This document shows, piece by piece, positions 1-64,000 of a stretch of 64,000 nt of DNA. Every line of letters begins with the position of its first letter. Position 1 is the stretch's first letter. Source of the DNA: Escallonia rubra (lineage: Eukaryota > Streptophyta > Magnoliopsida > Escalloniales > Escalloniaceae); the NCBI GenBank assembly GCA_033065855.1, contig JAVXUO010000482.1, positions 124,001 to 188,000 of the forward strand, read 5' to 3'. Below the pieces are notes generated by a model that saw only the letters and a program-made list of their open reading frames with translations, did no database searches and had not been told where the DNA came from. The position numbers and the translations under genes were made by a program.

Positions 1-1765
1 GTCAAAGGGGAGTGAGCTTTTGAGAGCCCAGTAAGGTCGCACAAAGATTTAAAAATAAGAAAACGATACGGACGATTTGACATTTAAACCAGAGAAAATT
101 TTAAAAGCGGAGAAACAGAGCGGTTCAAACAATCTTTCTATATACAATCAAACGATAATTTTAAAAGGGGTTTTCAAAGAAAACCACAGCATTTCATGTA
201 AACATTAGGATGAGTATCAACTCAGTTCCTTTAAATCGATAACCATTTTTAAAACACCTAAAATGCAATAGACATAAATAGGAAACGTTGAACATGAGCA
301 GTACAGAAGCAAAGCCACCCCGGCAGTGCTCGATACACTTACATATGCATATGTACACTGACTAGTCCATCTAGGTACTAGTTAAACCCATCCAACAGAC
401 CATCCTTATAACGCCAACAATACAGACCATCCTTATGGCTCCCAAGTTACTAACTCATGTCAACATTGAGAAGTAATAAATAGAATTAAAAAATGCTTTA
501 CAATGAGAAATCAATAAACATATCAAATGAACAATGGATTCCAACATGAGATGAAACAGAATTCCAAACGATCGCTATAAGGCTCAAATTAGGCTTTCAT
601 GGACAGTTTCAAAATAACTTTTATATCAGCATAAAATCGAATCAATTTAGTTTGTAAAACTGTTCTATAAGCATTTGAAAACAGAATAACGAAATGGGGT
701 TCGGATAGAAATCCCTTACCTCGGTCCAAGCTAAGCGATGCTACCAAACCTCGATCAATATTAAAATCTCTGAATGAACCTAGATTGACAATTTATTTAT
801 TAGAACATAATTTATGTCAAACACGCTATAAACCCTAATATCAACTACCCACTGCGTACCCACTCTTTCCGAAATCGCGCACTCAAAACGGTTCTCGCAC
901 ACAGCCAACTTGACCGAAAATCCTATACACTCCTTAACGGGTACCGACACTCTAGAATTCATAATAATTTACACTAAAACACTTTTATAGCTTAAAACAT
1001 TATTAAAAGTAAAAATATGCATTTTCTGAATTTTTGAATATTTTCGAATTAAAATAATTTCTTTAAATACAATAAAAACCCAATAATAGCCATAATTACT
1101 TCCAGTAGAAAAATAAGTCCCATAATTTTTATAAGAACTTTAAAATATATATAAAAATTATAGAAATTCAAATCAGGATTTAAACGACATAAAAAGTATT
1201 TTTAGATTTTTCGTTTTGCTAAAACCAATGCGATATGGAAATCATAGCAAAACAACTCCAAAAATTACCAAATTGAAACTGAGTCTTATTTATACCATAA
1301 AGACATTACTATAATTTTTCACAAAACATTTTCAGGGTTTAAAGGCTCCAAAAGAATTTTCCAAATCTGAGATTACAGAAAATATTAAAAATACATACGA
1401 TTTCAGAAAATTATAAAAATTTGCCAGAAATTCTAATATAGTCTATCGTATTATACTGTAAAGTTTTATGCACTAATGATCATCATACACTATCGAATGC
1501 TCGCACGGCACTTAACGCTAACCCGTTACACCTACTGCACAATTTACTGTGACCCAAACCCAATTCACTTCCGGTTCACTTCCTTCTTCTTCTCCTTGTT
1601 CATTGCACTCATAGACTATTGCACTCACAGACCCCATGAAACTCACACCCCACAGTCATTACATTCACAAAACACACACACATACATACATTACACTATA
1701 TTCTCACTTCTCCCTCAATACCCACCTGGTACAAACCCACATATCTTAATATTTATCCTGCCATG

Positions 1766-1787
1766 CCCACTGCCTCACGGCAGTGGG
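1766..1787. repeat. Palindrome 1 of LTR family L (CCCACTGCC-TCAC-GGCAGTGGG)
   Basis: A perfect 9-bp stem with a 4-base loop. The same sequence stands at 55009-55030 in copy 3, inside otherwise variable DNA. Confidence 0.9.
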
Positions 1788-2617
1788 TTTCCCTTCTTCT
1801 TTCATTTTACACATTATACAGGCTCACAACTCACCATTTATACTCACACATGCTCACAGCACCTCACCACTACACAGCTGCACCACCTCCCATTTTCACT
1901 ACTTTCATGCACACACAAACTCCATAACCTGTACACACTCCATTCACAACACATACCATCCCACGCACCTCACAGCTCACACACTAAAACACACAACAAC
2001 ATGCATGGACATCTCCCTACACCCATTGATTTACAAAATACCATAACACTTCCCAAAGCACTCTGCCTATGCCTACCCACGGAGCATATCTTGCTCCTGT
2101 CACCTTCCTCTCTTCTCTTATCCAATACATGACCTCATACAACCAACCAACACTAACCCACTGCCGTGATTCCCCTTTCCCCTTACACATATAACCACAC
2201 TTTACACCCAAAACACACTCAAAAACATACGTACCCATGCTGGGCAGTCCACCCATAACACCAACCACAACACCTCACAGCCATAATCAATTAAACCCAT
2301 TATACACACACATTACACTTGATATGGCAGCCGTGTAGCACCCACTTCAGTTCACTCACTCTTGCAGATGTATTATACATACCCACATATCATCCATTCA
2401 CACACATATGTAAAGACCCGCACACCCATTGATAAACCATGACCCACTTCAGTTTAATATATATATATCTCTCTCTCTCTATCTTGCTTCTTACACCCAC
2501 CAAAACATACACAATACACATGAACATCTCACGGCTATATTTACTACAGTCATAACCCTTCACAGTTATTCTTCCTCTCTAATCCTCAATCCCTTAACCG
2601 CATATACACAGGTGCAC

Positions 2618-2642
2618 AGTCACAGCCACCATGGCTGTGACT
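2618..2642. repeat. Palindrome 2 of LTR family L (AGTCACAGCCA-3-TGGCTGTGACT)
   Basis: A perfect 11-bp stem with a 3-base loop. Copy 3 has it at 55078-55102 with the last base of the stem changed. Confidence 0.9.
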
Positions 2643-3471
2643 TGCTTGAACCACTCGTTCTTCCCATAAACGTACCCACAGTAAACGGTTTCTCTCTCTC
2701 TCTCTCTCTCTCTTCCTTCCAAGCACCCACGCAGACACCACCGTTTAATCACCACCATACACTGCACCAACACACATTAAACCCACGCCTCATACAACCA
2801 CATGGCTGTTCTTCTCTCTGTCACACGCCAATAAAACCCACAAGGTGCAAACTGCCCCCTTCCACGGCCAACATCAAATCTCACAGCTCCCTCAAACCTG
2901 CACGTGCTCGCACACGACGGCAGCCATGCCCCCACTTCATGCACACTCGCATACATCTCTCGGTAGATCCAAAAACACACCCATAAAATTGAAAAATCTG
3001 AGAACAATTTGCCAGAAAAACTTACCGGAAAATAATTGCTATTGTCGGAAACTTCGCCGGAACCCTTCTCCCATCTCCTTCCTTTGCTCTCTCACACTCT
3101 CTCGAGTATTTGATTGACGGCCGAATGGGAGCCTGAAGTCGGCTGCCTAGAGAAAAGGGTATTTAAATATGTGTAACAATGCAACCCTAGTTAGACAATG
3201 AAAACCCTACACATCCATTTGTCGCTAAAACCTAGCTCTAATTAATCCAAGCTTATTATTGCGAAAATTGTAGTATAATATAATATTTACGATACATGAT
3301 GTGTTAGGAAAATTATAAATGGTTTGTTACGTCATCCCGTTTGACAAATCGTCGCTAACAAGAACGCCAATACTATAAGAAGTTCAATTGTCGTTAAAAA
3401 ATATATCGATGCTAACTAAAGATTTCATCGCTAAAATTTTTAATAAATCGAAAAGATATCGGGGTGTTACA

Positions 3472-4640
3472 GACCTACTCGAGCCTTTTACTAAACCAGC
3501 TAGTTTCGGGTGCTAGCTCAAACCGCAGTACAATTTCCGAAACCCTTCCAAGGTTTCCAACATTTTACAAATGAAAAGAGATTTACAATTTGAATACAAC
3601 AAACAAGCTCCTTCTTGTGAGCAAATGTTACAATGAATAAACTAAGACTAAGCCTTCTTAGGTGGAAAGATCTATATTCTTTTAAGAACCAAACCAAGAA
3701 GCTTACAATGAACTATCTCAAAGATGAACTCACTCAATAGAGAATAGATGAGAATAAGAGATCAAGATGAGAGAGTGTTTTGAGATGAGTTTTTAGAGAG
3801 TATTGAAAAAGATTCGCAAGAAGTGTATTAAATGCTCTCAAGGACCCCTTTTTATACTGGTAACGGATTGAACCGTTAGGAAGGGAAAGCCAAAAAAAAA
3901 AAAGATTCGACTAAAACAAAAGTTTGATTCGACTTAAAAGTACTATAAAGAGAAAACGGTCGACTAAAAACTTAGTAAGGAAAGATGGTTAAAAACACTG
4001 AAGAATAGAGTCGACTAAAAACACTTTTTCATTCGACCTAAAAGTTTTGCTTCGACTAAAAACTTTTGCTTTGACTAAAAACTTTTTGGCTTCGACTAAA
4101 AACTTTTGGCTTCGACTAAAAGTTTTGCTTCGACTAAAAACTTTTTGGTTTCGACTAAAAACTTTTGGTTTCGACTAAAAGTTTGGCTTCGACTAATTTT
4201 TTTTTTGGCTTCGACTAAAAGTTTGGCTTCGATTAAAGGCTTTTGGCTTCGACTAAAAACTTTTTTAAGACTGGAAAGAAGGAACTGCCCAATTTAGTGG
4301 ACTGCAACCTGTTTGCCTTCGACTTAAACAACCATTTTTGGTTCGTTACTAGAATTTCTGTGAGATCTTTTAAGAAAGACTTAGAAATGCTAACAATGAA
4401 AAAAATAGACTTCAGGTTCTTGCATCTTCAATGTGGTCCAAGTCTTTGAATCCCGAGTCCAAGTCCAAGTTCAAGCTTTGTCCAAGTCAAGATCTTGTCT
4501 TTGTTTGATTAAGATAAATCCTGAAATGTTTATCTTAATAATGTTGTCAGATTAATGTTAGAGATAATAAGTTTGGAATAATCAAAATCAACAAGTCAAC
4601 AAAGGTGATGCTTGAAGATTTGTTTTCTCAAAAGCTTGAC
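3472..4640. other. Repeat-derived sequence without a gene
   Basis: No coding region is supported here. The segment lies between the end of long LTR copy 1 and the LTR fragment that begins near 4640. It is AT-rich and contains the 20-bp minisatellite listed separately. Its composition resembles the untranslated parts of an LTR element on the minus strand, but I could not find both ends, a primer-binding site or a polypurine tract, so the family is left open. Confidence 0.4.
4010..4265. repeat. 20-bp minisatellite, unit about TTCGACTAAAAACTTTTGGC
   Basis: About a dozen or more imperfect copies of TTCGACTAAAA followed by a short T-rich spacer run head to tail. Spacer length varies between units. 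Looser copies extend left to about 3900. The open frames at 4106-4297 and 4243-4449 exist only because the repeat lacks stops in one phase. Confidence 0.85.
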
Positions 4641-6191
4641 TAAGGTAAGGGTTTGAACGCTCTTGCTATGGTAAAGGTTTGTAACGTCTTTGCTATGGTA
4701 TGGTTTGCTTCTTTAAATCTGAAAAAGAGTTGTTGGAGTTGATTAATCTTGTTTTGTAAGGGATTCTACCTTTTGATTTTGGCTTAGGTTTCCTTCTTTG
4801 AATTTGAAAAATTATTGGATTTTGATCAAGCTTGTTGTGAAAGGGATTTTATTGTTGTTTTTGTTGTGGGAAAGGTATCTTTCAGAATCCGAAGGTTTAT
4901 GCTTCGTCAATTTTGGTTCATCTTATTTGTTTGCATTTCATTTGTCCCATTTTTGCCCTCTTTTGAGAACATTTTTTACCCCTTTTTGTTTGTGCCGGAT
5001 GATGCACATCATTGAATTCGTACATTTGTGACATTCAATTTAATATTGACACTGACTATGTTGAACAACTCTCGAAATAGAGAGGGTCCTTTGGACATAT
5101 GTTTGTTATGCTAGAGAGCCAAAGACTCCTAGTACGCTCCAGAGCACATGTTTGATGTTTGGTTCGACATTTGGGTCTTATTACCGCCATAGTCATCGCA
5201 TGTTTGTAGCGTACCCGACATATAATTGAAATGTGTTTGGGTTAAACGCTTAATGACGTTTTCTTTGGTATTTGACAGTAAGATATGATTGCTCATTTTC
5301 GCACCTTCTAGCTTGTATTTAATTTGGGCTCTTTGGACCACCTTATGAACATTTCATATATTTGATTCACCTTATTTGCATCGTGGTCAATTGCTATCAT
5401 TTGTTCGTTAGATATTTGATTTTGTTTTGGACTACGAATTATCGTATTTTCTTCCCTTTTGTTTTCCACTTATTGGGCTATTCGAGCTCACCCCCCCACC
5501 CCACTCGTTTGTTTTGTCCTTTACCACATGTATCAGACGTGATTTTGGGCGTGGCATGTTTGGGGAAAATAGAGCTTTTAGTTTTTGCTAGTATAATTGA
5601 GCAATGTAAATCATTTGAGAACTCTAGCCGGAAGTGAGTAATTTAGCTTGAGACTTAGAATTTGTATTGAATAGTAGAGTTTTGGTCCCATTATTTGGTT
5701 TTAGTGGATTTTGATGAGGAAGATTGTTAGTTAAGTTTTTGAAAGGATTGTATTTAACTCTTGGATCTTTTGAGATAAATAAGATTGAGATTTAGAAAAT
5801 GATGTTTGTGGTATCGTAGATGCTCTGCTATACCTTTATAATGGTTATGTCATTGACGTGTTTGGGTCTTATTTTAAAGACGTGTATGTACCCTAAAGTT
5901 AAAGTATTGATCTTATGAGCGTAATTGAATGATTGGAATTCATTTTGGAGAGCTTTACCTCGATATGAGTAATTTGATAGAATTAATTCTTGGTGTAATT
6001 TGTTAACCGCTGCGTTTATTAATCGTTTTGTAATGGAATTATTTTGAGAACGGATTGTCATAGACTTTTGTTTGTGGATATATTTTATCTTGGAGGATTT
6101 AGTTGCTCTGTCTATACATTTATCTTTAGAAACTGTAATAGTATATAATGGAGTTTGATGTTTGTCGCAGCCTCTCGTTTTCGGGGCGTGA
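4640..6191 (+). mobile_element. Diverged 3' part of an LTR related to the solo LTR at 6715-8815
   Basis: The block at about 5040-5240 aligns by eye with 8105-8300: both read through a stretch about 'aacaactctc', 'ggacacatttg', 'agcacgct', 'gatgtttg', 'gtttgggtctta' and 'agtcatcaca' in the same order. Both then run to a terminus with GGGCGTGAC (6183-6191 here, 8806-8815 there). The left part of the LTR is missing, apparently replaced by the repeat-rich DNA before 4640. Open frames inside are short and unsupported. Confidence 0.6.
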
Positions 6192-6714
6192 CGCTCGCCC
6201 TATAGTAACCGGTCATTCTTGTAATCAATTCCATCATAATCAGGATTAACTTTTAATGCTTATAAGTTGTCTAAACTTTACTAATTAATCTTATTACTAA
6301 TGAAAATTTAATTATAAGTCTTACTGAAAAGATAGTTTTATTAATCGTAAGGGTTCTATATAAAAACGAATTGGTAAATCATTAATATTTTAGAATTATA
6401 CGGATATATTTTATGCATCATAAAAATTTCAAATGTTCCCAAAATAAAGTAATTAAGAATTATTTTATTTTTTTAATGCATATGTGATTTATTTTCAAAT
6501 TTTCATATATGTGATATAGCCACCTATTGATCGTGTGGTCATATCAAACTAGCAAAAAATTATTCTATAAATTGATTATTGATCTTATACATCCAAAATA
6601 TTATTTTCATACCTTTATATACACTGAAATGTTTGGTATATAGCTTTAAATCCTTTTCAACTATCATATTTACAAATAAGTTTTACAATTATTGCGATTC
6701 TAATTAATAATTAT
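6192..6714. other. AT-rich intergenic DNA
   Basis: No open frame, repeat or regulatory motif stands out. It is the flank into which the LTR at 6715 inserted; its last five bases (ATTAT, 6710-6714) are the left copy of that insertion's target duplication. Confidence 0.6.
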
Positions 6715-8815
6715 TGTATTACCCCAATATTTATTTATCCTATGTTACTACTTTAAAATAAATAAGTAATTAAATAAGTAAATAAACAAGTTTGTGGCCT
6801 CTTTGTAATATTAGGAACGTTTTGGTGCCATTTGAATAAGAGGCTAAAGTTTGGGGGGGGGGGTTTGTGTAATTAGCCAGTTAAGGTTTCATTTAAATAG
6901 AATTTTCTCTCGAGACTCCTCTTCTTTCCCTTGCTTGCCGCCTCTCTCACTCTCTTCTCCATTTTCAGCCGTAAATTGTTTGTTCCTTTGGAGAATTTCA
7001 GCGTAACCAAGTAGCGTGGCTTGGGAGGATTGAGCTTTCGTCGAATTGCCTATATAAGGTAAGGGATTTTTCGAATTTATTATGTGGTAGGGTTTATCTT
7101 CTTCAAATCTTGATTTTCAATGGACTCACTCAACTTATATTATGCGAAATTATTTTTCCAAAATCTAAATTCGTTTGAATGAGTGATTTTGTTTCTTATG
7201 GAATTTATCATACTCTAGTTGCCTCAAAAATCCTAGACGACAGTAGGTGTTTTTGGTGGTTGGAAGGATATATTAGTGACACTAGTTGGGCATCCTTCAT
7301 GGTTTCATGAAACATAGGTACTGTATCTTGACTTAGCATACTATATTCTTTGGATTACTTTGATTTGTTAATTTGTAAATCCGAATTCCATGATCCCTAC
7401 AACTTCCGTTCTATTCTCTTTTGCCTTAGACTATGAATATACTTTCTGGGTATTCAATTGTAAGCTGCCCAATACAATTCTCTTAAACAAAGAATGCCAC
7501 TAGTCTGAAACTAAAGAATGTCATTTTCTTGCACTCAAGTTTGGATTTAGTGAAAACTAGGATTTACTTTAAACCAATATAAAAACCTATTCCTGTAAGT
7601 GTGAGAATGGTGTTCAGGCTAATATTGACGTGATAATTCCTTCATTGAGTCAATATATCCAATGTAATGATTCGTCCCCATTTCCTTCAGTCCTAGTGTT
7701 TGGTTATTGTACATCAAAATTTTCATGTATGATTAGTAGTATTCTTGGAGAGGCTTTCATATACTAGCAGTTTTTTGTTTTTTTAATAATTTATTTCATC
7801 TTTTAGACCCAGCTAAAAGCTTCAGAACTCTTCTTGTTCTCTAGTAGAGAGAAAAGCACAATCTTGTCACCAAGCTGCCTTATTCTTAATTGCTAGTCAT
7901 TCTTGGTGGTTCACGTGAGTTTTTCCCTGCTCACAATATTCTGCTCAAGCATGTATAGATACATTGTGATCATCTGGTAATGCAAAGGCTACAAATTCCT
8001 TCTTCTTTTATCGATGTTTCAGCAATAACGAAGTCTGAGTTCCGTATATTTGAACATCATTGAATTCATGTTGTTGTCTTCTTGCTTTTAAGGCTAATAA
8101 TAACTATGTTTGAACAACTCTCAAGTTTAATAGTGTCCATTGGACACACATTTGTTTATATGCTGGCGATCAATAGAAGTCTAGCACGCTACTGGTAGCA
8201 CATATTTGATGTTTGTACATTTGGTTCAACGTTTGGGTCTTATGACCAACATAGTCATCACATATTTTTGTTGTGTAGCGTTCCCGACATATTATATATA
8301 TGTTCAGGGTTAATGCTTAATCTTTGTCATTTTGGTATTTGATATAAGAATTTGGTTTGCCCATGACATTTCCATCAAGTATATATTGTTGTTCGACTCT
8401 ATTAGTTTTTGCTTTATATTTTGTCGTTTTTGTACCTTACTGTACCATTTGAGCTCACCCTTTCACTCTACCTTGCCCTTGCCACAGGTCATGAAAGTGA
8501 CTAAGGATTCATGTGACGACGTTGGAGTTTTAATAGTCCTTTGTAGTTAATTAGACTTGTAGTTTGCTTTGAAAACTTTACCCGGACGTGGGTAATTTGA
8601 TAGAATTGATTTTGTATAATTTGTTTAGCCACTGCGTTTAGTAATTTGTTTTGTAAGGGAATATTAAGTGGAAGGATTGAATTAGAATGTTATTGTTTTG
8701 GAGATATTTTGTTTTTAAAGGATTAGTTGCCCTGTTTATATCGCTGTCACCAGAGTTATAGCACTATTTCAGGAACTTTGATTACAGTCACGATTTCTGT
8801 TTTGTGGGCGTGACA
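6715..8815 (+). mobile_element. Solo LTR (2.1 kb) with 5-bp target duplication ATTAT
   Basis: The element starts TGTATTACCCC and ends GGGCGTGACA, an imperfect inverted pair of the TG...CA type. ATTAT lies directly before it (6710-6714) and directly after it (8816-8820). That is the signature of LTR-retrotransposon integration, and the absence of any internal region means it is a solo LTR left by LTR-LTR recombination. A TATA-like CTATATAAGG followed by a donor-like GGTAAGG lies near 7049-7067, suggesting plus-strand transcription. The open frame at 8332-8550 is not supported. Confidence 0.85.
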
Positions 8816-8989
8816 ATTATTATAAAGTCATTTGTTGGTCGTATGGTCTTAATTAAAAAAAAGATTAATCAATTGCTACATCGTTAAAATAAAATAATAA
8901 AGATGAATCAATTGTTACATCATTTTTTTTTTGTGCCAATCTCAATTGTAACATCATTTGTTTCTTTTCTAATATTTTATTTTCATGTT

Positions 8990-9570
8990 TAGAAATATGA
9001 ATTTGTATATTCATATCAGAATGTAGTTTTAAGGATACAATAGTTAAAATTAATTCCTAATAAATTAGTTCATTAATTAGTTATAGGCTCAGAATGTTTA
9101 GAATTAGTTTTTCAACTATATAAAGTTTACTGACATGAAAATTAACTTATCAATAAATAAGGACCTCATCCAAGATAATGTTAATTTCGTTTTAAAGATA
9201 TATGAATTTTTATATTCATATTGGAGAGTGGTTTTAAGGATACAATACTTAAAATTAAGTCTTAATAAGTTAATCCATTAATTGGTTAGACTTTCAGAAC
9301 GTTTAGAATTATTTTTTCAATCATATAAGCCTTACTAATATAAAAATTAAATTTTGAAGAAATAAGGACCTCATCCAAGATAATATTTCAGACCTTTAGT
9401 GACACTTATAAAATTAGTTGAGTTTCCGAATGTTTAGAATTGGGTTTTCAACTATATAAAGCTTATTGATGTGAAAATTAACTTATAAAAAATTTGAAGG
9501 ACCCATTCAAGATAATAATATTAGTTTCGTTTTTTAGATATATGATTTTTTATATTAATATTGGAGAATG
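8990..9570. repeat. About 200-bp tandem repeat, three imperfect copies
   Basis: The order 'atatgaattt..tatattcata', 'ttttaaggatacaata', 'gtttagaatt', 'ttttcaactatataaa', 'aaggacctcatccaagataat' recurs starting near 8993, 9196 and 9400; the third copy is shorter at its left end. The copies differ by many substitutions, so the array is old. There is no coding potential. Confidence 0.75.
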
Positions 9571-10137
9571 GTAGAGGATGAGGAGAGTTCATATAGTGGG
9601 TGCATTCTTTGGGAGGAGAGTTCCATGTTATAAGATGGTAAGTCTTGCTTCTTGGGGAGAAAGTAATGGGTTCTAGTGAGAATCATGTCAGGCCGTCATA
9701 GATTACACATCCTTGCGTTGCGTGTTTTCTTTAGGGTTGATTAAGAAGGTGCGATTGAATTGTCATTCAGCTGTCTGTGGTTCCATATAACTAGTTTAAC
9801 AAGGGGCTAATGTGAGTCAACTGAGTGTGCTTCTTCCACTTTCTTAGATCGAGTTCTTTTGTTAAGTTACTGGCTGCATTGCTTGCCGCTAGTGCTTGAA
9901 TTTCTTTAACTTTTTCTGTCTTCTGCATGCTTAGTTTTAGAAAATCAACAGCTTGGCTGGCTACTCTTAATATGTCAAGTCAATGAATAATGCCTCAATT
10001 GATGTAGAAAGTTGTATACTGAGTTAGAGATTCTTTCAGGATTATCATTCTCTTCCTAGGGATCACTTTATCATGTTTGTTGTGAAACAGCTTTTGGAAA
10101 AAAATGGCCCTGCGACTGAGAGACTGAAGAACAAGAA
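9571..10137. repeat. 3' flank of the PP2-A gene, duplicated at 50275-50892
   Basis: From about 'gttcatatagtgggtgcattc' to 'agactgaagaacaag' this sequence recurs at the other end of the window in the same orientation with scattered substitutions and small indels. It starts about 260 bp past the PP2-A stop codon, so it is gene-flanking DNA and not part of the coding region. The open frame at 9995-10225 on the minus strand is not conserved enough to call. Confidence 0.8.
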
Positions 10138-10399
10138 GATCGATTTCTCTCTGTGGTACAAAGCAGAAAGTTATTACACGGAACTTTGATATAATTACAT
10201 GCTTCCTCATCTTGGAAGACTCCATCTCTTCAACCTATGTTACTGGTTCTGGCTTTGCTGTTGCAAGTCCAAGCAAAGTCTTTCTTCGTTCAGCGTGTTC
10301 AATGAACTTCTTACCGCAATGAGGTGATGGGTTTCTGCTATCACGAGATTATGTAGTTGTTCACTTAAATTACTAGATCAAGCAATGATCTGTGAACTT

Positions 10400-12059
10400 T
10401 CAAGCTTTTGGCCTAATGGCGACACCTTTGACGAGTAGACCTTTCTTCCAAATCCCACCTTCATACTCATAGAGGGAGAATTGTATATCTCCTACATTAT
10501 CAGGTGCTGCCATAAACTTCCCTGCCAGGATCTCAATCCATTGTCCCCTTTCTTTTTCCATCAAGTTTTCCTTGTGCTCTTGAGTGCTTCCATCTGGAAC
10601 AATGAGTCTAAGGTTCACGGGAACTTCCCACCCATATACAGGTTCTTTTAGCATCACCACAAAGAAAACTTCGTACACAATTCCAGGTGAAAGCTTTGTG
10701 GTATCAAATCTTCCGTGAACTTCTAGCCAGCAAACCATAAGCATTTCGGCAACATCAACAAAGGCATCACTACAAAATGACAAATGATCAGTGTGGATCT
10801 AGCTGGGTTTATTGTCCTTCTTTTCTGGCTTTCTTTCTTATTTGTAAACTGTACAATGTGTATTCTGTAAGTCATCTGCAAGTCCGATACTAGGAATTCT
10901 TCTAACGCACTAATAATCCTCCATGTCAAGTTTGCACACTTTTAACAAAGTGGTGAGTTTGCTCGCAACGTGCACCACCTCTCAAATATTAGAATCCTTA
11001 AGTAACGGGATATAATAAGCTCGGGGAAAATTTCATATGATTTTTTATTGATTAATTGGAGGGCAGCTCTCTTGTGGTCCAAGTGATATACTCGAAACCT
11101 CACAGTGATTCTGGATCTATTTTCACCTTCCATATCTTGGACAATAAAGATCAATAATTTAAAGCCTGTGCAGTTCACCTGTCTTTTCATAACTATACTT
11201 GTATTACCTTCTTTCTTTGAAGCCAGGCCAGTGCCAATAACGCTCGTTATCAGCCCAGGTGATTGCCAGATCCCTTGCAAATAACATGAAGCAGTTGTGG
11301 TGTGATATCCTTTCAACCCAATACTTCTGCAGAAATCAGAAAAGATCATGAGAAGTTCTACCATCACTGCGGGGCATGGGGAGGGTGAGGAGTGTGCAGT
11401 TTTGCTTTGTTACTGCTTAAAGGCTGATTTGTACGTCGAACACTTGGCGTCCAAGTCAGAAGAAATCAACAGCATGACGGGGATTTAGATAGCCATTTTT
11501 AATCAGAAAAATCAAAGTCGAATGAACTGAAGCTAGGCAAATTAGACATAAAGAGTTGAATAAATGAGACATATGAGTTGAGGCATATCATCCTTACGCA
11601 TTAAGTCGCGGGTAAAAGGGGTGACTTCGAGGGGGTATCAAAGTCGAATAAACTCAAGGCGCGCAAGTATGAAGTATTATGTAATGTCTTGACGAAATCT
11701 AATTATTCATAGTCATAAATGATAAGATTTAAACTAACGGAGAAGGAAAGAAGACTTACCTTCCTTTTCTGGTTCAAGAAGACTCCAGCATAGAGTTGAT
11801 CTTGCAGCTCCTCAATGGATGACTTATCTATTAGTATATCTGCATCGTTCAGGATGGCTTCACAGTTATGAGGCTCCTTGAGGTTTGTGTTACCGTTCTC
11901 TGAAGAAGGTTCTGTCTGCCTGGGCTCCCGAGGGGCCTGTGAGGGCTCCCTAGGGGCCTGTGGCTGTGGAGTGGGGGGCGCAGGGACCTGTGGCTGTGGA
12001 CTGGGACGCGCAGGGGCCTGTGGCCGTGAAGTCCGGTGACGTGATGATTTCCCTCCCAT
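10400..12059 (-). CDS. PP2-A type phloem protein 2-like (lectin-like) gene, 3 exons, 262 aa
   Basis: Exons read 12059-11760, 11326-11208 and 10769-10400 on the minus strand (300+119+370 nt, in frame throughout). Both introns have GT-AG ends: GTAAGT/CTGCAG and GTAATA/TTGTAG. The protein has a Pro/Gln-rich N-terminus (residues about 13-55), then the PP2-A core: NCEAILNDAD and DQLYAGVFLN at the end of exon 1, CFMLFARDLAITW in exon 2, and VCWLEVHG, YEVFFVVML, GWEVPVNL and YEYEGGIWKKGL in exon 3, ending IRPKA. This is the expected length and three-exon layout for PP2-A proteins, which bind glycans and are associated with sieve elements or stress responses. The start at 12059 is preferred over 12074 because it begins MGGKSS, which fits an N-myristoylation site; that lipidation is inference. 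The open frame 10942-11367 reads through the second intron and is not the protein. This is the only gene in the window that looks intact and non-mobile. Confidence 0.93.
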
Positions 12060-12094
12060 CTCACAAAATAACAACTGTCTTCCAAAGCCTGCTT

Positions 12095-12103
12095 CTTATA
12101 AAC
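12095..12103 (-). promoter_or_regulatory. Candidate TATA box for the PP2-A gene
   Basis: On the minus strand this reads GTTTATAAG, about 36 bp before the chosen ATG, which would give a very short 5' leader. No transcript data support it. Confidence 0.35.
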
Positions 12104-13855
12104 GAAAAATTTACGAGGTGTGGTTTATCTTGTTATGTAAATAGTCTGCATACTGCTTTAGTATTGGTTTATCTTGTTATGTAAATAGTGCGAGGTGTGG
12201 TTCGGCAGCCTTTTCATCTTTGTCCTGGACAAATATACTGCTTTAGCCATTAGTCTGCATATTGCATCGTTATGGGCTCTTAAAAATAATTTCCTGCATA
12301 TAAATGTTATAACTGAATCTTGTTTCCTCCTCAATCAGATTGCAGGTTCTGAAGACATTTTAGATACGGTGACACCCATCTTCTATGATTTTTGTTATGG
12401 TGTAACAGATTATCATCACTTTAGTATGGACAGGGCAGCCCCTCACCTTTTGACTGAAGCACGGCTCCTAGCTCATTTTGCATGTTAGGCCCGTATAGAT
12501 ATTTACCAAGACTAGGTTGATGACAAAGTGAAGGGTGTTGGCCTTGGTTCGTAGTGATGCTGATTCATAGACTTTTGCAGGGTGTCTTCCGGGTTTGGTT
12601 TGTATTTCCTTTTATGAACTCTTTTTTCTGTCTTGTTGTATTAGCCTTATGGCTGGATGTTATTTCACTTTAAATACAATTCTCTTATTAACAAAAAAAA
12701 AAAAAAAATTTATGACTATCCATTCTGCATAGCAATAGCCTGTTTCAAGCACAAAATTCCTTTTAAAAGCAAGGTCACGTCTCAGGAGTTCAATAGATTA
12801 TCATGTTGCGTAGGACCTTTTAGCTATGAAAATTTATGTTAAAAAGCAGACCCCTCGAGGGTACCAGTCACTAGTATCTGTAAACCGGTACTTGTTATAC
12901 ACAATGCCAGCACCTTATCTGCCATTACCGCCAAAGCCAAATTTAACCGAATATGGTCTGTTGACCACCTTAATACCTTTGGGGAAAATGGACGTTCTAG
13001 TACTAACTTGAGATACTTTGTAAAAACAAAGGCCAAAATAATGACCACTTTAACTGAGAACAAAATCTCTACTTAACTGAGACTTGAGGAAGTTATGCCT
13101 CGCTAGTGACGAGAAAAAAGTGATCTCTCTCTATGTTTTACTATGCGTAAAATAAATATCTAAAATATTTTTTAATATATACGCTATAAGGTTCATTATC
13201 TTGTGAGGGAGATATAGTACTGATAATCGAGTTTTGAATTATTCGTTCTATTTCTTTTATGCACTTGTGTTGGTGTACGAGTTTGCCTTGCTCATAATGA
13301 AAGATCATTTTGTGAGAAAAATGAGTACAGTACTCCCCAGTTGACTTGAAAAGATTTCGCATGTCGTTGCATTGAAGTCACATTTAATAAAAATGAACAG
13401 ACATGAAGCCCAAATCTCAGTTTCTTATGTCTATATATACAGTCATAAATTGGGGAATTTTTTGTGTGGTATAGCTTAGTTAGTAACCTCGAGAATAACT
13501 TTTGCATCTGCCATTGGCCACGAGTAACAGTGAAACGGCTCTTTCTTGTCACAGATCGCCGCTGGTTTAGTTCCGTGATTGACTGTGCCCAGGATTACAG
13601 TGTTGAAAATAGTTGCTTCCCTTGTTCTTCTCTGAAGTTTATCACTTCCCATCTTAAGATTCTCTAGTTGCCAGAAAGCGATCAACATTCCATTTGAAAA
13701 GCTTTTATTCTGATTCCAGTGCTTTGATTAAGATGACAAGGCATCCACCCATGCTATCAAATTCCTCCCTTTCGGAAAAGTGGTGATTTGCTTGGATAAG
13801 ATCAGAACATTTGAGATGCCTGCGCGTTAAACGTATTTTGGTTGTTCTAATGGCA
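12104..13855. other. Upstream region of PP2-A, no gene seen; possible retroposed tail at 12600-12708
   Basis: A 25-bp stretch starting TGGTTTATCTTG is duplicated at about 12120-12145 and 12166-12190. From about 12580 a T-rich segment ends in ACAATTCTCTTATTAAC and a run of A (about 12692-12708), which looks like the 3' tail of a non-LTR retroelement or processed copy; no reverse-transcriptase frame is attached. Short open frames at 12195-12488, 12657-13063 and 13141-13688 match nothing I recognise. Confidence 0.4.
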
Positions 13856-13860
13856 ATGAC
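13856..13860. repeat. Target-site duplication ATGAC (left) of the Copia element
   Basis: ATGAC here and at 30230-30234 flank the outermost TG and CA of the two LTRs. This proves that 13861-30229 is one insertion plus everything later nested in it. Confidence 0.95.
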
Positions 13861-14234
13861 TGTTGGAAAATAAACTTGATATAGTTATTTGGAATGGTCA
13901 TTAGTATGACATGTTAGTGGGTTATTAAGTTGTGTCTTAGTGGGTGCATAAGTTACAAGTGCATTATTGTTATGTATTAGTGGAAGTAGTGGCTATTAAA
14001 TTGTTGAAATAGTGGTTTAGTGGTAAATTAATTACATGTCTAGGAGTTACTTAGAAGTACTATAAAAATGTGTAAGATGATGCAAGTGTAAGGAGATGAA
14101 GAACTATGAGATAAAATTTTTTAATGTATATTATGTGTTATCTTCAAGTTCTCTCCATGTCCTCCTCATATAAGTGAGTGTATGAGTTTGAGTGCAACAA
14201 AGTGTGAGCTTGAGTGATCCATTTGTCTCCAACA
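13861..14234 (+). mobile_element. Left LTR (374 bp) of a non-autonomous Copia-like element
   Basis: It begins TGTTGGAAAATAAAC and ends GTCTCCAACA. The same sequence recurs at 15470-15605 plus 29993-30229, with about eight substitutions and one small indel by eye (about 2 percent). This copy is uninterrupted and serves as the empty-site reference for the CACTA-A insertion. Confidence 0.95.
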
Positions 14235-14237
14235 AAG

Positions 14238-14250
14238 TGGTATCAGAGCC
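14238..14250 (+). other. Primer-binding site, tRNA-iMet type
   Basis: TGGTATCAGAGCC begins three bases after the left LTR. This is the usual plant Copia/Gypsy site complementary to the 3' end of initiator tRNA-Met, and it fixes the element on the plus strand. Confidence 0.9.
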
Positions 14251-14369
14251 ACAACGGTCCTAGTGGATGTTGTGGCGTTAATGTTTTAGTCACTAAGGTT
14301 GTAGAAAAAAGTATCCGATGGATATTTGTTGTGAGAAATTGTTGTTCTCAAATTATGTGAGAATGCGGA

Positions 14370-15026
14370 GTGTTCTTTCGTTGTATCTCAAATCATTTGT
14401 GGGATGTGGTCAGTGAAGAACCACAAAGTAGCTTGTCAAAAGGAATTCGACAAAAGAAGGAAGAAAAGGCACTTCGGGTATTGCAGAAGGCTGTCCATAC
14501 AGAGATATGGATGTGCATTGGAGATGTAAGATCTCCCAGTGTTGTTTGGCAAATGATCGAGGTCATTGCTTCCAACCGTAGAGGTGACTTCTTACTCAAA
14601 GAGTATTGGGTACAAAGCTGGGAAGAAGATGAGTTCACAAATGAAGATGGTGAACATCTAGAGGAAGAAACTCTAATGCACAATGAAAACGAGTTTCACG
14701 CTTCGAAAACTGAAGAAACAAAGGAGACAAATGATGAAGCAGAGTTCAAGGCATTTGAAGGCAATGAGAACGAAGAGTTGACAAATGGAGAAGAGCCATT
14801 TAAAAATATGGAAGAGAGCGAGAACACAATTGGTAATGACAATGCTCAAAATAAAGAGATGGAAGATGAGAGCATTGACAAAGAGGTAAAAGTTCTTGGT
14901 GGTCAAGAGGTGAACACTACAGGTATAACATTTAATTTTTATGCAAAAGAAGAAAATGAGTTTAAATCATTTTCAGTTGATGAAGAGTCACAATTTGAAA
15001 AGGTGATGGACTTATCATGTGATTAA
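14370..15026 (+). CDS. Gag-like remnant ORF of the non-autonomous Copia element
   Basis: The 218-residue frame begins near a Copia Gag motif: LWDVVSEE, then KKEEKALRVLQKAV, then VVWQMIE, the order seen in the N-terminal helices of Copia Gag (UBN2-type). After residue about 80 the family resemblance stops and the rest is an acidic Glu/Asn-rich tail. There is no zinc knuckle, protease, integrase or reverse transcriptase before the right LTR, so the element must have moved with enzymes from a relative. Whether the frame is translated is unknown. Confidence 0.6.
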   Translation: MFFRCISNHLWDVVSEEPQSSLSKGIRQKKEEKALRVLQKAVHTEIWMCIGDVRSPSVVWQMIEVIASNRRGDFLLKEYWVQSWEEDEFTNEDGEHLEEETLMHNENEFHASKTEETKETNDEAEFKAFEGNENEELTNGEEPFKNMEESENTIGNDNAQNKEMEDESIDKEVKVLGGQEVNTTGITFNFYAKEENEFKSFSVDEESQFEKVMDLSCD

Positions 15027-15354
15027 GAAAATTAAAATTTTACTTGAAGAATATGTTGTCAAGGATGATGATATTTTGGCAAATTATGGCGGTGATAATT
15101 ATTCTGACAAGTTTGTGATACTTGCCAAGGGAAGTGATTTGGTGAGAAACATAGAGTATCATTCTCAACTTGGTTTGAAGAATTTGTTGAGTGATACAGG
15201 TTGGGTAAATATGAAGATGTTTTTTGACGTGGACGAGTTACTTGAAATGTCCAAAGAAAATGTTCAAGATTCAGTATGCACACAAGTGACGAAGAAATGT
15301 CAGAGGTGGAACAAATTAAAAAGATGTGCCACATACGATACACGTCAAAAGTAA
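15019..15354 (+). CDS. Unrecognised small ORF in the Copia internal region
   Basis: An open frame of 111 codons overlaps the end of the Gag-like frame by eight bases. It is rich in Lys, Asp and Val, and I recognise no family. It ends about 115 bp before the right LTR, so it occupies the place where pol would normally lie. Confidence 0.25.
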   Translation: MIKKIKILLEEYVVKDDDILANYGGDNYSDKFVILAKGSDLVRNIEYHSQLGLKNLLSDTGWVNMKMFFDVDELLEMSKENVQDSVCTQVTKKCQRWNKLKRCATYDTRQK

Positions 15355-15455
15355 TGACAAAGAAGATTGTTAATGTTGATGGAATTGGAGATAAAGACCG
15401 TTATTGGCACTTATCAAGCCCTTCTATCAAGAAGAATAATTGAAGACACAAATCA

Positions 15456-15469
15456 AGTTTAAAGGGGGG
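15456..15469 (+). other. Polypurine tract before the right LTR
   Basis: A purine run AAAGGGGGG ends directly at the TG of the right LTR (15470), the expected place for plus-strand priming. Confidence 0.85.
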
Positions 15470-15605
15470 TGTTGGAAAATAAACTTGATATAGTTATTTG
15501 GAATGGTCATTAGTGTGACATGTTAGTGGGTTATTAAGTTGTGTCTTAGTGGGTGCATAAGTTACAAGTGCATTACTGTTATGTATTAGTGGAAGTAGTG
15601 GCTAT

Positions 15606-15930
15606 CACTACAAGAAAAAAAGGCTTTTAGCGATGGGGACATCCGTCGCTAAAAGCCTTTATTCCGTCGCTAAAACAATTAGCGACGGATTCACCGTCGC
15701 TAAAAATTTCTCGTATAAAAGCCCGTCAGTAATAGTTTAGCGACGGAATTTTGAACTCCGTCTCTAAATATATAATTTTTTGCGACGGATTTATTTTAAT
15801 TAGCGACGGATATTCTGTCGCTGATTATATTTTTAGTATTTTAATTTATTTTCTTTTTTATAAAATTAGCGACGGAATAAATTTTTAGAGACGGAATATT
15901 CCGTCGCTAAAAAGCTTATTTAGCGACGGC
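15606..15930. repeat. Subterminal repeats of CACTA-A (left)
   Basis: TTAGCGACGGA and its complement TCCGTCGCTAA alternate at short spacing. The same motifs fill 29790-29970 at the other end, some with CCGACGG in place of GCGACGG. Confidence 0.85.
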
Positions 15931-16099
15931 CAAAAATCAAATTTTTTTTATTTTTCAATTACCCAGACCTGTAATACAATTTTCATTTCTCAACAACAAT
16001 GCGCAATAATCAATACAGAAAGAAATATATATAATCAATTATAAAAAATATTTCAATATAAAAAAGACTCATATGTACAAGCCGGGAACCGAATATAGC

Positions 16100-16750
16100 C
16101 GGTTAGGGGAGGGGAGAAGAGTACAAGCCGGGCGCGGGGGGCAAGGGGGGGGGGGGGGAAGCTAGGAATGGGCACGAGAAGGGGCTCATCAGGGGTCGCC
16201 GAGTCCCGGATCTGGATCCTGCTGATCTGGGGCCGGCTCGGCATGTCCAGCAGTGCCCTGCTCCCTGATCATCCTCACCACCACTGTAGCAATGCGCTGG
16301 TCTCCTCGTCGTCCAACTGAAGCTAAGGAGCCGGTGTCTGTGGAGGGGCAGCAAGGGGTGAGGACGCTCCTATCACGACACGAGCAGTCGTGCTAGACAG
16401 GCTGCGTATGCGGCCTTTCGGCCGATTCACGACCTCTGGCGTATCCAGCCATCGCTTCAACCCCCCAGTACTTGCAGCCATACTAGTGGACGCTGATGGC
16501 TATCCGGACTGCTGCTCGGACCCCCTTAGCTGTTCATACGAGGCCTGCAAAAACAGTGGTTTAACGATATGTTAGGGCATTAATTAACGAAACAGACATT
16601 GAGGATAGAAAGACAAAACATTAACAACTTAAATAAATTGACTCACATCGATCCGTCAGGCAATATCTGAAATATAGTTGCCCGCCCAGTGCACCTCGTC
16701 CTTGTCATTCTTCTGCACGTGTGTCTGACTATAGGTCAGAGCTATGACCT
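16100..16750 (-). pseudogene. CACTA-A ORF2 (plant transposase, Ptta/En/Spm type), 3' part
   Basis: On the minus strand this continues the reading frame that CACTA-B interrupts at 27286. One exon runs 16750-16647 and encodes the family-typical YSQTHVQKNDKDEVHW, which is followed by a donor GTGAGT. The next exon starts at 16544 after TTGCAG and reads ASYEQLRGSEQQSG before an in-frame stop. Proline- and serine-rich sequence follows, with further stops. ORF2 proteins of this family are not the catalytic subunit; they are thought to help with end binding. The stops make it a pseudogene. Confidence 0.75.
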
Positions 16751-16856
16751 CACTACAAGAAAATTGGTCATTAATGACAACGAAAGTTGTCACTATAAAA
16801 TGCAAAGTTGTCACTGATTGCTATAGTGACGAAAATTTGCTGTCACAGTAATTGTC

Positions 16857-17208
16857 TGTAACACCCCGACACTTTATTTGATTTAATTAGAAATTTTAGA
16901 TGCGAATATTGTTATAGTTAGCGTTGATATTTTTATGCAGCCCCTTTCAGCGGCAGTTAATGAAGCGACATTATATAACAACCCATTAAAAAAAAAAAAA
17001 AAAAAAAAAACTTCTTAGCACATTAAATTATCGTAACAAATTACGTTGGACCCTTTTGAAATAAAAAGATGTTTTGGGTAAACTTTGAATAACTAATGAA
17101 ACTTGAAGGGGGCTTTTGGTAATTTTTCACTTTAGGGCTTTTATATATAGGGTTTTATGTTTTGGGACCAGCCGTCTTTATTCTCCTTCTCCTTTCTGAT
17201 CCACGGCC

Positions 17209-17240
<32 letters not shown>

Positions 17241-19952
17241 GGGGCTGAAATCATCAGAAAAAGACTCCGGCGATCAAGGTTTTCCCGGTAAGATTTCCTA
17301 TTCTTATTTCTCAAATTTATCCATTGTTTAGGGAGTAAAGGGCCGGGAATTTTGGATTAGTGTGTGTGTACCTGTATATTGTGTTGCCTGTAAGCAAAAG
17401 GGAGATGGGTTTGTAAATTCAGCCGTGAGAGAGTATGAGGGGAGCATACATGCGTGCAAGGTGTATTTGAGGAGAAGGATGGGACTGCCGAAACAGCCCA
17501 TGTACAATAGGTGTATTTTGTGGGGTTTGAGAAATGGAAATAGGGACTGCGTGAGTGTATGTTTACGCATGTTTAAGCATGTATACTGTGTGTGATTACG
17601 GAGGGATTTTGTGGGTAGTGAGTGAGAGGATTTGAGTGTTATGACTTATGAGAGTGTGTTTGTGTGTGTATTGAGGGAGGAGGTAGGCTGCGTGGAGCAG
17701 GTGTAATGTGTGTTTGTGTATAAATTGTGGGTGTGTAACTGACAAGGAAATAGAGACCCGGGCAGTGAGTGTGGGTTGTGTGTGTCTTTGTGCTCAAATG
17801 TGGGTGTATTTTGGTGTGTGTTGTGCGCATGAGAAGGGAGAAGGGAGAAGGGGAAGGGAGAAGCACCAACAGGTACTGGTGTGCTGTGTTGGGTGTGAAT
17901 GAGTGTGTTTGTGAGGAAGATGTATATCCAAGTGTATGTAATGTGTGAAATGTGTACATATATGTGATGGTGAATGTAAGGAAAATGGGTGGGACAGCTG
18001 TGCGTGTGAGTGAGTGTATACTGGGCAGTGGGCTGAGAAGGCAGAGCAAGAGGAAGAAGAAGACGGGTGAACAGTGCAGTTAAAGTGGTACACTGTGCAT
18101 GAACAGTGTATCACGTGACTGTTGGGTATCTTGTGATTGTTCAAAAATGCTAAACATTTACAGGATTATTCTTAGGGAAATATTAGAATTTCTGTTAAAA
18201 TTTCAGATTTTTCTGATATCGTATGAATATTTAGTATTTTCTGTAATTTAAGATTTGTAAAATTTTGTTTGGAGACCTTAAACCCAGAAAATGTTTTAGG
18301 AAAAATTATAATAATGTCTTTATGGCATAAGAAAGACTCAGTAAAAGTTTTATGATTTTTGGGGTTGATTTGCTATGGTTTCCGTATCGCATTATGTTTA
18401 GCAAAACGAATATTTGAAAAATAGTTTTAATGCTTTTTAATTTCTGATTTAAATTTCTATGATCTTTATACATATGTTAAAGCTGTTACAAAAATTATGG
18501 GACTTAGTTTGAAGCTGGAAGCATTTTTGGCAATTTATGTTTTTTTTATTGCATTTATAGAAATTATTTTAATTCGAAAATATTAAAATATTCAGAAAAT
18601 GCATATTTTGACTTATTATAATGTTTTAATCTATACAAGTGTTTTATTTTAATTTATAATAAATTTAGAATACGGTTATGCATTAAATAGCGTACCGGGT
18701 TCTCGGTTAAGTTGGCCGTGTGCGAGACGCGCTTTGAGTTGTGTGATTCCGGGGTTAGAGGCGAGCGCCGTTTGGGTAGTTTATATTAAGTTTATAGTAT
18801 TGTAGTATAGATTATGTTCTAACATATGGATTTGCCAATCTAGGTTTATTCAAAGAATTATAATCGAGGTTGCGTAACATTGCGTAGCGTGGACCGAGGT
18901 AAGGGATTTCTATCCGAACCCCATTTCGTTATTCTGTTTTCAAATGCTTATAGAACAGTTTTACAAACTAAATTGATTCGATTTTATGCTGATATAAAAG
19001 TTATTTTGAAACTGTCCATGAAAGCCTAAATTGAGCCTTATAGCGATCGTTTGGAATTCTTAAATTGTTTACTCTCATCTGTTTTATCGATTCAATTATC
19101 ATAAAATGTTTTGAAATTTATTTATTGTTTCTCAATGTTGACATGAGTTAGTAACTTGGGAGCCATAAGGATGGTCTGTATTGTTGGCGTTATAAGGATG
19201 GTCTGTTGGATGGGTTTAACTAGTACCTAGATGGACTAGTCAGTGTACATATGCATATGTAAAGCGATCGAACACTGCCGGGGTGGCTTTGCTTCTGTAC
19301 TACTCATGTTCAATGTTTCCTGTCTATGTTTTATTACACTTGAACTGTTTTGAATATTATCCATTCATGCTTTATTATATCCGAAGTTTTTCAAATGAAT
19401 ATTATTTAAGGGAATGAGTTGAATACTCATCCTTATGTTTATATCGTATTGTAGTGATTTTATCGAAAGCTAAATTCCTCAAAATGTTGTCATTAGACTT
19501 GAATGTAAAATCGTTCGTTTCGTTCATCTTTGTCTAAGTGTTGTATTTCATTTAAAATACTCTTCAAAAGTTTTATATGAAAAATCGTCCGAATCGTTTT
19601 TCTTATTGTTAACTCTTTGTTCGACCTTACTGGGCTCTCAAAAGCTCACTCCCCTTTGACTTCCTTTCTGCAGGTAGTAATCAGCGTTAGATTTCTTGAG
19701 TTTGGACTAGAGGCAAGCGGACAAGTGAATCTAAGTTTAGTATTAGTCATTAGAACCCCTGTGTGGGTAAATATTATTGTTTGAATTTTTCTTAGACTTA
19801 GACTTGGTATTTCAATTATGACAATTGATTGAGAGTGTAGTTTGATTGATGGATAGTTGCTCTGACAGCTTGTTGTGAGGTTATGGACATTACTGTCTTA
19901 GTGTTATAGATCGATTTAGTGTTAACATTTCGAAAAATTCCGGGATGTTACA
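16857..19952 (+). mobile_element. Long LTR (family L), copy 2: solo LTR, 3096 bp, TSD TTGTC
   Basis: It begins TGTAACACCCCGAC and ends CGGGATGTTACA; TTGTC flanks both sides (16852-16856, 19953-19957). It lies in the left subterminal region of CACTA-B and is the reverse complement of copies 1 and 3. A TATA-like TTTATATATAG at about 17145 is followed by a GA-rich leader and a donor-like CCGGTAAGAT near 17285, and an acceptor-like CTTTCTGCAG lies near 19674, so the LTR may produce a spliced RNA. Short frames at 17328-18144 lie in the GT-rich variable block and are not genes. Confidence 0.93.
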
Positions 19953-20480
19953 TTGTCACTATAGGCCCGTCACTAAAGAGTTTAAGTGACGACTTTAAAA
20001 AAGTTGTCACAAAATCTTAAAGTCATGTGACAACTTCAAAGTTGTCACTGATTCATCACATTTAGTGACAACTTTATTGTCACTTAATGTTCTCAAATGT
20101 TGTCACTAAATCCCCGTGTTGTCACTAAAGAACCCTCCCAATGGACTTGGGTTGAGATTCAGTGACAACTTGCCTTGTCACTGTTTCTGTCTAGTGACGA
20201 CAACGATTGTGTCATTATTTCAAATGTGTGACAACTTTAGTGTTGTCACAAATTCAAATATGTGACAATTTCGGTGTTGCCACAATTGCCATTTGTGACA
20301 ATGATTTTTGTTATCACTGGAACATTCATTGACAACTTCTCGTTGTCACCGTTTTGATTTTTTTCATGTTGTCATTATACACATTAGTGACGAAATTTTA
20401 TTGATGTAGTGACAACCACAATCTTTTCTCTTTACAATAATGGTGACAATTGTAAGTTGCCACATGTTGTCAAATCTTAT
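19953..20480. repeat. Subterminal repeats of CACTA-B (continuing from 16770-16856)
   Basis: GTGACAACTT and its complement AAGTTGTCAC occur many times, some with single changes. The same motif returns at about 26960-27270 at the other end of CACTA-B. Confidence 0.85.
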
Positions 20481-22329
20481 TCCCTCTAAATATTACTCTT
20501 CTACAAAGTAACGAAAATAAACTTTTAATGTAAGAGAATTGAATTCAAAACCATCAATTATAAAGACGGCATCCATTACAAGAGTTTTCTTAATGTCAAT
20601 ATAAACTAAAAGGTTCAATTTGTAAAATCACTAAGTACAATGATCTAGGATAAGCGTGTCGTTGCGTCTTCGTTTTCAATTGCTCATACTCAATCCCAAC
20701 CATAGTTTTTCACTGCACAAAAAAACAATAACATGATCATCACACTACAAAACAGAAATACAAAACAAGACAATTATAATCATACTATAGAGAAGCTTGT
20801 GTAGCAAATATTGACAAAAACATAGCAAATCGACCAACAAAACCTAGAAATATCATGATATATTTTCATAGGTATCCTGGACTCCCTACCATTGTAGGTG
20901 AACAATTCTCTTGCCGTGGCAAATCCTTTCCTCCTTCCTCCCTACTATGACATTTCCTCTTAACTTTCCTACTAGAAAAGGCCATTTTGGTCCCTAGCAC
21001 CATGGAAGTTGTCCTCGCAACCAACCAGCTTTAGAACTTGAAATGCAAGTGCTTTATGTACTTGTTGTGTGTTAGAGTTTGTGTCTATCCTTTGTATCGT
21101 TAGTGGTAGAAGTATGTACTTCTACTGAATTACAGTCTTCCTATTTTTCTGTGTGTTTCCATAGTAGAAAACACATTTGTCGATTCATTATTACAAGAGT
21201 TCCTCCGCAATATCCTGTTAATTCTCAGCCGCATGTAGGATTGTTGAATGCAGCGGCTGAGTTTGGGGTCTCCAAAAATAAGGAGATGAAGCTCAATGCA
21301 CCAAAACGGGGAGGATGAAGGCTACCTCCTAGTGGAATGCTAAGCTGACAACCCCTTCTCTTGAAAATGACAATTATAAGTCGAAAAATAACTAAACTGA
21401 ACTGATATAAGAAGAGGGAACATCAGTCTACTCGCTTGAGACCCCCCTCCGAAAAGGTTGGTGGAGAAAGTTCAACCTTTACTCAATGTTTACTTGGTAC
21501 TACAACTAGTACTAACATAATCTTCAACTATGGTGTTCCATATGAATTAATGCACCATTCTACAAATAGCTGCTCAAGACCCCTCCATAAGCCAAAAACC
21601 AGCCATCAAAGACTTCAAAGCTTTCTCTGATGTCCCGCAGACAAGCACCCACATAATCATATACGACCACTGCTTGTAAGAGTTTCTTATTTTCCCTCAA
21701 GAATTAAAATATGGCAGAGAAACATGAGCAAATACCCTTACAAACCAACGCTTATGGCCGAGTTGATGAGGTGGTGGCTCAGTCTAGAGCCGACGAGCTT
21801 CGCCTCCAGAAAACCAAGAAGCATGTCATCTATGGTGTCATCTTTGTGGGTTTTTCAAGTCTTTGAGCTGAACGCAAGACTTTAACAGTAAGTTTGTCCT
21901 TATACACCTACTCTGGTGCATGAATACTTTGGAAGGGCAAGGAGATGGTGGGGCTAATTCTTGTCTTGAACAGAATCAACACAAATCTTTGGAGTCAATT
22001 AATAGGAACTAGGTCATGGCATAACTACAGTTGGCCAAATTGTGCAGTGTTGTCTCAACTTATACTTAGATGGCCAACTCTTATTAATCGGTAATTGGAC
22101 ACCCTAAATGAGAGTGTTCGAAAGCCTGGAAAGGCAGTAGAGGAGGTGGGTCCATAGCACTATGCATGGAAAGCCAAGAAAGAAGAAGAGAACCAAATAT
22201 TCTTGCTCATCTAATACATGAACGTATTGAAATATTCGAAATGAATATTATCAGAGTTGCATTTATCACACAAAGATGCATTTCTATTGTTTTTATGCGT
22301 GTTTGTGAGGATGGGGGAAGGAGGTAAAG
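20481..22329. other. CACTA-B interior, mostly non-coding
   Basis: Apart from the LEA-like fragment at 21711-21863 no coding region is supported. Short frames at 21079-21318 and 21436-21630 match nothing known to me. Confidence 0.4.
21711..21863 (+). pseudogene. Captured N-terminal fragment of an LEA2/NHL-like membrane protein gene
   Basis: A 50-codon frame starts with MAEKHEQIPLQTNAYGR, continues with ADELRLQKTKKHVIYGV and then enters a hydrophobic run before a stop. The layout of a short polar N-terminus, a basic cluster (LRLQKTKKH) and a membrane segment beginning IYGVIFVGF matches the start of plant LEA2 / hydroxyproline-rich glycoprotein family proteins. A shift of one base after IFVGF would extend the hydrophobic segment (FQVFEL), so a frameshift probably truncates it. 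The rest of the gene is not seen. It lies antisense to the CACTA-B coding remnants, which fits capture of host DNA by the transposon. Confidence 0.45.
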
Positions 22330-22491
22330 CAAACTAACCTCAACCATTTTCAAGAGGGTCTCACGCTCGAGCTCATCTAACTTAGCCCATTTTGGTATGT
22401 TGAGTGGCACTTCCTTGTGGATAACACACCCGATCTCATTTATCACCAATTGCCATTCCGAATCCACAATGCACCCATCTCTTCTTTGCAA
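22207..22491 (-). pseudogene. CACTA-B ORF2 remnant
   Basis: The frame includes CIVDSEWQLVINEIGCVI, followed by VPLNIPKWAKLDELER. This resembles the segment of plant CACTA ORF2 proteins that begins with a conserved region, then a 'hydrophobic-P-x-W' motif and an acidic helix. Only about 55 residues match; the upstream and downstream exons are missing or unrecognisable. It lies downstream of the transposase remnant at 22772-22972, the normal order in this superfamily. Confidence 0.5.
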
Positions 22492-22771
22492 GTGCTAGAT
22501 TTCGAGTTGGCCCTCTTTTATTTCTCTCTGTATAGTGAATCAAATTAGTCCACATCAGATTAAAATACCAATCTTTAGCTTGTATTTATTCCATTAGTTT
22601 GCACCTTTCCTACCTTAAACAATGTGCATATATATCAAGCAAAAAACTGAAATAACCTAATTAAACAAAACAATGCATGCTCCAAGAATTCCATCTTCAC
22701 CGTAACCTGCAGTTACTTGAAGATCCTCCGCTGGAGCAGACTCTTCCTGTAACACTGGGCTTGGTGTTTCA

Positions 22772-22972
22772 TTACTTGATCCGCCAACAGTTTGCACTTG
22801 TTCTAATAGTGGTGCCAACGCCTGGGCTTGGGAAGTTTTTGCAATGCATACAAGGACACATAATTTTACTTTCTGGATCTTTATTTGCATAAGCAAATTC
22901 AAGAAAGTCTTTCACTCCTTTTTCAAAAGCCGGGAGCATTCTATTTTTGAGTTGCATCCAACTCTTATCCAT
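22772..22972 (-). pseudogene. CACTA-B transposase N-terminal remnant (transposase-associated domain)
   Basis: The frame starts MDKSWMQLKNRMLPAFEKGV and continues FLEFAYANKD and then CPCMHCKN. These are the hallmarks of the transposase-associated zinc-binding domain at the start of plant CACTA transposases: M-x-K/R-x-W-M, an F-I/L-x-F-A motif and C-P-C-x-x-C. The intact relative at 59255 (MSVDRSWM, FILFALNQ, CPCNDC) has the same pattern. The frame ends after about 66 residues with unrelated sequence, so the catalytic domain has been deleted. Confidence 0.75.
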
Positions 22973-23380
22973 TTTTACATACCTTGTATTAGAACAACAC
23001 ACTAAATGAGTTGCGCAAAACTGCAAAAGTTATGCAGCATATTGGTCTAAGTATTCTGAATAGATAAATCAATTTTCTAGCTCTTAAAAATGAAAAGAGG
23101 ACAAATAAGTAATAAAGCACTTACTCATATCTTTCTAAGAAAACCCTTGTGATCATAAACACAGAATGGTTACAGATGCATGCCAGTAGATCAAGATGAA
23201 CTGATATAATAAAGAATTGTAAGGTAGCATCGAATTGCATACATGTGCATGCCACTGAGAAGTGACAACTATAATGAACTGAAATGATCAAGGGTCAACC
23301 CTTTTAGCGAAAACATCTTACTTAAACAAACAATGAAAGCCAGATTAAGTTTTAAAATGACTGCGATGATCAACTAGTAC

Positions 23381-23384
<4 letters not shown>

Positions 23385-23452
<68 letters not shown>
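23385..23452. repeat. (CA)n-(TA)n microsatellite, left of the inverted-repeat element
   Basis: A run of CA dinucleotides changes to a run of TA that ends exactly at the inverted-repeat element. The mirror arrangement (TA then CA) lies at 25767-25820. Confidence 0.9.
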
Positions 23453-23454
<2 letters not shown>

Positions 23455-23815
23455 GAGCTGATCCGTTGAGAGCGCTAGCAAAATAGGAGATCTTGCAAAC
23501 GCGATCTGGCCGTCCATCCTGAAAGATGGACGGCCCAGATCGCGCCTTTTTCGAATATTGTCAGTCGTTCGCGACATAGTGTCGCGGACGGACTTTTTTA
23601 CCTTTTTGCCCCTCCGCCCCGTCCGCTACACTGTTTCCCGGACAGCATTCAAGTCCTGACACGCGACAGTAAAAAGAAATCCGCTATACAGTGTAGCGGA
23701 CGTCTCTTTTTTTTATGTTTTTTTAAAGTACGTCCGCTACATTATGTAGCGGACTATTTTTTGACAAATACCCTTTAGCTCTCGTCCGCTACATTATGTA
23801 GCGGACGAGTAGGCA

Positions 23816-24372
23816 GTGCCTTTTTCCCCTTTCTCTCTCATTTCTCAAATTATTCGTCTGACATGTTTCTATTTCTCTCTCTCTCTTCCCTCATCAATGC
23901 ACATGTCTCTTTCTCTTTCTCATGAAAATTCTCTCTCCTTTCTTTTTCTCTCACCACTTTTTATTTTCTCTCACCACTTTTTAAACCTCTCTATATCGTC
24001 TCTTCCTCTAAACCCACATACACACACACACAGCAGCACATGCAAAGTCACTGCCGCCGCCGACGGCAGTGATGGTTTGAAGGCGCGCATCTCGCCTGAG
24101 AGGCCCCCGTATAAGATGTTTTCTCCAACGAACTTGTCAGAAAAGAACGGCAGAAAACGCATGCAAGTAGCAAAGCTAGACTCCGCCAATCCAAAGCTCA
24201 AGATCTAACTGTCCTTCCGGTTCAGATTGATTTATGGATGTTGATGATCTTCGTCCTGGAAAAATAAAGGATTCCAGCAATAACTCTGATGAGGAACAGA
24301 GTCTCAAAGAGATGATCGAACAGTTAAAAACTCAACTAGAAGATCTGAGACAGGAAAATTGGTATTGCTGAG
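23816..24372 (+). pseudogene. Captured gene-like fragment inside the inverted-repeat element
   Basis: Two adjoining frames look coding. The first (to 24208) changes from a TC-rich leader to a charged stretch with KARISPERPPYK and KNGRKRMQVAKL. The second starts at ATG 24234 with MDVDDLRPGKIKDSS and runs into a heptad-like acidic/Leu helix, SLKEMIEQLKTQLEDLRQEN, then stops. A one-base shift would extend it as an Ala-rich helix. The codon-like composition and the coiled coil suggest a host gene piece, perhaps a leader plus first exons. I do not recognise the gene. Confidence 0.35.
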
Positions 24373-24494
24373 GTGTCTGCACAAGTGGCTGCCGCCCAGA
24401 CTAAAAGTAGGCCTAATCAACGGCTTTCTTAAAGTTCTTTAGCGTTTAAGCAAGACAGTTTTTCAAGCTTTACCCTTCTTGCAACAAAATAACT

Positions 24495-24595
24495 CACTGT
24501 CTGGCTTCTTGGAGAGAAAAGCATTGCCTACTTGTCCGCTACATTATGTAGCGGAAGAGTAGGCAGTGCTTTTCTCTCCAAGAAGCCAGACAGTG
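24495..24595. repeat. 101-bp near-perfect hairpin
   Basis: Left arm starts CACTGTCTGGCTTCTTGG and the right arm ends with its complement, CCAAGAAGCCAGACAGTG. The arms pair for about 45 bp with only a few mismatches, and the centre is one of the 23-bp palindromes of this element. A transcript of either strand would fold into one long stem. Confidence 0.9.
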
Positions 24596-25364
24596 GTTCA
24601 TGTTAAAATTCAAACAAACAAGTATTATATTAAAACAGAAAAATGCGTAGAGGTTTTGAAGTGTCGCTGATCTCCGCCGAGTTCCCGACAATGGGACGGT
24701 AGCTGGGCCCCACTACGCCTTGTTTCCTGAAGTGTCGCTGGATTTTCCATGGAACCCAGAAAATGGAGTGCAGAGGTTTTGAGAGGAAGAGTAGAAGCAA
24801 AACGGGCGGGAGGGAGGGAAGATGCACCAACTTTGATAGGGAGCAAATGGTTTCATTGTGTTCGGCGAGCTGATCTAAGACGAGGCCGTCGTCATCTCCG
24901 CCGGCTGGATCATGGAGAGGTGTAGCGGCATGAGCTGAAAGAACAAATGGGTTTCTAAAATATTTTTCTGTATTACTTCACTGTCTACATTCCTTTGGCA
25001 GTAATATATACACGGAAGGTACATCCAGATATGAGAGAAAAACGTGGAGAGATATATGCCTAACTGTTTACACTTTAAACTAACACTTTAAACATTTGAA
25101 CTTGACTTTTGAATTCAAGAAGATGATGTTGCGGCAGATTCATATAGGATAGAAGCTTATCCTTGGCAGGTTCACATGATGCATTTGAATTTGACTTTTG
25201 AATGAAGAAGATGATTTGCGGCAGATACATGTGGGTGGAGGCTTATCCACGACTGGTTCACACGATGCAAATGTGTTCAGAGAGGGGAGAGAGAGAGAGA
25301 GATGAAAAAGAGATGGGTTTTTTTTCTCTAAAGAGAGACAGAGTGTGAAAATGGACTGAAAACT

Positions 25365-25575
25365 TGTCCGCTACATAATGTAGCGGACGTAACAGACTGT
25401 CCTTTTTGTCAAAAAATTTGTCCGCTACATTATGTAGCGGACGAGCTTAAAAAAACTTAAAAAAAAGTCTGTCCGCTACATAATGTAGCGGACGTAACAG
25501 ACTGTCCTTTTTGTCAAAAAATTTGTCCGCTACATTATGTAGCGGACGAGCTTAAAAAAACTTAAAAAAAAGTCT
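25365..25575. repeat. 106-bp direct duplication carrying two 23-bp palindromes each
   Basis: The stretch from GTCCGCTACATAATGTAGCG to the A-rich 'cttaaaaaaaagtct' occurs twice in tandem with almost no differences. It lies in the right arm of the inverted-repeat element. Confidence 0.9.
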
Positions 25576-25763
25576 GTCCGCGATATAGTTTAGCGGACGG
25601 GGCAGAGGGGCAAAAAGGTAAAAAAGTCCGTCCGCGATATAGTGTCGCGGACAACTAACAGTATTTGAAAAAGGCGCGATCTGGGCCGTCCATCTTTCAG
25701 GATGGACGGCCAGATCGCGTTTGCAAGATCTCCTATTTTGCTAGCGCTCTTAACGGATCAGCT

Positions 25764-25816
<53 letters not shown>

Positions 25817-25825
25817 CACAATCAG

Positions 25826-26959
25826 TTACCCGGGCGGATATTAGAGAACAAAGTCATGTTGTATAAACATGGAACTACTGTTGATTTTTTTTGTCATGAG
25901 AGGTTATGAAAATTATATTGCCCATAGACATGGTGATTTAGGGTTTTCAGAAAGTTATTAAGGATGTAAAAAACAGAGTCGAGCTAAGTGTTAACTTCCT
26001 CAAGCATATACACAATTTCATTGAGCTTGAGTTTGACTTCTCCGATAACAAACTTAGCTCCAAAAGCTTAGTTCTTGTTGAAGAACTTGATGAATTCTAA
26101 ACAAATTGATGCCCCTTGATGAATTCTAAACAAATTGATGTAATCTCAATGGGGCTCTAACTAGGCAAACACAAGTCAAGAACGAATAGATCTCAACCAA
26201 GCTCTAACCAAAGCAAACACATGTGAAGTATGAAAGATGCAGAAAATATTTGAAATCATTGCTTTATATTCATGTGTAATAACTACCAATGCAGGCACGA
26301 CACCACCATTGATTGAGCCAATCAAGTTTACTTAATGACCAAAGGTTAGACAACAATTATGCTCTCAACAGTCATATAAGTGTAAGTTTGTTCCTAAATT
26401 GAGTAGTTCTTTAAAAGTGGCCAAAAACCAAGTAATTCTTGAACGACTTCAAAAAAATTCGTTGCAACGCGACAGTGGCACCGGCTAAAGTGGCCATGCG
26501 CAGCCACTGGCAAAGTGGCCGTGCGTCGTCACAGGCGACAGTGCCGTGCGCCACCACCGGCGACAGTAGCCGTACGCCGCAATCTGTAAAATCTCTTAAC
26601 CCAAATCCTACCTCCAAATCCCTAACATAAACAATTCACCAATGGTCCGATCAGAACCCCCAATTGCACCAATTCCATTATACAGAAGAAAGATAGAGAG
26701 GAAGGAAGTGACCGTAACAAACCTGAGAAAGCACGGCAGAATTTGGCCTCCCGTCACACCCTCGAAATTGGTTTCGCAGCGAGATCCGAACGATGGAATC
26801 CGTAGACAGAGAGCCGAGGAGATCGAGTTGATCAAGCAGAATGTGAGAAAGAGGTTGGGGTTTGTAGGGATTGTGTGTAATTGTATTTTGATAGTTTCAG
26901 AAGACTACTTAGAATAGAAAACAACCGGGAAACATTATTTTGCATCCCGCCGTAAGATT
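25826..26959. other. CACTA-B interior (5' side), no gene supported
   Basis: A short direct repeat ('gatgaattctaaacaaattg') occurs twice near 26085-26135. The frame 26642-26917 is open but unrecognised. In CACTA-B orientation this would be promoter and leader DNA of its lost transposase gene. Confidence 0.4.
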
Positions 26960-27285
26960 TTTGTGACAATAATAGCTTTGTCATAATCTATTTTCCTTTT
27001 CAACTGTGTCAACATGAATTTTTTGTCACTATCGTTCGTTAAAACAGTGACAATATTTTTAAAGTTGTCACTATTACTCTGTTGAAATTCTTCCCGTCAA
27101 CAGAATAATGATCCCGCCAAATAACTAGTGATGAAATTGAGTGACAACTTCAATGTTGTCTCTAGTTATTACACTATGGAAGGCCAATAGTGACGACCTT
27201 CGTACTTGTCACAGTTGATGATCAATAGTGACAACTTTTATGTTGTCATTAAAAAAGTTGTCACTAATAATACTTTTTCTTGCAT

Positions 27286-28240
27286 CCTCCTCCAGATCCG
27301 GGTGCTCGACCGCGTTCATGTGTCGGACGATGTCGTGTGGCACCGACCCCCATGTGTGTGCGTCGGATCTCTGTTCTGTCTGTTCTCGGCCCCGCTCTTA
27401 CTCTTGGCGTCCCAGCCTGGATCCGCAGTCCACCGATCTATCATCTCCCCCCATACACGGTGAGATATCCAATGTGGGGGATATCTCGTCATCTCCGTCA
27501 TCGGGGCACCCTTGGGCAGTAGCTTCTTTGCCCAGTCCCGTGTGTCGTGGAGCCATCGGCGATAATTCTTGCCGATGTAGGCAAAGAAGGCTTGCTGCTC
27601 CAGTGCCTGCTGCTGAGGCGTGTCAAACGTAAACCCCTCCTGTAAGGCATTCAATAACACAAATTATGACCAGAAAACAAACTGTAATTAAACATTTACT
27701 AACGCTGAAAAAAATACTTCACCGTACCAGCCACTCCTCTCATAGGGCCTCCCACGCAGCGGCATGCCAGTCCTTTCAGTACAGGCGTGGCTCGAAGAAT
27801 CGGCCCTTCACAAGAACGCTGATCTTCGTCCTCGTCAGATTCTCCAGGATCTTGCCAAAGAAGTAAATAAATAAATTAATACAGTTCAAATATAAATTAA
27901 CACCCAAAATTTTTAAATTTAAGGCATGAGGTGATATTTTTAGTACTTACAGGCCCTCCTGCGTGAGTGTAACTCTCTGTTTACGCTGGGGGTCGATGCG
28001 TACCCTGCGTGTCGGACCCGGCCTCATCGAGATCCTACAAAACACAGACACTAATACAGTTCAAATATACTTTAAATATAAGGCTAACGAAAATGTACTA
28101 AACACCGTTATAAACTATGCCTGAGGTAGAACCCACGGAAGATGGAGAATGCACGCGCGTGTGGGATGAATCTGTGTCGGGCTGGGGCGACGGCTGGGGC
28201 TAGGGCTGGGGTTGGAGCTGGAGCTGAGGCCCCATCTGAT
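27286..28240 (-). pseudogene. CACTA-A ORF2 (plant transposase, Ptta/En/Spm type), 5' exons
   Basis: On the minus strand, proline/glutamine-rich sequence (about 28240-28130) leads to an exon near 28036-27950 with RRVRIDPQRKQRVTLTQEG, one near 27867-27720 with RLYxKDWHAAAWEALYE, and a long exon from 27639 beginning EGFTFDTPQQQALEQQ. The last contains YRRWLHDTRDWAKKL, MTRYPPHWISHRVWGEMID and SKSGAENRQNR, and matches in order the ORF2 of CACTA-C (YKKWMLNARRWA, SRTMWGELVSHW). The exon is cut at 27286 by CACTA-B and resumes at 16750 in the same frame. Isolated stops show that it is not functional. Confidence 0.8.
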
Positions 28241-28242
28241 GT

Positions 28243-29130
28243 CCGAGTAGTGCTGATTAATCCTAATTAGGGCTAATTAGGCTTAATTAGGTTATGTTAG
28301 GGCTAATTAATGTTATTGAGGGTTAGTTTCGGATAATTATAGCTAATTAGGGTTGATTAGGACTAATTAGGGTTATTTAGTCCTAATTAGGGTTTAATTG
28401 TGCCGAGTAGTGCTGATTAGTCCTAATTAGGCTTAATTGGGTTATGTTAGGGCTAATTAATGTTATTGAGGGCTAGTTTCGGATAATTATAGCTAATTAG
28501 GGTTGATTAGGACTAATTAGGGTTATTTAGTCCTAATTAGGGTTTAATTGTGCCGAGTAGTGCTTAATAGTCCTAATTAGGGCTAATTAGGCTTAATTGG
28601 GTTATGTTAGGGCTAATTAATGTTAATGAGGGCTAGTTTCGGATAATTATAGCTAATTAGGGTTGATTAGGACTAATTAGGGTTATTTAGTTCTAATTAG
28701 GGTTTTAATGGTGCCGAGTAGTGTTGATTAGTCCTAATTAGGGCTAATTGGGTTATGTTAGGGCTAATTAATGTTAATGAGGGCTAGTTTCGGATAATTA
28801 TAGCTAATTAGGGTTGATTAGGACTAATTAGGGTTATTTAGTCCTAATTAGGGTTTTAATGGTGCCAAGTAGTGTTGATTAGTCCTAACTAGCGCTAATT
28901 AGGCTTAATTGGATTATGTTAGTGCAAATTACGACTAATTAGGCTAACTATAATCAATATGCGCATAATTGGGTTCATTTGGGCTAATTTGGGGTAATTA
29001 CAGCTAATTTGATTTTCATTAGGTTCTTAGGATTAATTAAAACTAATTAGGCTCATTAGAGCTAAATAGGGTTAATTGATTTACTAAAATATTGTTAATC
29101 AGAACTAATTAGGGCTAATTATAGCCAGTG
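28243..29130. repeat. TAATTAG-rich tandem array of CACTA-A, about 155-bp period
   Basis: Five copies begin CCGAGTAG or CCAAGTAG at about 28243, 28403, 28553, 28713 and 28865; periods alternate between about 150 and 160 bp. Each is made of degenerate CTAATTAGG-like octamers. The same octamers, on the opposite strand relative to the window, occur in CACTA-C at 57942-59160, so the array is a lineage feature. Confidence 0.9.
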
Positions 29131-29214
29131 CTGGAGCCACGATGAGATTCCAGGGGGTGCATGCTAAAAATGTCGCATTAACCTAACTAACCTAAATTTA
29201 ATGCACATTCAACA

Positions 29215-29400
29215 ATCTCAATTCCGACACCTCATATAGGGTGTCGATATGGTGTCCGATACGTGTCTGACACCTCCGGACACGTGTCCGACACATACCG
29301 ACACGTGTCCGACGCCCATCGGAAATGTGTCTGACGCCCACCGACATGTACCTCCAGACACATCAGCATACATTAATTTGGTCCGTGTCTGCGCTAACTA
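29215..29400. repeat. CGACAC/GTGTCCGA repeat block of CACTA-A
   Basis: Multiple copies of CGACAC, GTGTCCGAC and GTGTCTGAC are packed together. Three similar blocks lie in CACTA-C (58065-58130, 58384-58545, 58927-59085). Confidence 0.75.
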
Positions 29401-30234
29401 ACAGGTATCTCATTCTAATTGGGTCCCATCCTCCGTCAATAATCTCAATATCTCAAATGCTCAATGCACAATTAACAATCTAAAATCATCAATTAACAAC
29501 CTAAACTCATCAATCGCAAGAGAGAATGAAATTACGTTAAGGTTAGATGTACCATACCTCTAGTTTTTTAAGATGGGCGGCGCGGCAATGGTGGCAGCGC
29601 GGCAGTGGTGGCGGCGGTCCTTCGGTTTTGAAGATGGGCGGCAGTGGCGGCGTCGGTGGCGGTGGCAGGCTATATTCCGTCGGGGGCTAGGTTGCCGGGG
29701 ATGGCGACGGAGGAAATATCGCCGGTGAGTGAGTGAGAGAGAGAGAGCAACGGGAGAAAGAAAAACAGAAGGGATCTGATCTTTTTAAGACCTTTATCGA
29801 CGGAACACACCCGTCGATAAAAGTCCGTCGGCAAAAACCTACTTTCACCGACGGGTATTTTTACCGACGGAATTATTCCGTCGTTAAATATGTTTACCGA
29901 CGAATTTTCATCGACGGTTTTTTCCGTCTCTGAAAAGACTTTTAGCGACGGAATTTTGTCCGTCGCTAATTCCCTCTTTTCTTATAGTGTATTAAATTGT
30001 TGAAATATTGGGTTAGTGGTAAATTAATTACATGTCTAGGAGTTACTTAGAAGTACTATAAAAATGTGTAAGATGATGCAAGTGTAAGGAGAGGAAGAAC
30101 TATGAGATAAAATTTTGAAGGTATATTATGTGTTATCTTCAAGTTCTCTCCATGTCCTCCGCATATAAGTGAGTGTATGAGTTTGAGTGCAACAAAGTGT
30201 GAGCTTGAGTGATCCATTTGTCTCCAACAATGAC

Positions 30235-30580
30235 TAGCAATCGCAACTCAGTTATATGCAATCAGGACTCTCTTTTGGCTGTAATGCATGACTTTCACTA
30301 AAGATGAGAGCGATTACAAAGGCTTCAAGTCATATGCAATCAGGACTCTCAAGATTAGAACACGGGGAAGTACCCCAGATTCTTCCGCAACAGACTAGGA
30401 GAACTAGCTAGGCCTGAATCTATTAGAGATTTCCATATCAGTAGATTAACACAATAAGCTGGTAGACTATTCTACAGATTCTTCCTAGATATAAGCATTA
30501 AAATAGAGAGTTACTACAGGTTACCAAAATTGATGAACATGTCACAAAGTCAAAACGGAAAGACCACATAGGGTACCTCT
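30235..30580. other. Short intergenic stretch between the Copia element and the Pack-MULE
   Basis: No coding region, repeat or regulatory motif was recognised. It begins with the right ATGAC duplication (30230-30234) and ends at the left 9-bp duplication of the Pack-MULE. Confidence 0.6.
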
Positions 30581-30589
30581 TTTGAAGTA

Positions 30590-30947
30590 GGAATAATTCC
30601 ATTTTAGTCCCCTGAACTATCCCTGCTTTTTTATTTTGGTCCTTGTACTTTAAAATTCGATAAATCAGTCCCTGTACTTTGTTCCGTCATCAAATAGAAC
30701 CCTCCGTTAGGATTTTTCATCAAAAAAGACACGTGACGAGCACAAGGTCGTTTTTTGAAGGGTATTTCCGAAAATGGACCGAGTCCCAGCCAGTAGTTAT
30801 TCCCCCCTGTCTTTCCCTCTTTCTCTCTCTCTCTCTCTCTCGTTGAGAGGACTGTCTCAGCAACCAACCCTTTATTTACACCCTGTATATTTCAAGGCTC
30901 CAGTTAAAAATCTTGCTCCATGTACATCTGTACGTGTGTGTGTGTGA

Positions 30948-30986
<39 letters not shown>

Positions 30987-32159
30987 GTCATACTTGTGGC
31001 TTAACTTCAACAATGTGTTGGGCCTTTTTTAACAACTGCAGGTTCATTCGCAAGTACATTTTCCAAATGATCCAGCAATTCCTTGGCTTGGCAGGACCCA
31101 AAGTCCGGGTCTGCATCTTGATGGTGCCACACCACTGCACTCTCTTTGGTCTCTATGTTGGAGCCATCCGTTGCCTCGGTATACAATTTCATAACAGGTT
31201 CTACGATCTCCTTCTAGTCAAGATCTGCAGCTGGAATTGATTGTCAGTCAGAAGATCTATTCCACATGTAGTAAGGAAGAACAATGTAGATGGCGTCGAA
31301 TTAGTCTCACATCACGCTGATGCCTCAAAAAAAGCAAGTGAAACGTTCGCAAGAGAGTGAATCGACATACCTTATGAAGTACCCATGTTCAGCAGCTAAT
31401 CCCAGCCCTTCACATGGAGCAAGCCACTCACTTAAGGAATTCCTTACTCTTCTACTAACGATAAATACAGTGTTCTTCGGATCATTACAAATAGTATTGA
31501 GAACAGTGATAATTTTAGGGCTGGGGACTTTAATGATAGAGGATTGGGGGACAACAGTACCATCATCGTCCAGAAAAATTGCCCTTTTTGTTGTCCTTTT
31601 ATATGCCGAGACAATGTAGTCAGTTGACAATTTTCTAAAACTTGGAGAAAGCGAAAGAACCCTGAAACCAAGGCCCAAGTCAATTCCCTAGCAAAGCTTA
31701 CTATAATGATCTTTGCAAGCTCTCTCCAAATCCTGCACAAAGCTACGAGCCCAATAAGCTACATCGTGAGAGCTGACATAGCGAAAGTGTTTCTCATGTC
31801 GCAATTGCTTCTCAGATTCAGGCATGGTGATTGCTGAATTCAAAGCCTCGGCCACTACATCAATATCCCATGGATTAACCCTAATTGCTCCGCTTAAAGA
31901 AGGTGAACAACCTATAAACTCTGACACAACCAACAATGGGTTATTACTGTGATTTGTAGAGTTTGGAGGGTCCATTTTCGGAAATAACCTTAAAAAAACG
32001 ACCCTGTGCCCGTCACGTGTCTTTTTTGACAAAAAATCCTAACGAAGGGTTCTATTTGATGACGGAACAAAGTACAAAGACTGATTTAACGAATTTTAAA
32101 GTAAAGGGACCAAAATAAAAAAGCGGGGATAGTTCAGGGGACTGAAATAGAATTATCCC
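30590..32159 (-). mobile_element. Pack-MULE (1570 bp) with 9-bp TSD TTTGAAGTA
   Basis: The ends GGAATAATTCCATTTTAGTC and, from the right, GGGATAATTCTATTTCAGTC begin inverted repeats about 180-190 bp long. TTTGAAGTA occurs directly outside both ends (30581-30589, 32160-32168); a 9-bp duplication is diagnostic of Mutator-like elements. There is no transposase. Between the arms is a piece of a host TPS gene with introns, captured as genomic DNA. Confidence 0.95.
30994..31942 (-). pseudogene. Captured class II trehalose-6-phosphate synthase (TPS) gene fragment
   Basis: On the minus strand, exon A (31942-31371) reads through LLVVSEFIGCSPSLSGAIRV, MPESEKQLRHEKH and KDHYSKLC of the glycosyltransferase end, then FRKLSTDYIVSAYKRTTKRA, LDDDGTVVPQ (the DxDGT motif of the phosphatase-like domain) and AAEHGYFIR, ending at a donor GTATGT. 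Exon B (31265-30994) reads EPVMKLYTEATDGSNIETKE, DADPDFGSCQAKELLDHLEN and ends HIVEVKPQ before GTATGA. Three conserved Trp codons have become stops (at 31690, 31246 and 31216) and there is an extra C near 31023 and a lost acceptor. Class II TPS proteins are regulatory; this piece cannot make one. It could produce antisense or small RNA against the parent gene, which is inference. Confidence 0.92.
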
Positions 32160-32168
32160 TTTGAAGTA

Positions 32169-32639
32169 CAACAAAAGGACATTTAGGTCTCATAAATGTA
32201 TAATAAAATATGCCATACGAATCTGAGTCTAGTCGCTGTACGAGCGCCTAACCTGAGTTTTTCAGTCCAGTCACTCTCATAATGCCTACTTGAATTCTCA
32301 CATTTGGCTGTAAAAAGGCTACATAAAGTTGTGGAGATACTCTATGATCGACCTATCTTTTTAGGTCTCATCTTAGCTTCAACTAAGGTGACATGTTTGC
32401 ATTACAAGCTGTATCATCTTATTTGCCCTGTTGGTGCCTAAGACAATTATGTCTCATCTTGCTCTCTATCTTAGCGCCAAGGTGAATTACCCGTGTGAGT
32501 GGGTCAATTCAAGCCTGGTGACACTCTCAATAAGGATGTATATGTAATCACAAATATTATCCATTCATTTCAAAATAAACTCAAATCAAGGAATGAAAAT
32601 ATAATAAATAATGTCAAGTACATGAGATGCCATAAGAAA
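32169..32639. other. 3' non-coding DNA downstream of the Copia-1 pol
   Basis: No open frame is supported. It lies between the Pack-MULE and the end of the minus-strand Copia pol, where a 3' untranslated region and 3' LTR would be expected, but I could not find an LTR matching the one at 38297. Confidence 0.4.
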
Positions 32640-35410
32640 CATATCAAACGCTACGTAGTCCCACACTCTTATTGTGAAAAAGGAAAACATCTCTAGCAAT
32701 AGGCTTGGTCAAAGGATCAGGCACCATTCTGCTAATAGGTATATTCTTCATGGTCACATCTCATTGCACAACTAAAGCTCAAATGCAGTGATAATGAAGG
32801 CCTATGTGTTTGGCCTTCCCATGATATTTGGGGTCCTTTACAAAATCTAAGGCAGCTGCACTGTCACAGTGAACAGCGATAACCTCATCTACATGAGGTG
32901 TAACCCCTAGAGCCTGTAAGAATGACCTCAACCTAACAATTTCGTGGACTGCTGCTGAACAAGCAACATACTTCGACTCCATCGTGGATAGGGCGATGCA
33001 AGTCGGTTTTTTGCTGCACCAAGAGATAGCTCCACCTCCTAGTATGAATGCATAACCTGAACTGGATCTGCGGTCATTTCTATCACCGCCCCAATCAGCA
33101 TCGCTGTATCCTTTCAGTCTCAAGTCTCCACCATGATAACACATGACGAGATCAGCAGTTTCACGTAGGTATCGAAGAATCCTCTTTACTGCATTCCAAT
33201 GAGGGGATCCAGAATTACTCTGATAATGACTCACCATTCCAACGTCATAGCAGATGTCTAGACGCATACACAGTATATCGTACATCAGACTCCCTACTGC
33301 AGCTGCGTAAGGCATTTTGGACATCCTATTCTTTTCCTCATCATTCTTTGGGCATTGGTCTGTGCTTAACGTACACGCCTTGTCCATTGGAGTGTCTATG
33401 AGTTTTGAGTTATGCATACATAATCATTCAATGACTTTCTTGATTTATGTCTCTTGAGACAAACCAAGAAGTCTCTTTGGACGATCACGTATGATTTTAA
33501 CTCTGAACACATAATTAGCTTCTCCCATGTACTTTATCTCAAAAGTTGAGGACATCCACTGCTTAGTGGTGACAATGGAACTCATGTCATTCCCAGCTAA
33601 AAGAATGTCATCCACATACAAAGAAAGGATCAGAATTTTTCTTGGATTGTTTTACGTAAATGTGATGCAGGTTTTGTTCAATCATTTCAAAACATATAGA
33701 GGTAATGGCATGATGAAACCTAAAGTACCATTGCCTAGACGAATGTTTAAGACCATATATAGAACGTTTGAGATGGAAAACTTTGCGCTTATGTCCCTTG
33801 ACTTCAAAACCCTCCGGTTGAGCCATATAGATCTCTTCGTCTAGTTCTCCATTGAGAAATGCAGTCTTAACATTCATATGAAAAAGTTCTAAATCTTGCT
33901 GGGCAAAAATACCTAGGATCAGGCGAATTTAAGCAAATCTCACCACTGGGGAGAATGTGTCTTCATAGTCCATACCCCGCTGTTGGGTATAACCTTTCGC
34001 CACAAGACGTGCCTTATATTTGTCAAATGACCCATCTGCCTTGCGTTTGACTTTTAAAACATATTTGTTTGCAACAGTCTTGTGCCCTGGCAGAAGATCA
34101 ACCAACTCCCAGCCCTGATTCTTTTCCATTGAGCTCAACTCATCTTTTATTGTAGCCATCCACTCATTACTAGTAGGTGAAGATAAGGCTTCTTCCATAG
34201 AAGTGGGTGCATCTTCATCAGTTAGAGTGCACATACGAATTTCTCCGACAAATCTCAAAACAACAACGTGGAACTCTTCCCCGTGCACCTCTACGCAGTT
34301 GAGAATCTTATTAACCTAATGGTCCTGGTGGTGTGCTCCCAGTGTTTGGGATGCTCCCACTAGGTTGAGGGTCACTTATATTATCTTCAGCGACAACCGG
34401 ATGATGAACTAATTCCCCACCTTCGCTTGGAGATGGTAAAGTAGCTTCAACCTCTAACTCACAGAGGTCTGGATTCTTACTCGCGTCTCCAATGCTAGGA
34501 AAATCACTCTCTATGAAATCAACTTCTCAAGACTCTATTTCAGTCTTTCCACTATTTGGATGTTCACCATACATCACATAGCCTTTAGAGTTTTCAGAAT
34601 ATCTCAAGAAGATACTTTTTCTAGCTCTAGGTCCTAGTTTCTCATACTTAAGAGAAGTGCTGTGAACATAACATGCTGAGCCCCATGGGCGCAAGTTATC
34701 CAAATTTGGCTTTTGGCCATTCCAAAGCTCATATGTGGTGGATTTGACTGATTGTGAAGGCACTCGATTAAGTATATAGACTGCAGTCAAAAGAGCATCC
34801 CCCTAAAAAGATATTGGAATGTTTGCATGCGTCATCATAGACCTAACCATATCTAACAATGTTCTATTCTTTCTTTTTGCAACATCATTTTGTTGTGGAG
34901 TATAAGGAATAGTGAGTTGCTTTTTCCTCACAAAACCTCTTGAAGTGATCAGACAAATATTCGTGTCCCCGGTCATTGTGAAGAGTTTTTAAACTCTTCT
35001 CTATTTGATTCTCAACCTCTTCTGCTACAAAGCGTTTGAAACAGTCCAGAGCTTCATAGCGGTGAGATGTCAGATATACGTAACCATATCGCGTATAATC
35101 GTCTATCAGTGTAAGGAAATAAGAGGCGCCATGGCGTGCCTTAACACTCATAGGTCAACATATGTTAGAGTGAACTAGTTCAAGTGGGTGAGTTGTTCTC
35201 ACAGCCTTTCCAAAAGGCTTCCTACATGCTTTACCGGCCAAACAAGCCTCACATGTTTGTAGATTGACTTTTGCGAGTGGGCCCAAAAGGCCTTATTTAG
35301 CCAAACGAGTCATCCTATCTTGACCTATGTGGCCTAGTCTTGCATGCAGGTGGCAGAATCATTTACAATATTATCATTCACCACATAAGACTAAGAGGAC
35401 TGAAAATCAA
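32640..35410 (-). pseudogene. Copia-1 pol (integrase, reverse transcriptase, RNase H), broken
   Basis: From high to low coordinates the minus strand gives: integrase with LIDDYTRYGYV and HNDRGHEYL (35151-34885), then the downstream TAVYILNRVPS part (34790-34527), the linker and reverse transcriptase start WELVDLLPGHK, RKADGSFDKYKARLVAKGY and YEDTFSPVVRFA (34288-33929), MNVKTAFLNGELDEEIYM (33877-33608), the catalytic YVDDILLAGN (about 33625-33590), and RNase H with GYSDADWGGD and GKAKHIGLHYH (33417-32779). The end near 32650 reads MVPDPLTKPI. Order integrase-RT-RNase H is Copia. Stops and frame changes separate the parts, so it is a dead copy. Confidence 0.92.
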
Positions 35411-36667
35411 TTAAATCTAATTGAAAAACATTATCCATGCGAAAACCTTGCTCGAACAAAACATCATCCAAAAAGATGTCAACTTATTACCCTTAAAAAT
35501 AAAGGAAAAACCACTGTTTAATAAAGCAGCAACTGAAAGTGGATTAAAAGTAGCCACTGAAAGTGGATTAAGCCGAACAGTGGGTGCATATCGTACATCC
35601 TCAAGAAGCAACATGAGCCCAGTGTGCAACTTGAGCTGGTAAGAACCAATCCCCAGCACCTCCTTGGAGCTATTGTTTCCCATGAAGATTTGTTTGCTTC
35701 CCACTGGAATCCGGTGGTAATCTACGAACCCCTCTCGATCACGTGCTACATGTTTTGTTGCATCTGTATCCACAGACCACACAAGTTGGGAATGAGCAAC
35801 CATCACATGTAAGGAAATATATATTTGAGAGAGAGATTCAGAAGGTACCTTATTCGACTCAGTGCAATCATGAGCGAAGTGTCCTTTCTGTTGACAGTTG
35901 AAGTATTTAACTTTAGACAAATCCTTTTTCCCACGACATTTTCCTCTCTTGAGTTTTATTTTCCATTCCTTTGGTGCAGAAGTGCTAGCCTCGCCTTTCT
36001 TACTTTGTCTTTCGTGCTTGCCATTTGCATTGCCTTAGCCCTCTTGGGCAACATAAGTAAGGGTCTTGTGAGTATCTTGAGTCTCAGCCTCAAGGATGAC
36101 ATGCTGTGAAACATTAATTTTTTTTGATGTTTTCACTATGGGTCAATATCTGTTTCATATTGGCCCACGAGGCAGGAAGGGACCTTATGACAGCTCTAAC
36201 TTGCTGCTCATCTGTGAGCGTATGGCCAGCATCCCTTAGCTTACCAATCATATTGGACATCACCCTTAGATGTTCATTCATGGTATGCTTAGGGTCTTTT
36301 GTGTACTCCTCAAACTTGATCACAAGGCTACAAAGCTGCGTAATTGAGGTTCCACCAAAAGAGAACTTGAGCTGATCTTACAAAGCTTTGCAAGTTGGAA
36401 GTTCATCAAATTGCCCAATTAGATCATTTTGCAAGTTGCTCAAGAAGGTGTAGCGCGCGTTACAATCTTTCTCATGCCATTTCTGGTAGGCAGCGTGGTC
36501 TCTTAGGGGTTGCCCCTCAGTGGGCGCGGCCATCTCTTTCTTTAAGTACTCCTCGAGCTCTTGTTCGTTCAGCATAAATTTTCCTTTTTTTTGTGTCAAA
36601 CGTCATAATTATCCCCATTAAGTTTCTCACCCTTAACGAGATCGGCCATGACATTCTTGGCGGCCAT
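35411..36667 (-). pseudogene. Copia-1 gag and protease, broken
   Basis: Gag starts at ATG 36667 (MAAKNVMADLVKGEKLN) and continues FMLNEQELEEYLKKEM, FLSNLQNDLIGQFDELPT, MNEHLRVMSNMIGKLRD and SLPASWANMKQILTHSENIK, the helices of Copia Gag. A zinc knuckle follows as YFNCQQKGHFAHDC, with Tyr where the first Cys of CX2CX4HX4C should be. The protease-like part reads WSVDTDATKHVARDREGF and ends LNSGFSFIFK. Single-base frameshifts and stops are present between parts. Confidence 0.88.
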
Positions 36668-38296
36668 TCTATTCACTACATTAGTTTGCGCAAGGAAAAG
36701 GCATTACTTATACATCCTTCTATTTATTTCAAAAAATTCAAATGAAAAATATTATCCTTTCTCACATCATGAAATAAAAAATTTGCTAAGCTCATCATCA
36801 TCTCCCATGTATGTGAGTTGGAAAAATATATTTTTCAAGTAATTTTTCGCACTAAATTTCATCATCATATAATCCACAAAGTAATAAATCATTCGCGAGA
36901 TAATTTAGAACAATATAAAATTGCACCATGCAACAAAGTGTGTAAAGAGTCCATTGAGCCCTATTGGCATTCTAATAACTTAAAACAAAAGTAAACACCT
37001 AAGTTCATTAAGAATGCCAATCTAATATCCATCCATTTAACCTAAAACTTGCGTGCTAAAAAATAAGGCAATTAAATGGATGAATAGGCCACATTCTCCT
37101 TGCAAGGAAAACAGGCACTAAGGCCTTGAAATTGGGTAGAAGAAAAATGTGGGCTTACCAAACCCCAACAAATATGCTTCAACAAAAGCATATATAATCC
37201 ATAACACAAATCACGACAAACAAATAAAACAGAATTCATCTATGTCATATAGCTCTCCCCAATATTTATTTCTACCCATGAAATGCAAAAAATAATATTT
37301 GTGCATTATTCGTATTTTTTTTTTGGATCATAAAACTACCATCAAAATACTCAAAAAAGGCCAAGAAATGATAGATTAATTTTTTTAAAATGACAAACTA
37401 TAAATTGAACCCTAATATACCCTCTGGAATTAAAGAAAAAATTCCGTGTGCATAAAAAATAAATTTAAGCTAATTTCTATAGTAAAAGTTGTTTAAAAAT
37501 TAAATAGAATACACATAGAGGGTATAAAGATAAATTTAACACCATAAAAAAAATTCAGAAGCCAAGACAAGGACCCACGCACTGGCGGTGGGGTCAGAAC
37601 TAGCCGAAAATAGCCCTCACGTGCCTCCACGTGTCACCGTGCACGTGGGGCAGCGCCTGGATCTTCTTGGAGCAGGCGCATGTGTGCACGCACACGCATC
37701 CAGCCACGTGTGGAGCGCGTGCATGCGCATAACCTCAGCCTCGGCTGACGCGTGGCGGCTCGTGGGGCGCGGCTTGGCGCCCGTGCGACGCGTGGTAGGC
37801 TGGCTTGATACGCGACTCGAGCGTGCGGCTTGGATGGCGCGTGGCAGTTTGGCTTGAGCGCACGGCGCGCGTGTGGCACTGTTCTTCTTCTTTAGGAGGC
37901 CATATCTTTCTCATTTTTAAGCTAAATAATGCGGGCCATATATCGTTGGAAATTTATGCGACATAAATAATGTCTGTATGAACGGATTATGATAAAAACT
38001 GGATATCTTCCTTCAAATTTGAGCCCCAAAACTCGAAAAAGTCACAGTTTTCTTGAAATTTAAAATCGTGATTTCTGACAGACCATGGATCCAATAATCA
38101 CTAAATTTTATGCAGTTCATCGTCAACCATAGTTGAACAAAACCATATATTTACTTTTTAGAATAACATGCTCAAAAAATTTCTAATTTTTCTTGATGGG
38201 TCTCATATATATGTATCTCGAAAAAAATCTCAACATGCACATAAAGTATACTAGCATGTTAAAGGCAATCAACAAGTAATCATGCTCTGATACCAA
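36668..38296 (-). other. Leader of Copia-1, with primer-binding site at 38283-38295
   Basis: On the minus strand TGGTATCAGAGCA lies one base after the LTR (PBS for initiator tRNA-Met). The 1.6-kb leader has a GC-rich island at about 37570-37880 rich in GCACGCGTG-like motifs; open frames there are composition artefacts. The same leader recurs inverted at 39078-40735. Confidence 0.85.
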
Positions 38297-38680
38297 TGTT
38301 GAAAAAAATAATTGAAGACGCTACCATGTAACACGTAGTGGATTTGGGAACATATCGTACGAAGTATCCAAAGATTCTGACGAAGGATCCTTGTTGTTAT
38401 GTGCCTCCAATACGCTTTATCTTTTTCGCAAGTACAAAAACGGTTACTAGAGTCGAGCTCTTCATCTACGAATCAAATCCTAGAACTTGGTGATGCTCTA
38501 GAGAGAGTGCAATAGAGGGATAGATTGTTTTGTGACTTATTATTTATGACTTCTTTTTTCTTGGGATATCTCTAGCCTTTATATAGAGATAGTATTAGAG
38601 ACTGACTTTATGTCAAACACTTAGGAGATAAAGACTGTATTGATCTCAAACAGCTAGGATATAAATATTGTATTTATTAA
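38297..38680 (-). mobile_element. 5' LTR of Copia-1
   Basis: Read on the minus strand it ends TTTTTTTCAACA directly before the PBS. It is the inverted equivalent of the LTR ending at 39063. The 5' boundary lies in an AT-rich zone near the centre of the inverted repeat and is approximate. Confidence 0.75.
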
Positions 38681-38689
38681 TAAATTGGG

Positions 38690-39063
38690 TCAGTGGACCC
38701 ATTATCTGCTATCCCATTATCTGCTCACTAATAGATAATGTGTATTTGTTAGTCAGGATTACTACACTTAATTAGAGGATATTTATCTCCTAAGTGTTTG
38801 AGGTAAAGCCAAAATAAGTCATAGACAATCACAAGACAATCCCTCTCTCTATTGCACTCTCTCTAGAGCATCACCAAACTCTATTTGGTTCGTGGACGAA
38901 GAACTCGACTCTAGTAGCCGTTTTCTTACCTGCGAAAAAGATCAAGTGTATTGGAGGCTAGTAACAACAAGGATCATTCGTCGGAATTTTCAGTTACTTT
39001 CGTATGGTATGTTTTTGGACCCACTACGTATTACGTGGTAGCATCATTAATTTTTTTTCAACA
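38690..39063 (+). mobile_element. 5' LTR of Copia-2
   Basis: It ends TTTTTTTTCAACA, followed after one base by TGGTATCAAAGCA (39065-39077), a PBS with one mismatch. It shares 'gatgctctagagagagtgca' and 'cacttaggagataaa' type blocks with the LTR of Copia-1 in inverted orientation. The left boundary is approximate. Confidence 0.75.
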
Positions 39064-39064
39064 T

Positions 39065-40735
39065 TGGTATCAAAGCATGATTACTTGTTGATTCGCCTTT
39101 AACATGCTAGTATAAATTATGTGCATGTTACGTTTTTCCCAGAATACATATATATGAGACCCATCAAGAAAAATTCGAAACTTTTGAGCATGTTATTCTG
39201 AAAAATAATTATATGGTTTTTTTTCTCCTTTGGTAGAGGATGAACTCCATAAAATTTCATGATTATTGGATGCATGGTTTGTGAGAAATCACGATTTTAA
39301 TTTTCAAGAAAATAGTGACTTTTTTTAGTTTTGGAGCTTAAATTCGGAGTATGATATCTAGTTTTTATCATGATTGGTTAGTATAGTATTAATCTATGTC
39401 GCATAAGCTTTCCAATGATATATGGCAAGTATTATTTGGCTTAAAAATGAGAGAGATATGGCCTCTTGAATTTGGCTTCGCAGCATGGCGAACGCTGCAA
39501 AAATTAGTATTTTTTTTAATGCAGAAGATGAACAGTGCCACATGCCTGCCATGCGCTCAAGTCGAGCTACCACCCGCCATCCAAGCAGCACGCGCGAGTC
39601 ACGTGTGAAGCCAGTCGACCACGCGCCGCACGTGTGCCCAGCCGCGCCCCCATGAGTCGCCATGCTCGCCCATGTGCCAGCGTAGGCTGCTATCACGCGG
39701 ATGCACAAGTGCCATGTGCTCCACCTGTGGCTGCTTCCACGCACGTACGTGCACACATGCGTCTGCTGCACGAAACTCCAGGCGCTACCGCACGCGCACA
39801 ATGGCACGTGGAGGCGTACCCCACCATCGGCGCGTGGGCCTTTGTCTTGGCTTCTGAATTTTCGTTGTGGTGTTAAATTTACCTTTATACCCTCTATGTG
39901 TATTCTGTTTAATTTTTAACCGACTTTTTCTATAGAAATTAGCTTTAAAAATTTGTTTTATGCACGCGGAATTTTTTCCTTAATCCAAGAGGGTATATTA
40001 GGGTTAAATTTACTGTTTGTCATTTTAAAAATTAATCTCTCATTTTCGGCCATTTTTGAGTATTTTTATGGTAGTTTTGTGATCCAAAAAAAAAATATGA
40101 ATAATGTGTAAATATTAATTTTTGCACTTCGTGGGCAGAAATAAATATTGTGGAGAGCTAACATAGATGAATTCTGTTTTATTTGTTTGCTTTGATTCGT
40201 GTTATGATTTAAATATGCTTTTGTTGAAGTATATTTGTTGGATTTTGGTAAGCCCACATTTTTCTTTTACCCAATTTCAAGGCCTTCGCGCCCGTTTTCC
40301 TTAGAAGGAGAATGTGGTCTATTCATCCATTTAATTGCATTGTTTTTTAGCATGCTAGTTTTAGGTTAAATGGATGGATATTAGATTGACAATCTAAATA
40401 AACTTATATGTTTAGTTTTGTTTTAAGTTATTAGAATGCCAATAGGACTCAATGGAGTCCTTGTACACTTTGTTGTACAGTGCAATTTTATATTGTTCTA
40501 AATTATCACACGGATGATTTATTACTTTGTGGACTATATGATGTTGAAATTTATTATGAAAAATTACTTGGAAAATATTTTTCCAACTCACATACATGGG
40601 AGATGATTACGAGCTTAGCAAATTTTGATTTCATGATGTTAGGAAGGATAATATTTTTTATTTGAATTTTTTAAAATAAATAGAAGGATGTATACGTAAT
40701 GCCTTTTCCTTGCGCAAACTAATTTAGTGAATAGA
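39065..40735 (+). other. PBS and leader of Copia-2
   Basis: This is the inverted counterpart of 36668-38296, including the GC-rich island (about 39535-39830) and the AT-rich stretch just before gag. No real gene lies here. Confidence 0.8.
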
Positions 40736-41324
40736 ATGGCCACCAAGAATGTCATAGCTGATCTCGTTAAGGATGGAAAACTTAACGAAAATAATTATGA
40801 CGCCTGGCACAAAAAGATAGAATTTATGCTGAACGAATAAGAGCTTGAGGAGCACTTGACCAAAGAGATGGTCGCGCCCACTGAGGAGCAACCTCTAAAG
40901 ACCACATTGCTTACCAGAAATGGCATGAGAAAGATCGTAGTGCGTGCCACACCTTGTTGAGCAGCTTGCAAAATGATATAATTTGGCAGTTTGATGAACT
41001 TCTAACCTGTAATGCTTTATAGGATCAGCTCAAGTTCTCTTTTGGTGGAACCTCAAGTATGCGGTTTTGTAGCCATGTGATCAAGTTTGAGGAGTACTCA
41101 AACGACCCTAAGCATACCATGAATGAACATCTAAGGGTGATGTCCAATATGATTGATAAGTTAAGGGATGTTGGCCATGCGCTCATAGATGAGCAGCAAG
41201 TTAGAGCTGTCATAAGGTCTTTTCCTGCTTCATGGGCCAACATGAAACAAATATTGACCCACAGTGAAAATATCAAGAACTTTTCTGATATTTCACAGCA
41301 TGTCATCTTGAGGTTGAGACTCGA
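40736..41324 (+). pseudogene. Copia-2 gag, truncated
   Basis: Starts MATKNVIADLVKDGKLNENN, then FMLNE followed by a stop, and after frame changes gives HVIKFEEYSNDPKHTMNEHL, MSNMIDKLRDVGHALIDEQQ and WANMKQILTHSENIKN. It is collinear with Copia-1 gag but in opposite orientation. The copy ends abruptly after 'gaggttgagactcga', where the Gypsy-like LTR begins; no pol follows. Confidence 0.9.
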
Positions 41325-41779
41325 GGTAATGCCCCGAACCTAGGGCTAGCAGGTTATTAGTTATTTAGCGACAATTTTTATGAGTGATGTTCTTTTGAGT
41401 TCTTAGCGATGATTGGCTTAAGAAATGTTATCAGCAACAATTTATAATACCAGTAGCTACAAATAAAAAATGGGTGCAATAGAGAAATAAATATAACGTA
41501 GTCGATCACCCGGGAGAAGTTATAATTATTAGGGTTTATTCTATAAATATCTGATCTCTCATCTTAGTTATTTTAAAATGGCAGAGAGAGATCTATGGAG
41601 AAAAATGCGGGATCTTGAAATGACTAAGAGAGATTTGGAAAAAAAAAAGAAGAGTTTGGAGGCAATTGAGAAATATAAATTGAAATATATATATATATAT
41701 ATATATATACAAGATTAAAAAGTCAAAAAAAGAAAGAAAGAAAGAATCGGCATAGAAAGAAACGGGGAGAAGACACGTA

Positions 41780-42588
41780 TAGCCTGTTAGCGAGTTTTTT
41801 TAGGAGAGAAAGGGAAGGAAAAGAAAGGAAAGTGACTACTTTCCTCCCTTTTCTTTAGTTTGTGAGTTTTTTTAAGGAGAGAAAAGAAGAGAAAGGGGAG
41901 GAAAGTTTGGACTTCTTTTGTCTCTAAATCTTTCCTCCCAAAATTGGGAAGAAACGGAGAGAAAGGAAACTCTCATAAGTAACATTTTAATAATGCCCAT
42001 ATCACCCTTGAGACAATGAAGACTAAATTTTGAATGACTTCTAGGTTTTAAGGTTTCTTATGGAAGCTTATCACTTTATTTACAATTAAGTGATTGTTTT
42101 AGATGTTAGAGTTGACTCATAACTGATTATTTTGCTTTTAGTGTGACATTAATTAGATTTAGATGTTGGGATGCTTTTCGTGATCTCATGGTTATTTTTG
42201 TTTTTAACATGATGAAATTAATCAACTATGTAAGGCTTATGACATTAGTATGATATGTATTTTGTATGATTTATCGATAATTAAATTATTTTACCAACAA
42301 AGTCATGTTTTTTTTAGGATCATACATTCTTAATCTTTGTTAGAATCATCACAAATTAGTATAAGGGTATATACGTAACCATAGTATAAGGGTATATACG
42401 TAACCATGTGTCTTTTCTTTTCTTTTCTGCTTAACTCACAAACAAGAGAAAAGAATGATACTTTCTTTTCTCTCTTAAACTCACAAACAAGAGGAAGGAT
42501 AATTGTTTTCCCTTCTCTTCCTTTCTCTTCTTTTCCCTTCTCTTCCTTTCTTTTCTTTTCTCTCGTCTCAAAACTCACAAACAGGCTA
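41780..42588. mobile_element. MITE-like inverted repeat, ends TAGCCTGTT...AACAGGCTA
   Basis: The left end TAGCCTGTTAGCGAGTTTT and the complement of the right end, TAGCCTGTTTGTGAGTTTT, pair. GTA lies outside both ends, perhaps a 3-bp duplication. The motif GTTTGTGAGTTT recurs inside each arm. The interior is purine-rich on the left and pyrimidine-rich on the right. No coding region is present. The superfamily is not assigned. Confidence 0.6.
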
Positions 42589-44089
42589 GTAGAGAAAGGC
42601 GAGACGCCTAGAGCGACGGCGCCATTTCCCTTTCGGAGCAACCCCACTACCGGCCATGCATCGATCACCGGTTATCAACTTCGGCGACACGCCTTCGCCG
42701 GAAGCACCATCCAATGCCTCCGCGAACCGAACATCGTAGGTGGCACCTGCCAATTACAATCGGCGCAGCGCCGCCACCATCCCTTTTCATAAGCCTTCAT
42801 CACCGCCATCTAGCGGTTCTCTCGCCGCCCATCGACCAGATCCACAACCAGTCGTGGACCACTGAGAGCTACCAGAGCCATCGCGATCAGAGGTACCTCT
42901 GGGATAAATTAGGTGGTTTGTGTGTAACAGCTTGTGATTTGTTTGGGTGCGTAATGTGGAGGGTGCTTTAGAGTTGGTTTTTGGGTGTAGCGCAATAGCA
43001 AGAATGGTGGTGGACTAGTTGTGAATTGTTGGAAAGTGGCACATGAAGTGGTAGATTGATTGTGGAAGCTAGTAGCTGGTATGTTGGGTTTTGGTGGTAT
43101 TGACTATGAAACGGTGTTCGATGGTATGATTGCGTTATTGTGGTTGTAGTGGCGGTTTAATTATAGTGCTTGTGTTAGCTAGACTAGAGTAACTATGGTG
43201 GTGTTACTGATGTATATGACGACGATGAATGGAATTTAGGAGTGTGTTGATTGATGAGGCAATCTGTCGGGTTCAATTATTGATGGTTGTGGCGTGAAAT
43301 CAAAATGTGCTGAGTGGGATGTGTATGACTGTATTCTAGCATCTGGGTGGTTTGTGTGTGTGCAGCGGTGGGTGTACGGTGCATGTAATTAGGCAAGTGT
43401 GTAGGTGTGGTCGTTGTTGGATGATGGGTGTAACAGGGGTGCATGTGGGACACTATTGTTTCAGGTGCACGTGCTGTTGCTGTTTAGGCAACACGATATT
43501 GTGTAAGGCCGGTGTATGTGTATGTAGCAGTGCGAGGGGTATACATGTATTGTGTGGTGGGGGAATGGTCAAGTGGTATTGGTACAGTTATGTGTCTATG
43601 TTGTTTGTGCATTTTGTAGCGTGCGGGGTGAGTAGTAGGTGCTTGGAAGATTTTGGAAGTGATGGGTTACTTGGGTAATAAAAAAAAAATCAATTAGTGG
43701 AGTTGAGTTGTACGTCTATGTGGTATGGTGAGTATGTGTGTGTTGTATATAGTATGTGTACATGGTGTAGGTGTACCCTATGCTTGTGAAGGTGTACCCT
43801 ATGCATGTATGTGCTTTGGACAAGGGAACACATAGGTTATGAGAATAAAAAGGGAATGATTAGCGTGAGCTCTAGAGTTGAGTTGGTACTATTGAGCATA
43901 AGGTTCGTTTGTTGGATCAGTTAAATTATGCGTGTTGAGAGAGAGAGGCATGGTGAGTGGGACATGATATTGGATGCAGCGTCTAAGTTGTTTGAGAAAA
44001 TATCCAATAGGAACTCTGCATTTTCATCGACAATGTCTTTTATGTTATAGTGAGGTTGAGGTTATGGAGATGAAAGGAATGGCTTTGAC

Positions 44090-45386
44090 TAGGGCTGTAT
44101 ACGAACCGAGTTCGAGCCGAACATGGGTGTGTTCGAACTCAGTTTGTTTAAATTTTAGTATGTTTGAGCTCGGCTCGTGTTCGTTTAGAGCCAAAAAATC
44201 AATGTTCGAACTTGGCTCGAGTTTGTGACTATGAAACTCGGGCTCGACTCGTTCAACTCGTTTAACAATACGAGTCGAACACGAGTTCACGAACTCGGCT
44301 CGTATTCGAGTTCAACAGTCAACCAAATCCTAAAATTTGCTCAAAAATCTCAAATCCTTCATGCAATCAAGCTATAATAATAAAAAATTGAAATAAAAAA
44401 GATGCAAGAAAGGATGCAGATTTGAGGTTGAGCCCTTGGCTTTGCGGCTTTGCCTCCAGTGGTCAGCAACCCCTCCATAGCTATCGATAGGGGTTTATAT
44501 TCCTATCAAAGCAGATTCTGGCGACGGGGAGATGTTGGCGTCGGAGACAGGCGATGACAGCATCCAAGCCACGATGTCCATGTGAAGAGAGGGAGAGAGA
44601 GAGAGAGATGTGCGATCTGCCATTTCATGAGGAAGAGAGGTGCTACGTGTGACACGATCTACCGATCTGTGAGGTGGGTGCGTGTTTGAGATGAATGAGG
44701 CGATGGGAGAGCAAGTGCGACGTGATCTGTCGATGGTGTGTGTGTTTGAGACAGGTACGGTGCAATCTGCCGGTGGTATGTGTGTGTGAAATGAGGGAGG
44801 CGATGGGAGAAGTTAGATTTAGGTCTTAGTTTATATAGTTGGGGCTTTTGGGTTGTTGGGCCTAAAGGCTGGGCCCTTTAGGAATTGGACTGTGGAATCT
44901 GTGACCATTAAAAGGTTCAACATAATTTGTTCTCCGAATACTTTGAAGCTAAACAGCAAGCCTGTCAAAAAGCTCAATTATAAGGCCTCCATATGCTACA
45001 ACAAGTCAGCAAACAACAAGCCCAACCAAACTGACTGGGCTTCACCACTAGTGAGGCACTTATGCTTAGATATATAATCATGGGCTCTAGCTAATAAGTG
45101 GGTTAGAGTTTTGGTAATTGACTTTAGGGCCTACAGATTTAAATTTAAATTTTAAGGTTTATGTAAATATTATTTATTTAAACATATTATAAATTTATTA
45201 TTTAGACGAGTTGTTCGCGAACACGTTTGTGAACATTTTGGAGTGTTCATGTTCGGCTCGTTTATTAAACGAGCTCTAAAAACTTGTTCATGTTCTGTTC
45301 GTATATTAGACGAACGAACATGAATGAGTTCTATAAAGAACGAACCACGAGCCGTTCGTGAACGGTTCGTTTCATTTACAGCCCTA
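44090..45386. mobile_element. Non-autonomous hAT element, 8-bp TSD GCTTTGAC/GCCTTGAC
   Basis: Termini TAGGGCTGTATACGAAC and, from the right, TAGGGCTGTAAATGAAACG fit the hAT pattern T/CAGGG. The 8-bp flanks at 44082-44089 and 45387-45394 differ at one base. Subterminal DNA on both sides repeats GAGCTCGGCTCG- and ACGAACACGA-like motifs. No transposase frame is present; the frame at 44853-45077 is unrecognised. Confidence 0.88.
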
Positions 45387-46575
45387 GCCTTGACGATTCT
45401 TTTTGTCAGTTGTAATAATTGACCATCACGCAAGATATAGGATTGAGGAAATGAGTGAGCATCAAGTAAGTGACCCTTTGATTCAATTAGTATTTTTATA
45501 TATAAACTATATGTTTATCTACTGTTAAAAATGTGGTGTTTATCAGCATTGGCCGTTTTAATTACCTTTAGCTGCTCTCACTTAATTTGTCGAAAAACTT
45601 TTAGTGATTTATTTCTCATTCAAAATTGGACCAACATGTATTGATATATTTCCTAGAAATTATAATGGAACTAAGATTTAAAATGTTTTGTACAAGTGAG
45701 ATGTTTTCGTATCTGATGTTATTGTTAATATTGAACAACGTGAAAACTATTGAAAGGGGTGTGAGGATGGTTTGACCATCAATTGATGGGTGGTTGTGTT
45801 TATGATGAACCAAAAAGTGGTTTTATTTATTCGATTGTTATGCCCCATATCCGGTGGGGGAAAGTTGGATTTTTGGCCCTGGTCAACGGGGCTTGTACGT
45901 TGATGCACAGTACTGTTGCTTGTGGTTTGCCCTTGCGTCCACAGAATTATTTATCCCGGATGGAGGAGGGATTTTAGGCCCTAGTCAGAGGGGCTCGTAC
46001 GTTGACCGCATCATATCGTTTGAGCTGATGTTAGGATTGAACTTGTTGTCGTGAGTTTTGTGCTAATAATTTTATACCTCAGTTTTGGTTCCATGTACTC
46101 TATTTTGTTTTACTGGATGATTACCAACTCTATGATTTTAGATTTCTTAATGTGGCTATAATATAAAGTGAGTTATTTTCTACAAGTTACGGTCCACCTA
46201 GTTGAATCATTGGTTACTTACTGAGCACGTGGAAGCTCATCCCTTACTTATCATTTCAGGTTTGAAAGTAAGGTGATGGTGAAGAGCATTGTAAGGTACA
46301 ATTTGGCGTGGAACTACAGAGACTTCATTGAATGGGTCGCTAATATTTAGATGGTTGGTTTAGTTTTAGTTGTTGACAAATCGGAGTTAGGAAGAGTTTT
46401 AGCATAAGTGTTGTATTCAAATAAAAATATGAAAATATAATTAAAGTTTGTAGAAGTTTTACATTCCACTGTAGTTCATATTGGTTTTAGCGAGTAAGGC
46501 CTGGCAGAGCCCTTGGTTGGAGTCCAGTGGGCCTGCAGCCGGTCACAAGTCTAGCTGTGGGTTCGGGTCGTGACA

Positions 46576-47431
46576 GAAATGGTATCAGATCATTACGATT
46601 TTGGGATAATAGAGTTTAAGTAATGATCCCGCTGGTTAGGTTATGCAACTATATATGTGGTTTACATGTTCAGAGTTTAGAGAGCTTGAGACTTTCGAAG
46701 GTGATGTAGTCTCTCGAGGTTAGAGACAAGGGAAATTTGACGAAAAGTTTTCTTTTGGAACTGGTTAAACGTGATAATGTATTTCGAATGTAGTTAGTTA
46801 AAAATTTTTTGAACCTAGGTCTCAAATCTTAGAGTGTACTTGGATTAAGAACTAAACTTTAAATATTGAGGTCATCGGTTCTTGAGGTTCTGGAACCGTT
46901 AGAACGCAAGTATAATATGATAGGGTTGAGTTTGACGCTACGATTTGGGAGTAAATTGTTATGTTTGAGTATTCGAGGGCATGAAATTCGGTGCAGTTTG
47001 GGTAGCATTTGCCTATTGGATTGGCTACCACAGTGGAAGCATAGTGCGTAGATGTTGTAAGAATTGTGAAATTCGAGGCCGAATTTCTTATAACGGGTAG
47101 AGTTTATAATATCCTAGTCTTAAAATTGGGCTTATGGTTGATTTTTATTAATATACTTGACACTCTAGAAATTGTTCACTAGGTGAGACTTTGTGGTTTA
47201 GTGACGATTTAGTTGTAGGAATGGAAAAATGTGGAGATAGCATCTCCAGTATGGTAGAGCTTGTGATTTAAGAGTATTAACGTCAGAGGTATTTTTCATT
47301 GGTGGATTAAAGTGAGTTAAATGTGAAGTATTTATGACGATGGATGAGATCAGACATGATTGAGAGCAATCAATCTAGTGAATGCAAAAATTTCGATGAC
47401 AAAATTTCTTTAAGGGGAAGAATGGAAGATA
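46576..47431 (+). other. Very short internal region of the Gypsy-like element
   Basis: It begins with a PBS (TGGTATCAGATC at 46580) and ends with a purine tract, TTTAAGGGGAAGAATGGAAG, before the right LTR. In about 0.85 kb there is no gag or pol; the frame 46866-47051 resembles nothing. The element is therefore non-autonomous. Confidence 0.75.
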
Positions 47432-47856
47432 ATGTAATGGCCCGAACCTAGGGTTAGCCGGTTATTATTACTTTAGCGATAATTTCTATGAGTGATGTTC
47501 TTTTGTGTTCTTAGCGATGGTTGGCTTGAAAAATGTTATCAGCAACAATTTATAATACTAGTAGCTACAGATAAAAAATGGGTACAATAGAGAAATAAAT
47601 AAAATGTAGCCGATCACTCGGGAGAAGTTATAATTAATTAGGGTTTATTGTATAAATATCTGATCTCTCATCTTAGTTATTTTAAAATGGCAAAGAGAGA
47701 TCTATGGAGAAAAATGCGGGATCTTGAAATGACGGAGAGAGATTTGAAACAAAAAAAAAAGGCTATGCAGGTAATGATTTAGCGGCAGTGTTGGTAGTGA
47801 ATGAAATGGGATAAATTAGGTGGTTTGTGTGTAACAACTTGTGATTTGTTTGGTGT
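47432..47856 (+). mobile_element. Right LTR of the Gypsy-like element, truncated
   Basis: The first ~360 bp match the left LTR. It then jumps to a stretch also found at 42900-42945 ('gggataaattaggtggtttg'), skipping the region between, and ends where Copia pol sequence begins. The jump means that most of this LTR is deleted or was never copied. Confidence 0.8.
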
Positions 47857-48790
47857 GATTATATGCTTATACGTAGATGACATGCTCATTATAGGAACAA
47901 GCGTTGAGGTAACCAAGGAAACAAAAAACTTCCTTTTTTTCAATGTCTGACATAAACGATTTAGGCGAGGCAAACATTATTCTTGGAATTAAATTGAATA
48001 GAGTAAATAATGGCCATACAATTTCGCAAGCACATTTGGCAGAAAAAGTGTTAAGGAAATTTAGTCATTTTGATTGTACCCTTGTTAGCACTCCATATGA
48101 TTCTAGTATTCATTTAAAAAAGAATAAAGATAGTGGTGTATCTCAGTCTGAATATGCTCAAATAATTGGTAGTCTCATGAATTTGATGAATGGTACTATA
48201 CCTGACATAGCATATGCTGTAAACAGACTTAGTTGATGCACGCATAATCCTAATCCTGATAAGGATATTTGGACTGCTTTATGTAGAGTGCTTATATACT
48301 TGAAAGGCACCATGAACTATTCTTTATGCTTTCGTGGATTTCCTGCAGTATTAGAAAGACATTGTGATGCTGACTGGATCTCTGATATAGATGGGACAAA
48401 ATCTACGAGTGGATATATTTTTACTCTCGAAGGAGGATCAATCTCTTAGAAATCTTCCAAGCAGACTTGCACAGCTCGGTCTACAATGGAATCCGAGTTT
48501 ATTGCCTTAGAGAAGGCAGGTGCTAAAGTAGAGTGGCTCAGGAACCTATTTGAAGACATCCCTTTTGTGGATGCTACCGCTTCAATTTGTGTGGATATAG
48601 TGTGATAGTCAAGGTGTGATAGCCCGCGCTAAGAACAACACTTATGATGGCAAGAGTAGGCACATTCGCCTAAGACATAACTTTGTGCTACATTTGCTGA
48701 ATGATGGGATTTTATCCCTAAATTTTGTGAAGTGAGAGTTGAACTTGGCCGATCCTCACAAAATTATTAAGCATGAAGACTAGTGAGAAA
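47857..48790 (+). pseudogene. Copia pol 3' fragment (end of RT and RNase H)
   Basis: Starting inside the RT with CLYVDDMLIIGTSVE, it continues MSDINDLGEANIILGIKL, VSTPYDSSIHLKKNKD and SEYAQIIGSLMNL, then RNase H with HCDADWISD, STSGYIFTLEGGSIS, STMESEFIALEKAG and SRHIRLRHNFV. Stops interrupt it after NRLS and after GGSIS. It differs from Copia-1 in sequence, so it is a third Copia lineage. gag, integrase and most of the RT are missing. Confidence 0.9.
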
Positions 48791-50274
48791 TACATCAAGG
48801 GGAATGGAACTTATGCTTAGGCCACAGGTCAACAGTGGTGGGAACCCAACCTATGTAAATGGTGATCTCAGGAATTAGGTTCATAGAGGTAATAACAAGC
48901 CACTGGTTTATCAGTTGAGACACTATCCAAATTATAAAGTGACAGTCCATTCCTATGGTGTAGGATAATGTATAATTGCTACATTAGAGGTTGAGAATTA
49001 GCTCTTAATGAAATCCATAACCCAAGTTGGGTGGTGTGTTTGATTGCAATACACAATTGATGGATTCACCTATACGAGTATCGAGGTGGGGCCGTCTCGA
49101 TGCGAACTTAGGTAGGTTCTCTAGAACACATGAAATCCAGGAATGGCGCATGGCCAAAACGTGCCAAACAACGATGAACAGCTTTGTTCAGAGTTTGTAG
49201 TATGGGTTATATATATTCTTGGTCCACAAGCACGAAGGAGATTCATATAACTTTTAAATTTCACCAAGTTCTTGTGTATCAAGTCTTATCAACCGTATGC
49301 ATTGGTTCATTGTCCAAAAGACACCGATGCTTATGCATTGCTTGCTTATGCTTTTATGGCAAAATTTTTATCTAAAGCTTCTTTGAGATTCATTGACCAA
49401 AATGACGTGATTTTATTATCAGACAAATCCAGAAATGATTCTTTGTCTGTCTAAATCAATTAGTCATTTTATGTCTTAAGATACATACCGGAATTAACTC
49501 CTCGTTCGTCAAATTAATTAGCCGTTACAAGTCATTTATCTTATTTAAGCAGTTAACTTTTGCTAATTATCATATTTACCCTATACACCTTATTTACGCA
49601 AATGACTTTTTTTAATTACCATATTTCGATGGTAAAAGCAAGCAAAGAGTTGTTCCTGTTAGCATTCGCTATTCAGGTGCTCGTTAGCAAACAAGAAACT
49701 GCTGAATCCAGAAAGGTAGTTGTCCGAGATCTTGAGTACCGAGATATAATCTTCGAGGGGGGCGAAACTACTCTTAAGGACAGTGCAACACACGCCTCAG
49801 TCTTCTCGAGTTTTCAATACGCTAATTTTCTGTTTTTAAGATAGTAGTTTCCTATTTTTTTTTTCTTACAATCTGGATGAAGCTGGGTGGGAGCAAGAGC
49901 TGTGCGAGGTTTCGGGTGATGTTCCAGGGCGGGAGCGTCTTTGACGATGGAGAATCCTGCAAAGCATGAAACATTGGTGTAATCAGACATTGTGGCCACA
50001 ATGAACTGAGTTGAATTGAGGCGAGCAGAAAGGAACAGTCTAGATAATCCTTCTCTGGCCTTGGAGTTGATTTATTCGTGGACTTTAAAAGCCTTTAATC
50101 CGATTTCAAATTACTTTTGTAACTTTTATCATTTGAGGTATTTTTGTAATTGTGCCTTTCGAAGTGTGGGCCTACGGTATAATTTAGATTTTTCCGGAAT
50201 GTGGGTTGCAATTTTGAGACTAAAGGACCCAATTTATATTTAGACTTTTTTTTGACCCAATAAAAAATTAGAAG
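48791..50274. other. Sequence downstream of the Copia fragment, no gene supported
   Basis: The first few hundred bases are probably the 3' untranslated region and LTR of that Copia copy, but no second LTR was found. Two frames are noted: 49629-49844 on the plus strand (start MVKASKELFLLAFAIQVLVS, a hydrophobic start followed by a charged tail) and 49814-49999 on the minus strand (HHPKPRTALAPTQLHP). Neither is recognised. Confidence 0.4.
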
Positions 50275-50892
50275 TGTTGAGGATGAGGTGTGCGTTAACC
50301 TATCCTGTAGACTCGATGTCCATGTAAAGTTCATATAGTGGGTGCATTCTTTGGGAGAGTTCCAACTTATGAGATGGTAAGTCTTGCTTCTTGGGGAGAA
50401 AGTAGTGGGTTCTAGTGAGAATCATGTCAGGACCGTAATAGATTACACATCCTTGTGTAGCGTGTTTTCCGTAAGGTTGATTAAGAAGCTGTGATTGAAT
50501 TGTCATTCAGCTGCCTGTAGTTCCATATAACTAGTTCAACATGGGGCTAATGTGAGTTAATTGAGTGTTCTTCTTCCACTTTCTTAGGTCCGAGTTCTTT
50601 TGTTAAGTTACAGGCTGCATTGCTTGCCACTCGTGCTTGACTGGTTAATTTTCTTAAACTTTTTCTATCTTCTGCATGCTTAGCTTTAGAAAATCAACGG
50701 CTTGGCTACTCTTAATATGTCAAAAGTCAATGAATAATGCCTCAATTGAAGTAGAAAGCTGTATACTAAATTAGAGATTCTTCAAGGACTAGCATTGTCT
50801 TCCTATGGATCACTTTATCATGTTTGTTGGGAAATAGCTTTTGGAAAAAATTGGCCCTGCAACTGAGAGCAACTGAGAGACTGCATAACAAG
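50275..50892. repeat. Second copy of the PP2-A 3' flank, cut by CACTA-C
   Basis: It matches 9571-10137 in the same orientation ('catatagtgggtgcattctt', 'atcatgtcagg', 'tcatgtttgttg'). A 45-bp stretch is present here near the left end and not there. It ends 'gactgcataacaag'; the copy near PP2-A continues 'gactgaagaacaagaagatcg', so the break at AAG is where CACTA-C entered. Confidence 0.85.
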
Positions 50893-50904
50893 CACTACAA
50901 GAAA

Positions 50905-51120
50905 GAGGGGCTTTAGCGACCGCGTTTTGCGACCGCCAAGATATGCGGTCGCTAAACTTTAGTTTAGCGACCGCATTAGCGACTGCTGTTATTTGCGGTC
51001 GCTAAAGATCCACATATTCTAAAGGTCAACAAAAACTTGGCGCAACCACCTTTTAGCGACCGCGCTTGCAGTCGCTAAAATTAGTGACCGGATTTGCGAC
51101 TCCTCTTGGCCGTCGCTAAT
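50905..51120. repeat. Subterminal repeats of CACTA-C
   Basis: Direct and inverted copies of TTTAGCGACCGC, some with single changes, are spaced a few tens of bases apart. They are probable accessory-protein binding sites by analogy with En/Spm. Confidence 0.85.
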
Positions 51121-51149
51121 AGTTTAGTCAAAATAAGTCCTTCACCTTT

Positions 51150-51494
51150 ATGACTTTGCCCTTGACTGTTTCTCTCTTCCCCGAACTTCCCCTCTCTCCC
51201 CCCTTCCCAGCGACCACCAACCATCGTACACAGCGTGCCGCCGCCAAGGCCACCTATCCACGAAGCCCACGCCATCGCTGCTGCCTGCCCTGTCTCGGTC
51301 ACGACTTTGCCCCATTCTTGACTTCCTCTCACTTCCCCGAACTTCCCCTCTCTCCCCCCTTCCCAGCGACCACCAACCACTGCACACAGCGTGCCGCCGC
51401 CAAGGCCACCTATCCACGAAGCCCACGCCATCACTGCTGCCGGCCCTGTCTCGGGCGCGCCGCCCCCAAGCCGCTGCTCACCCTCTCTCCCCAA
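51150..51494 (+). promoter_or_regulatory. GC-rich 5' region and probable first exon of the CACTA-C transcript
   Basis: A stretch of about 125 bp beginning TTCCCCGAACTTCCCCTCTC is duplicated (about 51177-51300 and 51332-51455). It ends at a good splice donor, CCCAACGTAAGTC (GT at 51495). If used, a long 5' intron would run to the acceptor GTATAG at about 59226. Open frames on both strands here follow the repeat and base composition and are not called as genes. Confidence 0.4.
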
Positions 51495-52437
51495 CGTAAG
51501 TCTTCCCTGCTTGTTAATTGACCGTCACAGAATCGTAGTAAGAACTAATTGAATAGCAAACATAAGGAACAAATTAGCAAAAATTGAATATAGATTAGCA
51601 AAAACCCTAGAAATAAGATAGAGATGGTTTCTTTTGCAACATGGTTCATCAAATAACACAAGTTGGGTTTGTTTGCTAAGGTTTTTCTGCATATTCAAAA
51701 CATTGAAATCGGAGCAGATCAGATGAACAATACCTATATATTGTTGAAGGGCCAAGATTGATGGGTTTTCTAAATGAAAGGCTGAGATCGATTTGACTTG
51801 AGTGCACAGACTTATTTGGCTTTATGGTCTCGATTTCACGGGCTTCTGTTTTCGTGGTAGATCTGTTTAATAACATTTCGTACCTGGGCTGGATGTTTGG
51901 TTTGGGCTTCAAACTAGCTGAAGTCTTCTAGACTACTACTGCATGCAAGAATATAGTTTAGAAAACAAATTTAAAGTCATTTTCATATTTTTCAATGTAT
52001 GTGGTAACTAAATTTTGTCATAGGAATAATCAAGGTTATTATGTCATTCTAAAGTTTTATCGTAATTAACTAATCTGAACCGTGTCTTCATTGTATGTGG
52101 TAACCAAAAACTTCAATTATTATTTAATACTTCTTAAAAGTAAAATTAGTACCCTGAACAAATGTAAAATTTTAGTAAGATGTGTTGCATTCTACTATTG
52201 CCTTCTTAGAATGATAGTACTACTTAACGACTGATGCCAATTTGTCAATTGGTGTTATTAGTGGTTGAACGAAGATAAAGAGATACCAAACGAACTAATC
52301 AATCTGCAGTAATTTTGAAAGTTCACTTTTACATCTGCATAATGAACTCTTGTGTTATTTCATACCCCTGTACACTACACTGCAGCACTGAATTTGAACT
52401 ATGAGTTTCTTTTTTCATTACGAAAAGGCTGTACAAC
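51495..52437. other. CACTA-C 5' region, no gene
   Basis: Unique-looking AT-rich DNA between the probable first exon and the nested solo LTR. Frames at 51525-51912 on the minus strand are unsupported. Confidence 0.5.
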
Positions 52438-55400
52438 TGTAACATCCCGGAATTTCCGGAACGTTAACACTCGATCCATCAATCACTAAATCATAAAATC
52501 CTCAACTCAAACAAAATAAATACTACCAATCTGTCAGAGCAACTAATCCATCGACTTAATCATAGTTGAAACATCAAGTCCAAACTAACAAATCTAAATA
52601 ACAATAATGACTCACGCAGGGGTTCTAAAGACTAAGACTGAAACTTAAATTCTCTTTCGCTCGGCTCAGATCTAGTCCACCCCCAAAACGATCTATTGTT
52701 TGTTATAGCCTGCGGAAAAGAAGTCAAAGGGGAGTGAGCTTTTGAGAGCCCAGTAAGGTCGCACAAAGAGTTAAAAATAAGAAAAACGATTCGGACGATT
52801 TTTCATATAAAACTTTTGAAGAGTATTTTAAATGAAATACAACACTTAGACAAAGATGAACGAAACGAACGATTTTACATTCAAGTCTAATGACAACTTT
52901 TTGAGGAATTTAGCTTTCGATAAAATCACTACAATACGATATAAACATAAGGATGAGTATTCAACTCATTCCCTTAAATAATATTCATTTGAAACACTTC
53001 GGATATAATAAAGCATGAATGGATAATATTCAAAACAGTTCAAGTGTAATAAAACATAGACAGGAAACATTGAACATGAGCAGTACAGAAGCAAAGCCAC
53101 CCCGGCAGTGCTCGATCGCTTTACATATGCATATGTACACTGACTAGTCCATCTAGGTACTAGTTAAACCCATCCAACAGACCATCCTTATAACGCCAAC
53201 AATACAGACCATCCTTATGGCTCCCAAGTTACTAACTCATGTCAACATTGAGAAGTAATAAATAAATTTCAAAACATTTTATGATAATTGAATCGATAAA
53301 ACAGATGAGAGTAAACAATTTAAGAATTTCAAACGATCGCTATAAGGCTCAATTTAGGCTTTCATGGACAGTTTCAAAACAACTTTTATATCAGCATAAA
53401 ATCGAATCAATTTAGTTTGTAAAACTGTTCTATAAGCATTTGAAAACAGAATAACGAAATGGGGTTCGGATAGAAATCCCTTACCTCGGTCCAAGCTATG
53501 CGATGCTACCAACCTCGATTATAATTCTTTGAATAAACCTAGATTGGCAAATCCATATGTTAGAACATAATCTATACTACAATACTATAAACCTAATATA
53601 AACTACCCAAACGGCGCTCACCTCTAACCCCGGAATCACACAACTCAAAGCGCGCCTCGCACACGGCCAACTTAACCGAGAACCCGGTACGCTCTTTAAT
53701 GCATAACCGTATTCTAAATTTATTATAAATTAAAATAAAACACTTGTATAGCTTAAAACATTATAATAAGTCAAAATATGAATGTTCTGAATTTTTGAAT
53801 ATTTTCGAATTAAAATAATTTCTTTAAATACAATAAAATACCCATAAATTGCCAAAAATGCTTCCAGCTGCAAACTAAGTCCCATAATTTTTGTAACAGC
53901 TTTAACATATGTATAAAGATCATAGAAATTTAAATCAGAAATTAAAAAGTATTAAAACTATTTTTCAAATATTCGTTTTGCTAAAAATAATGCGATACGG
54001 AAACCATAGCAAATCAACCCCAAAAATCATAAAACTTTTACTGAGTCTTTATTATACCATAAAGACATTACTATAATTTTTCCTAAAACATTTTCTGGGT
54101 TTAAGGTCTCCAAAACATTTTTACAAATCTGAAATTACAGAAAATACTAAAAATTCATACGATGTCAGAAAATTATGAAACTTTGCCACAAATTCTAATA
54201 TAGCCGATCTTACTATACTGTAAATTTTCATGTTCTAATGATAAGCGTGCGCTAACATATTCAAGTGTCGATCTAACGCTAACCCAAATTTACCCGTCTG
54301 AGCTTCTCTTCTTCTTTCCTCTTCCCTGCACCCACTTCCATGACTCCCCAACACCCAGCAGCCCTACGCTTCACACAGCAGGTCCATACTTCTCTAAACA
54401 CACCCTCACCCAACCATTATACACACAATTACCCACATATCTTCACTTACACACACACACATGGCCATAACCAATTGTCTTTCAAACCCATTACAGGTAA
54501 TGGCAGTGGGTCTATGTATGTGTACTCTGCACATTAAAACACCCCCAACACCCCTTAATTCATGTAAAGAAAGGGCATGGCTGAAAATTAACACATCTCC
54601 TACTCTTTCTTTCCTCCTTGTCCCTTACCCACACACTACACAAAACACACACTACACGGCTGCCTTACAGCCCTTCTTCCTCCCTTCATTACACGCCTAT
54701 AAACCACCTAAACACTCACATGAACCCAGAAATTAATCCCCATGGCAGCCCCTCCATGGATGTCCTCCTCACTCTCTCTCTCTAAGCCCACATGTTACAT
54801 ACACCATGAACACAATATTCACACAACACACGTAGACTGACCCATCTCATATTCCTCAAGGTCCAGTTCCCCTTTTTCTCTCCAATCATCCTTTCATGGC
54901 AACAATACACACCAAACTCACGCATACACAGGCTGTCTTCAAGGCAGCCTCACGCACACACTCTTTGTTCTCACACAGTCACACACAAAACACAAAGACC
55001 TCGCCACACCCACTGCCTCACGGCAGTGGGTTCTCTTCTCCCCTTCCCTTGTTCCTTGCACCCCTGCTCATGGCCACAGTCACAGCCACCATGGCTGTGA
55101 CCTTTTCGACCCAACCCGTGCCCTTCATGGCAGCCATCCCTCTTGGTGATGACCCAGCCTACTGTATCAAGCTGCGCACCTTACGGCTCCACTGCGCACA
55201 CATACAACAACCCATATACACGTCTACAAACACACGACCATATACCTATATACACACTCAAACACTATCTCTCCACACGGCAGAATTCCCTTACCCCTTC
55301 TTAATCCCGTAATCAGTAATGAACAAGAGAAAAAGAAAAGTAGGGAAAAACTTACCGGAAAATTTGATCGCCGGAGAACCCTTGTCCCGTCCTCTCTCTT

Positions 55401-55909
55401 TCACTCTCTTGCTCTCTAGGTCACGTACAGATGGGAAATATGAAGGAGACGGCTGCTCCCTTTCTCAACATAGCTTTATATATATCAAACCCTAAATTGA
55501 TAATTTTCCAAAAACTCCCTACACTTTCATTAGCCGCTCAAATTTTACCCAAAACTTTTATATATATGCGAAATGGTCCAAAATAATATCTATGATAGTT
55601 TAGGTGCTAGGAAAAATTATTAACGGGTTGTTACGCCAACCCGTTGTACAAAACGTCGCTAAAAGTAGCTACCTAAAAATATCAAAGCTAACTAAACGAG
55701 AATTTATTGTTAAAAATATATACGCCAACGTTAAGTATATACAAAAATGTACGTTGCTAGAAGTTGCCGATAAAAATTCGGTCACGCTAATCACTAAACA
55801 TTTAAGTTGCCGCTAAAAGTTGTTAAAAAAAAAAATAATATCGACACTAAGAAAATATATTCGCTACTAAAACTTTTAAATAATTCCGAAAAAGGATCGG
55901 GGTGTTACA
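52438..55909 (-). mobile_element. Long LTR (family L), copy 3: solo LTR, 3472 bp, TSD ACAAC
   Basis: It begins TGTAACATCCCGGAATTTCC and ends GGATCGGGGTGTTACA, with ACAAC on both sides (52433-52437, 55910-55914). It has the same orientation as copy 1 and the reverse of copy 2. The stretch about 53080-53270 is nearly identical in all three copies, while 54240-55320 is a variable CA- and TC-rich block. Two perfect palindromes of that block are shared with copy 1 (see repeats). Frames 54340-55312 are low-complexity artefacts. Confidence 0.95.
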
Positions 55910-55914
55910 ACAAC

Positions 55915-57941
55915 ACTGTTTTAATTTCTTACTCTTAGGTAGCTACAATCAATTTCCTTTTCTTGCTCTGAATAGAACTTTAATGTACGACGCGTCGGTA
56001 TGCGAATTAAGACCAGCGACCTTAGAGCTATCCCCCAAGGCTTCCGCCATTTCTCCCACCCCTTGAGTTCGGTAGCTAGAAATTTTAAGCATATTATTTA
56101 TACATTAAAGATGTGCTTCTAAAGCATATAATTGCGATATGCAGCACTTCATCGTGCTCAGCACAACCCACTTGATAATCAAAGGCAAGATAATAAATTG
56201 AATCAACATGTCATCAAATCAGCATTCAACCACAGACGCATGAACTTACAGTGATTAGCCAAGGACACAGAAACTAGATAAATAGAAAGCATGAGAGAGA
56301 GAGAGAGACTAAATGTACCACTGTTAACTGAATAGAATAAAAACCCTAAGCAAACCGACACTAAGTGTACCATGAATGTGAGACTATATACTCACGCACT
56401 CACGACTAGATGTTGCATTTGTTGTTAATAAGAAGCCTAAAGACCAAAAATATGCAAGGAGCAAACCCGAGAGATCAGCATACTTTTCTGAACCCAGATA
56501 TACCTAAGATTACTACAAGAAGCATAAACAGTCCATCCCTGATGTAATACAAGAAGCATAAAATCAGCCTTTTCCTGATCTTACTACCAATTATGACAAT
56601 ATAGATACCTTAAAATCATATGCCGCATGATATACGCATATTCACCACAGGAAAGTCCCTAAGAGCGGTCATAGAGACATATTGCTTGATTTACAAATTA
56701 AACAACCACAAAAGTTATCAGACAAGGAAGATGGGGGAAAGGAAGCTAGGCATAGCAGATTATCGCTGGAGGAAAGGAAGCTAGGCATAATAATAGGATC
56801 TTCAAAAAAGGCATCTTTTCATCTTAAAATCTTAAAATCTAACACAAAAAAAAGGATCTTTTCAAAAAATGCATAACAATAGGATCTTCAAACTCTCCCA
56901 ACACAATATCTTAGCATCTTTTCATCTTAAAATCTGCCAATTCACAGGCAAAATACCACTGTTAACTGCCAATTCACAGGCTACCTCCACTCCCTTCATT
57001 TCTTTTTCTTATGGAAAGATAGTCAATATACACACGTAGTGAAGTTACTTAACACGTCTAGTCTAGTAATGTACTCCTTCCGTTATTTATATATATGTTT
57101 TTTGGACTGTTCCGAAAAAAATGATCACTTTTCCGTATACTGTTAAGTGTTAACATTCCTATAATTAAATGCTTTTTATGTGACAAATGATTCAGAGTAT
57201 ATTGTATTTATCGACAATATCTCCTTCGCTCCAAGATTTTTTAGGAGATTGTTGTTAGCATGAAATTAACTCGTACTGTGCCATGGTTACATGCAGTTTT
57301 AGCAGCGGATCAACTTTGTTGCCTTTTAAGAAGCAAGTCTAGAACCCGAAAAGGTTTGTGTTTCATTTAATTCTTCTGAAGCCTATGATTAATTGTCATA
57401 TGTTTTCTGCCATTATCTTCCCTAAAATTGAGATGTTTGATTTGTGATGGCCAGATTTGTGTAATCTGAGTTTGTGATGTCGCAAATGATCAGTTGTGAT
57501 GTTTGATTTGTGTAATTGTCCTTGGTCTGACTTGTTAATTATGGATTAAACTTTTGAGAATTGAGATGGTTGATGGAGAATGGGACCCAATTGGATTGAG
57601 ATATTTGATATGTGCATTTTGAACAATTGTTTGCCTATTTGAGCATTGATTATTTTCTTACTCTTTAGGTTGTTGATTGTACATTTGAGAATTAAGACTG
57701 TTGATGGTTTTAGGTTGTTAAATGTGCATTGAGCATTTGAGAATTGAGATTGTTGATGGAGTATGGGACCCAATTGGATTGAGATATCAAATATGTGATT
57801 TAGTTAAATGGTGGGTTGAAATTAGCTTAATTCAAAAATGAAACATGACATGGTGGGTTGAAATTAGGTTCATCTGCCATAGGTTAATTAAGTTAATAAG
57901 GTTCATATTTCATTGGGTGAAATTTTGGTTCCGCCACTGAT
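55915..57941. other. CACTA-C 5' region (putative intron), no gene
   Basis: AT-rich DNA. The sequence 'gaattgaga.tgttgatgga' with 'gggacccaattggattgaga' occurs twice (about 57558-57602 and 57741-57784). The frames 56682-56876 and 57546-57773 are unsupported. Confidence 0.5.
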
Positions 57942-59160
57942 TAGCCCTAATTAACACTAATTAATTCTGATTAGTGTTAATCTACACTAAGTAGGCTAAT
58001 CAGCCATATTATCCCTAATTAACCATGATTAACACTAATTAGCCCTAATTAGCCCTTGGGAAGCACCGACACTTCACATGAGTCTAGGTATGGTGTCAGA
58101 CAACTACCGACACCCCGACACATGAGTCTAGCCCTAATTAGCGCTAATCAACTCTGATTAGCCCTAAGTAACACTGACGGACACTAAATAGCCCTAATTA
58201 GCACTATTCACCCCTGATTAGCCATAATTAACACTGATGAACACTAAAAAGCCCTAATTAGGTATAATTAGCACTAATCAGTCCTAAATAGGCCTAAATA
58301 GCCCTAATTAGCACTAATCAACATTGATTATCCCCAATTAACAGTGATTGACACTGATTAGCCCTAATTAGCACCTACGCAGTACCGACACTTTATATGA
58401 GTCTAGGTATGGTGTCCGACAACTACCGACACCACGACACCTCACCAGCACCTTCAGACACGTGTCCGACACCTCTCTGCGATGTCCCAGTCGATGTCGG
58501 TGTCGGACACAGTGTCCGTGTCTGTGCTACCTAGATTAGCACTAATCAACACTGATTATGCTAATCTGCCCTAATTATCCCTTATTAGGGCTAATTGACA
58601 ATAATTATGCTAATCAGGCCTACTTAACACTGAGTACCCCTAATTATTCCTAATTAGCAATAATCAGCCCTAATTAGCCCTAACTAACACTGACGGACAC
58701 TAAATAGCCCTAATTAGCACTAGTCAGCTCTAATTAACACTAATAGCTCTAATTAGGACTAATTTGCACTGATTAGCCCTAAATAACACTAATGGACACT
58801 AAATAACCCTAATTAGCACTAATCAGCCCTACTTAACACTAAATTGCCCTAATTAGTAATAATTACCCCTAATTATCCCTAATTAATCCTGAGTACCCCT
58901 GATTAGGGCTAATTAACACTGATTAGCATCGACACTTTAAATGAGTCAAGGTATGGTGCCCGACACCTACCGACACCTCGACACCTCACCGGCACCTGCT
59001 GGACACGTGTCAGGCACCTCTCTACGGTGTCCCGGTCGGTGTCGGTATCAGACGTAGTGTCCATGTCCGTGCTACCTAGATAAGCACTAATCAACACTAC
59101 TTAGCTCTAATATGTCCTACTTAGCCCTAATCATCCCTACTTGACCTTGATTAACACTCA
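57942..59160. repeat. TAATTAG-rich array and CGACAC blocks of CACTA-C
   Basis: Degenerate CCTAATTAGCACTAATCA-like units fill the stretch, interrupted by three blocks with CGACACC and GTGTCCGAC motifs (58065-58130, 58384-58545, 58927-59085). The array stops about 95 bp before the transposase start codon. The same pair of repeat types lies next to ORF2 in CACTA-A. Confidence 0.88.
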
Positions 59161-59254
59161 CTTGTAAGTGACTACTCAATATATATTTTTCAAATTGAAG
59201 GTTAATTTTGAACTCGACTTGTATAGGTTTACCAGGCAGTGAGAGATATATATC

Positions 59255-62200
59255 ATGTCAGTGGATAGAAGTTGGATGCGAAGGAGGATTGCTCCAAGTG
59301 GGATTGGGGTATCAGAAGAGTTTAGACAGGAAGTGAATGGGTTTATTCTATTTGCTTTGAATCAACGGGAGTTTGTGGATGACGACATGATTAAATGTCC
59401 GTGCAATGATTGTCAACTGTTAAGTTGGAAAACCCCCGACGATGTAAGTTTTGATCTGTTCCGTAGAGGTTTTATGAGTAACTATACGAATTGGACTCAG
59501 CACGGGGAACCAATTCTGAGGGTGCCCACTGAGGTCACCGCTGAGTTCAGACAGTACAGTCCTAGAGATCTGGGATTTTCCCAGTATCAACATATGGTAA
59601 TGGAAGTTGGGCCTAGTGGGATTAATTGGGATAACTATTTTAACGATGGTAACCCTAATGTGGAAGAAAAGCCAAACCCGAGCGCACAAATTTTTTATAA
59701 ATTGTTACAAGACTCTGAGGAGCCAATATGGAATGGAAGTACAAAGCACACCAAGTTATCTGCTGTGACAAGGATGCTACACTTCAAGTCTGAGCATGGT
59801 CTAAGTGATAGGGGTTTTGATACTTTTTTGAAGCTTAATAAAGAAATATTGCCAGAGGATGCGAAGTTGCCTGACACGTACTATAGTGCTAAGAAAATGA
59901 TGATGAAACTTGGTTTGGGGTACCAGAAGATAGATGCTTGCAATAATGATTGTGTCTTATTTTGGAAGGAGAACAATGACTTGAGCGAGTGTCCGGTTTG
60001 TGGCCATGCAAGATATAAACAGACCAGTGGGAATAAAAGAAAGATAGCATGGAAGATATTGCGGTACTTCTCGCTGACACCAAGGCTTCAAAGGTTGTAC
60101 TACTCTTCTAAAACGGCAGAGCATATGAGATGGCATAGCCACGTCCGCAGCAAAGTTCCCGATTTATTAAGACACCCTGCCGATGGAGAGGCATGGAAGG
60201 AATTTGATTATCGACACCCATCTTTTGCTGAAGAAGTTCGAAATGTGCGATTTGGGCTCGCTACCGATGGGTTTAATCCTTTTGGGCACTCTAGCACACC
60301 CTACTCTACGTGGCCTTTGATCATTGTCCCGTATAACCTTCCTCCGGACATGTGTATGAAGAAACAATTCATGTTTTTATCATTACTCATTCCTGGACCT
60401 ACGAGCCCGAGTAGAAATATAGACGTGTACTTGCGGCCGTTGATCGATGAATTAAAAAATCTGTGGGAAGTTGGAGCCCCAGCATTTGATGCATCTCTTA
60501 AACAGAACTTCAACTTGAGGGCAGCAGTCATGTGGACTATCAATGACTTCCCTGCATACGGTATGTTGTGTGGGTGGAGTACACACGGTAGGTTGGCATG
60601 TCCTTATTGTATGGAAGTGAGTAAGCCTTTCACCTTAAAGCACAGGGGAAGCCTTCCTTTTGGGGGTGTCACAGACAATTCTTACCGCCTAATCATCCAT
60701 TTCGAAGGCAAAAAGATAAGTTTGATAAAACTGTGGAGCGTCGCCTAGAAACACGTGACAGATTGTCTGGCGAGGAAGTGTATACGTGCGTAAAGGACCT
60801 TGACATGGATGCGGTACCATTTGGAAAGTGTGGTGCTAGTCTAAAACTTCATGGCTTTGGAAAAAAAACACAACTGGAAGAAAATGTGCATCTTTTGGAA
60901 GCTGCCTTATTGACCGACCCTCCTTCTGCGCAACAATCTCGATGTTATGCACACTGAGAAAAATGTTTTCGAAAATGTGTTTAATACAGTCATGAATGTC
61001 AAGGGCAAATCAAAGGATCACTTAAAAGCACGCAGAGATATGCAGGTGATGGGTATACGGCGTGAATTGCATCCACAAATGGTTAATGGTAAGCTGGTTT
61101 TGCCGAAAGCAGTATATACATTGGATAAAAAGTAGATATAACAGGTGTGTGAGTGGGTTAAACTGTTGAAGCTACCAGATGGCTATGCATCTAATATATC
61201 ACGCAGTTGCAACCTTGCAGATTGTAGGTTTTATGGTCTAAAGAGTCACGATTGTCATGTATTCATGGAAAGATTTATACCAATTGTCTTTCGTGACCTC
61301 TTGCCGAAACCAGTAAATGAAGCATTGACTGAACTTAGTCATTTCTTTAGGGATTTGTGCTCAAAGGTGCTCCGAGAGAGTGATGTTAAGATTCTTGAGA
61401 AAAACATTGTTGAGACATTGTGCAAGTTAGAGAAAATCTTTCCCCCGTCCTTCTTTGACTCGATGGAGCATTTGACCATTCACTTAGCATATGAGGCTAG
61501 AGTGGGCGGACCTGTGCAGTATCGTTGGATGTATCCATTTGAGAGGTGATGTCACCCATCCATATTTAAATTGTATTTCATACTTGCACACGTGCGTTGA
61601 TTACTGAAATCAATCCTTATTTCTGACATAGGCATATGTTTGACCTTAAGAAAAAGGTGCGAAACAAAGCCTGGGTTGAAGGTTCAATTGCAGAGGCTTA
61701 CATCCTTGAGGAGCTTACCAACTTCTGTTCCCTTTACTTTGAGACTGATGTTGATACAAAGATGAATCGACTTGGTCGCAATGACAATAGTGTCGACACA
61801 GAATTCGATGAGCATCTTTCCATATTCAAGCATCTTGGTCGTGCACTTAGAGCAAGTAGCGGTCGATATCTATCCGAGGAGGAGTATATTGCCGCAACAT
61901 TGTACGCTCTCATGAATTGTACTGAAATTACACCATTCATAGTGTAAGTAGTTGTGTAGATACCTTCATTCTCATAGTATTTACTAACATAATATAATGA
62001 CGATGCCATATAACATGCAGTGAATACGACGAGGAAGCGTTATTAGCAAACCCTGGGATATCAGATGGACAACTTGAAAATTTACGAAACAACGCATTCC
62101 CTGATTGGTTCCGACAGCGCGTAAGTTCTAAAACCTACAGTTCATTTCTAATATAGACCGCATGTAATAAGCTAATACTCTGTGCAAATTGTTTGTTGTT

Positions 62201-62942
62201 GTAGACCGTCCATGATGGAGTTGATGTCCGTCTCAAGTTGCTTGCTGCTGGCCCAAGTAGACTAGTATCATGTCATAAAGGGTACATTGTCAACGGATTT
62301 AGGTTTAACACGATGGAAGTTGACCTTACTAAACAAACCCAAAACAGTGGAGTTTTGATTAAAGGTGACTGTTATAATGATAGCGAACGAGATTTTTATG
62401 GGCAGTTGGAGGAGGTTGTTGAACTAGACTATTATGGCAGCGGTAATCGACTGGTAATGTTTAGGTGCAAATGGTTTGACATTACAGCTGGTATTCGAGT
62501 TAGTCGACATGGGATTGTAGACGTTAATATGAGGTCAAGGCTCGGATCCTACGAACCATTTGTATTTGCAGCTCAGGCAACGCAGGTCTTCTATGCAAAG
62601 GGTGTGACAAGGAAGGATCCAAATTGGCATACTGTTATCAAGACCAAAAGAGGCTTTGTTGATGATGAAGTGTTCGTTGAGATGTACCAAAAGGATGATG
62701 CTCCCACAATGATACCGCTTCAGGACAATAACGATGTTATCGATGAGCCTCTTTGCGATTTAGGCCATGCTGGAGAAGAGGTCGATGCCGAAGCCATCCG
62801 TGATGATGATGGTGATGACGATGATGACGACGACGATACTGAGGAAGACGTTGATGACGAAGAAGAAGACAGTGAAGATCAAGGGGACGAAGATGACGAC
62901 GAGGAGGAAGACGTTCTGTTGTCTATTAGTGATAGTGATTGA
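59255..62942 (+). pseudogene. CACTA-C transposase gene (TNPD/Transposase_21 type), nearly complete but broken
   Basis: Exon 1 (59255-61545) begins MSVDRSWMRRRIAPSG with the transposase-associated domain (FILFALNQ, CPCNDC), followed by the catalytic Transposase_21 domain: LYYSSKTAEHMRWHS, LATDGFNPFGHSSTPYSTWP, FLSLLIPGPTSPSRNIDVYL, WTINDFPAYGMLCGWSTHGR, LDVMHTEKNVFENV. Next come the DUF4218-like part (PDGYASNISRSCNL, GLKSHDCHVFMERFIPI, GPVQYRWMYPFER), exon 2 (61632-61943), exon 3 (62022-62120) and exon 4 (62205-62942) with the DUF4216-like part and an Asp/Glu tail. All introns are GT-AG. Exon 1 has two frameshifts, in the G run at 60644-60648 and the A run at 60860-60868, and stops TAG (61133) and TAA (61139). 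The first 460 codons are uninterrupted. Frameshifts in homopolymers could be sequencing errors; the two stops are less easily explained so. Confidence 0.93.
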
Positions 62943-63138
62943 CTGTGTAGAGTAAAAAATATATGAGGTCAATGTACTTTTAGACATGCCTGTTTATTAT
63001 TTAAATTAAATTGGTTATTAATTGATGGTGGTTGACTATTTAATTTGGGTTGTATTTTATAGTCGGCAGTGCCACATTGTTAGCATACTAAGTTTTGCAC
63101 TTAAGTTGTTTATTATTCGGGCGAACTACATTGTAGAT

Positions 63139-64000
63139 ATGCCGAGATCCAGTGCACCCCGAGGTCGTGGAGGTGGCCGTCGCGAAGCTGATTCGGCACA
63201 GTCAGCCCCTCTCCCTAGGATTGGTGATGCAACTACTACTGAGCAGCCGTCATCGTCATCAGTTGCTTCAGGCCATGGTGAGACGATATTAGTTTTGTGT
63301 CGGATTGAAAGCAATTACTTGCAATATATATAAATATAATGCTTTCTTTTTTCATCATCTGCAGTGTCTAGTTCATCTGTACCGCGAGGTATCACCCGTG
63401 GAATACCTCTTCCAGCCACCTCGGAGCAGAGGATTACTGCTCATGTCAGAAACAATTTGTATGTATTTAATTTTCAAATCTCAATTCTATTGTAATATGC
63501 ACTTATATTGGGATTGATGTATCTCTCTGTGATTTCTTGTAATTAGTTTTGTTGAGGATTGTGTTAAGACTAAGATCGGTCCTATTATCAAGGCTCACCT
63601 CCCACAGCCTTATGCGACGTGGGGGATGTGGACGGAATCAGACAAAGAGCTTGTTTGGGGGAAGTTTTTGGTAAGGAGCGCATAATTTTTTATATGCTTT
63701 ACTTTTGCGGTTTTAGAAGTACATTATCGCTGAATTTTTCTTGCTAACTGTGTTTTTTTAATTGTGTTGAATTATGTTCAGGACTATTTCACATTTGGGT
63801 CGGACAGTGAGCGAGAACTTGGGAGGCAGGCGTGGGAGTGGCATTGTGCCGAGAACTACAAGAAATGGATGCTGAATGCGAGAAGGTGGGCGCTAGCTCG
63901 GGCGGGTACGACATATATATCTATGACCAGGGACCACAATCCCGAGTACTTCTCCAGAACCATGTGGGGGGAGCTAGTGTCGCATTGGAGTACTCCAGAC
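63139..64000 (+). CDS. CACTA-C ORF2 (plant transposase, Ptta/En/Spm type), 5' exons, open to the window end
   Basis: Four exons: 63139-63277 (start MPRSSAPRGRGGGRREAD), 63365-63458, 63547-63670 and 63782 onward. All junctions keep frame and have GT-AG signals. The protein begins with a basic Gly/Arg and Ser-rich tail, then PRGITRGIPLPATSEQRITA, TKIGPIIKAHLPQPYATW, RQAWEWHCAENYKKWMLNAR and MTRDHNPEYFSRTMWGELVS, the same order as the CACTA-A ORF2 exons. It starts 196 bp after the transposase stop on the same strand. Family members are accessory proteins with likely DNA-binding roles. No stop is seen up to base 64000. Confidence 0.88.

Follow-up and report, generated by a model that had tools for sequence, protein, structure and literature searches.

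What is the 2.3-kb palindrome-rich unit that lies between two TA microsatellites in the 64-kb window considered here (the whole stretch of 64,000 nucleotides of Escallonia rubra DNA, part of contig C2109 in an assembly of 566 Mb and 3222 contigs), and what might its palindromes be for?

The element in the window

A preliminary description had proposed a mobile element with near-identical inverted termini of about 105 bases, each containing a hairpin, which framed about ten copies of a palindrome and had inserted in (TA)n. Much of this is borne out (Table 1). The inverted ends are present, but at 193 nt they are longer than was claimed; a hairpin can be read in each; and TA tracts directly abut the ends, (TA)17.5 adjoining GGGAGC on the left and (TA)20 adjoining GCTCCC on the right. 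The palindrome, GTCCGCTAC-N5-GTAGCGGAC, has 12 matches with up to three mismatches in the window, every one of them within the element (six perfect, one with one mismatch, one with two and four with three), compared with a mean of 0.01 and a maximum of 1 in 100 shuffles. Five form a subterminal cluster (23567-23806), six lie at 25366-25652, and the remaining one is in the central hairpin; there are also two identical 105-nt units, at 25365-25469 and 25470-25574. Elsewhere in the window, degenerate tandem arrays of CTAATTAGGG-like units occur, in opposite orientation, at 28263-29077 and 57935-59142.

Table 1. Features of the element and its flanks (window positions; hairpins of the terminal repeats were read by eye)
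Feature	Position	Strand	Remark
Left (TA)17.5 tract, target site	23418..23452		
Left terminal inverted repeat, 193 nt	23453..23645	+	92% complementary to right arm
Hairpin of left terminal repeat	~23500..23544		read by eye
Palindrome 1	23567..23589		3 mismatches
Palindrome 2	23621..23643		3 mismatches
Palindrome 3	23679..23701		2 mismatches
Palindrome 4	23732..23754		perfect
Palindrome 5	23784..23806		perfect
Probable captured gene fragment	24053..24444		95% to C1037:187310-187689
Central hairpin, arms 59 nt	24486..24604		88% complementary
Palindrome 6, within central hairpin	24534..24556		1 mismatch
Palindrome 7	25366..25388		perfect
Palindrome 8	25420..25442		perfect
Palindrome 9	25471..25493		perfect
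Palindrome 10	25525..25547		perfect
Palindrome 11	25576..25598		3 mismatches
Palindrome 12	25630..25652		3 mismatches
Right terminal inverted repeat, 193 nt	25574..25766	-	92% complementary to left arm
Hairpin of right terminal repeat	~25675..25719		read by eye
Right (TA)20 tract, target site	25767..25806		

Between the palindrome clusters lies the interior stretch 24053-24444. A search with it gave seven candidates (all scored), so it is of low copy number and looks like a captured gene fragment; besides the match given in Table 1 it resembles C1037:115618-116162 in two pieces (93-94% identity). Judged from its sequence, the element (23453-25766) probably has a captured gene fragment as a putative Pack-MULE-like interior.

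A large family in TA tracts

In a search with the 193-nt arm, the best 40 of 3384 first-look candidates were scored, and were 94-100% identical. The 15-nt end GGGAGCTGATCCGTT occurs exactly 2010 times in the assembly (993 + 1017; backward control 0), these being counts of places in the assembly, where a flank common to L025 and L027 indicates that alternative haplotypes may be present among the contigs. Among the 2010, 958 adjoin TATATATAT (456 + 502) and 659 adjoin ATATATATA (331 + 328), so that a perfect 9-bp TA run lies beside 1617 (80%) and is lacking at 393; the background, in the window outside the element, is 29 perfect TA nine-mers in 61,392. The tabulation of flanks that had been recommended thus confirms the association with TA tracts genome-wide. 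G or C stands at position -5 in 44 of the exact ends, and in 13 of these 44 places (e.g. C1301:216111) long G runs, with at least eight G in all, could be seen by eye before the end; these may reflect slippage of the terminal G run.

Stretches around 35 of the best arm matches were fetched (three of them extended) and, with the window, allowed 26 two-ended elements to be delimited, which are the closest relatives from one search rather than a random sample. Their lengths are 1243-2557 bp in 24 cases, with one of 4956 and one of 8627 bp. The expectation that the palindromes belong to the family was upheld: all 26 contain 7-13 (up to four mismatches to a degenerate pattern). At 51 of the 52 ends the first palindrome is met 112-116 bp inwards, and at 46 of 52 the second is 165-169 bp inwards. 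Copies with neither TA flanks nor palindromes were looked for, and none occurs among the 26. The stretches analysed include 78 end-like sites, 65 of which adjoin a TA run of at least 9; the other 13 are one chance match (window 51711) and 12 ends that resemble those of the family but have imperfect flanks.

Genome-wide, the palindrome is found at 13,102 places with up to one mismatch, and at 0 in the backward control; together with the shuffles in the window, this excludes a chance cluster or a satellite. A repeat independent of the element was also rejected, as both of the places examined that had no exact end nearby (on C12 and C2) are situated within TA-flanked relatives, 115 bp from their variant ends.

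Some further arrangements deserve mention. Two copies are stacked end to end via one TA tract, with 70 bp between them (L011, 4915-4986), and contig C1455 (L047) terminates within the TA tract beside a copy. Different ends (GGGAGCCGATCCC...) are found in similar TA tracts at L033 6551 and L036 4608, and transposase-like stretches in the same loci (L033 88-2247, L036 5648-6313) are 48% and 43% identical, respectively, to the family transposase described below. From these sequences, related MULE families may share the TA target.

Insertion into TA tracts

How might such an element have entered a microsatellite? If a duplication of odd length is made in a perfect TA tract, the last letters of the two flanks, both read into the element, will be opposite. 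This odd phase was found in 13 of 14 delimited copies whose ends both have GGG and whose flanks are both TA (even in one), and in 14 of the 18 listed pairs of ends up to 6 kb apart on contigs before C437 (even in four, of which one, on C127 with length -12, is not an element); C230, at least, is in both sets. If the two ends were independent, 46% would be odd (p 0.006 and 0.0003 over the two sets). Target duplications are of 8 bp in hAT elements and 2 bp in Tc1 elements. The mainly odd phase therefore fits a duplication of 9 bp and not one of 2 or 8 bp, and an origin as a hAT or Tc1 element, from which even phase would be expected, was rejected. The single non-TA insertion fetched (L053) has flanking nine-mers that match at 7 of 9 positions, by eye; the 28 places on one contig with exact 9-bp AT sites included no pair that flanked a single copy. 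We suppose that the element would be joined into the TA tract by way of a staggered cut of odd length, most likely 9 bp, and that the tracts would afterwards alter in length by slippage.

The TA tracts might instead be mostly a consequence of insertion, the element having picked short AT sites that later expanded. Maize empty sites have only 6-8 bp of TA, which grew after insertion (as cited in PMC5907723), and the empty sites of MuTAnT elements in Medicago average nine repeats, compared with about 15 per flank (PMC4486113). Even so, the TA tracts of the window are bordered by (CA)n and (AC)n repeats, which suggests an older microsatellite, and expansion would modify TA targeting without replacing it; we view it as possible, while inclining against it. 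The speculative proposal put forward for SaTar elements, that a circle with microsatellite filler enters by homologous recombination and with no staggered cut, arose because the flanks of microsatellite-targeted copies misfit cut-and-paste (PMC5907723). It would accommodate the end-to-end stacking through a common TA tract that is also encountered here (L011), but it is at odds with the prevalence of odd phase in both sets, compared with 46% for independent ends, and seems to us very improbable.

A Jittery-type transposase in the long members

The preliminary description had advised looking for a MULE transposase with the same ends, and one was found. In L039 a family end at 749, in TA, is followed by an open frame of 761 codons (stop to stop) at 1720-4005, with FAR1 (4.6e-12), MULE (PF10551; 1.4e-29) and SWIM (2.4e-5) domains. 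An NCBIfam match to IS256 was below its cut-off, and a search of solved structures gave no match at E 0.001. From 4744 first-look candidates, 59 genome copies of the transposase were scored; all are at least 93% identical, and 46 are free of stops, which suggests a recently active system. For six of the 59 the upstream stretch was fetched, and in all six a family end (up to two mismatches; four exact) is present with TA-rich flanks. TA directly abuts the end in five; in the sixth (L049) a short interruption separates the 7 bp of TA beside the end from a (TA)12 tract. Palindromes accompany five of the six ends; the stretch from L048, ending shortly after the family end, has none at the threshold used.

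A MULE-type transposase in copies with the family ends places these elements in the MULE superfamily (Mutator-like elements), and the combination of an N-terminal FAR1 domain with MULE and SWIM domains is that of the Jittery type. The unit at 23453-25766 is thus very probably a non-autonomous member of a high-copy MULE family located in TA tracts. The transposase of the long members would act in trans on the inverted ends of such non-autonomous copies.

The B3 gene and other genes of long members

In C77 (L054), four palindromes 56 bp apart lie 3' of the transposase gene, and are followed by a two-exon gene with GT-AG borders. Its product, of 125 aa, matches the full-length B3 domain (E 1.9e-8, above the Pfam cut-off); with exon 2, a search of solved structures gave weak B3 matches (E 0.19 and 0.71). 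The best 150 of 1389 first-look candidates for exon 2 were scored, and all are at least 96% identical, 148 of them without a stop. At least 19 of the 59 transposase copies, compared by eye, are followed at 0.70-0.89 kb by one of the 150 scored exons in the same orientation. Fourteen copies of exon 2 were compared over 273 nt: seven equal the majority, so that the burst looks recent, and seven differ from it at one to six codons. The unique changes (eight non-synonymous and six synonymous, from 614 and 168 possible), being few, weakly suggest that the B3 sequence has been under constraint; dN/dS is 0.010/0.040 for C77 compared with C2981, and about 0.5 to C2953, a copy with a stop. A diverged B3-like stretch (exon 2 about 45% identical; L018/L045 joined, 6123-6529) is present in the 8.6-kb member on C853, which gave no match to the transposase at 1e-6. 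This stretch may be an accessory gene of long standing or may have been captured separately.

Other genes are also found. Beyond the B3 gene lies ORF-B, which encodes 153 aa; the 150 copies scored share at least 91% identity, and about 126 of them, counted by eye, lack a stop. It is followed by a paralogue, ORF-B', of 144 aa and about 30% identity. Neither gave a confident Pfam match, and a fold prediction for ORF-B (helical, mean pLDDT 52) was uninformative. The gene order varies: in C77 ORF-B and the transposase converge, whereas in C2953 they share a strand. An antisense region nearer the far end has matches to the plant mobile domain (PMD; 1.9e-46) and to Ulp1 peptidase (1.3e-6). This picture was pieced together from C2953, C821, C2981 and the 4956-bp copy, the last of which (L026, 1929-6884) has the PMD end of a long member without the transposase. 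End spacings of 11.5-11.9 kb recur (C67, C183, C378, C400) and agree with C2953 plus C821, and we infer that these are whole long members.

The 23-bp dyad

In 372 distinct contexts the half-site consensus of the palindrome is (C)GTCCGC-T/G-A-Y-A-Y around an A/T centre. Positions 1-6 are ascertained, having been used for site finding, but positions 8 and 10, which are free of this, are A in 96% and 99%. Exact half-sites (GTCCGC-B-A-Y-A, in 333 kb) have a partner half at fixed distance in 559 of 573 cases, which makes the dyad the unit. Complementarity at the inner pairs 7/17 and 9/15 is more frequent than in any of 200 shuffles, a test weakened by the relatedness of the copies, and pair 11/13 does not exceed its 200 shuffles. 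Spacings between dyads peak at 53-54, 57-58 and 75-78 bp, and a single helical phase was therefore dropped. Tandem arrays at 75-78 bp were seen away from the ends of long members in L039, L035, L013, L040 and L054.

What might act on these dyads? To the preliminary description the palindromes looked like symmetrical protein-binding or cruciform sites, which is plausible. We tentatively consider, from the sequences, that they may be binding sites of an element-encoded DNA-binding protein, for which the B3 protein is the first candidate, the link between the two being one of co-occurrence. By analogy with known systems, the family might possess its own operator system, in which dyad arrays at both ends and between genes would be bound by the element-encoded B3 protein, shielding members (non-autonomous ones included) from silencing or licensing their transposition; this more specific proposal is speculative and, taken as a whole, rather unlikely. 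A B3 protein bound along the element would sustain the element's activity, in the way that VANC sustains that of VANDAL elements, or would help to assemble the transposition complex.

The dyads could instead be pictured as subterminal sites of the transposase, extending end recognition, with the B3 gene unrelated to them. The outer dyads do sit where transposase sites are expected, at the near-constant distances from 51 of 52 and 46 of 52 ends given above, and non-autonomous copies, for which recognition alone is needed, keep them; yet in long members dyads are also found well away from the ends, in intergenic stretches and in the 75-78-bp tandem arrays, where end recognition would have no need of them, and we regard this explanation as doubtful. 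Nor does it seem likely that the dyads have a purely structural role, as DNA cruciforms or RNA hairpins, or that they were left over from fold-back amplification, no protein being bound to them. The 23-mer can fold to a 10-bp stem (RNA parameters), there are further hairpins at the ends and centre of the element, and the complementarity of pairs 7/17 and 9/15 points the same way; against this, pair 11/13 is no better than shuffles, and the letters themselves are held rather than just the pairing, as the half-site consensus and the near-invariant A at positions 8 and 10 illustrate.

Relationship to known elements

TA targeting by MULEs is already established (PMC4486113, PMC5907723, PMC8449440). 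The preliminary description had set the element apart from the small Micron elements of rice (re-classed as non-autonomous MULEs in PMC5907723). In size and TA targeting it is not distinctive, as microsatellite-targeting MULEs in print include rSaTar5 of 1.9 kb (PMC5907723) and AutoMuTAnT of 4.9 kb (PMC4486113). The contrast survives for the palindromes: no dyad array in a TA-targeting MULE was met in the literature searched, which lay mostly outside subscription journals.

The closest resemblance is to MuTAnT and AutoMuTAnT of Medicago (PMC4486113), MULEs in TA microsatellites whose long fold-back ends open with a run of G and which have 9-bp duplications where they sit outside TA and, in the longer relative, a Jittery-like transposase. 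The end sequence here (GGGAGCTGATCCGTTG) nevertheless differs, by eye, from the printed MuTAnT mask (GGGGTTTGCTAGAACA, beginning GGGGTTTGCTAG; PMC4486113), so the two are of the same kind and not of the same family. MuTAnT numbers 218 copies, with one putative autonomous element that is 4.9 kb long and contains a single ORF; neither a dyad array nor a B3 gene was met in the available part of its description, where the ends are called fold-back modules and 'palindrom' appears once, in a remark on FARE1 (PMC4486113). The end string GGGAGCTGATCC was absent from published texts among the matches listed.

SaTar elements, including Micron, of guayule and rice are likewise non-autonomous MULEs in microsatellites and show end-to-end stacking, but they also target other microsatellites (PMC5907723; compared by description, not sequence), and 'palindrom' has no occurrence in the main text of that paper. 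The Ac-mMITEs of pineapple are abundant, Mutator-derived and located in (TA)n, with recent bursts and TA-joined clusters, but are of 210-570 bp, with ends that begin GA, and their authors found no autonomous partner (PMC8449440). FAR1 and SWIM domains in the transposase are shared with Jittery-like MULEs, in which a downstream Ulp1 is known (PMC2528002), and PMD genes, often antisense, are known in other MULE clades (KI-MULEs, with Ulp1; PMC6446971). No dyad array was met for either group in the available parts of these two sources, and 'b3 domain' has no occurrence in PMC6446971 or PMC13317346.

For short-motif arrays in non-coding DNA coupled with an element-encoded DNA-binding protein (binding being putative here), the parallel is with VANDAL elements and VANC in Arabidopsis (PMC5735166, PMC10398659), VANC binding dense arrays of a 9-base motif in VANDAL21 (PMC5735166). 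That motif is no dyad, however, VANC has DUF1985 rather than B3, and VANDAL21 is a non-TIR MULE; the present family has 193-nt inverted ends, and no DUF1985 match was found in the ORFs scanned. A B3 gene inside a MULE was not met in the same, mostly non-subscription, literature; in one paper that mentions B3 along with Mutator-like elements, the B3 gene is a neighbour. The TA-targeting MULE is therefore a known kind of element, and its conserved dyad arrays and B3 gene are unreported in the literature searched.

Implications

Few autonomous partners have been preserved among the published TA-targeting MULEs, with one putative example in Medicago (PMC4486113) and none found in pineapple (PMC8449440). 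The closely similar and mostly stop-free transposase copies described here suggest a recently active system in which to ask how TA tracts come to be chosen. The argument from phase allows the parity of a duplication to be deduced in perfect repeats, where its length is unreadable, and bears on whether such elements enter by cut-and-paste or by recombination. Together, the B3 gene and the dyad arrays offer a specific and testable case of what may be a second sequence-specific regulatory system that a plant transposon encodes. If the operator proposal were true, a counterpart of VANC would have evolved independently in a Jittery-type MULE that targets TA, a plant transcription-factor fold would have been taken over by a transposon, and this could help to explain the family's recent burst.
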